From: Pseudobacteriovorax antillogorgiicola
Lineage (GTDB): Bacteria > Bdellovibrionota_B > Oligoflexia > Oligoflexales > Oligoflexaceae
Length of the DNA: 64,000 nucleotides
Assembly (NCBI RefSeq): GCF_900177345.1
Contig: NZ_FWZT01000004.1
Span: 1-64,000, forward strand
Direction: 5' to 3'
Below, in pieces: positions 1 through 64,000 of the stretch. Each line of letters starts with the position of its first letter. The stretch's first letter is position 1. The notes under the pieces were generated by a model. That model was not told where the DNA came from, made no database searches, and worked only from the letters and a program-made list of their open reading frames with translations. The translations under genes were made by a program, and so were the position numbers.

Positions 1-648
1 GTGAAAGAAGGAAAAATCACGGATAAGCTACCACCAGTTCTGCCTTTAGTGCTATATAATGGAGAGAAAGAGTGGAAGGCAGGCGTCTCAATGGCAGATT
101 TGCTACACCCAGACTGTCCCGATACCTTGAAGCCGTACCAGCCTGAGATCCAGTTTTTCCTTCTTGATGAAAAACGTGTACCCGTGAGCGATGACGACAT
201 CAGCTCGGATAATCTTGTGGCCCCGATATTTGCCTTGGAGCAGGCGGACCATAAGAATCTGTACACGACGTTTTTGCTGTTGAAACGTGTTTTGGAAAGT
301 TCTCCAGAATTCGCAGATATAGCTCAAGCATTTATCGCGTATGTAACAGCCGTGACTCGGGCGGAGGAAAGAGATCCTTCGATTAAAGTGAAAAGTTTGG
401 ATGAGGTTGAAATCATGCTTTCTAAAAAAATTGATAATTGGATTGCAGAGGGTGAAGCTAAGGGCAAGAAAGAGGGCAAGAAAGAGGGCAAGATAGAGGG
501 CAAGATAGAGGGTAAGATAGAGGGCAGAAAAGAGGCCCAACTAGCGATAGCACTGGCACTTCTTCAGAAAGGTCTCGATAAGGCCATGATTGCTGAGGCA
601 ACCGAACTATCGCTGGAGGAAATTGAAGACCTAGCCAAAAATGTCTGA
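1..648 (+). CDS. Rpn/YhgA-like PD-(D/E)XK nuclease family protein, 5' end outside the window
   Basis: This is the C-terminal part of a recombination-promoting nuclease (Rpn, YhgA-like putative transposase). It shows the family's middle motif LPPVLPLVLYNG at visible residues 10-21 and the blocks LLDEKRVPV and FALEQADHKNLYTTF. Family members are usually about 300 residues, with the PD-(D/E)XK core in the N-terminal third. That core is missing here, so the GTG at base 1 is only where the window opens. Residues 155-178 are a run of G-K-x-E units forming a charged linker, common in this family. A broken relative lies at 1947-2997. In E. coli such proteins promote RecA-independent recombination; the same role here is inference from homology. 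Confidence 0.8.
   Translation: MKEGKITDKLPPVLPLVLYNGEKEWKAGVSMADLLHPDCPDTLKPYQPEIQFFLLDEKRVPVSDDDISSDNLVAPIFALEQADHKNLYTTFLLLKRVLESSPEFADIAQAFIAYVTAVTRAEERDPSIKVKSLDEVEIMLSKKIDNWIAEGEAKGKKEGKKEGKIEGKIEGKIEGRKEAQLAIALALLQKGLDKAMIAEATELSLEEIEDLAKNV
463..534 (+). repeat. Six in-frame 12-nt tandem units inside the Rpn gene
   Basis: Six consecutive 12-base units of the type GGCAAGAAAGAG / GGCAAGATAGAG encode G-K-(K/I)-E, with the last unit reading G-R-K-E. The units differ by single bases, so the array probably grew by slippage and can vary in length without breaking the frame. Confidence 0.9.
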
Positions 649-699
649 ATCGAGTCGATGTCTTTGGCCCCTATGGGAGCTTTTTGCTAATCTCGTCCC

Positions 700-1374
700 A
701 TGGGTCGAGCTAGGCAAGACATCGTGAAACCTTCTTCATTACTCCACGTGACTTTCAGGTGTCACAATCGGGAATTCTACTTTCATTCGCCAGAAATGAA
801 AAAGCGCGTCTATCAGATTCTTTTAAAGTACCGTGAGACCTTTAATGTTCATAGATTTGACCGGGTGATCATGAGTAATCATGTGCATCTGCTTGTGTAT
901 AGCCCAGATCGAGAAACCCTGTCTCGATATCTGCACAGTACCAACCTAGCGATTGCTAAGGTGATCAATCAAGCATTCAAAAGACGAGGGCAAGCCATCG
1001 AGGATCGCTTCAAGTCTCCGGTGATCGAAAATGAGAGCTATGCTCTGAACACGGTGGGCTATATCTGGCTCAATCCAGTACGAGCAAAGCTAGTTGATCC
1101 CCAGAATGCTCAAAACTATCGCTATAGCTCTCTATTTTTTAAATGGCGAGGACTTGACGATCCCTTGGTGTCAGATGACTCTGTGTTGTCTGAACTTCTT
1201 GGGATTAGCCTTTTGCATGGTAGGTCCGTTCAGGAGTTTGCTCGCTATTGGTTGGAGATCGTTCTTAATCGGATTTCTGGCTATATAAGTGAGGTATTTG
1301 AAAACCTTCACTCAGTTGGTAGTTATGACTTTTGGAAGATAAGGCGCTTGATACCTCGGCTTTCGTCTGCTTGA
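700..1374 (+). CDS. REP-associated tyrosine transposase (Y1_Tnp / IS200-like, RAYT type)
   Basis: A single-strand DNA transposase of the HUH superfamily. The HUH motif is seen in VIMSNHVHLLVY (around residues 56-67), and the typical C-terminal block YALNTVGYIWLNPVRA (around residues 113-128) carries the candidate catalytic tyrosine. The N-terminus GRARQDIVKPSSLLHVTFRC is the usual opening of stand-alone RAYT proteins. At 224 residues it is near full length for the family. RAYTs are normally single-copy domesticated transposases that act on REP palindromes. No IS200-style ends are visible, but a repeat array starts about 175 bp downstream (1548-1895), which may be its substrate (inference). 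The start ATG lacks a good ribosome binding site. Confidence 0.85.
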   Translation: MGRARQDIVKPSSLLHVTFRCHNREFYFHSPEMKKRVYQILLKYRETFNVHRFDRVIMSNHVHLLVYSPDRETLSRYLHSTNLAIAKVINQAFKRRGQAIEDRFKSPVIENESYALNTVGYIWLNPVRAKLVDPQNAQNYRYSSLFFKWRGLDDPLVSDDSVLSELLGISLLHGRSVQEFARYWLEIVLNRISGYISEVFENLHSVGSYDFWKIRRLIPRLSSA

Positions 1375-1946
1375 ACTTGGCTACAAGTAGGATAAATTCA
1401 GCAGATATTGTATCTGCAATTCCCTCTATTGTCTTCTTAGCTTATAACTCGTCATTTTATAATCTTCGATGTGAAATTTTCCCGCGTTGGATTGAATTTC
1501 TTTGCTTCGTCTTTTCATAGGCCTTGATTTCTTTGCTTTGACTTCGTTTGCTTAGGGTTTTTAGGGTGTTTTTTGATAAAGTGCTGGTTTTGCTCTCAAA
1601 GGTATCCGTTACGGTTATTACAAAGGTATCCGTTACGGTTATTTCGTTTGCTTAGGGTTTTTAGGGGGTTTTTTGATAAAGTGCTGGTTTTGCTCTCAAA
1701 GGTGTCCGTTACGGTTATTCGGTTATTTATCATGATAACATGCTGGTTTTGCTCTCAAAGGTATCCGTTACGGTTATTACAAAGGTATCCGTTACGGTTA
1801 TTGATTTCGATGCTCTGACTTCGTTTGGGTTGGGATTTTTAGGGTATTTTTTTCGATAAAGTGCTGGTTTTGCTCTCAAAGGTATCCGTTACGGTCGCTT
1901 TTGCCGAGAAGGCTAAGAAAGATACAATCAAATAACGAAATATTAG
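1375..1946. other. Gene-free stretch after the RAYT gene
   Basis: Apart from the repeat array at 1548-1895, I see no gene here. Short open frames in the region are made of the repeats and have no recognisable protein. The sequence is T-rich on the + strand. Confidence 0.7.
1548..1895 (+). repeat. Irregular tandem array with six copies of a 19-bp core ending in an odd palindrome
   Basis: A core GGTATCCGTTACGGTTATT occurs at 1601-1619, 1625-1643, 1701-1719 (one base changed), 1760-1778, 1784-1802 and, shortened, 1881-1895. Four of the copies are preceded by TGCTGGTTTTGCTCTCAAA, and a still longer unit of about 100 bp starting CGTTTGCTTAGGGTTTTTAG is repeated at 1548 and 1645. Inside the core, CCGT-T-ACGG is a 9-base dyad. 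The array lies just after the RAYT-like transposase gene, in a stretch with no convincing gene. REP-like or degenerate mobile-element repeats are the best guess. Confidence 0.85.
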
Positions 1947-2042
1947 AAGAGCTACGATGTCACTGTTCCTTTGTATCTAATTTGCTATTTTGATGAGAAG
2001 AGGGTTCCGGTAAACGCAGAGGATATTTCTGCCGATAACTTA

Positions 2043-2058
2043 GAGCCTATCCGAAAAC
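2043..2058 (+). repeat. Left terminal inverted repeat of the IS5-family element
   Basis: The 16-base end GAGCCTATCCGAAAAC matches the complement of 2868-2883 without a mismatch; the next bases diverge. Confidence 0.93.
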
Positions 2059-2126
2059 CTACGAATATGATAAAGAGAACTGGTTAGGAGGCGAGCTATG
2101 ACCAGTTTTTCAAAATACCGCATGCA

Positions 2127-2879
2127 GTGTCTGACCCCTCTCCGAAGGGAGGACGTCCTCGTCGGAAGAACTTACGTGATATCGCTGATGGCATTTTCTA
2201 TAAGCTTCGCACGGGCTGCCAATGGAAAGCTGTTCCTAGATGTTTTGGTCCGCCAAGTACAATTCACGACTATTTTACTCGGTGGGTAGAACAGGGTGTT
2301 TTCGAGAAGCTCTGGGAGTTGGCTTTGAAAGAATATGACGAGCTACAAGGCATCTCTTGGAAGCATCAATCAGTTGACGTAGCAATTGTCAAGTCACCGC
2401 TAGCGGGGAAAAAAACAGGACCAAATCCGACCGACAGAAGAAAGCTTGGCAGCAAACGCTCCGTCCTGGTAGACGAGCTTGGAGTGCCACTCAGTTGCGT
2501 GATAGCTCCTGCAAATGTGCATGATTCTAAGTCATTCCAGGAAACCCTTAAGAGCCGAAAATTTCGCAGACGACGCAATAGGTGTCGAAAGACTATGCAT
2601 CTGCATGCGGACAAAGGTTACTCGTCAAAAAAGTGTAGAGAAACTTGTAGAAGGCATGGCTACATTCCGGTCATTCCAAATAAGAAAAGGCGAGATCGAA
2701 GGGGAAGACCTCTTATTAAGAAAGACAAGAAACGATGGGTAGCAGAGGCTTCATTTGGTTGGCAAAACCAGTGTCGCAATATCAAAACCCGGTGGGACAA
2801 GAAAGCCAGCCATTATCAAGCACAGCTACATATCGCCTTTGCTCACATAGCTTTCGCGAAGTCAGGAGTTTTCGGATAG
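2127..2879 (+). CDS. IS5-family DDE transposase
   Basis: This protein catalyses cut-and-paste movement of the surrounding element. The N-terminal part GRPRRKNLRDIADGIFYKLR, then TGCQWKAVP, is the DUF4096-like helix-turn-helix region of IS5 transposases. The DDE triad is visible as SVDVAIV (first Asp), HLHADKGYSS (second Asp) and RWVAEASFGW (Glu). The frame is open from 2088; the annotated start is the GTG at 2127. A strong Shine-Dalgarno (taggaggcga) instead precedes ATG 2098 in the +1 register. A -1 slip on the five-T run at 2106-2110 would join that start to the transposase frame and add about nine residues. Whether this is programmed frameshifting or a decayed start cannot be decided here. 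Confidence 0.88.
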   Translation: MSDPSPKGGRPRRKNLRDIADGIFYKLRTGCQWKAVPRCFGPPSTIHDYFTRWVEQGVFEKLWELALKEYDELQGISWKHQSVDVAIVKSPLAGKKTGPNPTDRRKLGSKRSVLVDELGVPLSCVIAPANVHDSKSFQETLKSRKFRRRRNRCRKTMHLHADKGYSSKKCRETCRRHGYIPVIPNKKRRDRRGRPLIKKDKKRWVAEASFGWQNQCRNIKTRWDKKASHYQAQLHIAFAHIAFAKSGVFG

Positions 2880-2883
2880 GCTC
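2868..2883 (-). repeat. Right terminal inverted repeat of the IS5-family element
   Basis: Exact complement of the left end. The transposase stop codon (2877-2879) lies within this repeat, a usual arrangement in compact IS elements. Confidence 0.93.
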
Positions 2884-2979
2884 TTAGTAGCGTCTGTCTT
2901 TGCGTTAGAGTGGGCCGATCAAAAAGGCTTATTTACCACCTTTCTTAAATTAAAGGCGGTATTGGAGAAATCTCCAGAG

Positions 2980-3168
2980 CTAGCAATCTTCTACTAGACG
3001 CTTCTCTCCGATGGTTTGATATTTATCTCTAGCGCCTACAATTTCCTCATGCTGCAACCTAACCAACTTCTCAAGGTCCTCAACTCGCTTTGTCAAATCC
3101 TGAGCCAAAACAGGTTGAGAGATACAAATGACACTCAAAAATAATAGAAACCAAGGGCCGCGCACCAT
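2980..3168 (-). CDS. Truncated secreted coiled-coil protein
   Basis: From ATG 3168 (preceded by GGGAG) the product opens with a clear signal peptide, MVRGPWFLLFLSVICISQ, cleaved probably after VLA-Q. A short heptad-like segment DLTKRVEDLEKLVRLQ follows. An upstream in-frame ATG (3201) would add 11 residues and hide the signal start. The frame ends after about 62 residues, exactly where the Rpn-like remnant from the other strand begins. The original protein was probably longer and lost its 3' part at this junction. An N-terminal coiled coil after a signal peptide is typical of several porins, but nothing further can be concluded. Confidence 0.55.
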   Translation of the reverse strand: MVRGPWFLLFLSVICISQPVLAQDLTKRVEDLEKLVRLQHEEIVGARDKYQTIGEKRLVEDC

Positions 3169-3332
3169 TATAAGCTCCCAGAAATCTGGTTTAGTCATCA
3201 ATGTTTATCATAGAACAGTTTTAGAATAATGAAACCGGTAGGATCTACCTACCAAACCGCTCCATCAAGCCTAAACATCCATCGCAGACAACCGAAACTA
3301 AAATACGAAAAGACAGTCACAGGAGGTCGATC

Positions 3333-3905
3333 ATGTCTTTCATTAAGCTATTACTAGTTCTTGCGATGCTTCACCCCCTATCAGCCAAAGCAGAGATCCT
3401 AACCCATTTGGGATTTAACTACGAAGAAGAGAAGGTCGATCAGGGCAGTGTTGGTGAAGTTCAGCAAACCAGACAAACCTTGAATCTAGGCATCGGCTAT
3501 CTATTCGATTTTGGTCTCTTTCTAGGGCTTAAGTACTATCAGAAAAATGTCATAAATGATCTAACAGTTACGGTAGCTTCGACAACAGTTACCACATCTA
3601 CCAAAGATCTGACCAGCGGTTCGGGGATGACTCTCGGCTACTATGTAGACTTCGGCTTGGTTCTGCAATATAGTTACCTGTTTCAAGACCCAAAGCGAGA
3701 ATCGGCTGATGTCACATATTCGGGAGGTACAGCATCAGTGATCGACCTAGCCTATGTCTACTGGATCGGAAACTTTGCATTTGGCCCTCAGCTAACGCAA
3801 ACCACATTTACCTACGAAGAGCAGGAAGATGCGGGAGTGGTGACTGAAATAGACATAACACATACCCATTTGATGCCGATGATTGCTCTGTGGTTCAAGT
3901 TTTAA
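3333..3905 (+). CDS. Outer-membrane beta-barrel protein, about 190 residues
   Basis: The start ATG follows a strong ribosome binding site (aggaggtcgatc). Residues 1-20 form a signal peptide ending LSAKA-E. The mature part is a series of alternating hydrophobic/polar strands rich in aromatic residues (LGIGYLFDFGLFLGLKYY, MTLGYYVDFGLVLQYSYLF). It ends in ...IALWFKF, with the terminal phenylalanine that the Bam machinery recognises. It fits a small 8-stranded barrel of unknown ligand. It stands alone, with about 380 bp to the next gene. A porin-like structural or adhesion role is possible; no specific family is recognised. Confidence 0.8.
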   Translation: MSFIKLLLVLAMLHPLSAKAEILTHLGFNYEEEKVDQGSVGEVQQTRQTLNLGIGYLFDFGLFLGLKYYQKNVINDLTVTVASTTVTTSTKDLTSGSGMTLGYYVDFGLVLQYSYLFQDPKRESADVTYSGGTASVIDLAYVYWIGNFAFGPQLTQTTFTYEEQEDAGVVTEIDITHTHLMPMIALWFKF

Positions 3906-4287
3906 TGGTAGCTGAATAAAGCCAAGTGGCAAGGATTTACAATTCAAAAATTTTGACGCTAGATCAATTGATTCAAATTTTTTAATTCTCTCAACATCTT
4001 TACGCAGTGCTTATCTTGGCGTTTTTGTACTCAATTCGTTTTGTTTTGTGAGCCCCACAAAATCTCTCCCAACTTCATATGAAGATATCTTGAAACCTCA
4101 GAAATATCCTATTCTTTTGAGCATTCTGTGAGCCTTCTAAAAATACTTCTGGCAGTTCAGTCATGAGGAAAACTGAATTGTGAATCTTAAGTATGTCCCC
4201 TCAAACTGGTTCTAAAGGCAGCTGTCTCTTCTTTGTCACACTATTACGATTCGTCGTGATAGCTTGTTAAATTGGGGAGATCGAATA
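3906..4287. other. Intergenic stretch between the barrel gene and the SGNH hydrolase gene
   Basis: About 380 bp of AT-rich DNA without a credible gene. One hairpin, TTTTGTG-agccc-CACAAAA (4044-4062), lies about 140 bp after the barrel gene and could be a weak terminator, although no T-run follows. No clear promoter motif could be defended for the gene at 4288. Confidence 0.5.
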
Positions 4288-4959
4288 ATGTTGAAGACAG
4301 TTATCGTGAGTCTATTCGCCCATGGACTCCTGCTAACTAGTGCTGCCTTTGCTGAGCAGGCTAGTTCTCATGAAATCTATGTTGAAGAGGTATCTCAGCA
4401 AGATCTAGGTGATACGATTATCTTAGGAGACAGTATCTTCGCCTTGAATGGTGAAATCGAACGACGACTCGAACGCAATTCAGGGCAACGCATCACATCC
4501 TATGCTCGCAATGGGGCAGAGATGGATGATGTGGTGCAGCAGTACTATCGTGCCCGTGCTCGTGGCATTCCACAGACGGTGATTATGAATGGTGGTGGTA
4601 ATGATGTGCTGGGTAACATCACATCCTGCCGGTTTCTTAATTCTCGCTGTGTCAATGCTATTGAAGGAGCGATTGATCAAGGTGTCGATCTGATTCAACT
4701 CATGGAAGATGATGGCGTTGAACGAATCGTTTATCTTGGCTATTACTACACCAAATTCATTGGTGGTGGCCTGGATAATGCTATCGATTATGCTATGGCA
4801 CGGATTCCGCAGATCTGCGGAGCTACTAACCTGCCATGTGATGTTGTTGAAACCCGACGTCTGATGAATGGTTTCGGCAATCGGATCATCGATGGCATTC
4901 ATCCTACCTTCCGTGGATCGCGAAAAATGGCAGATGCCATCTGGGAGGTGTTACGCTAA
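4288..4959 (+). CDS. Secreted SGNH/GDSL-type hydrolase
   Basis: A serine esterase/lipase-like enzyme of the SGNH superfamily. Block I is ILGDSIFALNG with the nucleophile Ser, block III is MNGGGNDVL with the oxyanion Asn, and block V is DGIHPT with the catalytic Asp-x-x-His. A signal peptide (MLKTVIVSLFAHGLLL...AFA) places it in the periplasm or outside the cell. ATG 4288 is preferred because GGGGAG precedes it; the frame also extends upstream to TTG 4264. The substrate is unknown; family members act on acylated sugars, lipids or peptidoglycan O-acetyl groups. Two cysteine pairs (CRFLNSRC, CGATNLPC) may form disulfides. A hairpin terminator follows directly. Confidence 0.85.
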   Translation: MLKTVIVSLFAHGLLLTSAAFAEQASSHEIYVEEVSQQDLGDTIILGDSIFALNGEIERRLERNSGQRITSYARNGAEMDDVVQQYYRARARGIPQTVIMNGGGNDVLGNITSCRFLNSRCVNAIEGAIDQGVDLIQLMEDDGVERIVYLGYYYTKFIGGGLDNAIDYAMARIPQICGATNLPCDVVETRRLMNGFGNRIIDGIHPTFRGSRKMADAIWEVLR

Positions 4960-4968
4960 TCATCATTT

Positions 4969-4989
4969 CGTGAGCCCCTTGGGCTCACG
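4969..4989 (+). terminator. Hairpin terminator after the SGNH hydrolase gene
   Basis: Perfect 9-bp stem CGTGAGCCC / GGGCTCACG with a 3-base loop, ten bases after the stop codon. The T-run is weak (cttatt), so efficiency is uncertain. Confidence 0.65.
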
Positions 4990-5109
4990 GCTTATTAAGA
5001 GAAGCAAAACCTATGACACTTCGTTACGCCTGTAAAAATACCCGTCAATCTACGATTTGTACTATCTCCTCGCATTTTTTTAAGCCTTGTCTCATAGATT
5101 TTTCTTCCA

Positions 5110-6009
5110 TTAATAATGAGTTTCCTGTGAGCCGTGGTGAGATGGAAAAACCTGGATGTTAATGTGCAGTAGGCTATCGGGATCATCACTTTGCAAGCTG
5201 CTGTGCATGGCTAATAGGGATTCTTTAAACTCTTTAAGCTTGCTCTTGTACTCATCTTTTTTGATGGTGAGAATCGTTGATGCAAATAGAGATTCATCTT
5301 TCTTGGAAAAATATCGAGGTAAATTGTCCGAAGATGACTGTAAAGAAGCCTGGAGAAAGTTGATGGAAGCTTCAGTATCGCCGTCATCATAGAGATAAAG
5401 TATCGATTGGCTCTCTTGGCGGTAAGTATAGTTCCCGGTATGCTTTTTTTCGATAAGTCCTTCTTTTAAGAGGAGTGCCAGGGCTCGATCCACTTCAATA
5501 CCCCGGTCTTTGCCGAAGTATCTAACAAGATCCTTTCTCTCCGGTTCGTTAGAGAACAGCGCAAAGGCGCAATAAACTTCCACCGCAAAGTTCATTCCTC
5601 TTATCCTAGCCTTAAACACATCGAGAGGCCCTTCAATTTGCCTACGAAGCACTTGACAATGAGCTTGATGAGAGTCTTTTTTGGTGGCCGATTTTTCATG
5701 CTCCCAATCGAAGAGAGCTAAAACGTAATCAATGTGCTTTTTTTCGGCTCCCAGAATGGTCAGCAGTGATTGCCAGTGTGGCCTTGAAAGCTTCCTCCGG
5801 CCGCGGAGTGCTTCAGAAAGATTGGAGCGAGACTTGAGACCGATTTTCTTTGAGAGAGCCGCCAGGGTTTGATGCACATGTTGCTTTTGATAGGCTTTGA
5901 TCATCTGATCAAGAATTGTGATGCTTCGTTCATGATTCAGGATGATCTGAGAATAGGTATCCAAGGGCTTCAATTTTCTATCCGTAACTGTTAAGACCAA
6001 GGGTGACAA
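5110..6009 (-). CDS. TIGR02147 / DUF4423 family regulator-like protein
   Basis: The family is an expansion typical of Bdellovibrionota and Fibrobacter. Its N-terminal helical region (LAALSKKIGLKSRSNLSEAL, then RGRRKLSRPHWQSLL) resembles a helix-turn-helix. The C-terminal half is diagnostic: SLFASTILTIKKDEYKSKLK followed by LLHINIQVFP. The function is not established biochemically; a DNA-binding, regulator-like role is inferred from the N-terminus. The start is uncertain: TTG 6009 has GGGAAG three bases upstream. It is divergent from a gene for a small secreted protein at 6070, and a distant relative sits at 7904. The C-terminus ends GSQETHY. Confidence 0.75.
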   Translation of the reverse strand: MSPLVLTVTDRKLKPLDTYSQIILNHERSITILDQMIKAYQKQHVHQTLAALSKKIGLKSRSNLSEALRGRRKLSRPHWQSLLTILGAEKKHIDYVLALFDWEHEKSATKKDSHQAHCQVLRRQIEGPLDVFKARIRGMNFAVEVYCAFALFSNEPERKDLVRYFGKDRGIEVDRALALLLKEGLIEKKHTGNYTYRQESQSILYLYDDGDTEASINFLQASLQSSSDNLPRYFSKKDESLFASTILTIKKDEYKSKLKEFKESLLAMHSSLQSDDPDSLLHINIQVFPSHHGSQETHY

Positions 6010-6069
6010 CGGCTTCCCAGCACCATTGGTTGGGACTTATGAAATCTAACATACATAGCGAGAAAAACC

Positions 6070-6636
6070 ATGCTTAGGAAACATCTGCTTCACGGAACTT
6101 TGTTAGCCAGTACTTTTTTTGGCCTTGGAAATTGGCGAGCGGTTGCCGAAGTAGCGCCAGAAAAGCCAAAGGTTTCTGGCACCATTAGCATCATCGATCC
6201 ATCTGACTCAGAACGTCTCTATACAGTTATCTACGGCAAGCCTGCTCAGTTACTCTATGAGCGAATCGATCCGATCAGTCTCCATCAAAGTTTTTATCCA
6301 AAGGGTAAGATTGAAACAGTCGATTCTTCTGGGATGCGCTGCTACAAGAAAACAGAGAATCGATTGGTCAGAATTCCCCCTTCAAGGCAGTTGATTGGGA
6401 TTAAAGCTGTGTCCTACGCTTGTACGCTTTATCTATTTCCCAATGAATCTGATATCCGCAATCCTAGCTTCGATAAAGGTGGTGTGACTGTCGGCAATTG
6501 GCAGAGAACTGATGCGATCTATGTTAGCCAAGACAGTCGCTTTCTTAGTCGTCAGCAACTAGAAAGCTTTGATTGGAGCCGCGTGCTGCCAATAGATCCT
6601 GCATATCCACCGGAAGTGCATATTAGCAATCCCTAA
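6070..6636 (+). CDS. Secreted protein of unknown function
   Basis: A 188-residue product with a signal peptide (residues 1 to about 27, ...NWRAVA-E). The mature part has two cysteines (MRCYKK, SYACTLY) and a mix of short strands, and no family is recognised. The promoter region is shared with the divergent TIGR02147-like gene; only about 60 bp separate the two starts, so the regulator may control it (inference). The ribosome binding site is weak (agcgag). Composition resembles the neighbouring genes. Confidence 0.7.
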   Translation: MLRKHLLHGTLLASTFFGLGNWRAVAEVAPEKPKVSGTISIIDPSDSERLYTVIYGKPAQLLYERIDPISLHQSFYPKGKIETVDSSGMRCYKKTENRLVRIPPSRQLIGIKAVSYACTLYLFPNESDIRNPSFDKGGVTVGNWQRTDAIYVSQDSRFLSRQQLESFDWSRVLPIDPAYPPEVHISNP

Positions 6637-6790
6637 TCACTTTTCTACGCTGGTTTTCAGGGGTGGTCTCAATTTGAGAACGGGAACTGCTCCTGAAGCC
6701 TTCTCGGCCCTTGTATTCAAGGGCAAGACTCCCTAGTTTGAGCGCAACACCTTAGGGTGAGAATCAGATCAAAATAGAAGGAGTTTAAAC

Positions 6791-7255
6791 ATGCGTTCAT
6801 TGGCTATTGGTATTCTTTTTGGCTTAACTGCTCTTTCGGCAAATGCAGCAAGTCTTCGTCCTATTGTTGTTACAAGCGGTGACTTTAAGATGTACGAAGA
6901 ACCTTTTCAGCAGCCAAATGTAGGCTGTGATCTTTTTGAGGCACTCTCTATCAAGGCATTTGATAAGAATACTTTTGGATTGGCAAAATTAGAGCGAACG
7001 CTCGATGGCTACTGCAAGATTGGTTACAACCCCAATCCAAGATCTTACTTCCTAACTGCAAAGCCAGCTGGTTGTGGGTCGGTAAAATACGAAGGTATTC
7101 GCAAGAATTCTGAAACTGGCGAACTTGATACGGTAGATATCATCGATCATCGTGGCCGTCTTTGCAAGGATCTCGTTCCAGCGAAAATTATTGTCAAGGA
7201 AAGTCTAGCGGGACAAGGTTATAAGTGGTTCAGCTACTCGCCAATTCGCAAGTAA
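6791..7255 (+). CDS. Small secreted protein of unknown function
   Basis: The ATG follows AAGGAG at the right distance, and the product opens with a short signal peptide (MRSLAIGILFGLTALSANA-A). The mature domain of about 135 residues has five cysteines (CDLFEAL, GYCKIGY, AGCGSVKY, LCKDL), enough for disulfide bonding in the periplasm or outside. The middle reads RSYFLTAKPAGCGSVKYEG. No family is recognised. It is followed by a strong hairpin terminator and a convergent secreted-protein gene. Confidence 0.72.
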   Translation: MRSLAIGILFGLTALSANAASLRPIVVTSGDFKMYEEPFQQPNVGCDLFEALSIKAFDKNTFGLAKLERTLDGYCKIGYNPNPRSYFLTAKPAGCGSVKYEGIRKNSETGELDTVDIIDHRGRLCKDLVPAKIIVKESLAGQGYKWFSYSPIRK

Positions 7256-7264
7256 CAGAGCTTA

Positions 7265-7290
7265 GCAAGGAGGTCAAAGGGCCTCCTTGC
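7265..7290 (+). terminator. Hairpin between convergent secreted-protein genes
   Basis: Perfect 9-bp stem GCAAGGAGG / CCTCCTTGC with an 8-base loop. It lies between a + strand gene ending at 7255 and a - strand gene ending at 7304, so it may serve both. No long T-run on either side. Confidence 0.65.
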
Positions 7291-7303
7291 AGTTAAAGCC
7301 AGT

Positions 7304-7708
7304 TTATATGGTTATGATGAACTCACCCATGACAGATACCTGCTGGCCAGGTCTCAGGAATTTACGATTGAACAAAGATTTTTCAAGCGCTGGTTCAATG
7401 AACTTTGTCGCGGGTTCAATTGATAAGACGTGTAAACGGCCGCGCCAACCAACCACTGCGTTGATTTCATATAGCTGGCCTTCTTCGATGTGAAACTCTT
7501 CGTTCAGGTTTAGCACCTTGACTTCATCACCTAATCTAATGGCTAGAGACCGACCTTGGTCAACAATCATAAGCTGTTGCACACCTGGGACCTCTATGAC
7601 TGGTGTCGAAAGCCAGGTGGGAATGTTCACAGGCACTGACAAAGCTTGCCCTGTGATGAGCAGCCAGCAGAAAATAGCGCCTAAAAGTTTGAGTTTAGAT
7701 GCGATCAT
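7304..7708 (-). CDS. Small secreted protein of unknown function
   Basis: A 134-residue product preceded by a strong ribosome binding site (ggggaaggggagact). The signal peptide is MIASKLKLLGAIFCWLLITG, cut near ALS-V. The mature part is beta-rich and resembles a small fold of repeated strands (LMIVDQGRSLAIRLGDEV, GQLYEINAVVGWRGRLHVL), with a run of valine, leucine and glycine. It has no cysteine in the mature part. It is divergent from the second TIGR02147-like gene at 7904; a palindrome AGGTGT-A-ACACCT lies about 30 bp upstream of its start. Confidence 0.7.
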   Translation of the reverse strand: MIASKLKLLGAIFCWLLITGQALSVPVNIPTWLSTPVIEVPGVQQLMIVDQGRSLAIRLGDEVKVLNLNEEFHIEEGQLYEINAVVGWRGRLHVLSIEPATKFIEPALEKSLFNRKFLRPGQQVSVMGEFIITI

Positions 7709-7738
7709 AGTCTCCCCTTCCCCTTGTATATTTGCTAT

Positions 7739-7751
7739 AGGTGTAACACCT
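7739..7751. promoter_or_regulatory. Palindromic candidate operator upstream of the 7304-7708 gene
   Basis: AGGTGT-A-ACACCT is a perfect 6+6 dyad 30 bp upstream of the start of the minus-strand gene. It is located in the divergent region shared with the regulator-like gene at 7904. A repressor or activator site is plausible, unproven. Confidence 0.4.
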
Positions 7752-7903
7752 CATGGTCGTCTACGGTCATCTAATCGAATCGAAGGAACAATGGCAAGTT
7801 CAATCGGGGATTGTGAACGAAAGACTATAGATAGATTTGCGAATCTGTTTGCAAATTTATCCGAGGTGTTTACCAAGAATTTTTCGATTAGATAGGTGCA
7901 TCA

Positions 7904-8878
7904 TTGATCGACTTTGCCACACTGGAACGCCAACTGATCATCGCACTTCGGGGTTCTCGGACCCAAGGGATGATGAATAAGAAGCTCGGCTATCACTTTA
8001 ATCAGTATTACCGGTGGGAAAGCGGCAAAAAACGCGTAATGTGGACTGATTTCCTAGCTATTTTGAAAGTTGCTGGCAGGAAGACCGTTTTTAAAAATTG
8101 GTTATCACGAATACTATCTTACAACTGTAATCTATCAAAACCTGCCGAGATTTTGGAGAGGCTTAAGGGGGCTGATTCAACCAAAGAGTTTGCCGAAAGG
8201 CTAGGTGTTTCGCGGCACAAGCTCTATCGGTGTTTGGCGGAGGATCAAGAGCCGCCAATTAGGCTATTACTAATGGCTATCTTTAAGGTGAAAATCGGCT
8301 TTCTAGCTGGAGTCTTGGAAGATCTTGTGGGTCTCGATAAGATCGATGAATTCCCTCTGCAAGAAAAAAGTCGTTATCGCCTCAGTGAAATCTTTGCCAG
8401 AGAGCCAATTTTGCCCGCTGTGATCCGCTGTTTGGAATTGGATGACTATGTGAGCCTTGACCGTCATGTGGATGGCCATATAGCGGCTCGCCTTGGGATT
8501 CCTTTGGAGGATGAGCGAAACTATCTGCGCTTGCTGCTAGAGGCCGGAAACTTATCCCTCTCGGGAGCTAAGTATATTGTCAATGATACGACAATTCATT
8601 TCAACGGTTCCTTTGCGCAGCGACAAGATATGAAGCGATTCTGGTTGAAAAAAACAGATGAATCCATCGCTAGCATGAAGGATGGTGATGAATCTGGTTT
8701 TTTCGGGGTCAATATTCTTACTGCCAATGGCGCTGTGAAAGAAAAGATTTCTAAGAAGATCTACGAGTGTTTTTACGAGGTCAGCCAGATCTTAAAGGAA
8801 GAGGACAATGCCAATCCTGAGCACATCCTTGTGGTCAATATGCAAGTCACCGAACCTTTTATTCCACCTTCAGATTGA
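7904..8878 (+). CDS. TIGR02147/DUF4423-like helix-turn-helix protein
   Basis: A 324-residue protein with two helical segments that look like DNA-binding folds: LGYHFNQYYRWESGKKR (residues about 28-44, similar to the XRE helix region) and FAERLGVSRHKLYRCL (about 94-109). The C-terminal block SGFFGVNILTANGAVKEKIS ... HILVVNMQV matches the general shape of the TIGR02147 C-terminus, as in the gene at 5110. The start is TTG 7904, with GGTG seven bases upstream; no better ATG is present. It is divergent from a secreted-protein gene and followed by two further small secreted-protein genes. A regulatory role over these is inferred. Confidence 0.65.
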   Translation: MIDFATLERQLIIALRGSRTQGMMNKKLGYHFNQYYRWESGKKRVMWTDFLAILKVAGRKTVFKNWLSRILSYNCNLSKPAEILERLKGADSTKEFAERLGVSRHKLYRCLAEDQEPPIRLLLMAIFKVKIGFLAGVLEDLVGLDKIDEFPLQEKSRYRLSEIFAREPILPAVIRCLELDDYVSLDRHVDGHIAARLGIPLEDERNYLRLLLEAGNLSLSGAKYIVNDTTIHFNGSFAQRQDMKRFWLKKTDESIASMKDGDESGFFGVNILTANGAVKEKISKKIYECFYEVSQILKEEDNANPEHILVVNMQVTEPFIPPSD

Positions 8879-8962
8879 ACTCTGGCCCCCGATTAGTCTA
8901 TTGCTATCTTATAAACTTGTGGTTTTTGAGAAAGTACTAGATTTGCGATCCCCTCTGCAAAT

Positions 8963-8977
8963 ATGTTCATAGAACAT
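8963..8977. promoter_or_regulatory. Palindrome ATGTTC-ATA-GAACAT upstream of 9065
   Basis: A 6+6 dyad with a 3-base centre, about 90 bp before the small secreted-protein gene at 9065 and 85 bp after the regulator-like gene. Candidate protein-binding site; the owner is unknown. Confidence 0.4.
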
Positions 8978-9064
8978 CCGTGCTTTTGCCTAGAAGCCAT
9001 TGCAATCAAATTTGAGATCTCGTAAGTCTAGTGCAGAGATTCAAACACCACCAAGGAGATTGAG

Positions 9065-9376
9065 ATGATTAAAAAGATACTTTGCATGGCGTCACTTGCG
9101 ATTATGTCGGTAGGAACAGCCCATGGGAAAGAGTGTACACCAGAGGAGTACGTCTCGGGTATTATTGCAACGCCTTATGAAAACCCTTCAAACTGCGATT
9201 TTGTGATCACTGGCTATGAAGCTACAACAGTTACTGGGCTTTGCTTTCCAGACTCGCTTCTAGATGCCGCGAAACGCTTTGCTGACCGCAAGATTCCTGC
9301 AGGAATCGCAGGTTTTTTCCCCAGTGAAGGTGGTAAGACACCTATGAATGTATGCGAACTCTACTGGGAAGACTAA
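9065..9376 (+). CDS. Very small secreted cysteine-containing protein
   Basis: A 103-residue product after a good ribosome binding site (caaggagattgag). The signal peptide is MIKKILCMASLAIMSVGTA, cut near HG-K. The mature part (about 80 residues) carries four cysteines (KECTPEEY, SNCDFVI, GLCFPDS, NVCELYW), which suggests two disulfides. No family is recognised. The next gene, 46 bp downstream in the same direction, also encodes a small secreted protein, so the two may be co-transcribed. Confidence 0.7.
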   Translation: MIKKILCMASLAIMSVGTAHGKECTPEEYVSGIIATPYENPSNCDFVITGYEATTVTGLCFPDSLLDAAKRFADRKIPAGIAGFFPSEGGKTPMNVCELYWED

Positions 9377-9421
9377 GGTCTTTCTTGATTTCTTAGATTA
9401 TCGAACTAAAGGAGAATGAAC

Positions 9422-9856
9422 ATGAGATACTTAGCGACGATCTTAGCAATGGGTATGCTTAGTTCTGCAGCTATGGCAGATGTTGAGAAAACATTCTATA
9501 GCAGCGACGAGCAAACTATAGCATACAGTGGACCCTTTGATGGGAAAGGAATCGCATGGTTTCAAAGAGACTTCTGTCGTGACCAAGGCTTTGAAAAAGC
9601 TGTAGATAGCAAGTCCGAATTTCAGGACTTTGAGCTAGTGTTCGAATACATTACTTGCTCACGATCAGCTCTTACAGAGACGTTCACTTCGGATGACGGG
9701 CGCGCAATTCTTTACTTTGGTCCCAGCGATGGTTTAGGGCTTTCGCGCTTTGAAGATCGCTTTTGCCAAAGTAAAGGCTATCAAACAGGCGTCGATCGGG
9801 ACTACACCCGCTATCTCGATGTGGTTGTATTCCATAGCCTCACCTGTAGCGAATAG
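9422..9856 (+). CDS. Secreted protein made of two tandem copies of a Cys-containing domain
   Basis: ATG 9422 is preferred over ATG 9416 because AAGGAG sits at proper distance only for the former. A signal peptide (MRYLATILAMGMLSSAAMA-D) precedes two about 57-residue repeats: TFYSSDEQTIAYSGPFDGKG ... YITCS and TFTSDDGRAILYFGPSDGLG ... SLTCS. Each repeat contains F(Y/T)S-D, a (S/F)GP-DG turn, an RFC or DFC cysteine followed by a Q-G or K-G-Y turn, and a final TCS. The internal duplication is clear at the protein level. Paired cysteines per repeat suggest one disulfide each. The function is unknown. A terminator hairpin follows. Confidence 0.75.
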   Translation: MRYLATILAMGMLSSAAMADVEKTFYSSDEQTIAYSGPFDGKGIAWFQRDFCRDQGFEKAVDSKSEFQDFELVFEYITCSRSALTETFTSDDGRAILYFGPSDGLGLSRFEDRFCQSKGYQTGVDRDYTRYLDVVVFHSLTCSE

Positions 9857-9867
9857 CCATGTTCTTT

Positions 9868-9887
9868 GAGGAGAGATTGCTCTCCTC
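9868..9887 (+). terminator. Hairpin terminator after the duplicated-domain gene
   Basis: Perfect 8-bp stem GAGGAGAG / CTCTCCTC with loop attg, followed by attt, twelve bases after the stop codon. Confidence 0.7.
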
Positions 9888-10232
9888 ATTTCAGAGTATA
9901 AAGGTTTCTATCCAAGCCTCGAATCCTTTCAAGAAAACAGCATCTTAACGAGTAAGTAAAAATTTTGATAAGTTTTCGAAGATGCTCTCCGAAACGCTTA
10001 GTATAACCACGCAGCGAATACCAAATCATCAACGAAGTAATAATCTGCTACCTACCATCAATCTCCCTGTTAGAGACTTAAGGGAATCTTATTATCTTGT
10101 TTTGGAGTGTTTTGATCATCGGTGAATGTTGTCTACTTGATTTTAGCGGCTATCGAACATGCGCTAAACTTCAAGATGAGAAGAGCACTTCTTGATTTCA
10201 CGCCATAGAGTTTAAGTGACTTTCATGGTTCA

Positions 10233-10296
10233 GGAACGCCCACCCTTTCTGATGGCTCTTGCCAATTGGGTCAGTGGACGAAGGGATGGGCGTTCC
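10233..10296. repeat. Inverted repeat with 17-bp arms
   Basis: Arms GGAACGCCCACCCTTTC (10233-10249) and its near-complement at 10280-10296 differ at two positions, one of which still pairs as G-U in RNA. The loop is 30 bases. It is the strongest dyad in the gene-free stretch and is GC-rich relative to its surroundings. It could be a terminator, a structured RNA or a small repeat element. Confidence 0.7.
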
Positions 10297-10364
10297 AGTG
10301 TATTCAGTCTTAAGTTTGACTAAACTCAAAAGGTATTCTCGATATTCAATGTTGTATATTGCTG

Positions 10365-10450
10365 GGAGTCAGGGCGGGCCACCGCTGGCCGGGGAGCCAG
10401 CGATGTCCTCTTAGGGGTTTACCACGCCGGGGACAAGTCTCGGCGAAGGT
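10365..10450. other. GC-rich block with short dyads, unidentified
   Basis: The block is clearly richer in G and C than the sequence on both sides. It contains GCTGGC-cgggga-GCCAGC (10385-10402). It may be a piece of a dispersed element or the end of a decayed foreign gene; nothing decisive is seen. Confidence 0.4.
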
Positions 10451-10806
10451 ACTGCATTGATTCCTGGGAGCAGACATGTTTTCAATCCACTCCTCTAACA
10501 CCCCTATCGGTTCATCTTTGTAAATTCTTAAGTTGTAGTCATAGCACTGCAAAAGTATTAGTTTTTCTGAGCTACCGCCATCCAAGTTGCTGATTCGCTA
10601 AATCATTCTTTGGTGACTTAGATTTGATGTGGTTTCCAGTTGATGTTTGGATCTTAAAAAATGTTTCAGTCTCTTTAACTTGCAGCTTAGTCTCCATAAG
10701 CGGTCTTCTTTATGAAATTTTCCAAAAACCATCACCATTTCTTTGTTTGAATCTTAACGTTCCTAAAGAGAATAGAGATCAAAACAATCGTAACTTAGGA
10801 GTGCAT

Positions 10807-11256
10807 ATGAAATTCTTGGCCCTGGCTGCGTCTATTGTCGTAGCAAGCTCTGCCTTTGGCGTAACAGCTTATGTGGAACGAGTTGTTGATGGTGATACCG
10901 TGAAAGTTAGCATTGATGGTGACACCGAGACTATGCGCTTAGAGTGTATCGATGCTCCAGAATCGCGCCAGGAATTTGGATACGAGTCGACACGTGCTTT
11001 GACTCGTCTTGTGGAGGGCCGTACGGTGGACTTAGAAATCACCGGTGAAGATCGTTATGGTCGGCTCCTGGGCTTCATCTTTTCGAATGGCCGCGACATT
11101 AACCGCTATCAGGTGCAGCAAGGCCTAGCCTGGAACTATACCCAATACTGCGGCGATGAATATGCAGCTGAAGAAGAGGCGGCGCGGGATGCTGGTCGCG
11201 GCCTGTGGGATGGTGAGGATCCAGAAGCTCCTTGGATATGGCGCCGGAATAACTAG
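10807..11256 (+). CDS. Secreted thermonuclease-like (SNase) nuclease
   Basis: A staphylococcal-nuclease-fold enzyme that hydrolyses DNA or RNA. A frame extends back to 10624, but ATG 10807 follows taggagtgcat and starts a signal peptide (MKFLALAASIVVASSAFG). The SNase core is seen as VERVVDGDTVKV (calcium-binding Asp region), MRLECIDAPES (catalytic Arg and acidic residue) and GEDRYGRLLGFIF (second catalytic Arg). It ends ARDAGRGLWDG, as in many bacterial SNases. At 150 residues it is full length. It probably acts in the periplasm or outside, in nucleic-acid scavenging. It is a single-gene unit with a terminator downstream. Confidence 0.92.
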   Translation: MKFLALAASIVVASSAFGVTAYVERVVDGDTVKVSIDGDTETMRLECIDAPESRQEFGYESTRALTRLVEGRTVDLEITGEDRYGRLLGFIFSNGRDINRYQVQQGLAWNYTQYCGDEYAAEEEAARDAGRGLWDGEDPEAPWIWRRNN

Positions 11257-11321
11257 TGCATTTTATGTGTCCTTTCTTAACCTGCTAGAATAAATACTCA
11301 TAGTCAATTAAACACCTATTC

Positions 11322-11348
11322 AAGGGTCATGACTCTATCATGGCCCTT
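11322..11348 (+). terminator. Rho-independent terminator of the SNase gene
   Basis: 11-bp stem AAGGGTCATGA / TCATGGCCCTT with one T-G pair, 5-base loop, and four T's overlapping and following the stem. Confidence 0.8.
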
Positions 11349-11659
11349 TTCGCTATTCTGCGAGTTCTGTTTAAATTACGTAGAGGAAGGCCTTTCACAG
11401 GTTTCTACAAGAAAAATCTTAATAATCATTAAAAATTATAAAATAAAATTAGTGAAAATAAGATTATTGCTTGTGGTTTTCGTAAACTATCGCTAAATAT
11501 GAGAGCGAATCCCAAACAGCAGTATCAAGTCCCAAATTGGCATGAGGGACCTTTTTTTGACTGTGGGTTTGGTTGTCTGGCCAGTCATATGTTCGAACAG
11601 ACAAGGTTATACGGGTCTAAATTTAAACAGCCTTTGATAAAGTGGTAAGGAGAAGGTAC
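11349..11659. other. Leader/intergenic region of the TonB receptor gene
   Basis: An AT-rich stretch (11400-11500, with aaaattataaaataaaatta) that probably holds the promoter, then a terminator-like hairpin at 11529-11557 upstream of the receptor. No gene is seen. Confidence 0.5.
11529..11557 (+). promoter_or_regulatory. Terminator-like hairpin in the receptor leader (possible attenuator)
   Basis: GTCCC / GGGAC (5 bp, 12-base loop) followed directly by C and seven T's, about 100 bp upstream of the receptor start. Premature termination could control expression. It could also simply end an upstream transcript. Confidence 0.4.
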
Positions 11660-14350
11660 ATGCGTTTAACATCCTTAATCTACGTCCCAGGCTTGCTGGG
11701 AGCCCTGACTCTACCGGCAACCCTCCATGGACAAGAGGAAAGCATCGAGAAACTAGAGGTTACCGGCTCACGTCTGAAGCGAGCGACCCTCGAAACATCG
11801 AGTCCCATCAAGGTTATCGATCGCGAGCAGATCGAAATCAGCGGGGTCACCAGCGTTGGCGACTTGATCCGAAAATCTGCATCGAGTTCTCCGACTGGTA
11901 ACTTCTCGGGCTCAAGCGGCTTCGTGGCATCCGGTGCCGCAACGATCGACCTTCTTGGTCTCGGTTCCGATCGAACCCTTGTCCTTCTCGATGGCAAGCG
12001 AATGCCAATCGACCAAGGCCTAGGTGCCGTTAATATCGATAACATTCCTATCTCTCTCATCGAAAGAATCGAGATCTTATCGGGTGGTGCATCCTCCGTT
12101 TACGGTTCAGATGCTGTTGGTGGTGTAGTCAACATCATCACCAAAAAAGAAGTTGATGGAGCTTTAGTTTCAGTCACGGCTACTGGCACACAAGGTGGCG
12201 GCGGTGAAGAAACTGATATTCAGGCTGCCTTCGGAGGCAAGGTAGGCCCTAACTTCAACTACGTAGTCACCGCAGGTTACAAGGGTCGGCAGCCGATCTA
12301 TAAGCAAAATCGAGACCTAGCCTACGTGAAACGGCCAGAACGAGCTTTCACAGCTGGCAATCCTCCTGCAGGCGGATATTCGTACCGTCCGATCTCTTTG
12401 GATGGTGAAGGAAACTATGTTGTTGGTAACTGGACACCAAGTGAGTCTTGTCCCGCTGAAAATCAGGTGGCTACGGTGCCAGCTAATCCCCTTAATGTTT
12501 ACTGTGCTGGACCCCGCGCTGGCCGCCCTGTGGAACTGATTCCTAAGAAAGAAGAGGCTTATGCATCTGCATTCTTCAACTCATCAATCAGCGATTGGAA
12601 TCTCTCGGGTGTTCTAACCTACAGCAATAGTGTGAACACAACCGACAATGGTGTGTTCTATTCATATGGATACGATCCCTACTCGGGTGCTCAGCCAACG
12701 ATCACGCTAACTGATGCCGAAAAAGCTGGCTTGAACCTGACAGGGGCTGGTGACGTTCAGTTCGTCCAGATTCTCGCACCTATGCCGGGCCAACCGAGCC
12801 GAACCTATATCAATACCAACGAAACCTATGGTAGCAACCTAAAGTTAGAAGGTGATCTGAATAACAACTGGACCATGAGTTCGGCTTTCTCCTACTTCAT
12901 ATCAAATGCTGATCGCGAAGGTAAGAACATTACCAACAAGGATACGCTACAAAGTTTGCTGATAGCTCCCGCTGGATCAACGCCGGAATATAGCCTTATT
13001 GATGCTGATCGCGACCTGTCAGTCATTTCAACAGCTTTTGAAGATTTACAGTCTAGTGAGACGAGTACCCAGGCATCGGCAGATGTCTTCTTCTCTGGTG
13101 AAATCGGTCAGCTCGGTGGCGGAGCATTCAGCCTTGGTGTGGGTGCCTCATTGGTGCAGGAAACCTTTGAGCAGAATCCAGACGAGAAAGATACGCAATT
13201 CAATGAAATAAGCGAATCACCGGTATTTACGGGAACCTTTGCTAATAGTGGTGAGGGCGATCGTAACGTCGGATCGGTATACGCCGAATTTAACGCCCCT
13301 CTGACGGCTGCGGTAGAGCTTGATGGTGCGATTCGTTACGACAACTACTCTGACTTTGGGGATACGACGAACTTTGGCCTCGGAGCGAAAGTTAAGGCAC
13401 TAGATTCTCTTACCTTCCGTGCGAAAGGCTCAACGAGCTACAAGGCTCCATTGCTTTCCTATATCAGTCAAGAGGGTGGCGGTGGCTACTACACCGTGCT
13501 CGATGCACTTAACTGTGAGCAAGAGATCAAGGATAACCAAGTTTGTGACCCAGCGAACCCAACTCGTCAGGTCTATGTAGATAGCAAAGGTAGCGATGAA
13601 CTTCAGCCCGAGACTGGCGTGAGTTACACCGGTGGTTTCATTTTTGAGCCTATCCAAGGTTTAGCGCTTCTTGCTGATTACTACCATGTTGATCTTGAAA
13701 GTACGTTCAAGCAAGACGAGGTCCAGGAAGTTGTAGACGAGTGGTACAAAGATAACGGTCTAGAAGGTAGCAGTGGTGATAACATTAACGGCAACGTTGT
13801 TGGAGTCGATTCTAACGGTATCATTAGCCGAATCAGCCGCCCCTATCGTAATTTAGGTAAACTCCAAGTTCGTGCGGTTAACCTAAGCACCTCTTACCGC
13901 GAAAAGTTTGGTTCCATTCGCTTCGTCTATTCGAATGAGTACTTCCGCATGTTGTCCTATAAGCTACAAGAAGCCGAGGGCAAGGAACTGAAAGAGCAAG
14001 TTGGATACTTTGGCACTCCTGACTACCGGTACAACAATTCCGTGTCACTAGGTTATGACATTCACAGCATGACTGTTCGTGCTCAGACCATCGCTGGAAC
14101 TGAGATCGATCCTGAGGATGCAGATGACGATAGCATCGGTTCTAAAGTAGGTGAGTACACCGAATACGATCTAGCTTACTCCATGAACTCTGCTGGGTTT
14201 GGGAGCCTTCAGATCGGTGTTAACAATGTCTTCGATACCATTGGTGGCATTGAGGATGGCAACTTTCTGAGATCAGAGAGTGTCGAAACAACAAGCCTTT
14301 ATAGCTACACAGGTCGTAGCTATTTTGTGAAGTATACGCAAACCTTCTAA
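11660..14350 (+). CDS. TonB-dependent outer-membrane receptor
   Basis: This protein imports a scarce solute across the outer membrane using TonB/ExbBD energy. The start is ATG 11660 (aaggagaagg upstream) rather than GTG 11642. A signal peptide is followed by the TonB-box-like IEKLEVTGSRLKR. The plug domain comes next (about residues 45-165), with VDREQIEISG-like sequence, GLGSDRTLVLLDGKRMP and the hallmark ASSVYGSDAVGGVVNIITKK. The rest is a 22-strand-type barrel ending SYFVKYTQTF. At about 896 residues it is of normal length for the large oligomer/peptide-type receptors. The substrate is unknown; no transporter genes adjoin it. A strong terminator follows. Confidence 0.92.
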   Translation: MRLTSLIYVPGLLGALTLPATLHGQEESIEKLEVTGSRLKRATLETSSPIKVIDREQIEISGVTSVGDLIRKSASSSPTGNFSGSSGFVASGAATIDLLGLGSDRTLVLLDGKRMPIDQGLGAVNIDNIPISLIERIEILSGGASSVYGSDAVGGVVNIITKKEVDGALVSVTATGTQGGGGEETDIQAAFGGKVGPNFNYVVTAGYKGRQPIYKQNRDLAYVKRPERAFTAGNPPAGGYSYRPISLDGEGNYVVGNWTPSESCPAENQVATVPANPLNVYCAGPRAGRPVELIPKKEEAYASAFFNSSISDWNLSGVLTYSNSVNTTDNGVFYSYGYDPYSGAQPTITLTDAEKAGLNLTGAGDVQFVQILAPMPGQPSRTYINTNETYGSNLKLEGDLNNNWTMSSAFSYFISNADREGKNITNKDTLQSLLIAPAGSTPEYSLIDADRDLSVISTAFEDLQSSETSTQASADVFFSGEIGQLGGGAFSLGVGASLVQETFEQNPDEKDTQFNEISESPVFTGTFANSGEGDRNVGSVYAEFNAPLTAAVELDGAIRYDNYSDFGDTTNFGLGAKVKALDSLTFRAKGSTSYKAPLLSYISQEGGGGYYTVLDALNCEQEIKDNQVCDPANPTRQVYVDSKGSDELQPETGVSYTGGFIFEPIQGLALLADYYHVDLESTFKQDEVQEVVDEWYKDNGLEGSSGDNINGNVVGVDSNGIISRISRPYRNLGKLQVRAVNLSTSYREKFGSIRFVYSNEYFRMLSYKLQEAEGKELKEQVGYFGTPDYRYNNSVSLGYDIHSMTVRAQTIAGTEIDPEDADDDSIGSKVGEYTEYDLAYSMNSAGFGSLQIGVNNVFDTIGGIEDGNFLRSESVETTSLYSYTGRSYFVKYTQTF

Positions 14351-14360
14351 GTTACTCATG

Positions 14361-14386
14361 AGGGAGTGGTGCTCAAACCACTCCCT
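14361..14386 (+). terminator. Rho-independent terminator of the TonB receptor gene
   Basis: Perfect 10-bp stem AGGGAGTGGT / ACCACTCCCT, loop gctcaa, followed by gtttctttctt. Confidence 0.85.
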
Positions 14387-14611
14387 GTTTCTTTCTTACT
14401 GAACGTAAAGATTCCTCCCGGGTGCCCGCACTTAATATTTCCAAATACAACCTTTTCGCTCTCAACACCATGCTGAACCACCGCTGAATGGTGCAAACGG
14501 CCTAAATTAAGTGATCAAATTCGAGTAAACTACACGTCAATCTAACTATTTATAGTAATCTGTGCGAATGGTACAAAAAAAGTATTAAATCAGGGTCTCC
14601 AGAGTCCGAGT

Positions 14612-14626
14612 CTCCTACATAGGAGG
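14612..14626 (+). promoter_or_regulatory. Hairpin that pairs with the Shine-Dalgarno of the first relay gene
   Basis: CTCCT-acat-AGGAG forms a 5-bp stem in which the right arm is the ribosome binding site (AGGAGG, 14621-14626) of the gene at 14633. Translation of the first gene of the signalling operon could be held back by this fold. Confidence 0.4.
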
Positions 14627-14632
14627 GTCAAA

Positions 14633-15016
14633 ATGATATTGATTGTCGACGATGAAGAAGATGTTCGTCAGGTTACCATAGCCTTACTTGGAGTCGATGA
14701 GCCAGCTGTTGCTGAGGCGGCAGATGGGTTTGAGGCTTGGGAAAAAGCTGCGTCTCAAAAATTTGATTTGATTATCTGTGATTATCATATGCCTCATTGC
14801 GATGGCCTAAAGTTTGCGAGTACTGTCAGGCAAAAAGAGAACCCAAATCGAGACACACCCATCATTCTGATTTCGGGCTACATCGGTTCTCTACCTGAAG
14901 AGGAGTCGCTAGAGAATATTTACTTTATTAGCAAGCCAGTGAGCGAGGGGCAGCTACATCGTATGATCCGTATCGTTACTGGTGGGGCCATAAATCCTAT
15001 GCGGAAAGGGGCTTAG
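14633..15016 (+). CDS. Stand-alone response-regulator receiver (REC) protein
   Basis: A phospho-acceptor domain without an output domain. The acidic pair is in LIVDDEED (D6/D7), the phospho-Asp is D50 in IICDYHMP, the switch Ser is S81 and the conserved Lys is K101 (ISKPVS). All key residues are intact. It heads a tightly packed operon: its stop codon is followed directly by the ATG of the HPt-REC gene. It resembles the single REC protein at 60418 in its C-terminal segment (KPxxxxxxHRxI), so the two may be paralogues. A CheY-like or Spo0F-like shuttle role is inferred. Confidence 0.9.
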   Translation: MILIVDDEEDVRQVTIALLGVDEPAVAEAADGFEAWEKAASQKFDLIICDYHMPHCDGLKFASTVRQKENPNRDTPIILISGYIGSLPEEESLENIYFISKPVSEGQLHRMIRIVTGGAINPMRKGA

Positions 15017-16021
15017 ATGAGCCAAGTTGATATCCGCAGGGAGTTTATCGAGGAAGCCACAGAACTCATTGAGGATTGCGAAGTCGCTCTCACTAATTTG
15101 AGTAAGCAATCGTATAATCCAGAAGCTGTGGATCGATTATTTCGCGACCTTCATACGGTGAAAGGGTCTGCAGGGGTTGTGGGCTTCAGCAAGCTTTCTG
15201 AATTTGTTCATGCCGTCGAAGACGCCGTGAACCTGTATCGCGAGCAGGGTAAGATTCCCGACCAGTCGCTCACCATCTTAGTGGAAGCCAATGACTGGAT
15301 CGCTTTCTGGCTGGAGAAGCTGGCCGATGATATGGACTACTGTCCGGGAGACGTTGAGCTTCTCGACCATCTGAACATGCTGAAAGTTAAGGAAAATATT
15401 GATCTTCGTGTTGAGCTGAAGGATAACGCTCCTAGTTTTGGAACTTTCGAAGATGAGCCTTCAGAGGACAATCAACCGACAGTGATGCTCGTGGATGACG
15501 AGCCTACCATGTTACAGATTTTAGAAACCTACTTGAGCGATCTGCCTGTAAACTTCGTAAAGGCTAACTCAGCGCAAGAGGGGCTTGAACAATTCAACAA
15601 GAACGAAGTTGATGTCATAGTCTCTGACCTGCGAATGCCCGATATGAACGGTGTGGATTTTATCACTGAAGTTCGTAAAAGGGATCAGAAGGTCGAGGTC
15701 GTTTTTTTCTCGGCTCATGCAAATCGACAAAGCTTAGAGCAATTTATCAAGCTTCGAACTTTTGCCTTTATCGATAAGAGTGAAAGTCGTATCGAAATCC
15801 TCAATACAGTGGCAAATGCTGTCAAAACTAAGCGGGTGGCCGATGCCTTAGCTTGTTTGACGAAACTTAATTTTGAAATCTACCTCGATTTCAATCTGCT
15901 TCGTAATGGCAAGCCAGTAGAAGATAGAATCCAGAGTAAACTTGAGAAAGTCGCTAAGTTAACATCAATTATTTCTGATCCAGAACTAGTATTGGGAATG
16001 GATTTAAAAAGGATAGCTTAG
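15017..16021 (+). CDS. HPt-REC phosphotransfer protein
   Basis: The N-terminal HPt domain (residues about 1-115) carries the phospho-histidine in DLHTVKGSAG (H46). The middle receiver (about 155-270) has MLVDDEP, phospho-Asp in IVSDLRMPD, and a final F-I-D-K Lys. A C-terminal helical tail of about 60 residues is unassigned. HPt and REC in one chain, with the HPt first, resembles the N-terminal part of CheA-like or Rcs-type relays. It probably passes phosphate between the kinase at 17033 and the REC proteins of the operon (inference). No gap to the preceding gene and 16 bp to the next. Confidence 0.88.
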   Translation: MSQVDIRREFIEEATELIEDCEVALTNLSKQSYNPEAVDRLFRDLHTVKGSAGVVGFSKLSEFVHAVEDAVNLYREQGKIPDQSLTILVEANDWIAFWLEKLADDMDYCPGDVELLDHLNMLKVKENIDLRVELKDNAPSFGTFEDEPSEDNQPTVMLVDDEPTMLQILETYLSDLPVNFVKANSAQEGLEQFNKNEVDVIVSDLRMPDMNGVDFITEVRKRDQKVEVVFFSAHANRQSLEQFIKLRTFAFIDKSESRIEILNTVANAVKTKRVADALACLTKLNFEIYLDFNLLRNGKPVEDRIQSKLEKVAKLTSIISDPELVLGMDLKRIA

Positions 16022-16037
16022 ATAAAAGGAGTTCGCT

Positions 16038-16412
16038 ATGCGTATGATACTGGCCATTGATGATTCAAAGGTAGCCTTAATGCAGGTTAAAAAGTATGTT
16101 CATAAGATATTTCCCGACTGCGAACTCATCAGCAGCACGAGCCCTAGCGAGGGAATCGAATTAGCAAAGAAACATGGCAACAATATTGATCTTGCCATCA
16201 TTGACTTTAACATGAAGGAAATGACTGGTCTTGAGGTGTTGGAGTCGATCTGCGACTCCGTGGATATCAACAAAATTGTTATTTGTACTGCGAATCTTCA
16301 AAAGATCCTGGAAGCCAAAGTCACAGAACGAGGTGCTCGATATGTTGAGAAACCTTTGAGTCAAGAGAAGATGAATCAGATTTGCGAAGAGCAGAGTCGA
16401 AAAGCATCTTAG
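16038..16412 (+). CDS. Stand-alone REC protein paired with CheC
   Basis: A full-length 124-residue receiver preceded by aaaaggagttcgct. The key residues are D8/D9 (AIDDSK), phospho-Asp D56 (IIDFNMK), Thr T84 (VICTAN) and Lys K105 (VEKPLS). It is a paralogue of the REC at 18565: both have IDDSK, D56-FNM and K105-PLS at identical positions. Each is directly followed by a CheC-type gene, so the phosphatase next door is the likely partner that removes its phosphate (inference). No output domain. Confidence 0.9.
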   Translation: MRMILAIDDSKVALMQVKKYVHKIFPDCELISSTSPSEGIELAKKHGNNIDLAIIDFNMKEMTGLEVLESICDSVDINKIVICTANLQKILEAKVTERGARYVEKPLSQEKMNQICEEQSRKAS

Positions 16413-16421
16413 GAGTGTCCC

Positions 16422-17036
16422 ATGAAACTAACAGAATGGCAGGAAGAGCTTCTTAAAGAAACATTTAACTTGGGAGTGGGTAAGGCTTCTGCTTCAATCG
16501 GTGAGCTTGCTGGTTGTGAGGTTGAGCTAACTGTTCCTGAGGTTCAAATTTGTCAGCTCAAAACCTTGGTCAATGATATCTCAGCGATGGAAGGCAGCAG
16601 CCTCTCCGCTGTCATTCAAACCTACTCGGGGCCTTTCGAAGGAACAGCAATGATGCTCTATTCAGAAGAGGCTAGCCTCGATCTCGTGCGCTTGATTATG
16701 GGTTCCGATACTCCCTCCGAGCAGCTTTCAGAGTTAGAGTACGATGCTCTCTGCGAAGTGGGTAATATTGTACTCAACGGCTGTCTATCGTCTCTTGGTG
16801 GGCTATTTGAAGCGGAGATTGAAACAGAACTACCAGAACTTCTTTCAGGAACTACAAAAGATGTTCTTACCCTCGAAGGAAAGCTCGACGAAGGAAAACA
16901 AGTGGTCTTTCTGAAGATGGGATTTCAAGTGGCGACGGGTAAATTGCAAGGTTATCTAAGCTTTATCCTTGATACTGATAAAATACATAATCTTTTAGAA
17001 TGCCTGGAAAATTACTATAGGAAAATCAGTGCATGA
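16422..17036 (+). CDS. CheC-type phosphatase with two intact active sites
   Basis: CheC/CheX/FliY-family enzymes dephosphorylate CheY-like receivers. Two pseudo-symmetric helices carry the signature E-x-x-N: LKETFNLGVGKA (E13, N16) and LCEVGNIVLNG (E112, N115, N119). Both are complete, as in true CheC. Length 204 residues matches CheC. Its stop overlaps the next start (ATGA at 17033-17036), so translation is coupled to the kinase. The REC gene just upstream is its probable substrate. Chemoreceptors and CheD are absent from the window, so it probably works in a relay other than chemotaxis. Confidence 0.87.
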   Translation: MKLTEWQEELLKETFNLGVGKASASIGELAGCEVELTVPEVQICQLKTLVNDISAMEGSSLSAVIQTYSGPFEGTAMMLYSEEASLDLVRLIMGSDTPSEQLSELEYDALCEVGNIVLNGCLSSLGGLFEAEIETELPELLSGTTKDVLTLEGKLDEGKQVVFLKMGFQVATGKLQGYLSFILDTDKIHNLLECLENYYRKISA

Positions 17037-18550
17037 GGAACAAGATTCCAAGGCCTTTACTGGAAACTGCGGTTTACTCAGCAGACTACGGTATTATCAT
17101 TCTTAACAGTAAAGAAGAAGTTCTTGTGTGGAATGACTGGCTTGCTAAGCACTCTGGTGTTGCGAGCGAGGAAGCCTTGGGCCGAAAATTGGGCGAAATA
17201 TTCAACCTTGAAGACAAGAGCAAGGTCCTCAAAGCGGTGAGGGAATCTCTTGTTCAGGGCAAGAGCACCCTACTGTCTCAGTCCTTTAATCCCCATCACC
17301 TTCCCCTCTATCGCAAGGTAAGCAAGAAATCCCCCATGACGCAGAGGATTGTCGCCAGACCTCAAAAGTTTGAAGGCGAGCGATATTGTTTTCTTGAAAT
17401 TACCGACCAAAGTGCAGGTGCGGAAAGGGAAAAGTACCTTGCTAGAACCAAAGATTATATAGGTAAAGTGATCGAGTCGATTCAAGAAGTTATGATTATT
17501 CTGGACGCAGATCATATTATTTGTGAGGTCAATAAGGTTGCGACTCAGGTTCTAGGCTATCAGGCGGATGAGATGGTTGGCAAGCCACTGGATATGCTAC
17601 TCTGTGAGAGTGGTGATCAATCAGCTCATGACTTCATATCTGCGGATATGGAGAAGCCGTTGAAAGACCTTGAAGTTACAATGAGGACTAAATCTGGTAG
17701 CCAACTAACGGTGATCCTATCGGGCTCCCATATCAACCGTAAGGATAACGAGGATACCAGATTTGTTGCGATAGCTAAGGATATTACGGAAAGACGTAGG
17801 GCCGAGGAACAGGTTGTGGCCCAAAAAGCACAGCTCGCAGCAGCATCAAAGCTGTCAGCCCTGGGAGAGATGGCCGGGGGGGTGGCACACGAGATCAATA
17901 ACCCAGTGGCGATCATACACGGGCTTGCCTATCGACTCAATAAGACCCTCAAGAAGCAGGGGATACCAGAGGATTCGGACCTATTTAACATCATCTCTGA
18001 AATCGACCAAACTACCACTAGAATCACTAAGATTATTAAAGGCCTTAAAGCCTTTTCTCGTAGCGGTGATAAAGATGACTTTATGCCAGCTAGCCTAAAG
18101 CAAATAGTTGATGATACCCTCGCGCTATGTGCTGAAAGCTTTAAAATGGTTGGAATCACCTTGGAAGTCACCGACGTTCCTGACAACCTCGTGGTTGAGT
18201 GTCGGCAAATACAAATTTCTCAGGTACTTCTCAACCTCTTGAATAATGCTAAAGATGCGGTGAATGATCTCGATGATCGTTGGATCCGGGTGTGTGTTCG
18301 TGCGAGTGATGAAAAAGTCATGGTCAGCGTCGAGGATTCAGGGTCTGGGATTCCTGAAGATAACATCGAGAAGCTATTCCAACCATTTTTCACAACCAAG
18401 CCTGCCGGGCATGGCACAGGGCTAGGACTTAGCATCTCGAAGGGGCTCATAGAAGACCACCATGGTCATTTTTTTTATGACTCGAAATCTGGGAACACGC
18501 GTTTTGTAATCATACTTCCGTTAAGACAAACTCGCGATAAGGTTGCTTAA
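17033..18550 (+). CDS. PAS-PAS sensor histidine kinase, soluble
   Basis: The cytoplasmic kinase of the operon. Two PAS domains (about residues 8-125 and 142-258) precede the HisKA domain with the phospho-His H286 in GEMAGGVAHEINNP. The HATPase region has VLLNLLNNAKDAV (N box), DSGSGIP (G1), and GHGTGLGLSISK (G2). No transmembrane segment or receiver is present. The kinase closely resembles the one at 55297 in its catalytic half. It is the only conventional kinase in the seven-gene operon, so it is the probable phosphate source for the HPt-REC and REC proteins around it. Confidence 0.92.
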   Translation: MRNKIPRPLLETAVYSADYGIIILNSKEEVLVWNDWLAKHSGVASEEALGRKLGEIFNLEDKSKVLKAVRESLVQGKSTLLSQSFNPHHLPLYRKVSKKSPMTQRIVARPQKFEGERYCFLEITDQSAGAEREKYLARTKDYIGKVIESIQEVMIILDADHIICEVNKVATQVLGYQADEMVGKPLDMLLCESGDQSAHDFISADMEKPLKDLEVTMRTKSGSQLTVILSGSHINRKDNEDTRFVAIAKDITERRRAEEQVVAQKAQLAAASKLSALGEMAGGVAHEINNPVAIIHGLAYRLNKTLKKQGIPEDSDLFNIISEIDQTTTRITKIIKGLKAFSRSGDKDDFMPASLKQIVDDTLALCAESFKMVGITLEVTDVPDNLVVECRQIQISQVLLNLLNNAKDAVNDLDDRWIRVCVRASDEKVMVSVEDSGSGIPEDNIEKLFQPFFTTKPAGHGTGLGLSISKGLIEDHHGHFFYDSKSGNTRFVIILPLRQTRDKVA

Positions 18551-18564
18551 ATAGGAGATACCCA

Positions 18565-18945
18565 TTGAAATCAGTTCTACTTATTGATGATAGTAAGTTT
18601 TCCTGTAAGCGGGAAGGTGAGATGATTCAAAATTTTCACTCTGGAGTCGATGTTACACTAGCCTATTTGCCAAGCGATGCGATTCGGTTGATTCGAGACG
18701 AAGGCAAAATCTTTGACCTGATCTTTTTAGATTTCAATATGCCGGAAATGAATGGCTTGCAGCTGCTAGATGAGCTGAAAGATCATGTGGATCTTGCCAA
18801 AGTAATACTACTCACGGCGACTTCGGCTTTTGCTACAAAGTCTCAAACCCTTCCCGAGGGGGTGAGGTTGATCCAAAAGCCCCTTTCCATCGAAAAGTTG
18901 GAAGCCACCTTAGGCAAAGACGAACTTCAAGAGCAGGCATCATGA
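18565..18945 (+). CDS. Stand-alone REC protein, second REC-CheC module
   Basis: TTG start preceded by taggagata. The acidic pair is D8/D9 (LIDDSK), phospho-Asp D56 (FLDFNMPEMNG), Thr in LLTAT and Lys K105 (IQKPLS). It has no output domain. Key positions coincide with those of the REC at 16038, which points to a duplication within the operon. The last codons overlap the next gene (ATGA at 18942-18945). Confidence 0.9.
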   Translation: MKSVLLIDDSKFSCKREGEMIQNFHSGVDVTLAYLPSDAIRLIRDEGKIFDLIFLDFNMPEMNGLQLLDELKDHVDLAKVILLTATSAFATKSQTLPEGVRLIQKPLSIEKLEATLGKDELQEQAS

Positions 18946-19499
18946 TTCAAGTCGTTCCAAATGATTGGGAAGTTCGTATCAAGCGTATGTTTGATCAGGG
19001 GCTAGATCAGGCAACTCAAAATCTGAGTCAAATGTTTCAAGAGGAGACCAGCTTCTCTATTGAAGATTCATCTGTCGTATCATTTGGCCCCCAATCCAGC
19101 CAAAGCCTTTTGAAACCTTATGTCGAGGCCTATGGAATCGAACTGAGTGGGGGGACAGAGGTTCTCGGTATGGCAGCACTTCTCTTTTCTGATCAAGAAG
19201 CTGATCATCTGGTGGCAGATATCTGCCAAGAAGATAATGTATCTGATGACTACAAAACTGACGTTCTTTGTGAACTAAGTAATATTATCATCAACACCTG
19301 CATCCAAGAACTAGCACCAGAGCTTCATGATAATGTTATGGGCGGGATTCCTCACCGATTGCAAGAGGCTCTACAGAAGCAAATCCTTGATAGTGCTAGC
19401 TATTTACTTCTAAGTTCAAAGTTTGTTAATCGTCGGCGAGATCTTAGTGGTACGGTAACGATTATGTTACCAATGCAAGCATTTAGAATAGCAGCCTAA
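18942..19499 (+). CDS. CheC/CheX-like phosphatase with one degenerate site
   Basis: The 185-residue protein aligns with the CheC at 16422. The second active helix is intact, VLCELSNIIINTC (E111, N114, N118). The first helix, IKRMFDQGLDQA, has lost both the Glu and the Asn (to Arg and Asp). One-site enzymes of the CheX/CheC type are known, so it is probably still active. It ends the seven-gene operon, translation-coupled to the REC gene before it. No terminator hairpin is obvious before the convergent gene, which ends at 19521. Confidence 0.8.
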   Translation: MIQVVPNDWEVRIKRMFDQGLDQATQNLSQMFQEETSFSIEDSSVVSFGPQSSQSLLKPYVEAYGIELSGGTEVLGMAALLFSDQEADHLVADICQEDNVSDDYKTDVLCELSNIIINTCIQELAPELHDNVMGGIPHRLQEALQKQILDSASYLLLSSKFVNRRRDLSGTVTIMLPMQAFRIAA

Positions 19500-19520
19500 G
19501 AATTTGCAATGATTTTTTAA

Positions 19521-20237
19521 CTAAGCATTGGGCACGTAGCTCTTGCTGTTTAATGCTTTGTAGTCATCGATGATCTTATCGATATCGGGATCTTCAAGGA
19601 AGGTAAGTTCTGCTCCAAATCCTGGAGGTAAATCACCCTCGCTTTGTTTTCGGGTCCATAGTACTTGGGCTTGGCCATTGAGGGGCTTTAATTCATCAAA
19701 CGTAAAGGTGAAAGCGACTACATCGCCAGGCCGTGGCATTTCCTTGGGATCAGCTAAAAAGAAGCCTCCGGTTCCTAGGCGTAGCCGTCCTTGGGCGGAT
19801 TCTGCTGAACTAAAGTTCTCTGCGAGGCTAAGCACCGGGGAATCAATCTTATTTTCGACTCCCCACCGACTCGCTATGGGAGTTAGCTTTGATTTTACAG
19901 TTTCGATAAGTGCTTCATAGTCGATTGGTTTGGGAAACACAGCCTGTGCTCCTTTAACTAAGGCTTCTTGAACTGTATTTTCAGAGAAGGCTGTGACGAG
20001 AATCACTGGGGGTGGGTTATCCATGGTTTCCTGGATGCGATCTAGGAGTTCGATCCCCGACATGTTCGGCATTTTTACATCCGAAACCACAATATCAATT
20101 TCATGATTTGCCATAAGGTTGAGCGCTTCCTGACCAGAACCAGCACTGATAACGTGAAAGCCAGCATCCTCTAGCTCTTCAGATACGATTCTACGAATAA
20201 GGTGTTCATCGTCGAGAACCAGAACAGTTGAACTCAA
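19521..20237 (-). CDS. REC-PilZ response regulator
   Basis: The receiver domain (about residues 1-120) has LDDEH, phospho-Asp D53 (VSDVKMP), T82 and K103 (FPKPID). The C-terminal about 100 residues look like a PilZ-type beta-barrel: GRLRLGTGGFFLADP, then MPRPGDVVAFTFTFD, and LNGQAQVLWTRK. The canonical RxxxR c-di-GMP motif is not clear. It resembles the atypical PilZ group found in myxobacteria and relatives. TTG start after agggaggctcgc. Convergent with the REC-CheC operon. It may couple phosphorelay input to surface motility or c-di-GMP (inference). Confidence 0.78.
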   Translation of the reverse strand: MSSTVLVLDDEHLIRRIVSEELEDAGFHVISAGSGQEALNLMANHEIDIVVSDVKMPNMSGIELLDRIQETMDNPPPVILVTAFSENTVQEALVKGAQAVFPKPIDYEALIETVKSKLTPIASRWGVENKIDSPVLSLAENFSSAESAQGRLRLGTGGFFLADPKEMPRPGDVVAFTFTFDELKPLNGQAQVLWTRKQSEGDLPPGFGAELTFLEDPDIDKIIDDYKALNSKSYVPNA

Positions 20238-20387
20238 GCGAGCCTCCCTATGAGTACGGACGCTTCCCCATAAGCTAGCATCATTGCCTTGGAAATTTAT
20301 GCATCAAGGAACTATTATAGGACATTGTAGCGATATCGTGAAAGATTTTCTACAATAGCCTTGACATCAATCGTTCATGAGCAGCAT

Positions 20388-21989
20388 ATGGCAGAGAATA
20401 AATACTGGGTTTGTGCCCTTGGAGTCGAAGCAGCTTCACGGCAGATCCTTGATCAAGTAGTGACGTCCTGTGGCTTTAGGTTCGCTGACTTTGAAGCGAG
20501 TCAGGGTCTCTATGACTTTCTCTCTAAGAAACACTTGTTCGCAGCTTTGATCTTGATTGACCAACATGTAGGGGGGGAAGATGCCTATGTGGTGAGGCAA
20601 TATTTATTGGATCAAGGCTGGGATATACCAACTGTGGTACGCTTAGATGAAATGGTTCACTTTGAAGAGATGGACAAAATTATCAGTCTTAGAATCTGTC
20701 GGGTCATCTCGGACTATGATGTACAAGATCTAACTAACTCCATAAAGAAGTATAACCGCCGCGAGGACCTTGAGATTGATCAAGAGATACGCGAGGCCTT
20801 TATTGAGGAATCTGGGGAGCTTCTTGAAGAGGCTGAGTCGGTGATATTAGATTTAGAAAGCAATGTGTCCGACAAGGAAGCTCTGGCAAACCTATTTCGG
20901 ATCGTTCACACGATAAAGGGTTCGTCTTCGGTTGTCGCTTGGAAGGATTTTGAGATATTTGTACATCGTTATGAAGACCTTCTGAGTCGCGTGGAGTCGG
21001 GCGAAATTCCAGTATCTTCGCAATTGGGCGATGTCCTACTGCTAGGCTTTGACCGGATCAAGATCCTTATTGAGGCAATAAGCTCGGAATCCGAAAATCG
21101 AGATTTTGATGTGTCTCAGTGGATTACTGATCTTGATATTTCTGCACAAGCTGATGCAAACTCAAACAAGGGCGGAGCGAGTCGTGAACCCCAGCATCCG
21201 GGAGTCAAGTCCATCAAAGTCCCTGTGGATTCTCTAAGTCAATTAAGTTACTACGTAGCTGTCATTACAGAGAATCAGAAAAAGATGGGGCATCTGATCG
21301 ATCAACTTAGCCCGAAAAACTTTGAGCGGAAAATCCATAGCATTCAATTCATCAACAAAGAGCTACGGGATTTAGAAGAGGGCCTCATTGAGAAGCTTGA
21401 AGAGGTTCGTTGTGTGCCTGTAAAATCAGTGTTCCGGCCGTTCCCTCGCATTGTTCGTGACCTGTCTAAAACCTTGGGAAAGTCTGTTAATCTTGATTTG
21501 CGTGGAGAATCCCTTCGGATCGATAGTACGATTGCATCGGTTTTGAGCAATACCATGGTTCACCTGATAAGAAATAGCTTAGATCATGGTTTGGAATCTC
21601 CTGATGAACGATTGAAGCTTGGCAAGAGCGAGGTTGGCAGCCTGACAATCGTTGTAGAGAAAACCGAGGCTGATGTGATTGTGACGATTGAGGATGATGG
21701 TCAGGGGGTAAATCTGAAACGAGTTTGTGAAATTGCTGAGAAAAAAGGCTTGTACGATTCGACAACCTTGGAGTCAATGAGTGACGAGGAAAAAGCCAAT
21801 ATTATCTTTAGCCCTGGGTTCAGTACCTCCCAATCGGTCAGTCAGGTATCCGGGCGAGGCGTGGGTATGGACATGGTGAAGCAAACGGTCAGCTCCCTTG
21901 GTGGCTCTATTGCAATTGAATCCCAAGCTGGCAAGGGATCTCGCATTCGGTTAAGCTTTTCAAAGGGGCAGAATGTGATTTATTTCTGA
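20388..21989 (+). CDS. CheA-like kinase with N-terminal pseudo-REC and no CheW-binding domain
   Basis: ATG 20388 is chosen; the frame opens at TTG 20361. Residues 1-120 resemble a receiver (AALILIDQHVGGEDAY) that lacks the acidic pair. The HPt domain has its His in FRIVHTIKGSSS (about 174). It is followed by a P3-like dimerisation helix region and a CheA-type ATPase (VHLIRNSLDHGLE, EDDGQGVN, GRGVGMDMV). The chain stops right after the ATPase (RIRLSFSKGQ), so the C-terminal CheW-like regulatory domain of real CheA is missing. Membership of a receptor array is therefore unlikely. It is convergent with the kinase at 21996. Confidence 0.88.
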   Translation: MAENKYWVCALGVEAASRQILDQVVTSCGFRFADFEASQGLYDFLSKKHLFAALILIDQHVGGEDAYVVRQYLLDQGWDIPTVVRLDEMVHFEEMDKIISLRICRVISDYDVQDLTNSIKKYNRREDLEIDQEIREAFIEESGELLEEAESVILDLESNVSDKEALANLFRIVHTIKGSSSVVAWKDFEIFVHRYEDLLSRVESGEIPVSSQLGDVLLLGFDRIKILIEAISSESENRDFDVSQWITDLDISAQADANSNKGGASREPQHPGVKSIKVPVDSLSQLSYYVAVITENQKKMGHLIDQLSPKNFERKIHSIQFINKELRDLEEGLIEKLEEVRCVPVKSVFRPFPRIVRDLSKTLGKSVNLDLRGESLRIDSTIASVLSNTMVHLIRNSLDHGLESPDERLKLGKSEVGSLTIVVEKTEADVIVTIEDDGQGVNLKRVCEIAEKKGLYDSTTLESMSDEEKANIIFSPGFSTSQSVSQVSGRGVGMDMVKQTVSSLGGSIAIESQAGKGSRIRLSFSKGQNVIYF

Positions 21990-21995
21990 GTCACT

Positions 21996-23999
21996 TTAAG
22001 CACTCTGATCATTGATTTGCCCTGGGGTCTTCGGCAGAGTCAAAGAGAAGGTGGCACCTTTGCCAACTCCAGGACTTTCTACCACCAGAACCCCACCAAG
22101 TTCATAAGCCATGAGCGAGCTACTATGGAGCCCCAAGCCATTGCCTGTATTTTTCGTGGTAAAGCCAAAGTTAAATATCTTCACTTGGTTTTCAGGAGAG
22201 ATACCGCATCCATTGTCCCTTATGGAAAAGCTGATTTCAGTCTCCGTCTCCGAGGCCAAAGCTTGAATCCATACCTGGCGCGATTGAGCGTCGGGGGGAA
22301 AGGCTTGGATGGCATTAAGGAGAAGGTTTACGAGAATCTGGGACACTTTGCTTTGGACCGATGTTAGAGTCGTCTTATCTGCAATATCGACATGAATCTT
22401 CACTTTGTTTTTTTGAATTTCTAAGTAGCAAAGATCGAGAACTTTATCGATGATCGACTGGAGAGTCATTACCTCTTCAAGATCGGGAATCTTAGCATAA
22501 TTAAGCTGTAGCTTCACAATCTCATCGACATTTTGAAGCCCTCGCCGAATGCGTTCTAGGTTGGTAATCCGTTCTTCTTTATTGTGCTCCTCTTCAGAGT
22601 TCAGAAGATTCCAGAAGTTTAAAACTTCGCGGCCTTCCGCTTGAAGATAGACTTCCAATTCAGGTACCTTCTCGCGTACAAGAGCGACAAAGTTTTTCGC
22701 TCGGTTGGGATAAAAGTCCCTGTGAGCCTGATCGAGAGCCTCCGAACAGCTTACAAAAAGAGATGTCATAATATTACCGATATTATGAAGAAAGCCGATA
22801 GCCACTTCAGCCATTCCAGCTTTTCTTGAGGCCTCAACCAACTCTCTTTGATTCGCTGTAAGCTGTTCTGTTTTCTTGATAACCTCATACTCGATGAGCC
22901 TCAAGATTCTAAGATTTTCGAGTCTCGATACAGCGGCACCAGCTAGAGTTTCTAGGTAATTCTGGTCGATACTGGTGACGGCTTTCTGATGATCCAAGTG
23001 GGCGACGATCAAACCGAAGCACGTCTTATCAAAGTTTACCAGAGGGACAAATATGTTTTGGCCTTCCATATAGGGGGCCACGTCGATCGAGGCACGGGCG
23101 ATCGCTTTCTGACCATGGGTTAGAATATCTTGTTTCTGGCTTTGCCAGAAGCTTACGAGGTTCGGTACAGTGATCATTCCACGGTCGTTGCTTTCGATAA
23201 AAATGATATGTTCTGCACGGAGTTTCTGTTTGAAAGAGTTGAGCAATAAGCTGTGAACATCAGCTTCGTGGCTGAGCCGCGCAATTCTAAGGCTAATATC
23301 ATTGATAGCGACAAGATCCATAATCTTCGTCCGAATGGAGTCACGCATGAGCATGAAGCTTTCGGCAAGGCTTCCTAACTCGTCTTGAGACTCCACAATG
23401 AAGTTATGGTTAAGATCACCTTCTGAAAGACGCTTCGCTCCATGGCTCAGAGTCTCCAAGGGCGTTTTTATAATGTTGCTCAGGTAGCGTGATGTTACCA
23501 GGGCAACCACCAGAGTTGCCAATAGACCCATAATAAGTGCAAATAGCGTTGTTTCGATCACCCGCTTGCGCATATGGGATAAGTCGAAAGCCACGGTTAT
23601 TAGAGCTATAAACTCCTGATCACGATAAATCTCCCGAGATTTACAGAAATACTCTGAAGATCTGCAAAGAGTTTCGAGTGGGTTGCCAGTTGCTAGGTTA
23701 TTGGATCGATAAACGAGGTCTCCTTCGGCGCTAACGATCTCGATGCTATGAACATCAGGATCAAGGACGATTGATTGGGAAAAATCGATGATAACTTCTT
23801 GGCTAAAGTTCCAAATCGGTTCAGCGAGAGATTTGGTTGAAAGGTGAAGAGATGCATCCGATTTGGCCTCTAGGAAGGCCATTGAGTCAAGGTATTGCTT
23901 CACTCCCAAGGCGATCGATAGGATGCAGGTGCCTATAGCGATCGTGCTCAATACGCGACGATTGATGCGACTCGAAATGCTTTTTCGACCAGAAGGCAT
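21996..23999 (-). CDS. Membrane histidine kinase with HAMP, GAF-like domain and atypical H-box
   Basis: Transmembrane helices near residues 17-36 and 150-172 enclose a periplasmic sensor of about 110 residues with a cysteine pair (LCRSSEYFCKS). HAMP (about 173-225) and a GAF-like domain (about 240-370) follow. The phospho-acceptor helix reads AEVAIGFLHNIGNIMTSL, with His followed by N-I-G-N rather than E-x-x-N/P. The HATPase domain is complete (VNLLLNAIQAF, DNGCGIS, TGNGLGLHSS). No receiver is attached. It probably signals to one of the nearby REC proteins. The start is ATG 23999 with aggtaagat upstream. Confidence 0.88.
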   Translation of the reverse strand: MPSGRKSISSRINRRVLSTIAIGTCILSIALGVKQYLDSMAFLEAKSDASLHLSTKSLAEPIWNFSQEVIIDFSQSIVLDPDVHSIEIVSAEGDLVYRSNNLATGNPLETLCRSSEYFCKSREIYRDQEFIALITVAFDLSHMRKRVIETTLFALIMGLLATLVVALVTSRYLSNIIKTPLETLSHGAKRLSEGDLNHNFIVESQDELGSLAESFMLMRDSIRTKIMDLVAINDISLRIARLSHEADVHSLLLNSFKQKLRAEHIIFIESNDRGMITVPNLVSFWQSQKQDILTHGQKAIARASIDVAPYMEGQNIFVPLVNFDKTCFGLIVAHLDHQKAVTSIDQNYLETLAGAAVSRLENLRILRLIEYEVIKKTEQLTANQRELVEASRKAGMAEVAIGFLHNIGNIMTSLFVSCSEALDQAHRDFYPNRAKNFVALVREKVPELEVYLQAEGREVLNFWNLLNSEEEHNKEERITNLERIRRGLQNVDEIVKLQLNYAKIPDLEEVMTLQSIIDKVLDLCYLEIQKNKVKIHVDIADKTTLTSVQSKVSQILVNLLLNAIQAFPPDAQSRQVWIQALASETETEISFSIRDNGCGISPENQVKIFNFGFTTKNTGNGLGLHSSSLMAYELGGVLVVESPGVGKGATFSLTLPKTPGQINDQSA

Positions 24000-24117
24000 A
24001 TCTTACCTGCTTGATGGTAACTAAACGCAATGGTCCTGAAGACTTATTCGGTCTCGCGGCCGCCGGAGCTAAGAGAGTGGGGAGGTAAGTTTTTCTGATT
24101 GAATTTATGTGGGTGGA

Positions 24118-24147
24118 AATCCATCCCGCAGAGGTGCGGGATGGATT
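24118..24147. terminator. Strong hairpin after the Oar-like receptor gene
   Basis: Perfect 12-bp stem AATCCATCCCGC / GCGGGATGGATT with a 6-base loop, 13 bp downstream (on the minus strand) of the Oar-like gene. It is followed there by tttccaccc. Confidence 0.75.
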
Positions 24148-24159
24148 GATCAGCCATTC

Positions 24160-27100
24160 TTAGAAGCGGTAGAAAGCAGTAAGCTGCATTCTCCAGATTG
24201 ATCGAATCTCCTCAATGTTATCGTTACCATTTTCGTCAAGGTCGCTATAGATGTAGCGCCCAGAGGCTGTGTCGTAAGCAACGTCAACAACAGGAACTGT
24301 GAACGGGAAGTTGGGGTTCTTCTGCTGGCCCCACTTATTGTTCAAGAAGTTGGGTAGGTTCTGGATGTTTAGCGCGATTCCAGCCTTGCCATCACCGTAA
24401 CCGGGGAGTTCTTGAGAAATCTTAAGGTCGATGTTGTCTACCCAGTCGCCTTTAAAGGCGTTTCTCGGCGCGATTTCTCCACGATACTCATCCAAGCCTG
24501 TTCGTGCTAGGTAGGCATTAAATGCAGCTTCATCGATTCCATCGAGAATGACATCGCTGCCATCACCCTTCGGCACGTAGAATAGCATTCTTTCACGTCG
24601 TGCAAACTCACGCTCTTCGCCGAATAGAGCACCTAGACGATCCCGATCGCCACCGAACGTATAGCTAAAGGGCTGCCCTGATCGTCGTTCAAAGAAAAGG
24701 TTAACGCTGGTCATGAGGTCCATTAGGAAATTTTGCTCATAACCAAAACGGAATACAAAGCGATGCTGTCGCTCATAGTTTGATGTTGCCAAACCGGGAT
24801 CGTTAGGGTTGGTACCAATAGCCACCTGCCCATAGTTCGATACGGAGCGAGAGCTATTGCCAGGATTCACATCTTCTGATCGCTGCCAGTTGTAAGAACC
24901 GCTGAAGCTAAAGCCAGACATAAATGTCTTGCTAAGGGTTAGGTTCAGGTTGTGGCTAAAGCCTTTGTCCGTGTTGGTCAAAAGCAAGTCATAGCCGCGG
25001 CGAGTGTTGAAGTCCGTCCCGCTCTCTGTGTCTAAGTCCGTATCGTAAATCTGTCGTCCATCGGGAGCAACTGCGTTGGCGGTATTGTTATCAAATTGGG
25101 AGTTGTCTCGGCGAAGATCTTTCCAAAGAAGGGCTTGTTGCACCTGATCGTAGGTATAACTCGACTCAAGGAACCAGTTCTCGCCGAAGTCACCAAGCAT
25201 GTCTAAATCGAAGCCATATTTTGCACCAAGAGCGAACTTTAGGTTTCGAGGTAGCTCGAAGTCGGGGTCGAGGGCATCCACGTTTCCGTCACCGGCCGTA
25301 AGTTGGTTTTTGAGGTCGTCTGGAATCGTTCGGCCGTCAAAGCCAGAAGCGCTACTAGCAGAGACGTCGTCAATATTTACGCCGTCGTTTGAGTAGTTGT
25401 TTGAGAGCCAGACGTTGGGGGTTCCACCAGCATAAATACCTAAACCACCAGTAAAGGTAAGTCTCTTAGCTGCCTGATAGGATAAACCAGCTCTGGGTAG
25501 AAATAGTTGCTTACCATCGAGGTCGGCGCGGTTGTCAAAGCCATATCGCTGTTCAAAGTTAGCATTATAGTTGATGTCACCCTTGCTGCTGTATAGCTCG
25601 GTTCGTAAACCAAAACGGGCGGTCAACTGCGGCGTGATTTGGTACTCGTCCTGGAGGTAGATTGTGGTGACATTGTATCCCCAGTCAGCAGCAACATCGT
25701 CCACGTTGTTGCTCAGAGCATTTTGATAGTAAAGATTACTTGGCTCTTGGGCTTCGAAGTCGTCGATTGTGTCAAATTCTGCGGTACCGGAAGAAAACGG
25801 CCCGAAAAGATTGTAGACATCAACAGTGTCAAGGTCGATACCACCAGTAATCAGGTGAGAGCCCAGTAGGTAGTTCGCCTCTGTACCAAAGTGAAGCGTG
25901 TTGGTTTCCAACTCGTTGGCTTGTCGGAAGGGGTCCGGACCGAGAACAATTTCAGGGCCACCGTCCTCAAGGGCCACAGTCATCTGTGCGAAGCCATCAC
26001 CTTCAAGAGGGGTTGGATTAGACTTGGTCGTTTTTGTACTGAGTTCTACCTTGGTCGATAGTGCGTGGTCCCAGTCTGAAAATAGACGAAGGGATACGGT
26101 GCTTAGAGACTGCTTATTCTCATACCAGTTTGATGTAAGAGGAAGATAGTTTGATCTGGCAGTTCCATCTTCAACAGAGGTGCCGTCAACAGACTGGTAT
26201 TTCGCTTCCAACCGGTGGCTGTCATTGATTTCATAGTCGAACTTAACGAGGAACTTAAGGTCTTCTGCCTTGTTGGACTGGCTTACCTTACCAGCGTTAA
26301 ATCCGTAAATGCGGCTAGAAATATCCTGGACTCGGGCAACATCCGCTGCTGAGATGTCGCTAGCCTCGTTGCTTGCGCCAGATCCAGCGACGCCGTTGTA
26401 GTTCGGTGACGTTTGGGTTAGGGCTTCTGCTGCAAAGAAGTAGAAGAGCTTATCTTCGATGATCGGACCACCGACATGGATACCAACTCGATTTTCTTCG
26501 AATTCTGAAGATACGTCCGTATCCTTTGTTTTCTGTCCTTGCCATCGATCATTAGTATGAACAACGTTGATGCCAGCTTCTAAGTCATTGGAGCCAGACT
26601 TGGTAACGACGTTGATGTTACCACCAATGAAGTTGCCGTAACGGACATCGAATGGCGAGCGGTTGACAGCAATCTCTTCCGCGGCTCCCAATGGAATGGG
26701 CGATCGGAGCGAAGGGTAGCCGTTATTATTGAGGCCGAAGTCATCGTCCTGACGGATACCATCGATGGTTACTGAGTTGAAGCGGTTATTAGCACCACCC
26801 AAGTAAAGGCGATCGCCTTCAAGGTAGACATCCGGTGCAAAGCGAATGACATCCTTTAGGTCCCCTTGAGCAGTGGGTGCGGTTTCAATATCACCAGCAT
26901 CGTAAACATTACCACTCATCTTCGGAGCTACACGCCCTCCAGTCACAGTAATGGTTTCCACCTCTCCGCTGCCACCGCCAATAGCGACCTCAAACGGCGG
27001 GTTGTTGCCTGCTGCTAGGGAGATACCCTCGTTTTTGATAGGTTCTGCACCAGAGCTTACTGTGGTGAGAGTGTATGGGCCACCGACTTTCAAACCGGTG

Positions 27101-27342
27101 AAAACGAATACCCCCGATGCGTTGGTTTCTGTGGTTTTTTTAACCAGACCCTTGTCATGTGACATGGTGACCTGAGCCCCTGCTACTGGCGAACCAGAGG
27201 CGTCAATGACTGTTCCTCGGAACCGAGCATTCGTGACCTGTGCAAATGCGTCCGAGACGCCAAGTAAAAATGCGAGGGGAACCAGAATCTTCAGGAGTCT
27301 CAACCTTGCTGATCTTTGACCAGCGCTTAAGAACGCTAACAT
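24160..27342 (-). CDS. Oar-like TonB-dependent receptor with N-terminal carboxypeptidase-regulatory domain
   Basis: A very large outer-membrane protein (1060 residues). The signal peptide ends VSDAFA-Q. A CarboxypepD_reg-like beta-sandwich (ARFRGTVIDASGSPVAGAQV, about 38-120) is followed by a plug domain with VTGGRVAPKMSG, FNSVTIDGIRQDDD and RYGNFIGGNINVVTKSG. The rest forms a barrel ending WRMQLTAFYRF. The order matches Oar of Myxococcus, where Oar is linked to development and to protease secretion. The substrate is unknown here. It is a single-gene unit with a perfect hairpin terminator. Confidence 0.88.
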   Translation of the reverse strand: MLAFLSAGQRSARLRLLKILVPLAFLLGVSDAFAQVTNARFRGTVIDASGSPVAGAQVTMSHDKGLVKKTTETNASGVFVFTGLKVGGPYTLTTVSSGAEPIKNEGISLAAGNNPPFEVAIGGGSGEVETITVTGGRVAPKMSGNVYDAGDIETAPTAQGDLKDVIRFAPDVYLEGDRLYLGGANNRFNSVTIDGIRQDDDFGLNNNGYPSLRSPIPLGAAEEIAVNRSPFDVRYGNFIGGNINVVTKSGSNDLEAGINVVHTNDRWQGQKTKDTDVSSEFEENRVGIHVGGPIIEDKLFYFFAAEALTQTSPNYNGVAGSGASNEASDISAADVARVQDISSRIYGFNAGKVSQSNKAEDLKFLVKFDYEINDSHRLEAKYQSVDGTSVEDGTARSNYLPLTSNWYENKQSLSTVSLRLFSDWDHALSTKVELSTKTTKSNPTPLEGDGFAQMTVALEDGGPEIVLGPDPFRQANELETNTLHFGTEANYLLGSHLITGGIDLDTVDVYNLFGPFSSGTAEFDTIDDFEAQEPSNLYYQNALSNNVDDVAADWGYNVTTIYLQDEYQITPQLTARFGLRTELYSSKGDINYNANFEQRYGFDNRADLDGKQLFLPRAGLSYQAAKRLTFTGGLGIYAGGTPNVWLSNNYSNDGVNIDDVSASSASGFDGRTIPDDLKNQLTAGDGNVDALDPDFELPRNLKFALGAKYGFDLDMLGDFGENWFLESSYTYDQVQQALLWKDLRRDNSQFDNNTANAVAPDGRQIYDTDLDTESGTDFNTRRGYDLLLTNTDKGFSHNLNLTLSKTFMSGFSFSGSYNWQRSEDVNPGNSSRSVSNYGQVAIGTNPNDPGLATSNYERQHRFVFRFGYEQNFLMDLMTSVNLFFERRSGQPFSYTFGGDRDRLGALFGEEREFARRERMLFYVPKGDGSDVILDGIDEAAFNAYLARTGLDEYRGEIAPRNAFKGDWVDNIDLKISQELPGYGDGKAGIALNIQNLPNFLNNKWGQQKNPNFPFTVPVVDVAYDTASGRYIYSDLDENGNDNIEEIRSIWRMQLTAFYRF

Positions 27343-27640
27343 GCTACCTATCCCTAAAAATTTACGATGACATGGCTCTGCTTTAGCAGAGACGACTTCT
27401 CTTAGCGTAATCTTAGGAAATTCTGTACGAGTAAATCTAGCCTTTATTAAAATTTTATTAAAAGAGTCGGAATTTTGGTTTTTGGTTCGTAGCTTTTACA
27501 GATTTAACACGGTCTTTGGGATGACAGCTCACATCCCTCACGAGCGCTACAGCTTCTACTACAGGTTGCTACTCTCAAGTAGCTATGACTAAGTAGCTTC
27601 GTGATCCGCTTTCATTCGGTTCAAAAAACATCAACAGGCC
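27343..27640. other. Intergenic stretch upstream of the Oar-like gene
   Basis: Holds a hairpin CTCTGC-ttta-GCAGAG in the Oar-like leader, a dyad GGGATG ... CATCCC near 27518-27537, and the direct repeat AAGTAGCT near 27575 and 27590. No gene is seen. Confidence 0.5.
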
Positions 27641-28564
27641 TTATAAAGCCAAAAGCCCCTTCTCGATAGTTTCGAACGATGCGTCGATGTTTTCCCCTGG
27701 CCCCTGCAGCTTGCTTAGACTCTTACCTTTTGCTACAGCATCAAGACCTAGGGCCACCTGCTCCTGGTACGATGACTGCCGGGCTTTAAGCTCTCGCGCC
27801 CAGTTGAAGTATACGTCGCTTACACCAAGGTAGGCGCGGACTAGCCTATCGCTCTTGGCTGGAATCAAAGCTGCAAGGCGTTTCCATGCGACCCAGCTCT
27901 GTAGTATGGCCGATTCTGCGTCAGCAAAGCGACCTAAATCCTGGTAGGTGCTAGCCAGGTTGTTAAAGGTGATGCCCAAGGCTTCGGCCCGAAGTTTCTG
28001 ATCATCGATCAGTTTGGCAAACTGGACGCTTTTCTTTAATAGATTGATCGCAGCAAGGGGGTGGCTGAGATAGTGCATGTCAATCTCCATGCTGATCAAA
28101 GCTTGATGAGCCTCTGCTGGTGAGCCATGCTCTAGCAAATAATTAAGCGCCATGGTGTGGTAGCCAAGAGCTTGCCAATAGTCTTTTTGCTTTCTTTTAA
28201 GAGCGCCTACCTTTCGCAGAGCCTTCGCGAGGAGTCTGAATTCAGCAGCCGTTTTAGGCTGCGATGGAGGTGTGTTGAGTTCTTCGATTAACGCTTGCCA
28301 AGACGCATCAGCATCGCTTTCGAGGCCCAAATTCATAAGCTGCATCCCTTCGGCATAGCGATACCAGTACTTATTGAGTCCCTGGCTATCGCTGTGATCG
28401 AGAGATACATGAGAAGCTCCGTTTTCAAGCAGCTCCAGCTTGTCTGCTAATTCTTGATTTTGTGGCTTCAGGACGCCCTTGGGCAATGGGTCTTGCTTCA
28501 GGCTGGCACAAGACACCAATGCACTACAATATAAGGAAAAAAATGCAGCAAAAAGCGACTTCAT
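27641..28564 (-). CDS. TPR-repeat lipoprotein
   Basis: ATG 28564 is preferred to the upstream start of the frame (28714) because it begins a lipoprotein signal, MKSLFAAFFSLYCSALVSC, with the lipobox L-V-S-C. The mature chain is helical with tetratricopeptide-like units (ALGYHTMALNYLLEHGSPAE, NNLASTYQDLGRFADAESAI). TPR proteins of this kind are scaffolds in the envelope; the partner is unknown. The ribosome binding site is weak. It is divergent from the hydrolase gene at 28726. Confidence 0.78.
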   Translation of the reverse strand: MKSLFAAFFSLYCSALVSCASLKQDPLPKGVLKPQNQELADKLELLENGASHVSLDHSDSQGLNKYWYRYAEGMQLMNLGLESDADASWQALIEELNTPPSQPKTAAEFRLLAKALRKVGALKRKQKDYWQALGYHTMALNYLLEHGSPAEAHQALISMEIDMHYLSHPLAAINLLKKSVQFAKLIDDQKLRAEALGITFNNLASTYQDLGRFADAESAILQSWVAWKRLAALIPAKSDRLVRAYLGVSDVYFNWARELKARQSSYQEQVALGLDAVAKGKSLSKLQGPGENIDASFETIEKGLLAL

Positions 28565-28725
28565 TCTATAGGCCCACTCTTGATTGATTCGTGATATTTT
28601 GCCGGACTTGAGGCAAATCATAGACCGTCCCTTGTCAATGGGCAAGTTCGGATCAATTGAGTAGCTGCGAATCTGGCTTAGTTGGCCTATAATGGAGTTA
28701 GAAATCCTTTGCACGGAAAATATCT

Positions 28726-29664
28726 ATGCCTCGCTTTGCCTCATTTGATCATCAACGGCTGTTCTATCGCGATATTGGGCAGGGGCAGCCTTGCGTTCTG
28801 ATTCACGGCTTTTCGTTGGATAGTCGGCAATGGTTACCCTATATCACACCGCTGACTCATCGCTTTCGTTTCCTTCTCATCGATATGAGGGGGCACGGCC
28901 GATCAAAATCGGTGCACTTTGAAGGTCGGGATGTGATGGATGTTGCAGCCCAGGACATCAAGCATCTGATCAATCACATTGCATGCGATCATGTGATTCT
29001 TGGGGGCTACTCCCTGGGTTCTGCTGCCTCTCTCAGCTACCTCCAAGCCTTTGGTTTCGACAAAGTGGTGCGCTATCTGAACATTGATTTTTCACCCAAG
29101 TCTGATCACACCGAATCCTGGGGTTATGGATTAAACCACAAGTTGGTCGATGCGGTCGATGAGTTCAGAGCTGACTGCGATACTTTATTCAGAGACGGAT
29201 ATGATCGGTCCCAAGGCTTTGATGAATTGCCGCGATATTTTCTTGACTCATACACAGTCTTATTCCATCAGCTTGTTGTGAACCTCTTGCCCCAGAGGCA
29301 GGCCAAGCAAATCTTCCATCGACTCGATCGCAAGCATATTCTGGCCTACTGTAGAAGTCTTGCACCCCATTGGTCTGTCACCGTTGACTTGGTTTATGCC
29401 TTAACCCAGGGCTTTGATTTTCGCCCCATTATTAACGGCTCTCCGATTCCTATGGAATTCTTTGTAGGGCAGAGGTCCGAGTTTTTTCATCCCCATGGCA
29501 GCCTAGCGATGGCCGATGATGCAATGGTCACCGTCTTCAAGAAAAGCGGTCATGGCCTGCTGTTCACTGAGCCGCTCAAATTTTTCAGGTGTTTTAAGCG
29601 CTTTTTAGAGGGAAAGCCATCACAGGAATCTGTGACGCAAAAGCATCTTGGCTTTGCCAGTTGA
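28726..29664 (+). CDS. Alpha/beta-fold hydrolase
   Basis: A cytoplasmic esterase- or lipase-like enzyme. The oxyanion segment is LIHGFSLDSRQW, the nucleophile elbow is GGYSLGSAAS, and the catalytic His lies in KSGHGLLFTEP. The strand LLIDMRGHGRSK is typical of the family. No signal peptide is seen. The 312-residue length is normal. It is followed at once by the gene for a small outer-membrane protein. The substrate is unknown. Confidence 0.85.
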   Translation: MPRFASFDHQRLFYRDIGQGQPCVLIHGFSLDSRQWLPYITPLTHRFRFLLIDMRGHGRSKSVHFEGRDVMDVAAQDIKHLINHIACDHVILGGYSLGSAASLSYLQAFGFDKVVRYLNIDFSPKSDHTESWGYGLNHKLVDAVDEFRADCDTLFRDGYDRSQGFDELPRYFLDSYTVLFHQLVVNLLPQRQAKQIFHRLDRKHILAYCRSLAPHWSVTVDLVYALTQGFDFRPIINGSPIPMEFFVGQRSEFFHPHGSLAMADDAMVTVFKKSGHGLLFTEPLKFFRCFKRFLEGKPSQESVTQKHLGFAS

Positions 29665-29694
29665 TAGGTGTGTGGTCTGAATAGAGGAGTTTAT

Positions 29695-30267
29695 ATGAGA
29701 CTTAGCGCCGTAATTCTTACGACTGCATTAGCGACTTCGCCTTTGGCTCATGGGAAGACAGAGGCTACAGGCCTAGTCCAGTTTGAATATGGGCAGTCCT
29801 TCCCCCAAAACGAACTCACATCCTACTTTTCCCCAGGGGACGCCTATCGTTTGAGGCTCTTTGGTGGCGCAAAAATTAAATTAGGTGCAGTAGGACTCGG
29901 CTGGGATATCACCTATGCCAACTACGGATTGAAAGACGGCTTATCTGGTCACTATAACAGACTCCTTTGGGACTGGTTGTTTTTGCCAGTAGGGATCGGC
30001 TTTATCCAGTTGACTCCCGGACTGGCTTGGGTCGTCACAGATGTTGATGTTAGTGAGATGGGCCTCAAGGAGCAGAGTATTCGTCCCGCGGGAGTGTTAT
30101 CGATCGGGGTTAAGCTAGGTATCATCAGCAACGTTGCGATCACCGCCCAGGTGCGAGGCGAGTCGGTTTGGGAGGATATGGAGCCTGTAGTTTTGCCCAA
30201 TCAAGATGAAATTGACATTACCGGGCAGTTTGTAACCGCAACCGTAGGTGGAATGTTGTATTTCTGA
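29695..30267 (+). CDS. Small outer-membrane beta-barrel-like protein
   Basis: ATG 29695 follows agaggagtttat. A frame begins at GTG 29668, but a signal peptide starts at the ATG (MRLSAVILTTALATSPLAHG-K). The mature part has alternating strand patterns (TGLVQFEYGQSFPQ, AYRLRLFGGAKIKLGAVGLGWD), many glycine and aromatic residues, and an aromatic C-terminus (VGGMLYF). An eight-stranded barrel is likely. It lies 30 bp after the alpha/beta hydrolase gene and may be co-transcribed with it. Confidence 0.75.
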   Translation: MRLSAVILTTALATSPLAHGKTEATGLVQFEYGQSFPQNELTSYFSPGDAYRLRLFGGAKIKLGAVGLGWDITYANYGLKDGLSGHYNRLLWDWLFLPVGIGFIQLTPGLAWVVTDVDVSEMGLKEQSIRPAGVLSIGVKLGIISNVAITAQVRGESVWEDMEPVVLPNQDEIDITGQFVTATVGGMLYF

Positions 30268-30336
30268 AATCTTGCCAGCAGACCCATCCTGTGCTTATCT
30301 CCAGAGTAGTGTGAATCGGATCGGAAAGGGCCTCCA

Positions 30337-30870
30337 TTGACCGAAAGTCAGCAACACGCCAAGCAGCAACCTTCCCGTTGGCGAAGCATACTCGCCAGCA
30401 TAGCGATCGTTTTAGCCGTGATGGCCTTTGGGGCCGGGTATGCGGGGAGCTTTCTACTTCGCCAAGCCGAAGAGCCTCCACCTGTTGAAGGACGGCCTTA
30501 TATGCTTGCATCCTACGTGATTCGAGGGAAGGATGTCTTTCACCGATCAGATTTAGAAACCCTTCAAGAAGGGGATCGTCTATTCCTTCACTTGGTCTCA
30601 GGAATACACGGGACCATTTATACAACTTGGCTGGATGCCCAAGGCAAGCCGACCAAAAGCTTCCCTGAAATGGTGCTGAAACATATGAAAATTCGTCCTA
30701 AGCTAGGCAATCAATTCTATCGGGAGCTGCGCTTGCAGGATGAAAGGCTTCCAGACTTTTTGATGATTGTTTGCCAGGGCCAAGATGTCCTTTCGCCCTA
30801 TCGTCTCGAAAAGGCTATGGCGGGTGAGGGGGACTGTGTCCGCGAGCCTCTTTCCACCCAAGCCTTGTAG
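30337..30870 (+). CDS. Single-pass membrane protein with a periplasmic domain
   Basis: TTG start after ggaaagggcctcca. Residues 1-16 are polar, 17-40 form one transmembrane helix (ILASIAIVLAVMAFGAGYAG), and about 135 residues lie in the periplasm. The domain resembles the extracytoplasmic part of some anti-sigma-factor-like proteins (LETLQEGDRLFLHLVSG then TTWLDAQGKPTKSFPE), but no zinc-binding N-terminus is present. No family is assigned with confidence. It sits between the barrel gene and the PQQ dehydrogenase gene. Confidence 0.6.
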   Translation: MTESQQHAKQQPSRWRSILASIAIVLAVMAFGAGYAGSFLLRQAEEPPPVEGRPYMLASYVIRGKDVFHRSDLETLQEGDRLFLHLVSGIHGTIYTTWLDAQGKPTKSFPEMVLKHMKIRPKLGNQFYRELRLQDERLPDFLMIVCQGQDVLSPYRLEKAMAGEGDCVREPLSTQAL

Positions 30871-30955
30871 CCAGGTGCCACCGTTTTATCAGGCTGTCTT
30901 GCCAAAACCTTCCCTTGCAAGCTAAGCTGTCTTTGTCACTATGGAGATACTGGTT

Positions 30956-32059
30956 ATGATTCGGTTAGCCCTGTATTCCCTTATGCTGAGCTCCTTGTCG
31001 TATGGCAAAACTTACGTTAAAACCTTTAAGTCTGAAAGCATGACGATCGGCCTTGAAAAGGTAGCCGATGGCCTAGGGGTTCCTTGGGGAATGGCATTCA
31101 TTGATAGTAAAAATATCCTTGTTACAAGTCGCTCTGGAACCTTGTACTGGGTTGAAGGGGCCAAGAAAACCCCCATAAAGGGAGTACCGAAGGTTTATGC
31201 TGAAAGCCAAGGCGGATTGCTAGATGTGGCCCTCGACCCCGATTTCAAAAACAATCAAACCATCTATTTTACCTATAGTATCGCCTACCAAGGTGGCAAT
31301 ACCACTCGTTTGTCTTCAGCAATTCTCAGTAAGTATCAATTGAAGAATGTGAAATCCATATTCACCGCGGAACCGAAGGGCAGTCGCAACATCCACTTTG
31401 GCTCTCGTATTGCGTTCGATAGACAAGGCTACATTTATATTACAGTTGGCGATCGGGGGGAGCGGGACCGAGCCCAGAGCCTCGATAATCACTCAGGGAA
31501 GGTGATCCGGCTCCATCGTGATGGGAAAGTTCCCAAAGATAACCCCTTTGTTGGGAAAAAAGGAGCACGGCCCGAGATTTGGTCCTGGGGGCATCGAAAT
31601 CCTCAGGGTCTTGCGATTCACCCTAAAACTGGCGCTTTGTGGGAGCAAGAGCACGGTCCCAGAGGTGGTGACGAGATCAATCTGATCAAAAAAGGTGTGA
31701 ACTACGGCTGGCCCAAGATAACTTACGGCAAAGAGTATTGGGGACCGTCCATCGGACCAAGCAAGCAGAAGGGGCTGGCTCAACCCGTACATCACTACAC
31801 ACCCTCCATTGCCCCATCGGGCCTAGAGATTTACCAGGGGAAAGCCTATCCTAAGTGGAATGGCAATATCTTCTCGGGAGCGATGAAGCTGACTCATATC
31901 AATCGTCTAGTGCTCAATGGCAAAGGAGCTGTCGTCAAAGAGGAACGGCTCCTGGATGATTGGGGTGAGCGCATTCGAAACATAAAGCAGGGGCCTGATG
32001 ACCTACTTTATATTGCTGTGGACTCGGGGCAGATCCTGCGACTCCTACCGGTGAAGTAG
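30956..32059 (+). CDS. PQQ-type aldose sugar dehydrogenase (soluble, YliI/Asd-like)
   Basis: A secreted quinoprotein that oxidises sugars in the periplasm. ATG 30956 fits the GGAG spacing and begins a signal peptide; ATG 30941 is the alternative. The six-bladed propeller is visible as GLGVPWGMAFID, GGLLDVALDPDFKNNQ, NIHFGSRIAFDRQGYIYITV, WSWGHRNPQGLAIHP, EHGPRGGDEINLI and GVNYGWPKITYGKEYW. These match the glucose/sorbosone dehydrogenase family (GSDH). It needs PQQ and an electron acceptor; a cytochrome c gene lies about 230 bp downstream. No PQQ biosynthesis gene is seen. Confidence 0.9.
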   Translation: MIRLALYSLMLSSLSYGKTYVKTFKSESMTIGLEKVADGLGVPWGMAFIDSKNILVTSRSGTLYWVEGAKKTPIKGVPKVYAESQGGLLDVALDPDFKNNQTIYFTYSIAYQGGNTTRLSSAILSKYQLKNVKSIFTAEPKGSRNIHFGSRIAFDRQGYIYITVGDRGERDRAQSLDNHSGKVIRLHRDGKVPKDNPFVGKKGARPEIWSWGHRNPQGLAIHPKTGALWEQEHGPRGGDEINLIKKGVNYGWPKITYGKEYWGPSIGPSKQKGLAQPVHHYTPSIAPSGLEIYQGKAYPKWNGNIFSGAMKLTHINRLVLNGKGAVVKEERLLDDWGERIRNIKQGPDDLLYIAVDSGQILRLLPVK

Positions 32060-32287
32060 TTGTTTAACTTGTCTTCAAGCCGACGAGTGGTGTGGATACA
32101 GCCAATTGTTATCGGCTAACCGATAGGCTCTTCGTTTTAACTTTGCAGTATTTTTCTTAGCATTTTTTCTTTTTTTAAAGTAAACAACCCAAAGTAATTG
32201 AAGACTACATACTTGCTACGCTGTAGGGCAGACGCTCCTTTGAGAGTCTGCGATCTTCGGTAGCTCTAACTTTGGGAGACATTAATT

Positions 32288-32641
32288 ATGACCCTTTGTC
32301 GATGGATGGCAGTGTCCATGCTGGTGTTTGGCTCCATGCCTGTATTAGCGGAAGATACAGGAGTTCCAGCTGAAATTGAGATCGATTACGAGCTGGATGT
32401 TTTGCCAGTTCTTGAGACCAACTGCACTGGCTGTCACAACGCAGCATTCCCCGCTGCGGGCATATCCCTTGCAAGCCAAGAAGATGTAATCGCCAATGCA
32501 GAGCTTGCCTATAATGCAATCTCTACCGGCCGGATGCCTTTAGGGAATCCAACTTTTGGTGAAAGTGAAGGCGGAATGATTCTTTCGGAGTGGCTTGCGC
32601 AACAGTTTGAAATTCCAGAGCCTGTAGAACCTACTCCTTGA
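32288..32641 (+). CDS. Small monohaem c-type cytochrome
   Basis: A periplasmic protein of 117 residues with a signal peptide (...GSMPVLA-E). It has one haem-binding motif, NCTGCHNA (CxxCH), and a distal Met region AISTGRMPLGNP that resembles the sixth-ligand loop of class I cytochromes. C-terminal FEIPEPVEPTP is a proline-rich tail. It may take electrons from the PQQ dehydrogenase encoded upstream (inference). The haem lyase is not in the window. Confidence 0.82.
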   Translation: MTLCRWMAVSMLVFGSMPVLAEDTGVPAEIEIDYELDVLPVLETNCTGCHNAAFPAAGISLASQEDVIANAELAYNAISTGRMPLGNPTFGESEGGMILSEWLAQQFEIPEPVEPTP

Positions 32642-32649
32642 ACTTAGTC

Positions 32650-32667
32650 AGAGCCCGTTCGGGCTCT
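32650..32667 (+). terminator. Hairpin after the cytochrome gene
   Basis: AGAGCCC-gttc-GGGCTCT, eight bases after the stop codon, followed by a weak T-run. Confidence 0.55.
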
Positions 32668-32805
32668 TAGACATTTCTAAAACTACTAAAAAACTTCGCT
32701 CCAGCCCATAGAAGACGTTGTACTGGTAAATCCATTTTGCCCCTTGCTATAGATCCATGTTAAGAGACATTGAACCTGAAATTTGTTCTTGATGGAGATG
32801 TGGCG

Positions 32806-34014
32806 ATGAATAGGGTGGTGGCTGTATTGGTCTTAGTTGCGTCACATTTCATGAATGCAAGCCCTGTCGTGATCAAGGGCCAGCAAAGCAAGAATTTAGA
32901 GTCGTACCTGATTCTTCTTGAAGATCAGACGAGCGATCTAAGCCCTCAAGAAGCGCTCACGAAATTTCACTTTGGCGAGGGCCAATATTATGAAAATATG
33001 GATCGACGACTAGCCACAAGAGATAAGACGGAATGGGCTTTGATTCAGCTTGTCAATGATAGTGGAGCGCTACAGACTGCGTTTTTGGAATTCCGCTTCG
33101 CTCAAAGCAGTTCGGTTGCATTTTTCGTAGTCCAAGGTGGAAAAGTCCTCGCTACGAGTTCTGGACAAGGCGCAGCATTGTCTCAAGATTCTCAAACACT
33201 ACCGTACCGTTATCCAGTGCTGTCTTGGGGGCTAAAAAAAGGTATGAATCAGGTGCTGGTGCGCATGCAATCATCAGGAGTTCTGAGTCTACCGCTCCAC
33301 CTTGAGTGGGATCGTTCTCGCTATCTGTGGCGTTGGTGGTATGGGTTGGGCTTGCTCATACCCTTAACCCTAGTTGTTTGGCTTTACGCAGGAATGATTC
33401 ACGCTCTGCTACACCCTTTAAAAAAGATGGTTCTTTTTTTATATGGTACTTTTATCGTCCTATTTTTTAGCAATCAGCTAGTGGCGTCTGGGCTGGTGTC
33501 ATGGCACTGGCCTGCCTATGATGGCCAATGGCTATTGACCTACGGCTACCTGATAAGTGGAGTCTTATCTCAGGTCGCGTTATTTTTTGCTATGAGTCAT
33601 GTCATAGGCCTACGATCGTCTCTAGGGCCAGTAATCTTAAAGTGGATTCTTTTAGTAAGCTCAGCCTTTATTATTATCAGTGCCAGTACTGGAGGAAAGC
33701 CGTGGCTCATATTAGTTTACTATGCCAACAGCGCACTTTGGGGAGTTCTCATATTGTGGCAGAGCTTATTATCAGCATGGCGACGGGAGCCATTAGGCAT
33801 TGCCTTCGTTTTATCTTGGGTGCCTGGATTAGTCATCCTTGGAATATCAGGAGTTTTCTGGATCATCCAAAGTTCGATGCCTAGCTTAGTGATATTCTGG
33901 GTAGGGCTATGTCACATTTCTATATTCTTTAGCTATCTCATTATCAAACATCGTCGCCCCCTGCAAATTCAACAAGAACCGGCTTGGAAGCATCTAAAAC
34001 CCAAGTTGCGTTAG
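32806..34014 (+). CDS. 7TMR-DISM sensor protein without an output domain
   Basis: ATG 32806 (GGAG upstream) is preferred to TTG 32770. After a signal sequence comes an extracytoplasmic 7TMR-DISMED2-type domain (about residues 30-170, EWALIQLVNDSGALQ). Seven transmembrane helices follow from YGLGLLIPLTLVVWLYAGM to FWVGLCHISIFFSYLII. The chain ends 18 residues after the last helix. No kinase, cyclase or phosphatase domain follows. Known relatives carry such domains. Its partner may be the protein at 34102, 88 bp downstream in the same direction (inference). Confidence 0.8.
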   Translation: MNRVVAVLVLVASHFMNASPVVIKGQQSKNLESYLILLEDQTSDLSPQEALTKFHFGEGQYYENMDRRLATRDKTEWALIQLVNDSGALQTAFLEFRFAQSSSVAFFVVQGGKVLATSSGQGAALSQDSQTLPYRYPVLSWGLKKGMNQVLVRMQSSGVLSLPLHLEWDRSRYLWRWWYGLGLLIPLTLVVWLYAGMIHALLHPLKKMVLFLYGTFIVLFFSNQLVASGLVSWHWPAYDGQWLLTYGYLISGVLSQVALFFAMSHVIGLRSSLGPVILKWILLVSSAFIIISASTGGKPWLILVYYANSALWGVLILWQSLLSAWRREPLGIAFVLSWVPGLVILGISGVFWIIQSSMPSLVIFWVGLCHISIFFSYLIIKHRRPLQIQQEPAWKHLKPKLR

Positions 34015-34101
34015 CGAAAATCCGAGCTAGAAGTGATCGCATAAAGGTACTATATTCAATGAAGTACCGAAGTCCCGATCCTTTCACAGCTGAGGTAAAT
34101 T

Positions 34102-37100
34102 GTGAATAGCATACAAAATAAACCTGACTTTATTGTTGGAGTGGGTGCCTCTGCCGGAGGCCTTGAGGCATTGCAAAGTTTCTTTAGCCATTTACCCGAA
34201 GACACCGGATTAGCATTTATCGTGATCCAGCATCTTTCTCCTGATTTTAAAAGTTTGATGGATCAACTGCTCGCAAAACTTACCAATATGAAAATTGTCG
34301 TAGCTGAGAACGAGATGGCTGTGGAGCGGAATACGGTTTACTTGATCCCGCCCAAAGTAAATATGACGATCAATCGCGGTTTTCTATTTCTGACCCAGCA
34401 GACGCGAGATCATAACCTCAATCTTCCCATTGATATCTTCTTCAAATCCTTGGCAGAGGATGCCCAAAGCCACGGGATTGCCGTGATCCTTTCAGGAACT
34501 GGCAGCGATGGCTCCCGCGGGGTGTTAGAAATCTCGGAGCACTGTGGGCTTGTGATTGTACAAGATCCAGAGGAAGCTAAGTTTGATGGGATGCCTAAAA
34601 GCGCTTTGTCGACCAATGCTGTAAATAAGGTGCTAGTCGCTGCTGATATCCCCAAATATATTGGCCAATATGTGGCAAACCCCTCTGTTCAGGAAAAACA
34701 CCATGAAAAGTCCGGTAGTGATTCCTCGGATGATCTATACGCACAGATCTTTACTATCATCTATAACTATAAAAAGATTGATTTTAGTGAGTATAAAGAG
34801 AAAACTATATACCGCCGGATTGAGAGGAGACTTAAAGCGCTCCTTCTAAACTCTTTAGAAGATTATGTTGCGCGGCTCAAGTCAGATGAGCAGGAGAAGG
34901 AGCGACTCTGTCAAGATTTGCTGATTCGCGTGACGTCGTTCTTTCGCGATCAAACAGCATTTGAATTTCTAGCTAAAGAAGTCATTCCCAACATCTTTCA
35001 TCGAAACTCTGAAACTCGCGAGATTCGGATTTGGGTCGCAGGTTGTGCCTCTGGAGAAGAGGTTTATTCCATAGCGATTTTATTCAAAGAGTATTCAGAG
35101 AAAATAAAGCAGGCCTATGATATCAAGATTTTCGGTAGTGATATCAATCGCGAGGCCCTTGCCTATGCCAATCAGGGAGTATATAACGAATCACAGATAG
35201 TCGAAATTGCACCCCACCATGTGGAGCAGTTCTTTAAGAAGCGAGATAATCAATATTACGTTTCTGCAGAGCTGCGTAATATGGTTGTCTTCGCAGCACA
35301 AAATGTACTGACTGATCCTCCATTTACCAAAGTGGATCTCGTAGTTTGTCGGAATCTGCTGATCTATTTAAAGCAAAGTGTTCAGGAACGGGTGATTTCT
35401 TCCTTCCACTTTGCCCTAAAGAAGAATGGTTATCTATTCCTTGGGCCGAGCGAAGGGTTAGGTAACTTCAGCCGGGATTTTGCAACGGAAAGCTCATCAT
35501 TTCGTATGTTTCGCAAGACTAATGATTCGCGTTTTCCCCTTAGCGCTATGAAAGCCTCTCCAAATTCCAAAATCAAGCCTGTTCAAGCTCGGCCTGGAAA
35601 TCGCCTGAAAGTGAATTCCATAACCAGTAGTAGCTACGATCGCATATTGGAGCACCTTCTCCATGATTGTATCGTCTTGAATGCAGATGAAGAGGTATTG
35701 CACCTGCTTGGCAATGCTAAGAACTACCTCAGTTTTCAATCAGGTCGAATGTCCAATAACATTGGTCAGCTTATTGATGATGAGCTGCGTTCTATCCTAC
35801 TATCCGGTTTGTTTCGGGCCGAGAAGGAGGCGACTCCTGTTCGCTTTGAAAACATCAAACATTCGCAGATACCTCATCCTATCAATTTGATCATCACTCC
35901 TATTTTTGAGCCGGATACTCTAACTATCGGACTGTATCTAATTCATTTTGAAGATGGCGTCGAACATGTCAAGCAGACGAAAAATTACGACGTCAGCGAC
36001 ACATCCAAGCACATCATTAAAGATCTGGAGCTTCAACTTCGTATTAGCAAGGAGGAGCTGAATACAGCCTTAGAGGAATCAGAAACGACCAATGAAGAGC
36101 TGCAAGCCACCAATGAAGAGTTGCTAGCCTCTAACGAAGAGCTGCAATCCACCAACGAAGAGCTGCATAGCGTCAATGAAGAACTCTACACGGTGAACTC
36201 AGAGTTTCAAAAGAAAATCGAAGAACTGACTACCCTTGAAGATGACATTGATAACCTTCTCCAAAGTGCGAATATTGGCACGATCTTTATTGATAAAAAC
36301 TTAAATATTCGGCGTATCACGCCCGCTATCTCAAAAAACTTTGGCATCCTAAACCATGACATCGGCAGGAGTATCGAGAGCTTCGTATATAAGTTTAATC
36401 ACGAGAACTTAATTGATGTGATTCATGGGGTGATGGGGGGCGGGGTTGAGCGAACCCTACCAGCAAGAATCTACAATGAAAACTGGTACGTGATGAAGGT
36501 TATTCCCTATATGGTGAATCGATCCATAGGAGGGGCGGTGATTACCTTTCTCGACATCAATGAAGTCAAGTCTATGGAAGAAAAGCTTGATAGCTCTGAA
36601 CATCGATTTATCCGATCTCATCAGGACTTTGTTGATTTCGCATACTTTTCATCAACTGATTTGAAAGGGCTTTTACAAGGTTTTAGCTTGCACCTAAACA
36701 AACTGATCGATGATTTTCCTAAGATAAAGTCTAATGAAAGCTGGCTCGCGTTACACCAGGATGGTGAAACTTTGGGGCGTATTGTTGACTGTTTTAGCAA
36801 GTTTTCTAATATCAGTCAGATGGAAATGAAGCTGGAAGATGTTGATTTGACTGCACTAATAGGGGACCTGACAAGGAGATTTAAGTCTGCAGGCTGCACA
36901 TTCTTCTTCGACGACGATCTTCCCCACGCTTTCACTGATCACAGCGCGATATCTTATATCTTGGAGGCCTTGATCATGAACGGTGTGGTGTACAATCACT
37001 CATCAAAAAAAGTAATTGAATTGGGGGTAATCGATTCGGAAGGCGATGCTATGACGACAATCTATGTACGAGACAATGGTCAAGGCATACCGGCTAGAGA

Positions 37101-37281
37101 TCTTGAGGGAGCTTTCAAAATGTTTAGACAGTTAGGAGACCCGGGGGAATCTTCCGTTGGATTGGGAGTTGGCTTGAGTTTCTCTAGGCGCTTCGCCGAT
37201 CGCTTAGGAGGGAAAATTTGGCTTGAGTCGGAAGAAAATGTAGGTACTACTGCCTATTTGCAACTACCTAAACTAAACTAA
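34102..37281 (+). CDS. CheB-CheR-PAS protein with a pseudo-histidine-kinase C-terminus
   Basis: A 1059-residue cytoplasmic fusion. Residues about 1-190 are a CheB methylesterase with active-site S17 (GASAGG), H44 (IQHLS) and Asp in GTGSDGSRG. Residues about 215-470 are a CheR methyltransferase (LLIRVTSFFRDQ, RIWVAGCASGEE for SAM). A coiled-coil of N-E-E-L repeats (about 650-700) and a PAS domain follow. The last 200 residues are a kinase-like module with FAYFSSTDLK, where family members have a His before the Asp: here it is Thr (T852). The ATP-binding blocks (DNGQGIP, GLGVGLSFSRR) look intact. GTG start. Confidence 0.9.
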   Translation: MNSIQNKPDFIVGVGASAGGLEALQSFFSHLPEDTGLAFIVIQHLSPDFKSLMDQLLAKLTNMKIVVAENEMAVERNTVYLIPPKVNMTINRGFLFLTQQTRDHNLNLPIDIFFKSLAEDAQSHGIAVILSGTGSDGSRGVLEISEHCGLVIVQDPEEAKFDGMPKSALSTNAVNKVLVAADIPKYIGQYVANPSVQEKHHEKSGSDSSDDLYAQIFTIIYNYKKIDFSEYKEKTIYRRIERRLKALLLNSLEDYVARLKSDEQEKERLCQDLLIRVTSFFRDQTAFEFLAKEVIPNIFHRNSETREIRIWVAGCASGEEVYSIAILFKEYSEKIKQAYDIKIFGSDINREALAYANQGVYNESQIVEIAPHHVEQFFKKRDNQYYVSAELRNMVVFAAQNVLTDPPFTKVDLVVCRNLLIYLKQSVQERVISSFHFALKKNGYLFLGPSEGLGNFSRDFATESSSFRMFRKTNDSRFPLSAMKASPNSKIKPVQARPGNRLKVNSITSSSYDRILEHLLHDCIVLNADEEVLHLLGNAKNYLSFQSGRMSNNIGQLIDDELRSILLSGLFRAEKEATPVRFENIKHSQIPHPINLIITPIFEPDTLTIGLYLIHFEDGVEHVKQTKNYDVSDTSKHIIKDLELQLRISKEELNTALEESETTNEELQATNEELLASNEELQSTNEELHSVNEELYTVNSEFQKKIEELTTLEDDIDNLLQSANIGTIFIDKNLNIRRITPAISKNFGILNHDIGRSIESFVYKFNHENLIDVIHGVMGGGVERTLPARIYNENWYVMKVIPYMVNRSIGGAVITFLDINEVKSMEEKLDSSEHRFIRSHQDFVDFAYFSSTDLKGLLQGFSLHLNKLIDDFPKIKSNESWLALHQDGETLGRIVDCFSKFSNISQMEMKLEDVDLTALIGDLTRRFKSAGCTFFFDDDLPHAFTDHSAISYILEALIMNGVVYNHSSKKVIELGVIDSEGDAMTTIYVRDNGQGIPARDLEGAFKMFRQLGDPGESSVGLGVGLSFSRRFADRLGGKIWLESEENVGTTAYLQLPKLN

Positions 37282-37346
37282 ATTCATCAAAGTTCACCCG
37301 AATATCATATTTTCCGATGAACAATCGGCCGATACTTGTGTAGAGT

Positions 37347-38972
37347 ATGTCGGAGAGAATAGGTTTAAGCATGACTATATGCCGTGAAGAGTATCAACTC
37401 AATAATTTGCTCAAGATCAATCAGTTCTGGCGTCGGGCTATTCATGTCAGTGACTTAGAGAAAATCGCACGCTTATCGCACAGCTACTTGGAGTCCGAAT
37501 TGAATCTGATGCAGGCTGCGATCTATTTCCTGGAAGAAAGCAACCAGGCAACTCGCCTTGTATCGACCGTGGGCGCTGGGACTCCCGAAAAAATCGAAAT
37601 GAAGGCCTTCGGAAGCGCGGTTGGCTATGTTGCGATTGTTATTGAAGATGAGCTATCAGAATCCGACAGGAACCTGCTTCATCTTATTATTGAAACGACT
37701 GGGGTCTTGTTGCAATCCCAAAAGCAAAGGGAACTCAGAACTCGTCGCATGCTTAAAAGTGCGCTCAACCAGGAACATGAGCAACTGAAGGCTCTCAATC
37801 ATGATCTGAATGCAGCCCTACAGCATAGAACTGACTTCTTGTCTAAAATGAGCCATGAGATCCGTACGCCCATGAATGCAATATTGGGAATTTCCAAAAT
37901 CATGAAAGAGGAGATCAAAGATCCTCATCAGCTCAGAAATCTCGATGTAATTTTGAACGCAGGAGAAAATCTCCTCAGCTTGATCAACGATATTCTTGAT
38001 TTTTCAAAGCTTGAAGCGCGGCAGCTTCAGCTTGATATCGTGAAGTTTGATCTGCATAAGGTGGTTAGTGAAGTTACTAACCTTTTCAAGGCAAAATCTC
38101 AGGGACTGATTGAAGTTAAAAACGATATTCTTCATGGTGTCTACCAGTATCGCTATGGAGATAGCCTCCGTCTGAAGCAAGTTCTGATCAATCTAGTTGG
38201 CAATGCCTTAAAATTCACCAAACAAGGCTTTGTTGCAATCAGACTGAAAGAGCTTGGTAAGGATAAAGTACTTTTTACTGTTTCAGATACGGGAATTGGT
38301 ATTCCTGATAGTAAGAAGGCTGAAATTTTTTCAGAGTTTTCTCAGGTCGATCAGTCGACAACAAGAAAGTATGGTGGCACAGGCTTAGGTTTAGCTATAT
38401 CGAAACAGGTCATTGAGGTTATGGGAGGGCGTATCTGGGTTGAGGATAACAGCCAAGAAAAAAGTGGTTCGAATTTTTGCTTTCAGGTGATCCTACCGGT
38501 AGTCGAAGATGCTGCCATAGGTGAGAAGCTCAATGATAGCCAGCCACTGGCAATGCAGAACGCTCTGCAAGAAACCATGCGGCAGAATGCCAAAATACTA
38601 TTTGTCGATGACTCACCAGACAATACCTTTCTAGCTAAGGCAATATTTAAGAAAACGGACTTTTCAGTCGACTATGCTGAAAACGGACGTATCGCTGTTG
38701 ATAAGTTTAAGAGCCAAAACTACGACTTTGTATTTCTTGATTTACAGATGCCCGAAATGGATGGTAACGAAGCGGTGGTGCACATGAGGCAGATCGAGGA
38801 AGAGGAGCGTCGCGAACCATCAACCGTTATAGCCTTAACCGCCGATATATACGGAAACGAGAGAGAGTCCTTGATCAAGATCGGCTTTGATGAAAAGCTG
38901 GTAAAGCCTATTGATAAAGAAGAGATTCTTAGACAGTTTACGTGTCTAACAATTAGCAAGAAGGCTAGTTAA
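37347..38972 (+). CDS. GAF-type hybrid histidine kinase with C-terminal receiver
   Basis: A soluble kinase. An N-terminal GAF-like region (about residues 20-130) precedes a coiled coil and HisKA with phospho-His in KMSHEIRTPMNAI. The HATPase has INLVGNALKFT, DTGIGIP and GGTGLGLAISK. The receiver (about 415-535) has FVDDSP, phospho-Asp in FLDLQMPEMDG and Lys in LVKPID. The starts ATG 37347 and ATG 37371 are both possible. It follows the CheB-CheR fusion on the same strand and could signal for it. No HPt is attached, so transfer to an external HPt is expected. Confidence 0.9.
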   Translation: MSERIGLSMTICREEYQLNNLLKINQFWRRAIHVSDLEKIARLSHSYLESELNLMQAAIYFLEESNQATRLVSTVGAGTPEKIEMKAFGSAVGYVAIVIEDELSESDRNLLHLIIETTGVLLQSQKQRELRTRRMLKSALNQEHEQLKALNHDLNAALQHRTDFLSKMSHEIRTPMNAILGISKIMKEEIKDPHQLRNLDVILNAGENLLSLINDILDFSKLEARQLQLDIVKFDLHKVVSEVTNLFKAKSQGLIEVKNDILHGVYQYRYGDSLRLKQVLINLVGNALKFTKQGFVAIRLKELGKDKVLFTVSDTGIGIPDSKKAEIFSEFSQVDQSTTRKYGGTGLGLAISKQVIEVMGGRIWVEDNSQEKSGSNFCFQVILPVVEDAAIGEKLNDSQPLAMQNALQETMRQNAKILFVDDSPDNTFLAKAIFKKTDFSVDYAENGRIAVDKFKSQNYDFVFLDLQMPEMDGNEAVVHMRQIEEEERREPSTVIALTADIYGNERESLIKIGFDEKLVKPIDKEEILRQFTCLTISKKAS

Positions 38973-39004
38973 AGCCTTGGCTCCGAACTGGGGGAGGAGG
39001 CATC

Positions 39005-40168
39005 ATGAAGCTTAGCTGTATCTATCGGATTTCACCAACCAATATCATTGATCATGTGGATAGCAACTTTGCAGAGTTCGCTAGCGAAGCGGGAGCTTCA
39101 ACCTTAGCCGAGGGGGTGATCGGCAAGCCGTTTACAACCTTCATTGCTGGTAGTGAGCTTCGCTCTTACTTCTACCAAGTGTTTATGTCAGCACGCTGCA
39201 ACCGCAAGGTGCAACAGATTCCATTTCGCTGTGATTCTCCTGATATGGCCAGAGAGATGCTTTTAGAGATCGTTCCAAGAGAAGATCGCAGTCTTCAGAT
39301 AAAGACTTATCTAGTCAAAGAGTGGTCAACGCCTCACAACGTTCTATTGGAGGCCCCATCAGCTCGTACCCGTGCACGAAGTAAGCAAGAGTCGCTTCTG
39401 CTGTGCAGCATCTGCCTAAGAGTCTTTAATGCGAACTTCCACTCGTGGGAAGATATTCAACAATTTGCAGCTCGATGCCAGTTTTTTAGCAAAGAGGGAA
39501 CACAAGTTCCTAGATTACAGAGGACCGTATGTGAAATCTGCGAAGCCTTGGGCAGCGGCTGTCAGTACCTTATTACTGAATCGGATGGCTATCCGAGCTC
39601 CAAGGATCTACTGGTTTTTTTACATGGTGCGGGTCAAGGTACATGGCTTATGAGAATGCAGGTTCCCCCTCGGGTGATCTATGACTTCGATGCTAGATTC
39701 CCAAGATTCACACTAGTATCGCCTATCTCAACAGGACGCCAGTGGAACCTAGACGATATTGAATCAATCATTAAGGACATGGTGGATAATCATGGCTATA
39801 GCCCAAATCGAATTGTCTTAGCCGGAATCAGTGTTGGGGGTACCGCTGTCTTGGAGTTGGTGGCGCGAAATGCCTTTCCCTACCTAGGCTATTCCGTAGT
39901 CGGTGCTGTTCCAAAGATTTCCGATGCAAAGGCATTGAGCAATTGTCCGTCTATCATCTATCACGGCAAGGATGATCAGGTAGTGTCATATAAATTAGTG
40001 GAAAGTATGGTGTCAGCAATCAAGCTTCAAGGAGGGCTATCGGAGTTTGTGCCCCTTAGCTGGGGGCACGATTGCTGGCATCAAGTGTATGATGCCAGCC
40101 AAAAAACGAGTTTTTGGACTTGGTATCGTAAGCTCTTAGAAGAGGCTAGGGACTCCAATCAAAGTTAG
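39005..40168 (+). CDS. PAS-like / Cys-rich domain fused to an alpha/beta hydrolase
   Basis: Start ATG after a strong gggggaggagg. Residues about 1-110 resemble the PAS-like sensor module of a small bacterial family: IIDHVDSNFAEFASEAG, then VIGKPFTTFIAGSELR and FRCDSPDMAREMLLEI. Residues 130-180 hold two Cys pairs, CSICLRVF and CEICEALG, which may bind a metal. The remaining 190 residues are an alpha/beta hydrolase with LLVFLHGAGQGTWL, the nucleophile elbow LAGISVGGTAV, Asp region YHGKDDQVV and His in WGHDCW. Family members I know of end after the Cys-rich part, so the fusion is unusual. The 3' end overlaps the OPT gene by 33 bp on the other strand. Confidence 0.82.
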   Translation: MKLSCIYRISPTNIIDHVDSNFAEFASEAGASTLAEGVIGKPFTTFIAGSELRSYFYQVFMSARCNRKVQQIPFRCDSPDMAREMLLEIVPREDRSLQIKTYLVKEWSTPHNVLLEAPSARTRARSKQESLLLCSICLRVFNANFHSWEDIQQFAARCQFFSKEGTQVPRLQRTVCEICEALGSGCQYLITESDGYPSSKDLLVFLHGAGQGTWLMRMQVPPRVIYDFDARFPRFTLVSPISTGRQWNLDDIESIIKDMVDNHGYSPNRIVLAGISVGGTAVLELVARNAFPYLGYSVVGAVPKISDAKALSNCPSIIYHGKDDQVVSYKLVESMVSAIKLQGGLSEFVPLSWGHDCWHQVYDASQKTSFWTWYRKLLEEARDSNQS

Positions 40169-41944
40169 GATCGCGTTTGTGATGCCTGCTAAGCCTTCAC
40201 CAGCGATGAGCCCACACGACACTGCGAAAACCAATGCTTCAAAGCTACTCGGACGCCATCGCTGCCAAATCATGTAAGCTAGGGAGCCGAGGAACATGAT
40301 AATGGAGTATTTTGCCGGAACGATAAAAGCAATGCCTAAAGCCAAACCACTTGGCGTATAGGGAGCAAGCTTCGGGTAAAAGCGCTTGATTGCAGGGAAC
40401 AAACCTCCCAGCAGGAAGCCAGCTAGCATTCCCCAACCAGCCATGGGTGGTAAGGCGGCGAAGCCTTTCGACATCACCTCGGCGACAGCCTTCCAGGCTT
40501 GGGCAGCAGGAGCTGTGAGAGGGGAGTTTGCTGCTCCGATATCATAGGCCTGATCGAATACAAGGTAAACGGGTACAGCAAAAAATACCCCAGAGAGAAT
40601 GCCGATCAATTGGGCTTTAAATTGGGCTTTGGGAGAAGCTCCCAGTAGGTGGCCTGTTTTCAAGTCTTGCATCATATCGCCAGCCTGGGACGCGCCAGCA
40701 CCAGTTATACCAGCTGACATGAGATTCGTTGCCATCGAGGAGGACACGGAACCAAAAATCGCTTGGGTGACCTTACCCATGCCTCCTACGGGATTAATAT
40801 CGGTTTCTCCAATAGAGCGAACGGCGACGTTGGCAAGGATCGTTGATAGAAAGATAGCAACGACTGTAAGTAAGGGAGGAATGTGAAAGACAAGACTAGC
40901 AACGATCGTTGTGGCGATGCTTGCAAGGGCGAAGCCGCCCATCCACCAGCTGTTTGGAATACTTGTCGATTCTTGGGATGTCTCTTTTAAATCTCCATGG
41001 GACATCGCATCTCTTGTTCCTCGGAACGCTGTCATGAAGGTTTTCCAAGAAAGGGCAAGTGAAACTAAGCCGTCTGCTACCATGATGGCTACTCCAACCC
41101 ACAGAATCCAACCCCGCACACCCCAAAGCTTGCTTTCTTGGTCGAATATAACCATGGGATTTTCATGGGGGGCCCAACCAATGCTTTGGATGGAGGGGCC
41201 AAGGAGAGCCCAGCCTGCAATGGCACCACCTATGAGTGAAGCGCCGACACGAGGACCAATCAATAGCCCAGCTCCGAACAACATTGGGCTCACGGCGAGC
41301 TTAAAGCCCCAAAGCGCCATGACACCCAGAGCAGAGATGTCGAACCACTTATGAAACGGCGGCGATTCTAGCTGAGGTATGAAGTATGACGAAACTATAT
41401 ATAGAAATGCTCCAACACTAAAATAACTGAGGACCTTAGCTTTTCGCAAGGATTCACCAGCCGATGCGAACATGGCAACGATTGTATTTGCTGTGGCCGT
41501 ACCAGTGGGAAATCGTAATTTCTCGATTACCACATACTGGCGACGAAGAGGTACGGCGAGCATCACACCTAAATAGGCGATTGCTAACGACCATGCGAAC
41601 AAACCCCAGGTAGGGATCTCTTCCCCCAACATCCCCATGGCAGGTATTGGTGCTAAAAGCCCAGCAGCAGAAGCCATAGATCCGGCTCCTGAACCGGCTG
41701 TTTGTGTGATATTTGCTTCAAGCACGGAGTAGGGTTTTTTCGGTTTGATAAGTGCGAAGAGTCCGAAGCCAAGGATAGCCGCCATCAATGAACCACCGAT
41801 GCTCCAGCCAATCTTTAGGCCAAGGTAGAGGTTCATGCTGGTAACTATTCCACCAAGAAGGCAACCAGCGGCTACCGCCCGAAAGGTTAATTGGGACTCC
41901 CCTTCCTGCGGAATGTAAATTTGCTCGTCGTGCGTTTGATTCAT
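40136..41944 (-). CDS. OPT-family oligopeptide/metal-chelate transporter
   Basis: An integral membrane importer of the oligopeptide transporter family. It has about 15 hydrophobic segments and conserved family blocks: FRAVAAGCLLGGIV, SMNLYLGLKIGWSIGGSLM, EKLRFPTGTA, VAVRSIGETDINPVGGMGK and TGAGASQAGDMMQDLKTGHL. At 602 residues it is of usual length. It lies alone between convergent and divergent neighbours. The substrate may be peptides, glutathione or metal-siderophore complexes; none can be picked from the sequence. Confidence 0.9.
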   Translation of the reverse strand: MNQTHDEQIYIPQEGESQLTFRAVAAGCLLGGIVTSMNLYLGLKIGWSIGGSLMAAILGFGLFALIKPKKPYSVLEANITQTAGSGAGSMASAAGLLAPIPAMGMLGEEIPTWGLFAWSLAIAYLGVMLAVPLRRQYVVIEKLRFPTGTATANTIVAMFASAGESLRKAKVLSYFSVGAFLYIVSSYFIPQLESPPFHKWFDISALGVMALWGFKLAVSPMLFGAGLLIGPRVGASLIGGAIAGWALLGPSIQSIGWAPHENPMVIFDQESKLWGVRGWILWVGVAIMVADGLVSLALSWKTFMTAFRGTRDAMSHGDLKETSQESTSIPNSWWMGGFALASIATTIVASLVFHIPPLLTVVAIFLSTILANVAVRSIGETDINPVGGMGKVTQAIFGSVSSSMATNLMSAGITGAGASQAGDMMQDLKTGHLLGASPKAQFKAQLIGILSGVFFAVPVYLVFDQAYDIGAANSPLTAPAAQAWKAVAEVMSKGFAALPPMAGWGMLAGFLLGGLFPAIKRFYPKLAPYTPSGLALGIAFIVPAKYSIIMFLGSLAYMIWQRWRPSSFEALVFAVSCGLIAGEGLAGITNAILTLIGVPSLF

Positions 41945-42197
41945 GTGTTTCTATGCCCCGTAACTCATTGAAATTCCCTACAGACATGGCAGTCTGACAT
42001 TCATTTTGGGCCGCGACCATAGCTCATCAGTGCCAAATATACCAGTAAAAGTTTCGGTGCCTTGGAGCAAGATGTCTAATCCAGAGCGCTGCCAATTGGG
42101 AAATGTCCGAAGCTACTCCTCCGAATTACTACATCAAATTAGCTGTGATAAAGGAGCCGTAGGGTGCGGCCGATAGAGACTTCCAGGAGGCCCTTAA

Positions 42198-43220
42198 ATG
42201 TTGCGATACTTATACCTTATGGGAGCGATTCTTTCGTTTTCTTGCAGCGATCCAAGTAAGCTAGTCGGTAGCAATCCTGATCAAGCGGAAGAATCAAATG
42301 CGCCGAAAGCCGTTCAGAGAACGTCCAATGAGGAGCCAGAACCTGACACTATCGTGAGCGAGCCGGTGAGTATTGCTGGTGCCTTCTTAAGCTGCCAAAG
42401 ATCTGAGGGCTCTGAAAGCGCAGCCATGGCTTGTCAAATCGATGAAGCGGGAATTCAAGCTGGTTTTGGAGCTGGTAGGGTAGAGATGCTTAACCTTTAT
42501 TCTTTGGCAGATGATAGGGCTTTTGCCGATCACCCATTTACTTTTCCAAATGAAAACAGCTTGGAGTTTGAATTGCCTGCTATTAATACCATGTGGCGGA
42601 TCGAGCTTGTATACCCTGGTGGTCAAATGCTCCGCGACTGGGAGGTGAGCCGCGATGCTTCTGTTAATAATTTGCTTGAGGACGGTGACTTCGAGGCGAT
42701 CAGTGTTGCTGATAATGCAACGGATGTTTCCTTTCGCATCTATGTTGCGAATGGAGAGGGCTCCGCTTGGACGGCGACTCTTCAAGAGGATAATAACTGC
42801 CCTGATATGATCCCTGTCTTTGAGCTTAATACCAGCAACCCCACTACAGGTGAAGCGGCAAAGTTTGGGCAGCAGTTTCTCGATCTTGACGGAGGCTGCT
42901 TTACCGATCCCTCTATTGAGGCAGGAAATGTCGGAATTGAGCAGGATCTTGAACTTACAGCGGGCAGCCTTTATCTGCTAGACTTCTGGTATAATGCCCG
43001 TAACAATCCAGCGAAATCCATGGGTATGGAAGTTAAGGTCAACGGCGATACTCTTTGGCAGGAAGCAACGATCACATACCAGGCGGACTGGCGCCGTGGG
43101 AAGCTTATCTTTAAAGCTCAAGTTGATCGGGTCAAGGTTGAGTTCCTAGAAATAGGAGTATCCGATCGAGCTGGTACCGCATTGGATGGAATACGTGTGA
43201 TTGCCATTCCCGCTGGCTAG
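42198..43220 (+). CDS. Lipoprotein with a C-terminal carbohydrate-binding-like domain
   Basis: A strong ribosome binding site (caggaggccctta) precedes ATG 42198. The lipobox is L-S-F-S-C (MGAILSFSCSDP), followed by a low-complexity, acidic linker. The C-terminal about 190 residues resemble a galactose-binding-like (DUF642/CBM-type) beta-sandwich: NLLEDGDFE, QFLDLDGGCF, EQDLELTAGSLYLLDFWYNA and DRVKVEFLEIGVSDRAGTAL. Sugar or cell-wall binding is inferred. It is transcribed divergently from the OPT transporter gene and has no enzymatic domain. Confidence 0.75.
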   Translation: MLRYLYLMGAILSFSCSDPSKLVGSNPDQAEESNAPKAVQRTSNEEPEPDTIVSEPVSIAGAFLSCQRSEGSESAAMACQIDEAGIQAGFGAGRVEMLNLYSLADDRAFADHPFTFPNENSLEFELPAINTMWRIELVYPGGQMLRDWEVSRDASVNNLLEDGDFEAISVADNATDVSFRIYVANGEGSAWTATLQEDNNCPDMIPVFELNTSNPTTGEAAKFGQQFLDLDGGCFTDPSIEAGNVGIEQDLELTAGSLYLLDFWYNARNNPAKSMGMEVKVNGDTLWQEATITYQADWRRGKLIFKAQVDRVKVEFLEIGVSDRAGTALDGIRVIAIPAG

Positions 43221-43240
43221 TGGTATTTCGAGCGGCGCAT

Positions 43241-45238
43241 CTAGGCTGCAGATATCTCTAAAATCTGACTGTGATCATTATCCAACCGCTCTATCAACAC
43301 AAAGGTACAGTCATCTTCGGCTGGATGACCTTCAGAAACGCTCTGGATAGCTTCTTTGATCTTCTGGGCCTTATCTTGAATGCTAGCTTCACAACTGAGT
43401 AATTTGCCAATAGCTCTGGTGGTGAGCACCTGACCTTCTGCTGACGAGTTCTCGGTGAGACCATCTGTATACATGAATATCACGGAGCCTGGTGAAAATG
43501 TGAATTGACTCACTCTAAACTTGGGGTCTTTTCGAAATCCCATGGGAGAGCCAGGTATGATCATAGGCTTGATCGACTGATCCTGAAGTAACATCAAACC
43601 AGGGTGGCCAGCATTCAGGTAGTAAGCCTTGTCCTCGACGCGATCCACCATGACTACAGCCATTGTCAATAGAATCGCGTCATCATCAGAGTTACAATCG
43701 ATAATCACCCGGTTGAGGTTGCTAGCAAGGCGAAGTAGAAACTCTTGAGGTTCACATGAACTATGCTCATCATTCATATAAGACTTAATCGCACCTGCAA
43801 CACTGCCTGTCATCAGAGCTGACGATAAGCCATGGCCTGTTACATCACCGATAAAGAATAGCCCCCAGTTGTTGCGCTCGTGAAAGGAATACCAATCACC
43901 TCCGACAATATCAGCAGTGTGATAGTAACTGGCAAGGGAAAAACCAGGGATTTTATCACGAGCAAGAAAACGATTTTGGACGAGACTTGCAGCTTCTAAG
44001 GATGCCTGTAATGCCTGCTGAGAGCCTAAGATCTTGATTCTATCCCGATTGATCAGATTGATTCTGTCTCCCAGTGCCAGAGCAAGACATGTCGCTAGAC
44101 CAGCTGAGCCGAAAAGCAAGCCCTTGTCTGATTGGAGAAATTTGTCAGTAAAGCCGAGTATTGCGCTTACAGCGAGGGCATTACCCAGGCAAAGTAGTAG
44201 CCAGCCTCCCAGGTTGTAGTATGCAGGTCGATAACCTTTCAATACCATCCAAAAAGCGCAAATGAAAACTGGAATCATCGTGATAAGATTGCCAAGAAGG
44301 ATCAGAGAGGTGTTAAGCAAACGAGAATTTGATAGGCCTACCAGAAGCCAAAAAACAAGCATCAACCGACTGACCCACACAAACAAGCGGTGAAGCTTTG
44401 GTGACGAGTGTCTCAAGTCATAGAAGTTGCTGGTAAATTGAGCCACACTGTAAAGGCAGAGGTGCGGTGACAGCATGATAAAGAGACTCGGATCGTAGTA
44501 AGGAATGTCCAAGAGGTCGAGGACATAAAGGTAGAAGTTGCTGAAGTGGGCATTGAAGGTCAAGAAGGTAAAGAAGACAACTGCGGGCCAAAGAAAAACG
44601 ACTTCGCGGGTGGTAGCCCACATGATAAAAAATGAGATCACGAATACCCCTACAACACTGACGAGTGCTGACATGAGCATTGTTTCCTGCAAAACGTAGT
44701 CTTGAAAGACTCGTGTTGTCCAAAGATCGATATTACCCTTAAGAAAGTCCGCCCCTGTAATTTTGGCATAAACGACTGTTGTCCCTGGCAGAAGTTCTAA
44801 AGAGGCGTGAAGGAGTCGGTAGCCGTAATCTCGCTGATCTAGGGAATGATCTCGACTCAGACTTCGTCGTTGCTCAAGGCCGGGGTATTGAATGACAAGA
44901 TCGATTGCGTGAACGGTATCCCAGCGATGCTGCATGACAACTTCAATAGGTTCTGTCGTTGGGTTATGAAGCACGTATCGGGCAAAAAGGGCATTTTTTT
45001 CTGCCTTTGGCCCAAAGTGTCCTGTTGTGGATGCTGCTTGTTCAGTATAACGGTGTGGGGAGCGACTTGCTGCGCTGACGGATAAGTCTTGTGAGTCGAT
45101 AAAGTAACGCCCCCATAATGCCATCTCTACACCATCCATCGTCTTACTTACGGGAAGTGCTTCTTGAGGGCTACCTTGGGCCAACGAACTAGCGACAATG
45201 GCCAGCCCGCTAAGCAAAACTTTTAAAGCGTTCGTCAT
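43241..45238 (-). CDS. 7TMR-DISM sensor with SpoIIE/PP2C phosphatase output
   Basis: ATG 45238 fits the ribosome binding site (aggagacctgtcg) and signal peptide better than the upstream starts. A DISMED2-type periplasmic domain (about residues 60-180) is followed by seven transmembrane helices, from MLMSALVSVVGVFVISFFIMW to the helix near CLALALGDRINLI. The cytoplasmic C-terminal domain is a SpoIIE/PPM phosphatase: YYHTADIVGGDWYSF, FIGDVTGHGLSSAL, LNAGHPGLML, MYTDGLTENSS and EDDCTFVLI. Such proteins control partner-switching (anti-anti-sigma) pathways. The 45427 kinase gene lies upstream on the same strand. Confidence 0.88.
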   Translation of the reverse strand: MTNALKVLLSGLAIVASSLAQGSPQEALPVSKTMDGVEMALWGRYFIDSQDLSVSAASRSPHRYTEQAASTTGHFGPKAEKNALFARYVLHNPTTEPIEVVMQHRWDTVHAIDLVIQYPGLEQRRSLSRDHSLDQRDYGYRLLHASLELLPGTTVVYAKITGADFLKGNIDLWTTRVFQDYVLQETMLMSALVSVVGVFVISFFIMWATTREVVFLWPAVVFFTFLTFNAHFSNFYLYVLDLLDIPYYDPSLFIMLSPHLCLYSVAQFTSNFYDLRHSSPKLHRLFVWVSRLMLVFWLLVGLSNSRLLNTSLILLGNLITMIPVFICAFWMVLKGYRPAYYNLGGWLLLCLGNALAVSAILGFTDKFLQSDKGLLFGSAGLATCLALALGDRINLINRDRIKILGSQQALQASLEAASLVQNRFLARDKIPGFSLASYYHTADIVGGDWYSFHERNNWGLFFIGDVTGHGLSSALMTGSVAGAIKSYMNDEHSSCEPQEFLLRLASNLNRVIIDCNSDDDAILLTMAVVMVDRVEDKAYYLNAGHPGLMLLQDQSIKPMIIPGSPMGFRKDPKFRVSQFTFSPGSVIFMYTDGLTENSSAEGQVLTTRAIGKLLSCEASIQDKAQKIKEAIQSVSEGHPAEDDCTFVLIERLDNDHSQILEISAA

Positions 45239-45426
45239 CGACAGGTCTCCTAGTTCTCCCATCGGATCAACTATAAAGAAATCAAAGGGTTTGGCCCTAT
45301 TCTGATCTATTGGTAGGAAATCTAAATTCGAATGGCATCGCAAGAGAACAAGTAGCTCGGTTTCCTAAATCACAAAAAAACCTGGAAAGTGATGAAACAT
45401 CGCTATCATGAAAGCTATTCAGACTC

Positions 45427-47346
45427 TCAGGGGGCTGCCTTGTAAGCGGTGAGTTCAGTGCGGACAGTGGTGCCATGACTTTCAGGGTGTTGACTGATGT
45501 CGCGACTTTCAACGGCGACGGTGCCGCCGTATTGCTCGATGAAATACTTGGCTAAAGGCATCCCGAAGCCAGTTCCTGATTCATCTTCTGTACCTGGCCG
45601 AGACGTGGCCTTAGATGGTGAAAAAATACTCTCTAAGATGTTCTTGGGGATGCCGATTCCTTGGTCGATAACCTCTAATATGATTTTGCCTTGGTTCATA
45701 TATGCGCGAATTTTGATGTCGTCGCCTTTTTTCGAAAACTTAATTGCGTTGGATACAAAGTTGCTGATCACGTCATGAGACAAGGATGTTGGCTCTGCAA
45801 GCGCCAGCAGGTCGTCTTCTGAATTCGCGGCTAGATTAAAAGTCAGGGTGATTCCTTTGGCTTTTGCCTTCTGTTCGAGATTGAACTGAACATCGCTAAA
45901 CAGGGATTTGATGCTGACTGACTCTAACGTTACCTTGAATTTGCCTGACTTGATCGACTGGATTCGGCGCACCTGAGCGATGATAGCATTGATCGAGCGA
46001 CTGGCGCGATCAACATTTTCAAAGATTTTTTGTAGTTTTGGATCTTCAATATTAAGCTTCTGAGCCATTTTCTTAGCCAGTATGATAACACTTAGGGGAT
46101 TGGCAATGTCGTGACACACAACCTGAACCAAAGTTCTAAGATTTGCCGCTTCAGCATCGGACATCTCTTTGGCAAACTGGTATTCCTGATATTCCTTGAA
46201 ATGCCAAGATAGGGCGATCATGGTGAACAGCATTTCTAGGGCGCCTCCGAAGAGTGGGGTAAATGCCACAAAGTAGCTTTTTTCTATGACCCCCTGATTG
46301 CCTAGAGTCCAGATGATGATGGTACAGATAAAAATAAATGTGCCAGTCGCATAATAGATCGCCGATTTTCTTCCACGATAAACCGCATAACAGGCGAGAA
46401 AAAACGATGCGAACATAGTGCTCGCTTGAGATCCAACCAATAGCAATGCTCCAAAGGGCGACCGTTCGATGAAGCTATATATGGCTACCATAAGACAATA
46501 GCAGAGAAGAGCTTGGGCGAATCGGAACACCCATTTCGAAAGAGATTTGAGATTCAAAAATTGTATCGTATACATCATCGTTAGGATAGGACTTATGGCC
46601 ATAGCATGTCTAGCTTGTTGGTTCGAGGTTAATGGCCCCAATTGAATATCCCAATACTCTAAAAAACCTGAATAAATAAATGCTGAAACAGCGATGCTGC
46701 CAGCGAACAGGCCATAGATAAGATATTCAATTCTTCGTAGAAACAGATAGAGACACAAACTGTAAATCACTAGGCTCGTCATCATTCCGAAATATGCAAA
46801 GTGGGTTAGGTCGAGCTGCACTTGGGTCATCAACAAGCTATTTTCGTCGAAGAGATGCAAGTCCAGAGTCATATCCAGCGATGAGTACGTTCGGAAGTAA
46901 AATCGCTGCATGCTCTTGGCGGGAATATTGACCTCAAAGAAATGAAGTCGCCGAAACGACTCCCGCTCAGCAATTGGGACCGAGGTGCCGCCGCGGTGTT
47001 GGATGATCCGGTCCCCAACGACTTCATACATATCAAGCACAAGTGGATCAGGTCGAAGGCTGCCAATATAGGCATGGAGTGGGTATTCTTTGTCGTTCGT
47101 GATGTCCACATAGAGCCAAAATACCGAATCAGTGTAGCCGTAACTGATTCGTCCGGTCTCTTTCAGGGACTGGAATTTTGCGGTCATTGGGCCCGAGATG
47201 ATATCGTGCGCTGTGAGTTGGCCTGTCTTATCTTCGTAGACAAAAGCTTCGTAGCTTAGCTTGCGATCGATAATCGGCTTTGGTGAAGCGCTTAAGACTT
47301 CCAAAGAAAGCAGGCTAAATAGCAATGTAGATAAGAAGTATCTCAA
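45427..47346 (-). CDS. 7TMR-DISM histidine kinase
   Basis: The DISMED2 domain (about residues 65-180, with FWLYVDITND) follows a signal peptide. Seven transmembrane helices occupy about 185-395. HisKA has the phospho-His in VVCHDIANPLSVI, and the HATPase has FVSNAIKFS, DQGIGIP and GTGFGMPLAKYF. The N-terminal start is TTG 47346 with weak GGATAC. It lies just upstream of the SpoIIE-type sensor, on the same strand, so the two may form a sensory pair. No receiver is attached. Confidence 0.88.
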   Translation of the reverse strand: MRYFLSTLLFSLLSLEVLSASPKPIIDRKLSYEAFVYEDKTGQLTAHDIISGPMTAKFQSLKETGRISYGYTDSVFWLYVDITNDKEYPLHAYIGSLRPDPLVLDMYEVVGDRIIQHRGGTSVPIAERESFRRLHFFEVNIPAKSMQRFYFRTYSSLDMTLDLHLFDENSLLMTQVQLDLTHFAYFGMMTSLVIYSLCLYLFLRRIEYLIYGLFAGSIAVSAFIYSGFLEYWDIQLGPLTSNQQARHAMAISPILTMMYTIQFLNLKSLSKWVFRFAQALLCYCLMVAIYSFIERSPFGALLLVGSQASTMFASFFLACYAVYRGRKSAIYYATGTFIFICTIIIWTLGNQGVIEKSYFVAFTPLFGGALEMLFTMIALSWHFKEYQEYQFAKEMSDAEAANLRTLVQVVCHDIANPLSVIILAKKMAQKLNIEDPKLQKIFENVDRASRSINAIIAQVRRIQSIKSGKFKVTLESVSIKSLFSDVQFNLEQKAKAKGITLTFNLAANSEDDLLALAEPTSLSHDVISNFVSNAIKFSKKGDDIKIRAYMNQGKIILEVIDQGIGIPKNILESIFSPSKATSRPGTEDESGTGFGMPLAKYFIEQYGGTVAVESRDISQHPESHGTTVRTELTAYKAAP

Positions 47347-47486
47347 GCTAGTATCCAGGGTGCTTTTGATTTTACTTGTCCGGCTAAACTATCGGAAATT
47401 ATGAGTAAATCATTAGAATCAGGTTTTGGGTGAGCTGGTTTGCCGGTAGGGATAAGTCTTACGGCAGTAGGCAGAAACTCCCGGTA

Positions 47487-47541
47487 AGTGGCTATAAGCG
47501 TCATAATTGCTAATAGATTTGCCCGGCATTAGTGGCTATAA
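47487..47541. promoter_or_regulatory. Two direct repeats AGTGGCTATAA upstream of the receptor operon
   Basis: Copies at 47487-47497 and 47531-47541 are 44 bp apart, about four helical turns. A hairpin GCCG(G)TA ... TACGGC lies at 47442-47465. These may be regulator sites for the importer operon or for the divergent kinase gene at 45427-47346. A canonical cobalamin riboswitch is not seen. Confidence 0.4.
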
Positions 47542-47611
47542 CCAAGAATTTCTTTGTGAAGAAATACGTTGATTTACCATGCTAGAGAAAGTCCACGCCG
47601 GGGGAGGGAAG

Positions 47612-49432
47612 ATGAACCGTCTACAAATTGGAGTGTTAGCTTTAGGCTTCATAAACACTGGCCTAGCAGCCTTTGGGGCTACTGATGAAACGGAGCGGAT
47701 GTCGGTCATCGGAACTCGCACACGCACATTGGATCGGTTCACCCGGTCCCATTACGTTATCAATCGGGATGAAATCGAGCGGCAGAATGCACCTAGCTTA
47801 GTCGACTACTTAGCTCAGATACCCGGAGTTCATGTGACCCGAGTTGGAGTCATGGGGGGCAACACCAGCGTTTCCATAAGGGGCAGCACTAACGACCATA
47901 TCTTGGTGCTGATAGACGGTATTCCAGTGTCAGACCAAAGTCAAATCTCGGGAGTTCTATCTCTCGATCACCTCGGTGTTCATCAAGTGGAACGCATTGA
48001 GGTGGCCAAGGGTCCCATGGGAGTTGCTTATGGCTCGGACGCCTTGGCTGGGGCGATCAATATTATTACGCGGACGCAGGTGGATGGCGGCAGCCTCCTA
48101 GGAGAGGTGAGCAATCGCAGTTATAAACGATTGGACCTATCTTATGGGATCAACTTGAACGAAGAATGGAGCCTCCTGTTTGCTGGTCATGGGATCGATG
48201 ATGAAGCTTTTTCCGAGGCTGAAGAAGCTGAAGGAAATAGTGAAAAAGATCGCTATCAACGACAGGCGTTTTATGGACGGGCGACTTGGAGTCAAGGACC
48301 ATGGGTCGCAAGCCTCAATGTTGAGCGGGCTGACGCTGAGAAAGACTTGGATCGATATAGCTTTGCTGACGAGCTGGTCCGAGACGATCTAAATTTTGTT
48401 TCTGATGATCAGATGAAGGCTGTTCGCCTTCAAGGGCGTTATGATGGAGGAACTTGGTACAGCAGTATCAAAGTCAGCTATCATCAGGTGCAACGGGAGT
48501 ATCGCGATGAGATCGATGCTTTATTTCCCTTCGATGGAACCTCTAAGTTCGATGGCGAGGGGCAGTTTAGTGAGCTTAAGTTTGGTCGAGCGTTTGGCGC
48601 TACCCACGTGGACGCAGGGGTTCAACTACGTGAGGAGTTCACAGAAGTTGAAGAGCGCAATGAGAGCCGTAGTTCCCTTGGCTATTTTCTATTAACTGAT
48701 ACTCGTCTTGCTGAAAATTGGCTCGTCCAGCTTGGTGCGCGACAAGATCAATTTGATGATTTTGGAGATCAGGCCACTTACAGTGCAGAAATTGTCTACG
48801 AGAATCGTAAGCATATGGCGTTTGTTCGCACGGGCACCAGCTTCAAGGCACCAAGCCTCTACCGAAGTTATAGCTCATATGGTAACCCAGATCTTAAAGC
48901 AGAATCCGGCAAAGCCATCGAAGCTGGCTACATGTACCAGGCAGACCAGTGGCTGCTGAGGGCCGACACCTATCGACGAAATCTCACCGATGAGATTGAC
49001 TTCTCGTATATCACCAGTTCCTATTCTAACATTGAGGGTGAAGGCCAGTACGAAGGAGCAGAAGTCTATGGGGCTTGGCAGTGGCGACCGGACCATGAGA
49101 TCGGACTTTGGTATGCATCACTGCGCTACGATCACGATGATAGCGAAACTCTGGCTAGGCAACCCAAACGCAGTGCAGGGCTGAGCTATGGGGTAACGAG
49201 TGGCTCCCACGATGTTTTCTTGCAGGGGGTCTGGGCTTCGGAACGCCCTGATGCTGATGGCGAGAACCTCAGTTCTTATACCAATGGCTCCTTAAAATAC
49301 GGTTACCGATGGAGCAGTGGGCTCCAAACTTACCTTCGTGGAGAAAATATATTGAATCAATCTATCGTACACGCAGAAGGTTATACTCCATATCCTCGTC
49401 GCATCTTTGGAGGTCTTGCTTGGCAGTTTTAA
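47612..49432 (+). CDS. BtuB-like TonB-dependent receptor
   Basis: ATG 47612 (ggggagggaag) begins a signal peptide (MNRLQIGVLALGFINTGLAA); the frame also contains ATG 47579. A TonB-box-like ETERMSVIGTRT and a plug follow (LVDYLAQIPGVHVTRVG, SIRGSTNDHILVLIDGIP, GPMGVAYGSDALAGAINIIT). The barrel ends RIFGGLAWQF. Mature size (about 590) is near that of BtuB. It heads an operon with a binding protein, a permease and an ATPase, the layout of cobalamin (Btu) systems. Haem or siderophore uptake cannot be ruled out. Confidence 0.88.
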   Translation: MNRLQIGVLALGFINTGLAAFGATDETERMSVIGTRTRTLDRFTRSHYVINRDEIERQNAPSLVDYLAQIPGVHVTRVGVMGGNTSVSIRGSTNDHILVLIDGIPVSDQSQISGVLSLDHLGVHQVERIEVAKGPMGVAYGSDALAGAINIITRTQVDGGSLLGEVSNRSYKRLDLSYGINLNEEWSLLFAGHGIDDEAFSEAEEAEGNSEKDRYQRQAFYGRATWSQGPWVASLNVERADAEKDLDRYSFADELVRDDLNFVSDDQMKAVRLQGRYDGGTWYSSIKVSYHQVQREYRDEIDALFPFDGTSKFDGEGQFSELKFGRAFGATHVDAGVQLREEFTEVEERNESRSSLGYFLLTDTRLAENWLVQLGARQDQFDDFGDQATYSAEIVYENRKHMAFVRTGTSFKAPSLYRSYSSYGNPDLKAESGKAIEAGYMYQADQWLLRADTYRRNLTDEIDFSYITSSYSNIEGEGQYEGAEVYGAWQWRPDHEIGLWYASLRYDHDDSETLARQPKRSAGLSYGVTSGSHDVFLQGVWASERPDADGENLSSYTNGSLKYGYRWSSGLQTYLRGENILNQSIVHAEGYTPYPRRIFGGLAWQF

Positions 49433-50313
49433 AGCTGTATTGGAATCTTCTCTGCTGTGTTCTAGGGCTCAGTCTATTTTCAGCAAAGGTCCATGCTGCG
49501 CCCCAGAAGCTTACAGATAGTCGTGGGCATGAAATCAAAACCAGTGTCAAGCCACCGCGGGTGGTTTCAGGGTTTGTTGGGGCAGACGAGATTTTGGTCC
49601 ACCTTCTCAAAGACCGACCGAAGTCTATTCTGGCGCTTTCGCCCTTATCCCGCGATCCACGCTATAGCGCGATTTATAAAGAAGCGAAAGCCTGGCCCCA
49701 TCAATTTGGAGATGAGCTTGAGTCGCTCTTAAAGATGACGCCAGACTTGGTTATTGTCGCTAGCTATACTCGTGCTGAATGGCTTCGTATTTTAGACGTC
49801 GCCAAGGTGCCATACTTTGTTCTGGGCAGCTTTGCCAGCATCTCTGATATTCAAGGAAATATTGAAATCATGGGCAAGCTAGTTCATGAGGAGGCTCGTG
49901 CGAAAGCTCTCATAGAATCTATGGATCAAACCATACTTACGCTAAAGAACAGCTGCAAGCTTAAGGGCAAGCGCATTGTGAATTACAGCAAGGATGGCAC
50001 GATCTTTGGCGCTGGCACAAGCTTTGATAGCATGATTGCCAAGATTGGAGCGATCAATGCTGGTACTCAGCAAGGTGTGAAAGGCTGGAGTCGTGTTAGT
50101 AGAGAAAGTCTTTTGGTCATGAACCCCGACTTTATCGTGGTGGGCGCGGATCCAGATCGTAAAAGCGAGTTTTTGGATGAGATGAAGAGGCAAGTAGGTT
50201 GGCAACACCTCGCCGCGGTTCGCGAGGGCCGATTGCTTATGGTTCCAAGCCGCTACTTGGCATCCGTGTCTCATCATATTACAAAGGCCATGGAGATTCT
50301 TTGTGCGATCTAA
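49420..50313 (+). CDS. Periplasmic binding protein of a BtuF/FecB-type ABC importer
   Basis: TTG 49420 has a perfect GGAGG 6 bases upstream, overlaps the receptor stop codon and starts a signal peptide (AVLKLYWNLLCCVLGLSLF ... VHA-A). The body is the two-lobed Peripla_BP_2 fold: RVVSGFVGADEILVHL, LLKMTPDLVIVASYTR, then KRIVNYSKDG and SLLVMNPDFIVVG. It captures the substrate for the permease encoded next, whose GTG overlaps its end. The ligand is probably cobalamin or an iron complex. Confidence 0.87.
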   Translation: MAVLKLYWNLLCCVLGLSLFSAKVHAAPQKLTDSRGHEIKTSVKPPRVVSGFVGADEILVHLLKDRPKSILALSPLSRDPRYSAIYKEAKAWPHQFGDELESLLKMTPDLVIVASYTRAEWLRILDVAKVPYFVLGSFASISDIQGNIEIMGKLVHEEARAKALIESMDQTILTLKNSCKLKGKRIVNYSKDGTIFGAGTSFDSMIAKIGAINAGTQQGVKGWSRVSRESLLVMNPDFIVVGADPDRKSEFLDEMKRQVGWQHLAAVREGRLLMVPSRYLASVSHHITKAMEILCAI

Positions 50314-51298
50314 AGTCAGCCCCCTTGCTGCATATATCTGGAGTTTCAGTCTTCTTACCTTCGTTCTTTTGTGGGCAATCAGTTGGGGGCCTCAGGGTTG
50401 GCAGCTTGTGTCGCAAGTTGATGATCCTCTCCGTCGCATCATTCTTTGGGACATTCGCCTGCCTCGGGTTTTGGTTTCTGCTCTTTGTGGGGGAGCGCTG
50501 GCCATGGCCGGCGTCTTATCCCAAGGCTTGTTTCGAAACCCCCTAGCGGGGCCTTCGATTTTAGGTACCGTAAGTGGTGCTAACCTTTTTGTGGTGACAA
50601 CCATGTTTCTAGGTTGGGGTTACGAGCACTGGCTCGTCCAACCGTTTTCAGCTTTTATAGGAGCAGTTCTCGCGACCAGTCTTGTGTGGCGACTTTCTAC
50701 CTGGCAGTCCTTTCAGAATCCTGGTCGATTGCTACTACTAGGCTTCGCCATAAATTCGATTTTTGCGGCCACGACTACCTTTCTATTATCACTGAGTCTC
50801 CACGAGTTTAATCTATCCCAATCAATCTTATTTTGGTTGATGGGGAGTTTTAATGGCAAAGGTTGGCCACATGTTTTGATGGCTCTTCCATGGCTGCTTA
50901 TTGGTTTGTGGCTTAGTCGACCCATTGCGCGGCGACTGAATGTATTGAACTTAGGAGAGGATGTGGCTCAAAGCCTTAACGTTCCGATCAGTCAGCTCCG
51001 TTGGCAAACAATAGCCGTCATTGCAGGGCTAGTGGGTGCCTCTGTTGCCGTTGCTGGAGGAATTAGCTTTGTCGGGCTTATGGTGCCACACTTCACTCGT
51101 CTCTACCTAGGTGCTGATCATAGACACTTGGTCAAGGTTTCTTGCATCAATGGAATGATTCTTGTGGTGGCGGCTGATACCATTTCACGCACTTTGATGG
51201 CTCCCCAGGAGCTACAGGTGGGCGCAATTCTGTCTTTGATTGGAGCACCAGTCTTTGTGGGGCTTATGCTGAAGGAGCGAGGTCGTCATGGGTTTTAG
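50303..51298 (+). CDS. FecCD/BtuC-type ABC transporter permease
   Basis: A 331-residue membrane subunit with about ten hydrophobic segments. The signature blocks are IRLPRVLVSALCGGALAMAG and NPLAGPSILGTVSGA near the N-terminus, and AVAGGISFVGLMVPHFTRLY near the C-terminus (cytoplasmic coupling loop). GTG start with ggagattcttt upstream. It overlaps the binding-protein gene by 11 bp and the ATPase gene by 11 bp. Confidence 0.92.
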   Translation: MRSKVSPLAAYIWSFSLLTFVLLWAISWGPQGWQLVSQVDDPLRRIILWDIRLPRVLVSALCGGALAMAGVLSQGLFRNPLAGPSILGTVSGANLFVVTTMFLGWGYEHWLVQPFSAFIGAVLATSLVWRLSTWQSFQNPGRLLLLGFAINSIFAATTTFLLSLSLHEFNLSQSILFWLMGSFNGKGWPHVLMALPWLLIGLWLSRPIARRLNVLNLGEDVAQSLNVPISQLRWQTIAVIAGLVGASVAVAGGISFVGLMVPHFTRLYLGADHRHLVKVSCINGMILVVAADTISRTLMAPQELQVGAILSLIGAPVFVGLMLKERGRHGF

Positions 51299-52025
51299 TT
51301 TTGAGATCAGCGGCCTAAGTTTTGAAGCATCGTCCCGTAGAATTCTCACCTTAACAGAGCTATCATTGCCATCCGCAGGCCTGGTAACCATTCTAGGGCC
51401 GAACGGAGCTGGTAAAACCACCATGCTTCGAATTCTAGCTGGTTTAGAAAGGGAATATAACGGCAAGATAAGGCTTTGGGGCAAGGACCTAAAGGACCAT
51501 TCCAGCCAGGAACGATCGCGGAACGTAGCATGGGTACCTAGTGAGCTGGACTTATCCTTTGACATCAGCCTGGTTGAAATGGTGGGCCTCGGCCGATATC
51601 CTTGGAACCAAGGTTATCCCACAAGAGACGATCGCCTAGCGGTGGAAAAGGTTTTGGAACGCTTGGAGCTGCTAGGTTTGCGCGATCGGATGCTGTCTAC
51701 CTTGAGTTCAGGTGAGCGCCAGAAAGCTCAGGTCGCCCGTGCCTTAGCTAGCGAAGCCCGGTGTTTAATTCTGGACGAACCTTGCTCGCATCTGGATATC
51801 AAGGCTCGCTACGAACTCATGGAGATTCTTCAGATGGTGGGGCAATCAGCACTGGTTCTAATGACGAGCCACGATCACTATATTATCCCACGTTATACCG
51901 ACTGGAGCCTAGCGCTCAAGACTGGCGAAATGTTTTCTTATCAGTCGGGAGCCTTGTCAGACCAAGAGGTTTCGCTACTTTTTGATCTCAAGGGCCTTAA
52001 GTTTGGCGAATCACAATCAGACTAG
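51288..52025 (+). CDS. BtuD/FecE-type ABC transporter ATPase
   Basis: A 245-residue nucleotide-binding subunit. Walker A is GPNGAGKTTM, the signature LSSGERQKAQ, Walker B CLILDEPCSH, and the switch His is in MTSHDH. It completes the four-gene importer. The start ATG follows aaggagcgaggtcgtc. The end overlaps the convergent PP2C gene (51997-52025). Confidence 0.93.
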   Translation: MGFSFEISGLSFEASSRRILTLTELSLPSAGLVTILGPNGAGKTTMLRILAGLEREYNGKIRLWGKDLKDHSSQERSRNVAWVPSELDLSFDISLVEMVGLGRYPWNQGYPTRDDRLAVEKVLERLELLGLRDRMLSTLSSGERQKAQVARALASEARCLILDEPCSHLDIKARYELMEILQMVGQSALVLMTSHDHYIIPRYTDWSLALKTGEMFSYQSGALSDQEVSLLFDLKGLKFGESQSD

Positions 52026-52755
52026 AGTCGTCGAGCTTGGGATCGCTTGCCTGGGCTATAGATCGATCGAGGGCTTCGAAGATTCCTTGGCAGATTTCTA
52101 GAGCCGATGGGCCTGAACTGCTTATCACCTGCACGAGCTCTTGGCTGCTGAGATTGTCAAATATCCCATCAGAAGCGATGAGAATGATATCCTTAGGGGC
52201 CAGTGGGATCATTGGGCTGATATGATAGTAGCAGGTGTCGCTACCGAGACAGTTAAGAAGCTCATATCCTGCTTGGACTTGACGAGAGGGGGCTATGGAG
52301 TCGAGAATCCCTGTGGATTCCCACATGTTTAAAACCGAGTGCCCGGGTGACTCGTCCTTGATTTTACCTCTGCCACCAATAACTTTCACCAGGCTGTCCC
52401 CAGCAATCAGGTAGCGCAAAGTATGTTCTACAATTTGGATACAAGCTAAAGTGGAGGCTGCTCCTACTTTCATATCGCGGATGCGGTCCTGGCATCTATC
52501 AGCAAAGGTGATGAGGTCGAAATCCTGCTTGTCCGCCTGATCTGCTAGCTCGGTAGCCACTGCTTGAGAGGCCTCGTGAGCGCGAGGGCAACCACCGACT
52601 CCGTCAGCAATCAACGCTACGAGTCCACTGGGAACTTCTTTAGCTGCCAGTGAATCTTCATTTTGAGCCTTTCCAGGGGCTGGCCGGGTACGGGTAGCCA
52701 CTTGGAAGCGACCCAAAATCAGGCACTGAGCCAAGTCCTGATTGTCTTCTGTCAT
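51997..52755 (-). CDS. PP2C-family Ser/Thr protein phosphatase
   Basis: A soluble metal-dependent phosphatase (PPM family). The motifs are QNEDSLAAKE, GLVALIADGVGG, LIASDGIFDNLS and LDDSSLIVI. ATG 52755 is preferred; TTG 52770 would overlap the kinase gene. It follows the kinase gene at 52758-53579 directly, so kinase and phosphatase are co-expressed and probably act on the same targets. The 3' end overlaps the ABC ATPase gene by 29 bp. Confidence 0.87.
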   Translation of the reverse strand: MTEDNQDLAQCLILGRFQVATRTRPAPGKAQNEDSLAAKEVPSGLVALIADGVGGCPRAHEASQAVATELADQADKQDFDLITFADRCQDRIRDMKVGAASTLACIQIVEHTLRYLIAGDSLVKVIGGRGKIKDESPGHSVLNMWESTGILDSIAPSRQVQAGYELLNCLGSDTCYYHISPMIPLAPKDIILIASDGIFDNLSSQELVQVISSSGPSALEICQGIFEALDRSIAQASDPKLDDSSLIVIRQT

Positions 52756-52757
52756 TC

Positions 52758-53579
52758 TTAGTATTCCCAAAGAAAGCTATCAAGGTGGCTGCGGAGCTGG
52801 CCGGCGTTCTTGAATTTTTTGTTGATTAGCGAAGTTTTGAGGCCGCAGCAGATTCCCTTGATCTCAGGGCCCACTTCGCTGTAGCGATCGCGCCCCCCCA
52901 CCATGTCGTAGAGAACTCTTACTAAGTCTACCACATCCTGTCGAACATTCTTGGATCGGCTGTCTTTCCAATCGAACGAATCGATTAGCTTAATGTGGAA
53001 ATGGATGCCTTGGCGTCTGATAAGAATATTATCGGTGTGAAGGTCGCCATGGTACTCGCCGGCTTGGTGGACCGGTTCTAAGCCGGAGCAAATCTCCCAA
53101 AGGATGCTCAGGGCTTCGTATGATTCTAATGAGTTATCACGATTTTTAATGTAATCAGTAAGAATTTGACCCTCGATAAACTCGGATACCAAGCAGGTGA
53201 CATCGTGGCCTTGCAGTTTCACTCGTTCCTGGTGGAGATACTGGACCAGGATATGGTGGTGGCGATTGCGATGAAGTTTTTTGGCAAAGTTATTGGCTCG
53301 GCGATTCTTAACATTCCGCTCTGGGTAGAAAAATTTTGCAGCCCGCTCAATGCCAGTCTGCAGTTCCTCCACGAGGTAAACCTCGCCCTCCCAGCCAACC
53401 CCAAGGAGGCTGTTAACCTGGTATTTACCGGCAATAGTGCGGCCCGTGGGGATATCAAATCTTTCTGACAATCGCTCGCCTCCTTTTGGATCATCAAGTT
53501 CACGAATCATAGCAAGAATCCGGCCGGATGATAATCCCCTTCTTCGATCGAGACGGCTTTCTAAGCTGTGTGCCTTCAA
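52758..53579 (-). CDS. Atypical Ser/Thr protein kinase
   Basis: A cytoplasmic Hanks-like kinase of 273 residues with no membrane segment. The Gly loop is LLGVGWEGEVYLV, the Lys is K82 (ERAAKFF), and the catalytic loop reads YHGDLHTDNILI where eukaryotic-like kinases have H-R-D. The metal-binding motif reads LIDSFDW in place of D-F-G. H-G-D loops occur in aminoglycoside-kinase-like and other atypical kinases. The start TTG 53579 is uncertain; ATG 53510 is an alternative. It is followed by the PP2C gene. Confidence 0.78.
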   Translation of the reverse strand: MKAHSLESRLDRRRGLSSGRILAMIRELDDPKGGERLSERFDIPTGRTIAGKYQVNSLLGVGWEGEVYLVEELQTGIERAAKFFYPERNVKNRRANNFAKKLHRNRHHHILVQYLHQERVKLQGHDVTCLVSEFIEGQILTDYIKNRDNSLESYEALSILWEICSGLEPVHQAGEYHGDLHTDNILIRRQGIHFHIKLIDSFDWKDSRSKNVRQDVVDLVRVLYDMVGGRDRYSEVGPEIKGICCGLKTSLINKKFKNAGQLRSHLDSFLWEY

Positions 53580-53775
53580 TAACTAGTTTGGAACTAGCCA
53601 AGCTGTCAGTGAATTCCTGTTGCAGGAGCGGCGTATAGCCTGTTGCCAGAGAAAGCAACTGCTAGGGAGAACATTGAAGTATTATGCTACAGTAGTGGAG
53701 TAAAACTAGCCGCCTCCAGTGAGGCTAACCTGCTATTTTTTGTTCTAATGGTGACACGGCACTGGGCTTTTAGGT
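53580..53775. other. Intergenic stretch before the sigma-54-like promoter
   Basis: No gene is seen on either strand. The block holds the upstream region of the minus-strand kinase gene. Confidence 0.5.
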
Positions 53776-53791
53776 TGGCACGCTATCTGCT
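53776..53791 (+). promoter_or_regulatory. Sigma-54 (RpoN)-type promoter
   Basis: TTGGCACG-ctat-CTGCT fits the -24/-12 consensus (YTGGCACG-RNNN-TTGCW) with only two mismatches. The spacing of GG (53777-53778) and GC (53889 minus 100, i.e. 53789-53790) is exactly right. Transcription would start near 53802. No enhancer-binding activator gene is next to it. Confidence 0.7.
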
Positions 53792-53801
53792 TCTCAATCT
53801 G

Positions 53802-53912
53802 TGGCAGGTTGGGATGAATGCGTCAATTTGATCATCTTGTCAGTATAAGTGGCGAAAGGTTTGCCTTTGTTGTCTTGTCCCTACGGGGCCTTCGCTCTGT
53901 GGGGTTTTTTTT
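53802..53912 (+). ncRNA. Candidate sigma-54-driven small transcript or attenuated leader
   Basis: The stretch runs from the predicted start of the sigma-54-type promoter to the T-run of a terminator, about 110 nt. It contains a small hairpin AAAGG-tttg-CCTTT and no long open frame. It could be a stand-alone small RNA. Alternatively it is the leader of the interrupted ORF at 53922. Confidence 0.45.
53879..53912 (+). terminator. Rho-independent terminator with an eight-T tail
   Basis: CCCTACGGGG pairs with CTCTGTGGGG (ten pairs, three of them G-U, loop ccttcg). Eight T's follow immediately (53905-53912). It is the best T-run terminator in the window. Confidence 0.75.
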
Positions 53913-53921
53913 GAGGTGGCG

Positions 53922-54152
53922 ATGCGAGCAGATATTAACATCATCATGTCAGACCCAAGTCTGGCAGCCTTTGTGAAGCAATGAGTCGGCTGGCTAAGCA
54001 AGCTAAGAAAATCAGATCTAGCCGATTTTCTAGAAGAAGCTTGGGTCAATGATAAACACATGTTGGTAGCAGATTGCTTGAAAGAGCTTTTTCCCGACTA
54101 TCAGTTTAGTATCGAGCAATGTCTAAGCGAGATCGAACTCCAGGAAGCCTAG
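53922..54152 (+). pseudogene. Short ORF interrupted by an in-frame TGA
   Basis: ATG 53922 has a Shine-Dalgarno GAGG five bases upstream. The frame reads MRADINIIMSDPSLAAFVKQ, then TGA (53982-53984), then continues in the same frame with GWLSKLRKSDLADFLEEAW and LVADCLKELFPDYQFSIEQ to the TAG at 54150. The second half is long and charged for chance DNA. One nonsense mutation in a roughly 76-codon gene is the simplest explanation. No family is recognised. Confidence 0.5.
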
Positions 54153-54153
54153 T

Positions 54154-54231
54154 GCCTAGTCGATCGGCGATGTTGACTTTGTCACTCGCTCGCTCCTTAT
54201 CGCCTAGCGGAGAATTTCAACTTGACTAGGC
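54154..54231. repeat. Inverted repeat GCCTAGTC / GACTAGGC
   Basis: An 8-bp perfect dyad, with the arms at 54154-54161 and 54224-54231. A related CGCCTAGCG lies between them. It is downstream of the interrupted ORF and of the convergent HPt/REC gene. Confidence 0.5.
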
Positions 54232-54275
54232 GCTAGGTTGAAGTCGGGCTCCCTGTGTCGCTGCTGAAGTTTGGC

Positions 54276-55280
54276 TTATATTGACTTTTTGAGTTCCAAA
54301 ATCTCTTGGAATTCTTCCATAAGGTCTTCGTTCAACTCATTTTCTCTATGATTTACCAGGATGGGGCTAACCCTTTCGATCTGGTATCCCATATAGGAAA
54401 TGCTCATGTCGAGGAGCCTTTGAGCCCGATATCGCTTTACATTGTGCTTACACATTTCAACCAGTTGATCGCTCTTAAACGGCTTTGCCATGACCCCAGA
54501 AACGCCTTTGCTCAAGGCATCAATGCAGGTTTCCGTGGTGAGGTAGCCGCTTACTAAAATGACTGGTAGGTAAGGTCGGTGCTCATGGACCTTGTCGAGA
54601 AGCTGAAGCCCATCGATACCGTCCATCTTGATATCGGAAATGATAATATCAGGGTGGACTTCAGCCATTTTCACCAGAGCATCATTCGCATACTCAAATT
54701 CTAAGACATCGAATCCTGCTCGTTTGAGCTTGCGACTCAAGCTTTTTCGGATTAGCTCCTCGTCCTCTACCACAAATGCGAGTCCATAAGGGAACTTTGC
54801 CCGATGGATCATCTCATTGGCAATCCTCTCGCGGGCTTGCTGCACCATGGGCACTGCCTTGGACTCTTTGGAGCTTTCCGTAGCCTGCTGCTCCCTAGCG
54901 AGCGTGGAGTCTTTGCCAGGTGTTTGGCTAAGATCGTGACGGATGCCATCGATTTTTACCAATAGACTATCGGCGAGATCTTTGGAGAGGTAGCCGAGGT
55001 TAACGTTTTCATACAGAAGCTCTTCGACATGCCGCACTTTTTTTGCAATCTCTGTTAACCCTAAGAACTGCACTTCTGTAGAAAGAACATGAAGGTTTCG
55101 CAAGCAAGATCGCATATTCACAGGAAAGTCTTGGCCTTCTTCCATTCGAAGTAAGAAAATTTCAATCTGGTTTAAGGCTTCCAAGAACTCCGGTTGGAAA
55201 AAACTCCAGTCTTCCATAAGAACGGTCCGATCGATCAAACATGATACTATACAAACATTATTGTAGTCGTAACGCCGCAC
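54276..55280 (-). CDS. HPt-like plus REC protein, divergent from the LOV kinase
   Basis: The N-terminal about 120 residues resemble an HPt domain with a His in LRNLHVLSTEVQFLGL, followed by the helix KKVRHVEELLY. The Lys-Gly after the His that most HPt domains carry is changed, so the domain may be weak. The receiver (about residues 165-285) has VVEDEELI, phospho-Asp in IISDIKMDG, Ser in LVSGYL and Lys in MAKPFK. A C-terminal tail of about 45 residues is helical. The start could be GTG 55280 or ATG 55217. The divergent kinase is the likely donor. Confidence 0.8.
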   Translation of the reverse strand: MRRYDYNNVCIVSCLIDRTVLMEDWSFFQPEFLEALNQIEIFLLRMEEGQDFPVNMRSCLRNLHVLSTEVQFLGLTEIAKKVRHVEELLYENVNLGYLSKDLADSLLVKIDGIRHDLSQTPGKDSTLAREQQATESSKESKAVPMVQQARERIANEMIHRAKFPYGLAFVVEDEELIRKSLSRKLKRAGFDVLEFEYANDALVKMAEVHPDIIISDIKMDGIDGLQLLDKVHEHRPYLPVILVSGYLTTETCIDALSKGVSGVMAKPFKSDQLVEMCKHNVKRYRAQRLLDMSISYMGYQIERVSPILVNHRENELNEDLMEEFQEILELKKSI

Positions 55281-55296
55281 GAATCATAGGATATGC

Positions 55297-57141
55297 ATGA
55301 ATATTAGCAGTGAGTCTTTGTATCACATGATCGATCACTTGCCTGTAGGGGTTGTCGTTAGTGATGTATCGCGAGAAGACGAACCCATTCTATACGTGAA
55401 CCAAGCATTTACTACGATTACTGGCTTTGAACCTTCTGAAGTGTTAGGACGAAAGTGTAACTTTCTACAAGGAGAAAGCACAGACAATCAAACAGTGGCC
55501 AAAATTCGTAACAGCATAGACAATGGCACACCCATATCTATTGATATTCTGAACTATCGCAGGGATGGTCGAAGTTTTTGGAATCGCTTATCCCTCTTTC
55601 CCCTGAGGCAGGAGTCTAAGCAGCTGTTCGCGGGATTCATTCAACCCATCCAAGCACCTCATGAAGCGGGAGCCCCTCAGTCTCAATCTCTCCAGGATTT
55701 ATTGTTTCGCTATAGCGATGATGCGGTTCTGCTAAGAGATACTGAGGGCAGGGTATTGGAATGCAATCAAGCGGCTGTGACAACTCTGGGCTTTACCCTT
55801 GCTGAACTTCAAAGTTCTCCCCAGACACAAGTTATGTTTCCTGCCCATCGAAGCCGCGAAAACAAAGAGCTACTCGATGCTGTGAAGCGCGGCGAGACAG
55901 TTTCTGGAGTTCGTACGGAGCGGATGTGTGGGTCTCAAAATATGATCCAGGTTAAACTTAGCTGCGCCCCGATCTGGAACTCTGAAGGTCAGGTCTCGCG
56001 AATTCTTGAAATATACCAAGACATGACAGTTGTGGCTCGCCTGAAGGCCGAGAACGCCCTCTTAAAGAGTATTGTTCGCTTCTCGGAAGATGGGATTATT
56101 AGCCTTGATTTGAGCTATCGGGTGACCCGCTGGAACCAAGGGGCGACGCAAATATTTTCCTTCGAAGAAGGGGAAGTACTTGGTAAAAACTATCTTAGTT
56201 TTTTGGTCCCCCAAGATGATCAGGAACAAACTCTCGCCAGCTTTCAAACCATTCTTCATGATATTAAGGTTGAACCCCAAAAAACCATGAGACTTGATAA
56301 AGGCGGCGAATCGATACCCGTTTTAATTTCAAAGTACCCTATCAAAGATGATTTGGGGTTTATCACGGGTTTTGTCCTAGTGATTCGAAATCTAACAGAG
56401 AGCATCCTCTATCAAAGAGCCTTACAGGAAAAAAACGCCACAATTTTTCACAATGAGAAGCTCGCCAGTCTCGGACAGATGGCTGCGACCATTGCCCATG
56501 AGATTAATAACCCACTGCAAATCATCAGTGCCCTGAGCGAGGACCTTCAAGATCTTACAGAAGGTGTTCCCGAGGACGATCGTAAGGAATATGAAACTCT
56601 TCTGAGTCATATCGAATCTGTCGTGTTTCGTACATCTAAGATTATCAGCAGCCTTTTACTCTATTCCCGTGATGGATCCCTTGATAACATTGCAAGCCAT
56701 GATATTAATGGTATTGTCAAGGACACCTGCGAATTCTGTGAGTGGCGCTTCAAACGTAGTAACGTTCTCTTCATTGTGAAGGTTCAGGATGAGGTCATGA
56801 GGGTCCGCTGCCGACCCCTTGAGTTGTCGCAGGTCATCATTAATCTAGTCAACAATGCTTTTGATGCGATTAAAGATACCGATGCCGCTTGGGTGAAGGT
56901 CATGGTTCATCAACAAGGGCCATCTGTAGTGGTCTCGATTGTAGATTCAGGTAAGGGCATCAGCGATGAGATTGCCGAGCATATCTTCGACCCCTTTTTT
57001 ACCACCAAACCAGGAGGGCAAGGTACAGGCATTGGTCTTGGCTTTGCGAAAAAAGTTCTTGAAGCCTACGGCGCGGAATTGAAGTTGCTTCGCAATGGTG
57101 AGAATACCCAATTTGATATCATCTTGCCTTTAGTGTCATAG
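55297..57141 (+). CDS. LOV-type (blue-light) PAS histidine kinase
   Basis: The N-terminal PAS domain (about 10-120) carries the LOV hallmark: GRKCNFLQ, with the flavin-reactive cysteine C54 and Q58. Also present are R71, N86 (ILNYRRDG), N96 (FWN) and Q116. The distances from the Cys to both Asn residues (32 and 42) equal those in phototropin LOV2. One residue after the Cys is Asn rather than Arg. Two further PAS domains (about 130-250 and 255-375), HisKA with IAHEINNPLQ, and a HATPase (NLVNNAFDAI, DSGKGIS, GTGIGLGFAKK) follow. No membrane segment. Light input is inferred from the residues. Confidence 0.88.
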   Translation: MNISSESLYHMIDHLPVGVVVSDVSREDEPILYVNQAFTTITGFEPSEVLGRKCNFLQGESTDNQTVAKIRNSIDNGTPISIDILNYRRDGRSFWNRLSLFPLRQESKQLFAGFIQPIQAPHEAGAPQSQSLQDLLFRYSDDAVLLRDTEGRVLECNQAAVTTLGFTLAELQSSPQTQVMFPAHRSRENKELLDAVKRGETVSGVRTERMCGSQNMIQVKLSCAPIWNSEGQVSRILEIYQDMTVVARLKAENALLKSIVRFSEDGIISLDLSYRVTRWNQGATQIFSFEEGEVLGKNYLSFLVPQDDQEQTLASFQTILHDIKVEPQKTMRLDKGGESIPVLISKYPIKDDLGFITGFVLVIRNLTESILYQRALQEKNATIFHNEKLASLGQMAATIAHEINNPLQIISALSEDLQDLTEGVPEDDRKEYETLLSHIESVVFRTSKIISSLLLYSRDGSLDNIASHDINGIVKDTCEFCEWRFKRSNVLFIVKVQDEVMRVRCRPLELSQVIINLVNNAFDAIKDTDAAWVKVMVHQQGPSVVVSIVDSGKGISDEIAEHIFDPFFTTKPGGQGTGIGLGFAKKVLEAYGAELKLLRNGENTQFDIILPLVS

Positions 57142-57175
57142 GGACAAATGGTTACTTGTCCCGATGGTCCTTTTT
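57141..57175 (+). terminator. Terminator of the LOV kinase gene
   Basis: GGGACAA-atggttac-TTGTCCC, then gatggtcctttttt. The stem starts at the last base of the stop codon. Confidence 0.65.
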
Positions 57176-57295
57176 TGGGGCATTGCCTTGATGAGCATGG
57201 TTTCGAAGTGAAGTTTGAAGTCAGGCTACCCTGTGTAGTCCGTATGAGTAGCTAAAATCCTATATATTATCCAGTGAAATTTTGCCGTGGTGGTT

Positions 57296-58183
57296 CTAAC
57301 AGCGGCTGGCGGGTGCTTCCAGCTCACCACTCGACACCATGAGTGCCATGTCCTCTTCTTCGTCGTCTTCACAGGGCGCGCTAGCTGATATGGGTCGTAG
57401 AGCTTGCTCGGCCTTCACGCATAGTGCGGCGACCTCGTCTCGAATCCGATAGGAAAGGCCTCGTAGATCATTAAGATCAGATGGCTGAATGTCGATTTCT
57501 CGTAATTGCATCGAAATGATGATGCTTTTGCGTTTTAAGACCATCCATAGATGGGGAGCTAGGGTCATATTATCAATCCAGGCTAGCTTCTCGTGATCTT
57601 GGTAGCGGATACCAGCTGCAATCACTCGAACACCCGGGTCTCGCAGGGTTAAAAGGTGCCCAGCCTTCCAGTTTTTAAGGTCTGGAACCAGCTTATCTGT
57701 GGTTGTGCCCTCTGGGAAAAGACAATAGCACATACTGTTGATTCCCCGCTGAAGGGCTCTCACGCAGCGAACACGCTGCCAGACATCTTCCCGTTGCACG
57801 AAGATCGTGTGCATACGAGCTATGAGAGGACCGATCAGAGGCCACCGACCGACTTCTTCCTTGGCAATAAAAGCCATGGGGTGTAGAACAGAAAGAGCTA
57901 TAATATCTAAATAGTTGACGTGGTTCCCGAGAAACAGAATTCTGGTGTCGCTCAGGGGCTCCTTGGCTTCGATCGTGGTTTCTAAGCGAATTCCAGTTGT
58001 TTTTACAAGGGCTTTAAAAATCAAGCCTTTTAGCCTCACACGAAGCACCCCTTCCTTCCACCAGGTAGGTTTAAACAGACGTAAACCTACATCAAGGAAG
58101 CTTAGGACGAGATGGACTCCAAACAGCGCGAGGCAACTTAGAATGACGAGTAAGAGACGATACAATCCTCGAATCGTGGCCAC
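57296..58183 (-). CDS. PlsC-family 1-acyl-glycerol-3-phosphate acyltransferase
   Basis: A membrane-bound acyltransferase for phospholipid or ornithine-lipid synthesis. GTG 58183, preceded by AAGGAG, is a better start than TTG 58234. An N-terminal membrane helix (LYRLLLVILSCLALFGVHLVL) is followed by block I NHVNYLD (H-x4-D), block II FVQRED and block III FPEGTTT. Length fits the family. The last 25 residues are acidic (EDDEEEDM). The divergent gene at 58510 encodes a GNAT of the OlsB/hemolysin type. Together they could make a lyso-lipid and acylate it (OlsB-OlsA logic), which is inferred. Confidence 0.88.
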   Translation of the reverse strand: MATIRGLYRLLLVILSCLALFGVHLVLSFLDVGLRLFKPTWWKEGVLRVRLKGLIFKALVKTTGIRLETTIEAKEPLSDTRILFLGNHVNYLDIIALSVLHPMAFIAKEEVGRWPLIGPLIARMHTIFVQREDVWQRVRCVRALQRGINSMCYCLFPEGTTTDKLVPDLKNWKAGHLLTLRDPGVRVIAAGIRYQDHEKLAWIDNMTLAPHLWMVLKRKSIIISMQLREIDIQPSDLNDLRGLSYRIRDEVAALCVKAEQALRPISASAPCEDDEEEDMALMVSSGELEAPASRC

Positions 58184-58420
58184 CTTGATCTCCTTAAGTA
58201 ATAACAACAACGCCAAGCTTAACTTTATTGACAAGGCTGCGTCAGCAAATAATTTTCAAGTTTATAGAGTCTTCATATTCCCTTAAATTACTACTAGCAT
58301 GGTAGGCTAGGAAAGCAACCTAGCCCCCTTGACAGGCGCTGAAAACAGGTTAAAGTGACACGATTGGATGGCATACAGTGTAGAAGGAAAAAAAACGACT
58401 TAAGTTTAATCTTTAGTTTA

Positions 58421-58449
58421 TTTACACTTTAAATAGACTTCAAATAAAT
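58421..58449 (+). promoter_or_regulatory. Possible sigma-70-type promoter of the GNAT gene
   Basis: TTTACA (58421-58426) and ATAAAT (58444-58449) are separated by 17 bp, in AT-rich DNA about 60 bp before the start. The -10 match is poor. Confidence 0.3.
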
Positions 58450-58509
58450 CAGTATGATTGATTAGTGAGCTATTCCTTATACATTTTTTCACCAGCGTTG
58501 GAGACCTAA

Positions 58510-59349
58510 GTGTACTACGAAAGTAATGCGTGTTCCGTTCCGGTATCCATGGCAGAACAAGCAAATAAGAGTTTGCCGCAGTCTTGGCAAGCCAAACTAC
58601 CTTTCGAGATTCAGCAATCCTCTTATACGATCAAGACGGCGAACAGCAAAGCAGAGTTCGACAAAGTCTTGGAGTTGAGGCGCGAGGTCTTCCTAAGCGA
58701 GTTTGCCAGCCACGATATTTCTGATCAAAGTGATTTTGAAGCCTTCGACCTTGATGCTGACTTTCTCATCATCATGCAAGGTGAGGAGGTCATTGCCAGC
58801 TATCGCCTGATTTACTCCGATTATTCTAAGAATTTCTACTCAGCTTCAGAATTCGACATTAAGCCCTTCCTTAAGAACTCGTCACGAACGTTGGAGCTTT
58901 CAAGGGCCTGTGTGAAAAAAGGTAAACGAGCAGGAATCGCATTGCACTTGCTCTGGCGAGGAATAGCCGAATACATGACCCGCTCGGGGGCTCAATTTCT
59001 GTTTGGGTGCAGTAGCGTTCAGAGTTTGGATCTGCAAGAGATTGTTAATATCTACAGATTTCTTAAGCAGGAAGGGGTACTGTCTGATGAATTTGACATA
59101 TGCCCCCATGCCAACTACCATTTAATTAAGGTAGAAGGTATGTTGACTGGCAAGCAATCGGAACCTGAGGTGGTTGACTCCAGTTTGATACCGCCGCTGC
59201 TCTTGGGCTATATCAAGGCCGGAGCTAAAATCTATGGTGCCCCAGCTGTTGATCTACGCTTTGGGTGCATTGACTTTTTCACAGTCCTAGATTTTGAGCG
59301 TCTATCGAAGTCCTTTCTAAGGAAGTACATACAACGACAAATTCAGTAG
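58510..59349 (+). CDS. GNAT acyltransferase of the OlsB / putative-hemolysin type
   Basis: GTG start with GGAG at proper distance. The fold is the autoinducer-synthase-like acyltransferase (Acetyltransf_5 / COG3176 type): VLELRREVFLSEF, EAFDLDADFLIIMQ, VIASYRLIYSD and LELSRACVKKGKRAG. In ornithine-lipid bacteria OlsB adds the first 3-hydroxy-acyl chain to ornithine. Similar proteins make N-acyl amino acids or N-acyl-homoserine lactones. The divergent PlsC-like gene would supply the second step. The exact amine substrate is not visible. The next gene starts 9 bp later. Confidence 0.75.
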   Translation: MYYESNACSVPVSMAEQANKSLPQSWQAKLPFEIQQSSYTIKTANSKAEFDKVLELRREVFLSEFASHDISDQSDFEAFDLDADFLIIMQGEEVIASYRLIYSDYSKNFYSASEFDIKPFLKNSSRTLELSRACVKKGKRAGIALHLLWRGIAEYMTRSGAQFLFGCSSVQSLDLQEIVNIYRFLKQEGVLSDEFDICPHANYHLIKVEGMLTGKQSEPEVVDSSLIPPLLLGYIKAGAKIYGAPAVDLRFGCIDFFTVLDFERLSKSFLRKYIQRQIQ

Positions 59350-59358
59350 GGCAAATCA

Positions 59359-60402
59359 TTGAGCGCGGAATTTAGTTACTTCCCAGAGCTAAGAGATATT
59401 TACGAATGCGCACAGAATCTCAACGGGGTAGGCGAATTCTGCGAGGAGGCTTGGGTTTCCTATAAGAAATACAAGTTTCCCCTTTTGTCGTTTCGCTTCG
59501 GTTCTGAAGATAAGAACGTTCCTAAGCTGGTTCTTGTGGGCGGAGTTCACGGTTTGGAGAAGGTGGGTACCCATGTGGTGACCTCCTATCTGCAAACTTT
59601 GATCCGACTTCTAAAGTGGGATCAGTCGGTGCGGGCAATTCTTGATAAATGTCAGCTTCACATCTACCCTCTTGCAAATCCAGTGGGTATGTATCGTCGT
59701 ACCAGATCCAATGGTAATGGTGTCGATATCATGCGCAACGCCCCGATAGATGCTCGCAAAACCAGCTTGCCATTTGTAAGTGGTCATCGTGTGTCTCCCA
59801 AGATTCCTTGGTATCGTGGCGAGGAGGGCGAAGCTATGGAGTTGGAAACTCAAGTCCTATGCGATTATGTGAGGCGTTATACCTTCGATTCAGATCTTGC
59901 AGTAGTACTCGATGTCCATTCGGGCTTTGGCTTGATCGACCGCCTCTGGTTTCCATTTGCCTTTTCTGAAACTGTTTTCCCAGATGCCCATAAGGTCCTT
60001 GCACTTAAGCGCTTGCTCGACCATAGTTACCCTAATCATATCTATACTGTCGAACCTCAAAATATCCACTACATGGCCCATGGGGATGTCTGGGACTACA
60101 TGTATTTTGAGCATCGTAAGTATTGCAAGGATCAAGATCGGGTTTTTGTACCTCTTTGCTTAGAGATGGGGTCATGGCATTGGATTCGAAAAAACCCTAG
60201 GCAGGTCTTCTCTGCGCTAGGAATTTTTAATCCAGTTTTACCTCACCGGTTGAAACGCACCCAGCGCCGACACCTACTGCTGTTTGATTTTCTTTTGAAG
60301 GCTGTGAATTCCGGGGATTCATGGGCGAACCTCACGCCTGGTCAGAAAATTCACTTACAGAAAAAAGCAACTCATATTTGGTATCGCTCACAGGCAAGCT
60401 AA
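59359..60402 (+). CDS. M14-type zinc carboxypeptidase-like protein
   Basis: TTG start with a weak GGGC. Zinc ligands are seen in GGVHGLEKVG (H-x-x-E) and LDVHSGFG (third His). The substrate/catalytic region is NGNGVDIMRNAP and the general-base Glu lies in CLEMGS. There is no signal peptide, so the protein is cytoplasmic. It may trim peptides or cleave amide-linked groups, such as those in the lipid next door (inference). It is 9 bp after the GNAT gene and 15 bp before the REC gene. Confidence 0.78.
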   Translation: MSAEFSYFPELRDIYECAQNLNGVGEFCEEAWVSYKKYKFPLLSFRFGSEDKNVPKLVLVGGVHGLEKVGTHVVTSYLQTLIRLLKWDQSVRAILDKCQLHIYPLANPVGMYRRTRSNGNGVDIMRNAPIDARKTSLPFVSGHRVSPKIPWYRGEEGEAMELETQVLCDYVRRYTFDSDLAVVLDVHSGFGLIDRLWFPFAFSETVFPDAHKVLALKRLLDHSYPNHIYTVEPQNIHYMAHGDVWDYMYFEHRKYCKDQDRVFVPLCLEMGSWHWIRKNPRQVFSALGIFNPVLPHRLKRTQRRHLLLFDFLLKAVNSGDSWANLTPGQKIHLQKKATHIWYRSQAS

Positions 60403-60417
60403 AGGAAGGGGCCTTTG

Positions 60418-60831
60418 ATGGAACTTAAGGTTCTAATCGTCGATGACGACGAAGATGTTCGCGAATATACGCAGGATATCATTTCTCAGTGGAAAGGCTT
60501 AGGGTTAGATGTGACCTTTGCCTTCCGATCTGCTATTGATGGCTTGGATGGTATGAATAAGCTTCATGAAGAGCCATTCGATCTGGTCATAGCGGACATG
60601 AAGATGCCTCGGATGACGGGAGTTCAAATGGTTACAGCTTTGCGGTCCAATCCAGGGCCCAATCAGCAGGTGCCAATCATTGTGGTTTCTGGGTATGCAG
60701 ATTCTTACTCCGAGGCAATTAAGACCGATGCATGGAGTCATGTCTTCACTCTTGATAAGCCCCTTGAGCAAGATCGCTTCCATCGCGTGATCACATTCGC
60801 GGTGGGGCAAAAGATGAGACAAGGGGCCTGA
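60418..60831 (+). CDS. Stand-alone REC protein
   Basis: ATG 60418 follows aaaggaaggggcc. A receiver of about 137 residues with VDDDEDVREY, phospho-Asp in VIADMKMPRMTG, switch Ser in VVSGYA and Lys in TLDKPLEQ. It has no output domain and resembles the REC at 14633. It ends the GNAT - peptidase - REC cluster and may connect it to one of the kinases. Confidence 0.87.
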   Translation: MELKVLIVDDDEDVREYTQDIISQWKGLGLDVTFAFRSAIDGLDGMNKLHEEPFDLVIADMKMPRMTGVQMVTALRSNPGPNQQVPIIVVSGYADSYSEAIKTDAWSHVFTLDKPLEQDRFHRVITFAVGQKMRQGA

Positions 60832-60971
60832 GCCCACCAAAGGTCTGAGCATTTTCGAAAGTCATTGATATAATTAGATGATGCTTATATGTTCTAAGGT
60901 TTACCACCAATTAGTACGATAGTCTGCCCGTGAATAAGACTTGTGTGAGATGTTTCGAAGGGAGACGATCG

Positions 60972-63893
60972 ATGGCTAAGGTGTGGAGCCTCATCGCATT
61001 TGCCGTCAGCTTTGCAGCGAGCAGTATAACTTTACAGGCAGAGACCTATATTGAAGAGCGGGTCGGTGAGAAACTGCCGCCTGTGATTCAGTATAGCCCC
61101 GAAAATGGTGTTCTCTCACTGATTGAATCGAACTTTTTCCTCAACCACCGCCCCGGAAAGTTATCTAAGACTAACCGCGATGCTGTTCGCCGTTACGAGC
61201 GCTTGGCCAAACGCTACGGTTCATTGATCCAAGATGCCAATAAAGCAACTCAAGGGAAGCTAGAAACCGCTTTTGAAGAGGCGGTCGATGTGTACATCTT
61301 TTTCCTAAAAAGCGACTACATCAGCCAGCATGAAGACAAAATGGAAAAACTTCGGGATATGATCTACAAACTTGGAGAATGGGTTTACCTAAAAGAAAAA
61401 GAGCCCATGAAGCGGAACTATGTTCATACCCTCTATTTGTCAACAGGTTTGAGTCAGCCAGCCTACCTAGGCGATGCGGTGGCGAAGCTTGCTGACAAGC
61501 AAAAAGATGCTCCCTCTCAGTTTCGCAGCTCCATAGATATTTTGATCTACTACAACCTTAGTTCGTCATCTAGTACAGCTAAATCAGCAAGGATGATCTT
61601 CAATAAGAAGACTAAGTTAGATCGCTATGAAAAGGCCATCGTGGCTCTTATCGATATCGAAAGACGTCTGGAAGTTGGGGAAGATCTCATCTCTGGAGGT
61701 AAAGGTCTCGATAAGATGAATCAGCGACTCCTAGCGATCAACCGTAGCACTCAAGGGATACGAGCGCCGGGCCTTCGCTGGCGGATCAATCATACCATAC
61801 TATACCTTTGGTTACGTTTGCAGAAATCAGTTGACTGGCGTCGTGCACCTTTGGTGGAAGTGCGAGAGGGAGGCAAGCAGCTTATCGCTCCACTTATCGA
61901 ACGAATCATCCTTGAAGAGGTCCAGGACGGACAGCTGCGTAAGGGGCTGCTCACCTATAAAAACCTTTCCAATGCGTTCCGGTCCTCTCCTGTAGCTGTG
62001 AAGCTAGACTTCAGGTACCTTCAGATCGCACAAATGTTAAACGATAAAAATAAGCGATATGAAGACTTGGCCCTTGTGTATAACGAACTGGTGAAGCGCT
62101 ATGAGAAACCGAACCCTCAGTATCAAAAAATCTCCCAGTCAGCTTCCAGGAAGATATTTTTAAGTTACCGAAAAATGATACGAGATTTGCAAGATAAGGC
62201 GATCGAGTCTAAAGATGTTGCGCTTAGAAAACGAGCAATGCTCCTTTCCCGAGAGTTTACCAACATTTTTAAAAGTCTCCGCAAGGATATTCTAGAGGTG
62301 AAGAAGAACTTAGCGCAGCTGTATTCGATTCTTGGTTTGCATAAAGAAGCTGTAGCTGAGTTTATTGATCTTGCGAGAGAGGACCCGCTCACCTTTTACC
62401 GAAAGGCTTCAGATTCGCAAAGGGTCTTGGCAAATTGGCCTCCGCAACCACCTTGGGGCAAGTTACCTGCAGGAAATAAGGCAGAGAGAGTAACCCTGAT
62501 CAAGATTTATAGCGCTATAGTTGGAGCCCAAGCCAAGGCCCAGCAAAATATTAGCTGGGCTGATCTTGGTCACCTGGGGCTGCTGTATCGTGTTACAGGT
62601 CAGTTTAGTAATGCAGAGGTTCTCTGGAGTAAGGCTTTACCAAGTGCTGAGCCAGGAACAGACGCGAACGGTGCAGCTGGTTTGCTTTTAGCCGCTTATT
62701 TTAAGCAAAAACGCTGGACCGATTTTATCAACCTTACTCGCTTGTGCGAGGTGCGAAAGATATTACCTACTTTAGAACAACAAGTTCTCGATATGAAGAA
62801 GTTTTATCAAGTCGCCCTGATCAATCGGGCTCAGGTGTATTCTAAAGAGAAAAAATACAAAGAGGCTATTGTCGATTTGGAAGAGGTGGTTGAAAAGTAT
62901 CCTAATGACCCCAAAAGGCAAAATATTCTGGTGGAGGTTGCACGTCTCTATCAACGCCTCGGAGAGTTGACGAAGGCACTTGTCACTGTTCGAAATCTTG
63001 TAGATCAGTATCCCAACAGTGCTGTGTCTAAGGCTATGATTCTGGAAGCAGGTGCCTGGGGAAGGGACTCTAAAGACTTTGATATATTGGAAAAGACCTC
63101 CGAACTCTACCGAATCTATATTGATAATTTTCCAAACGATCCTAAGCTGACCGAAGCTCGCTACGAGCGTGCTAAGATCCTAATTGCCCTAAAGCAGTAT
63201 ACACTGGCGGCGAAACACCTGCGCGATCACGCTCTGGACAAGAGAGCTACGACGAAGGAGCGGGTGCGGTCGGCACTAACCTACGTGAATTTGGAAAGGC
63301 TTTACGGGGAAGGCAATAAGGCCATCAGTGATGTGATTCCTGTGATCAAGCTGGCCCGTATTGAGTTTGGTGAGGAAAATTATGTCTTGGCTCACACCAT
63401 ACTGGCTCAGGCCGCTACTGAGAAATTAGCGATTCAAGATATGAAGCGAGAAGAGCAAATCTTGATGCAGTATGTGGAGAAATACAAAGAAGTTGGTGAA
63501 GCCCTCGGCTTCTTGAGATTTTCATTGGCTGAGCACTATGAGTACGAAGTTCCCTTTCCAAATCGGCCCTTTGGCATCGAGGAGTTTCGGCCTCAAATTG
63601 AATCAATCTATAAGGTGTTTCAAACGATAAAAACCGCCTATGAGAGAGTTTGTACACCTAAGGAAAATAAATATTGTCAGAATGCCTACGAAAGGCTTAA
63701 ACAATTTGGCCAGGATTCCCTAGACGCCATAGGTGCTGTGGAGCTATCTGGAAATATCCAACAGTCTATGGAAAAGGTTCTTCGGGACTTCCAGCAGGAA
63801 TTTCTCCAAAAGGTAGAAAAAGATAAGTCGAAGTTCGACGACCTTGCTGATAAATATCGAATCCGAAATGAGAGGCTCGAAGAAGGCTCATAG
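60972..63893 (+). CDS. Large secreted TPR-repeat protein
   Basis: ATG 60972 with aagggagacgatcg and a signal peptide (MAKVWSLIAFAVSFAASS ... LQA-E) is preferred to GTG 60930. The mature chain (about 950 residues) is nearly all helical. TPR-like units are clear in the second half (VYSKEKKYKEAIVDLEEVVE, LYQRLGELTKALVTVRNLV, AKILIALKQYTLAAKHLRDH). It resembles the periplasmic TPR proteins of myxobacterial gliding/adventurous motility and of Bdellovibrio, but no specific homologue is certain. It probably scaffolds an envelope complex. Confidence 0.78.
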   Translation: MAKVWSLIAFAVSFAASSITLQAETYIEERVGEKLPPVIQYSPENGVLSLIESNFFLNHRPGKLSKTNRDAVRRYERLAKRYGSLIQDANKATQGKLETAFEEAVDVYIFFLKSDYISQHEDKMEKLRDMIYKLGEWVYLKEKEPMKRNYVHTLYLSTGLSQPAYLGDAVAKLADKQKDAPSQFRSSIDILIYYNLSSSSSTAKSARMIFNKKTKLDRYEKAIVALIDIERRLEVGEDLISGGKGLDKMNQRLLAINRSTQGIRAPGLRWRINHTILYLWLRLQKSVDWRRAPLVEVREGGKQLIAPLIERIILEEVQDGQLRKGLLTYKNLSNAFRSSPVAVKLDFRYLQIAQMLNDKNKRYEDLALVYNELVKRYEKPNPQYQKISQSASRKIFLSYRKMIRDLQDKAIESKDVALRKRAMLLSREFTNIFKSLRKDILEVKKNLAQLYSILGLHKEAVAEFIDLAREDPLTFYRKASDSQRVLANWPPQPPWGKLPAGNKAERVTLIKIYSAIVGAQAKAQQNISWADLGHLGLLYRVTGQFSNAEVLWSKALPSAEPGTDANGAAGLLLAAYFKQKRWTDFINLTRLCEVRKILPTLEQQVLDMKKFYQVALINRAQVYSKEKKYKEAIVDLEEVVEKYPNDPKRQNILVEVARLYQRLGELTKALVTVRNLVDQYPNSAVSKAMILEAGAWGRDSKDFDILEKTSELYRIYIDNFPNDPKLTEARYERAKILIALKQYTLAAKHLRDHALDKRATTKERVRSALTYVNLERLYGEGNKAISDVIPVIKLARIEFGEENYVLAHTILAQAATEKLAIQDMKREEQILMQYVEKYKEVGEALGFLRFSLAEHYEYEVPFPNRPFGIEEFRPQIESIYKVFQTIKTAYERVCTPKENKYCQNAYERLKQFGQDSLDAIGAVELSGNIQQSMEKVLRDFQQEFLQKVEKDKSKFDDLADKYRIRNERLEEGS

Positions 63894-63979
63894 CAGGCCG
63901 CCTCTATTGGGTGGCATATGCTGTCGAGTCTGATTTAAAAGGTCCAAGATCAGTGCTTGCTGTATTAAAAACGTAGTGT

Positions 63980-64000
63980 AGTCCCTGAATGCCAGGGACT
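63980..64000 (+). terminator. Hairpin at the right window edge
   Basis: Stem AGTCCCTG / CAGGGACT (8 bp) with loop aatgc. It ends exactly at the window edge, so a T-run cannot be checked. Confidence 0.5.

Follow-up and report, generated by a model that had tools for sequence, protein, structure and literature searches.

A Pdc-like receiver–CheC–PAS module with a predicted histidine kinase output in Pseudobacteriovorax antillogorgiicola

Introduction

What do CheC-type phosphatases do at a locus that has no chemoreceptor to serve? Few functions have been assigned to these proteins outside chemotaxis. Class II CheC is known as a category, and Muff and Ordal (2008) reportedly reviewed CheC-type phosphatases beyond chemotaxis. 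The question was raised by a stretch of 64,000 nucleotides from Pseudobacteriovorax antillogorgiicola (hereafter the window), in which receivers, a soluble kinase and two CheC-type proteins are encoded side by side.

A possible model comes from Burkholderia thailandensis. The phosphorylated receiver PdcC binds the PAS domain of the cyclase PdcA and inhibits the enzyme, and PdcB, a CheC/CheX phosphatase, dephosphorylates PdcC and thus relieves the inhibition (review PMC9899790; PMC12421958). The primary source for this PdcABC system, Wang et al. 2022 (doi 10.1128/aem.02529-21), is represented here by the account in the review (PMC9899790).

Results

Seven genes in one likely operon

The first-pass annotation had placed a seven-gene REC/HPt/CheC operon at 14633–19499. 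Seven co-directional open reading frames were recovered exactly there on the forward strand, and Pfam and NCBIfam supported every domain that had been named, in the order REC1, HPt-REC, REC2, CheC, PAS-PAS-HisKA-HATPase kinase, REC3 and CheX′ (Table 1). From 5′ to 3′, the intergenic distances are 0, 16, 9, −4, 14 and −4 nt, and most of the genes have GGAG-like ribosome sites. A terminator-like stem and a gap of 282 nt lie between the unit and a TonB receptor gene upstream of it. Given the tight spacing, the upstream stem and the gap, the seven genes likely form a single operon. The key residues, namely the receiver Asp and Lys, His46 of the HPt domain and His286 of the kinase, are intact, and no transmembrane helix was predicted in any of the seven proteins.

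Table 1. Features of the operon and its surroundings (positions in the window)
Feature	Position	Strand	Evidence and remarks
Terminator-like stem-loop	14361–14386	+	10-pair stem, T-rich tail; 3′ of TonB receptor gene; upstream end of the unit
REC1, stand-alone receiver, 127 aa	14633–15016	+	Pfam Response_reg 1.6e-21; Asp50, Lys101
HPt-REC, 334 aa	15017–16021	+	Pfam Hpt 6e-15, Response_reg 5e-24; motif HTVKGS; His46
REC2, stand-alone receiver of the core trio, 124 aa, PdcC-like	16038–16412	+	Pfam 3e-13
CheC, predicted phosphatase, 204 aa, PdcB-like	16422–17036	+	Pfam CheX/CheC 8e-10; NCBIfam CheC_Thtogales 4e-19
Soluble sensor kinase, 505 aa, WNW-PAS/PAS/HisKA/HATPase	17033–18550	+	Pfam 3.5e-24; His286; no TM helix
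WNW-PAS domain and signalling helix of the kinase	17033–17530	+	Alignment; AlphaFold; family HMM
REC3, stand-alone receiver, TTG start	18565–18945	+	Pfam 5e-17; closest to REC2
CheX′, second CheC-type protein, 185 aa	18942–19499	+	Pfam CheX 1.8e-5, below curated cut-off; motif; fold
REC-PilZ, convergent neighbour outside the operon	19521–20237	−	Pfam 4e-27; PilZ 5.6e-4
CheA-like kinase, neighbour	20361–21989	+	Pfam Hpt 1e-10, HATPase 2e-14; CheA models; no CheW (P5) domain
Membrane histidine kinase, HAMP-GAF	21996–23999	−	Pfam

Two predicted receiver phosphatases

The motifs of CheC are ExxN-x22-P (site 1) and DxxxExxN-x22-P (site 2). Compared with the consensus D/S-x3-E-x2-N-x22-P, site 2 is exact and site 1 has E in place of D/S; both motifs of CheC count as intact. 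CheX′ keeps one intact active site only, DxxxExxN-x22-P, which is also exact to the consensus. A CheC profile matched CheC of T. maritima in the PDB (1xkr) with an E value of 9e-27. The same structure was the top PDB match of the AlphaFold model of CheX′ (mean pLDDT 79.5; E 9.5e-9, TM 0.74), and CheX′ as modelled has a CheC-type fold despite its weak Pfam score. The active-site motif and the CheC/CheX/FliY fold are thus found in both CheC and CheX′, and the two proteins are predicted to be receiver phosphatases. When the organism's own genome was searched with the Pfam models, PF13690 gave 12 matches and PF04509 (CheC) gave none, because the latter model is short.

A PAS variant related to that of PdcA-type cyclases

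The first PAS domain of the kinase belongs to a divergent PAS variant, named WNW for its invariant W-N-x-W. Its AlphaFold model (pLDDT 93.2) shows a PAS fold with structural matches to LOV, NifL and 3mxq, and the WNW profile also retrieves 3mxq, a solved PAS protein of Vibrio cholerae. The family HMM recognized the window kinase strongly and the PAS domains of Burkholderia PdcA-type proteins at 7e-14 to 9e-14. By this measure the WNW-PAS of the kinase and the PAS of PdcA-type cyclases are homologous, the similarity being remote and detected by profile only. The Burkholderia pdc-type loci that were fetched read REC-CheC-WNW-GGDEF and belong to the same WNW family. At 16038–18550 of the window, REC and CheC genes likewise stand directly upstream of a WNW-PAS protein, which together with the family HMM match to the PdcA PAS marks a Pdc-like module. 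Three strong WNW matches occur in the organism's own genome (in the window, C17 and C20), all after a CheC gene. On a plasmid of Vibrio sp. HDW18 (L180, 2584–4031), a REC-CheC fusion precedes a stand-alone WNW-PAS that is 147 aa long and has no output domain; this PAS is a profile relative of 3mxq.

Conservation of the REC-CheC-WNW trio

A scan of genome contigs with a single-protein query gave no matches, and the kinase as query matched histidine kinases in nearly every genome and was hence uninformative. GTDB genomes were scanned with a three-row CheC alignment, which yielded 46 loci; close CheC relatives were rare in the other searched genomes of the phylum. G043, from the same class and another family, carries a collinear REC-CheC-kinase trio with identities of 37% (REC2 and its counterpart), 29% and 40%, the N-terminal domain of the kinase included. 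In 21 of the first 23 loci of the scan (L070–L092, mainly proteobacterial), a WNW protein follows CheC. What comes after the WNW domain varies, being a HisKA or HisKA_3 kinase, a hybrid kinase-REC, GGDEF or PAS-GGDEF-EAL.

A search for the WNW domain only matched 41 of 274 sampled Gammaproteobacteria (~15%), using a model that was built from CheC-adjacent proteins and so describes that subfamily. CheC lies directly upstream of WNW in 28 of the 30 gammaproteobacterial loci fetched, or 27 of 29 when the seed locus is left out. REC is present in 26 of the 30 fetched WNW loci, as a separate gene before CheC in 21 and fused to CheC in five. Another 26 genomes searched for WNW do not count as independent, since CheC had served to pick them. 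In a tree built from 66 CheC+WNW pairs, the output was swapped repeatedly, with at least 10 changes needed between histidine kinase and GGDEF; the window and G043 cluster together (95/91). REC-CheC-WNW is the part that stays constant, and the output can be exchanged. The REC-CheC fusions and the conserved pairing support the idea, already put forward in the first-pass annotation, of a receptor-free kinase/REC/CheC unit in which CheC is dedicated to a local REC.

Additional components of the operon

REC3 is 33% identical to REC2 (E 2e-23). Among the collected sequences, REC2 is the top non-self match of REC3, followed by the RECs of other REC-CheC-WNW modules, and the top matches of CheX′ are module CheCs. 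The REC3-CheX′ pair is therefore probably an old tandem copy of the REC2-CheC pair. Relatives that carry the trio only lack counterparts of this second pair, of REC1 and of HPt-REC. Synteny had been proposed as a check on the locus, and the survey gave a divided answer: the trio is conserved, but the seven-gene layout was not seen at any other locus fetched, G043 having the trio only. HPt-REC homologues elsewhere in the genome and the class had no CheC within the fetched 1.5-kb flanks. An ancestral seven-gene unit was also considered, and rejected because these homologues do not adjoin CheC in the fetched stretches. The locus is a Pdc-like module in which the output is a kinase and to which REC1, HPt-REC and a further REC-CheC pair have been added.

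Chemotaxis genes and genomic surroundings

The locus had been described as lacking a chemoreceptor, and this held. MCP and CheW, the pair that marks a chemosensory array, had no match in the 64-kb window; CheD was absent from the whole genome, the same search being positive in control genomes. CheC-CheD chemotaxis (class I CheC) was rejected, as the genome has no CheD partner. The 7.3-Mb genome gave 19 MCP and 13 CheW matches, all outside the window, and 12 CheX-domain matches. Several other CheX genes of this genome adjoin REC and kinase genes (L047, L050–L053), so that the organism habitually keeps CheC/CheX outside receptor clusters. L050 (7474–10434, C11) and L051 (7116–10077, C4) are paralogous modules with a receptor-free CheX arrangement, comprising a CheX-like protein, a PAS-HPt-CheA-like kinase without CheW and a REC. 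At L049 (7635–9308, C16), a REC gene adjoins a REC-REC protein with a CheX match in the C-terminal part.

The three genes that follow the operon also encode signalling proteins (Table 1), which the first-pass annotation did not mention. Among them, the CheA-like kinase gene is divergent from that of REC-PilZ; read by eye, residues 1–130 of this kinase may be a degenerate receiver. Two DUF4423 proteins, paralogous regulators of which one has a weak HTH match, are encoded within 3 kb elsewhere in the window (5113–6009, reverse strand; 7904–8875, forward strand).

Chemotaxis-type genes adjoin the module in some other bacteria. In other Proteobacteria, the REC-CheC-WNW kinase genes of L071, L075, L078, L079, L082, L085 and L088 lie beside CheA genes, some of them also with CheB-sized REC proteins, CheW or MCP genes. 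At L089, L090, L104, L113 and L114, the gene after CheC encodes a WNW-PAS protein, of the GGDEF-EAL type where checked, and CheC itself is not immediately preceded by a REC. A CheV-like CheW-REC gene lies a few kb further downstream at these loci, which is a possible direct link of the module to flagellar chemotaxis.

Discussion

Relation to known systems

The first-pass annotation knew of no described system with this layout. That no longer applies to the REC-CheC-PAS core, which is the PdcCBA arrangement with a kinase replacing the cyclase. In both cases one operon encodes a REC, a CheC/CheX phosphatase and a PAS output protein, with PAS and CheC homologous by profile. However, the output of PdcABC, which in the strict sense requires GGDEF, is directed to c-di-GMP, whereas that of the window is HisKA-HATPase, and the window has an extra PAS, the second REC-CheC pair, REC1 and HPt-REC besides. 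PdcA-type modules retain the other CheC active site, and mechanistic details may therefore differ. The binding of a phosphorylated REC to a PAS domain with a change in output is known for PdcC/PdcA only (PMC9899790). The BCAM2837 locus of B. cenocepacia also has REC and CheC domains adjoining a cyclase and a kinase gene, but its output is GGDEF and its deletion phenotype includes a swarming defect (PMC3296584). Thermotoga CheC and Bacillus CheC-CheD share the CheC fold and active-site motifs with the window proteins, which in contrast have neither CheD nor a receptor array at the locus. In the literature searched, only the cyclase form was described and no experiment on the kinase-output form was found.

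The use of CheC outside classical chemotaxis also has a precedent. In Myxococcus xanthus the CheC homologue DifG dephosphorylates DifD, likely a phosphate sink (PMC4671073). The Dif system resembles the window in that a CheC homologue acts on a stand-alone REC, in an exopolysaccharide pathway, but differs in its use of MCP, CheW and CheA homologues.

A proposed mechanism and its rivals

We propose, with a probability of about 0.6, that the REC2-CheC pair controls the kinase through the WNW-PAS domain in a PdcCBA-like manner. Phosphorylated REC2 would bind the WNW-PAS and alter kinase activity, probably lowering it; CheC would hydrolyse REC2-P and release this brake. With an output that is a kinase and can itself phosphorylate receivers, the trio would amount to a negative-feedback loop. 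The REC3-CheX′ pair may act on this kinase alongside REC2-CheC or serve as a phosphate sink, and REC1 and HPt-REC may pass phosphate onward or admit input from another kinase. As to the final output, REC-PilZ is a possible partner.

A plain drain of phosphate, the model of the first-pass annotation, would be a simple account: the kinase phosphorylates the RECs, which act as sinks or as intermediates for HPt-REC, the CheC-type proteins drain them, and the WNW-PAS senses a ligand and binds no REC. That one unit combines three stand-alone RECs with an HPt-REC and a pair of phosphatases fits such a scheme, as does the likely sink DifD. However, the REC-CheC pair also precedes WNW-GGDEF and WNW-GGDEF-EAL proteins, in trios without a kinase gene, which rules out the draining of a cognate kinase as the general role of the pair. 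Moreover, PdcC-P works by PAS binding (PMC9899790). We regard the drain as less likely than control through the WNW-PAS.

Less probable still is that the operon is an accessory to a chemosensory pathway, in which a CheA elsewhere phosphorylates the RECs and the CheC-type proteins tune its signal. The genome does encode MCPs, CheWs and several CheA-like proteins, a CheA-like kinase that lacks the CheW domain is encoded close to the operon, and the module adjoins CheA, CheB or MCP genes at the seven proteobacterial loci named above. On the other hand, receptor and CheW genes are missing from the window and CheD from the genome, many module loci have no chemotaxis-type neighbour, and the operon has a kinase of its own. 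Most likely, the CheC-type phosphatases here serve ordinary signalling and not chemotaxis.

Implications

Beyond this locus, we tentatively suggest that REC-CheC is a general plug-in allosteric unit for WNW-PAS proteins of any output, and that the operon is a two-input resettable feedback circuit of two pairs and one kinase outside chemotaxis; this wider reading is the less probable part of our proposal. If true, it would cover kinase, cyclase, phosphodiesterase and PAS-alone outputs. The survey ties many non-chemotaxis CheCs to one partner, a PAS variant found in about 15% (41/274) of the gammaproteobacterial genomes, and links kinase-output forms to the published c-di-GMP switch PdcABC. Together these give one testable rule, that REC-P binds the WNW-PAS and CheC resets it, with several outputs. 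The Pdc-like module is widespread; described in the literature searched only in its cyclase form, it is found here with a kinase output and a probably duplicated pair. This suggests that there are kinases whose sensor PAS domain listens to a receiver and not to a small ligand.
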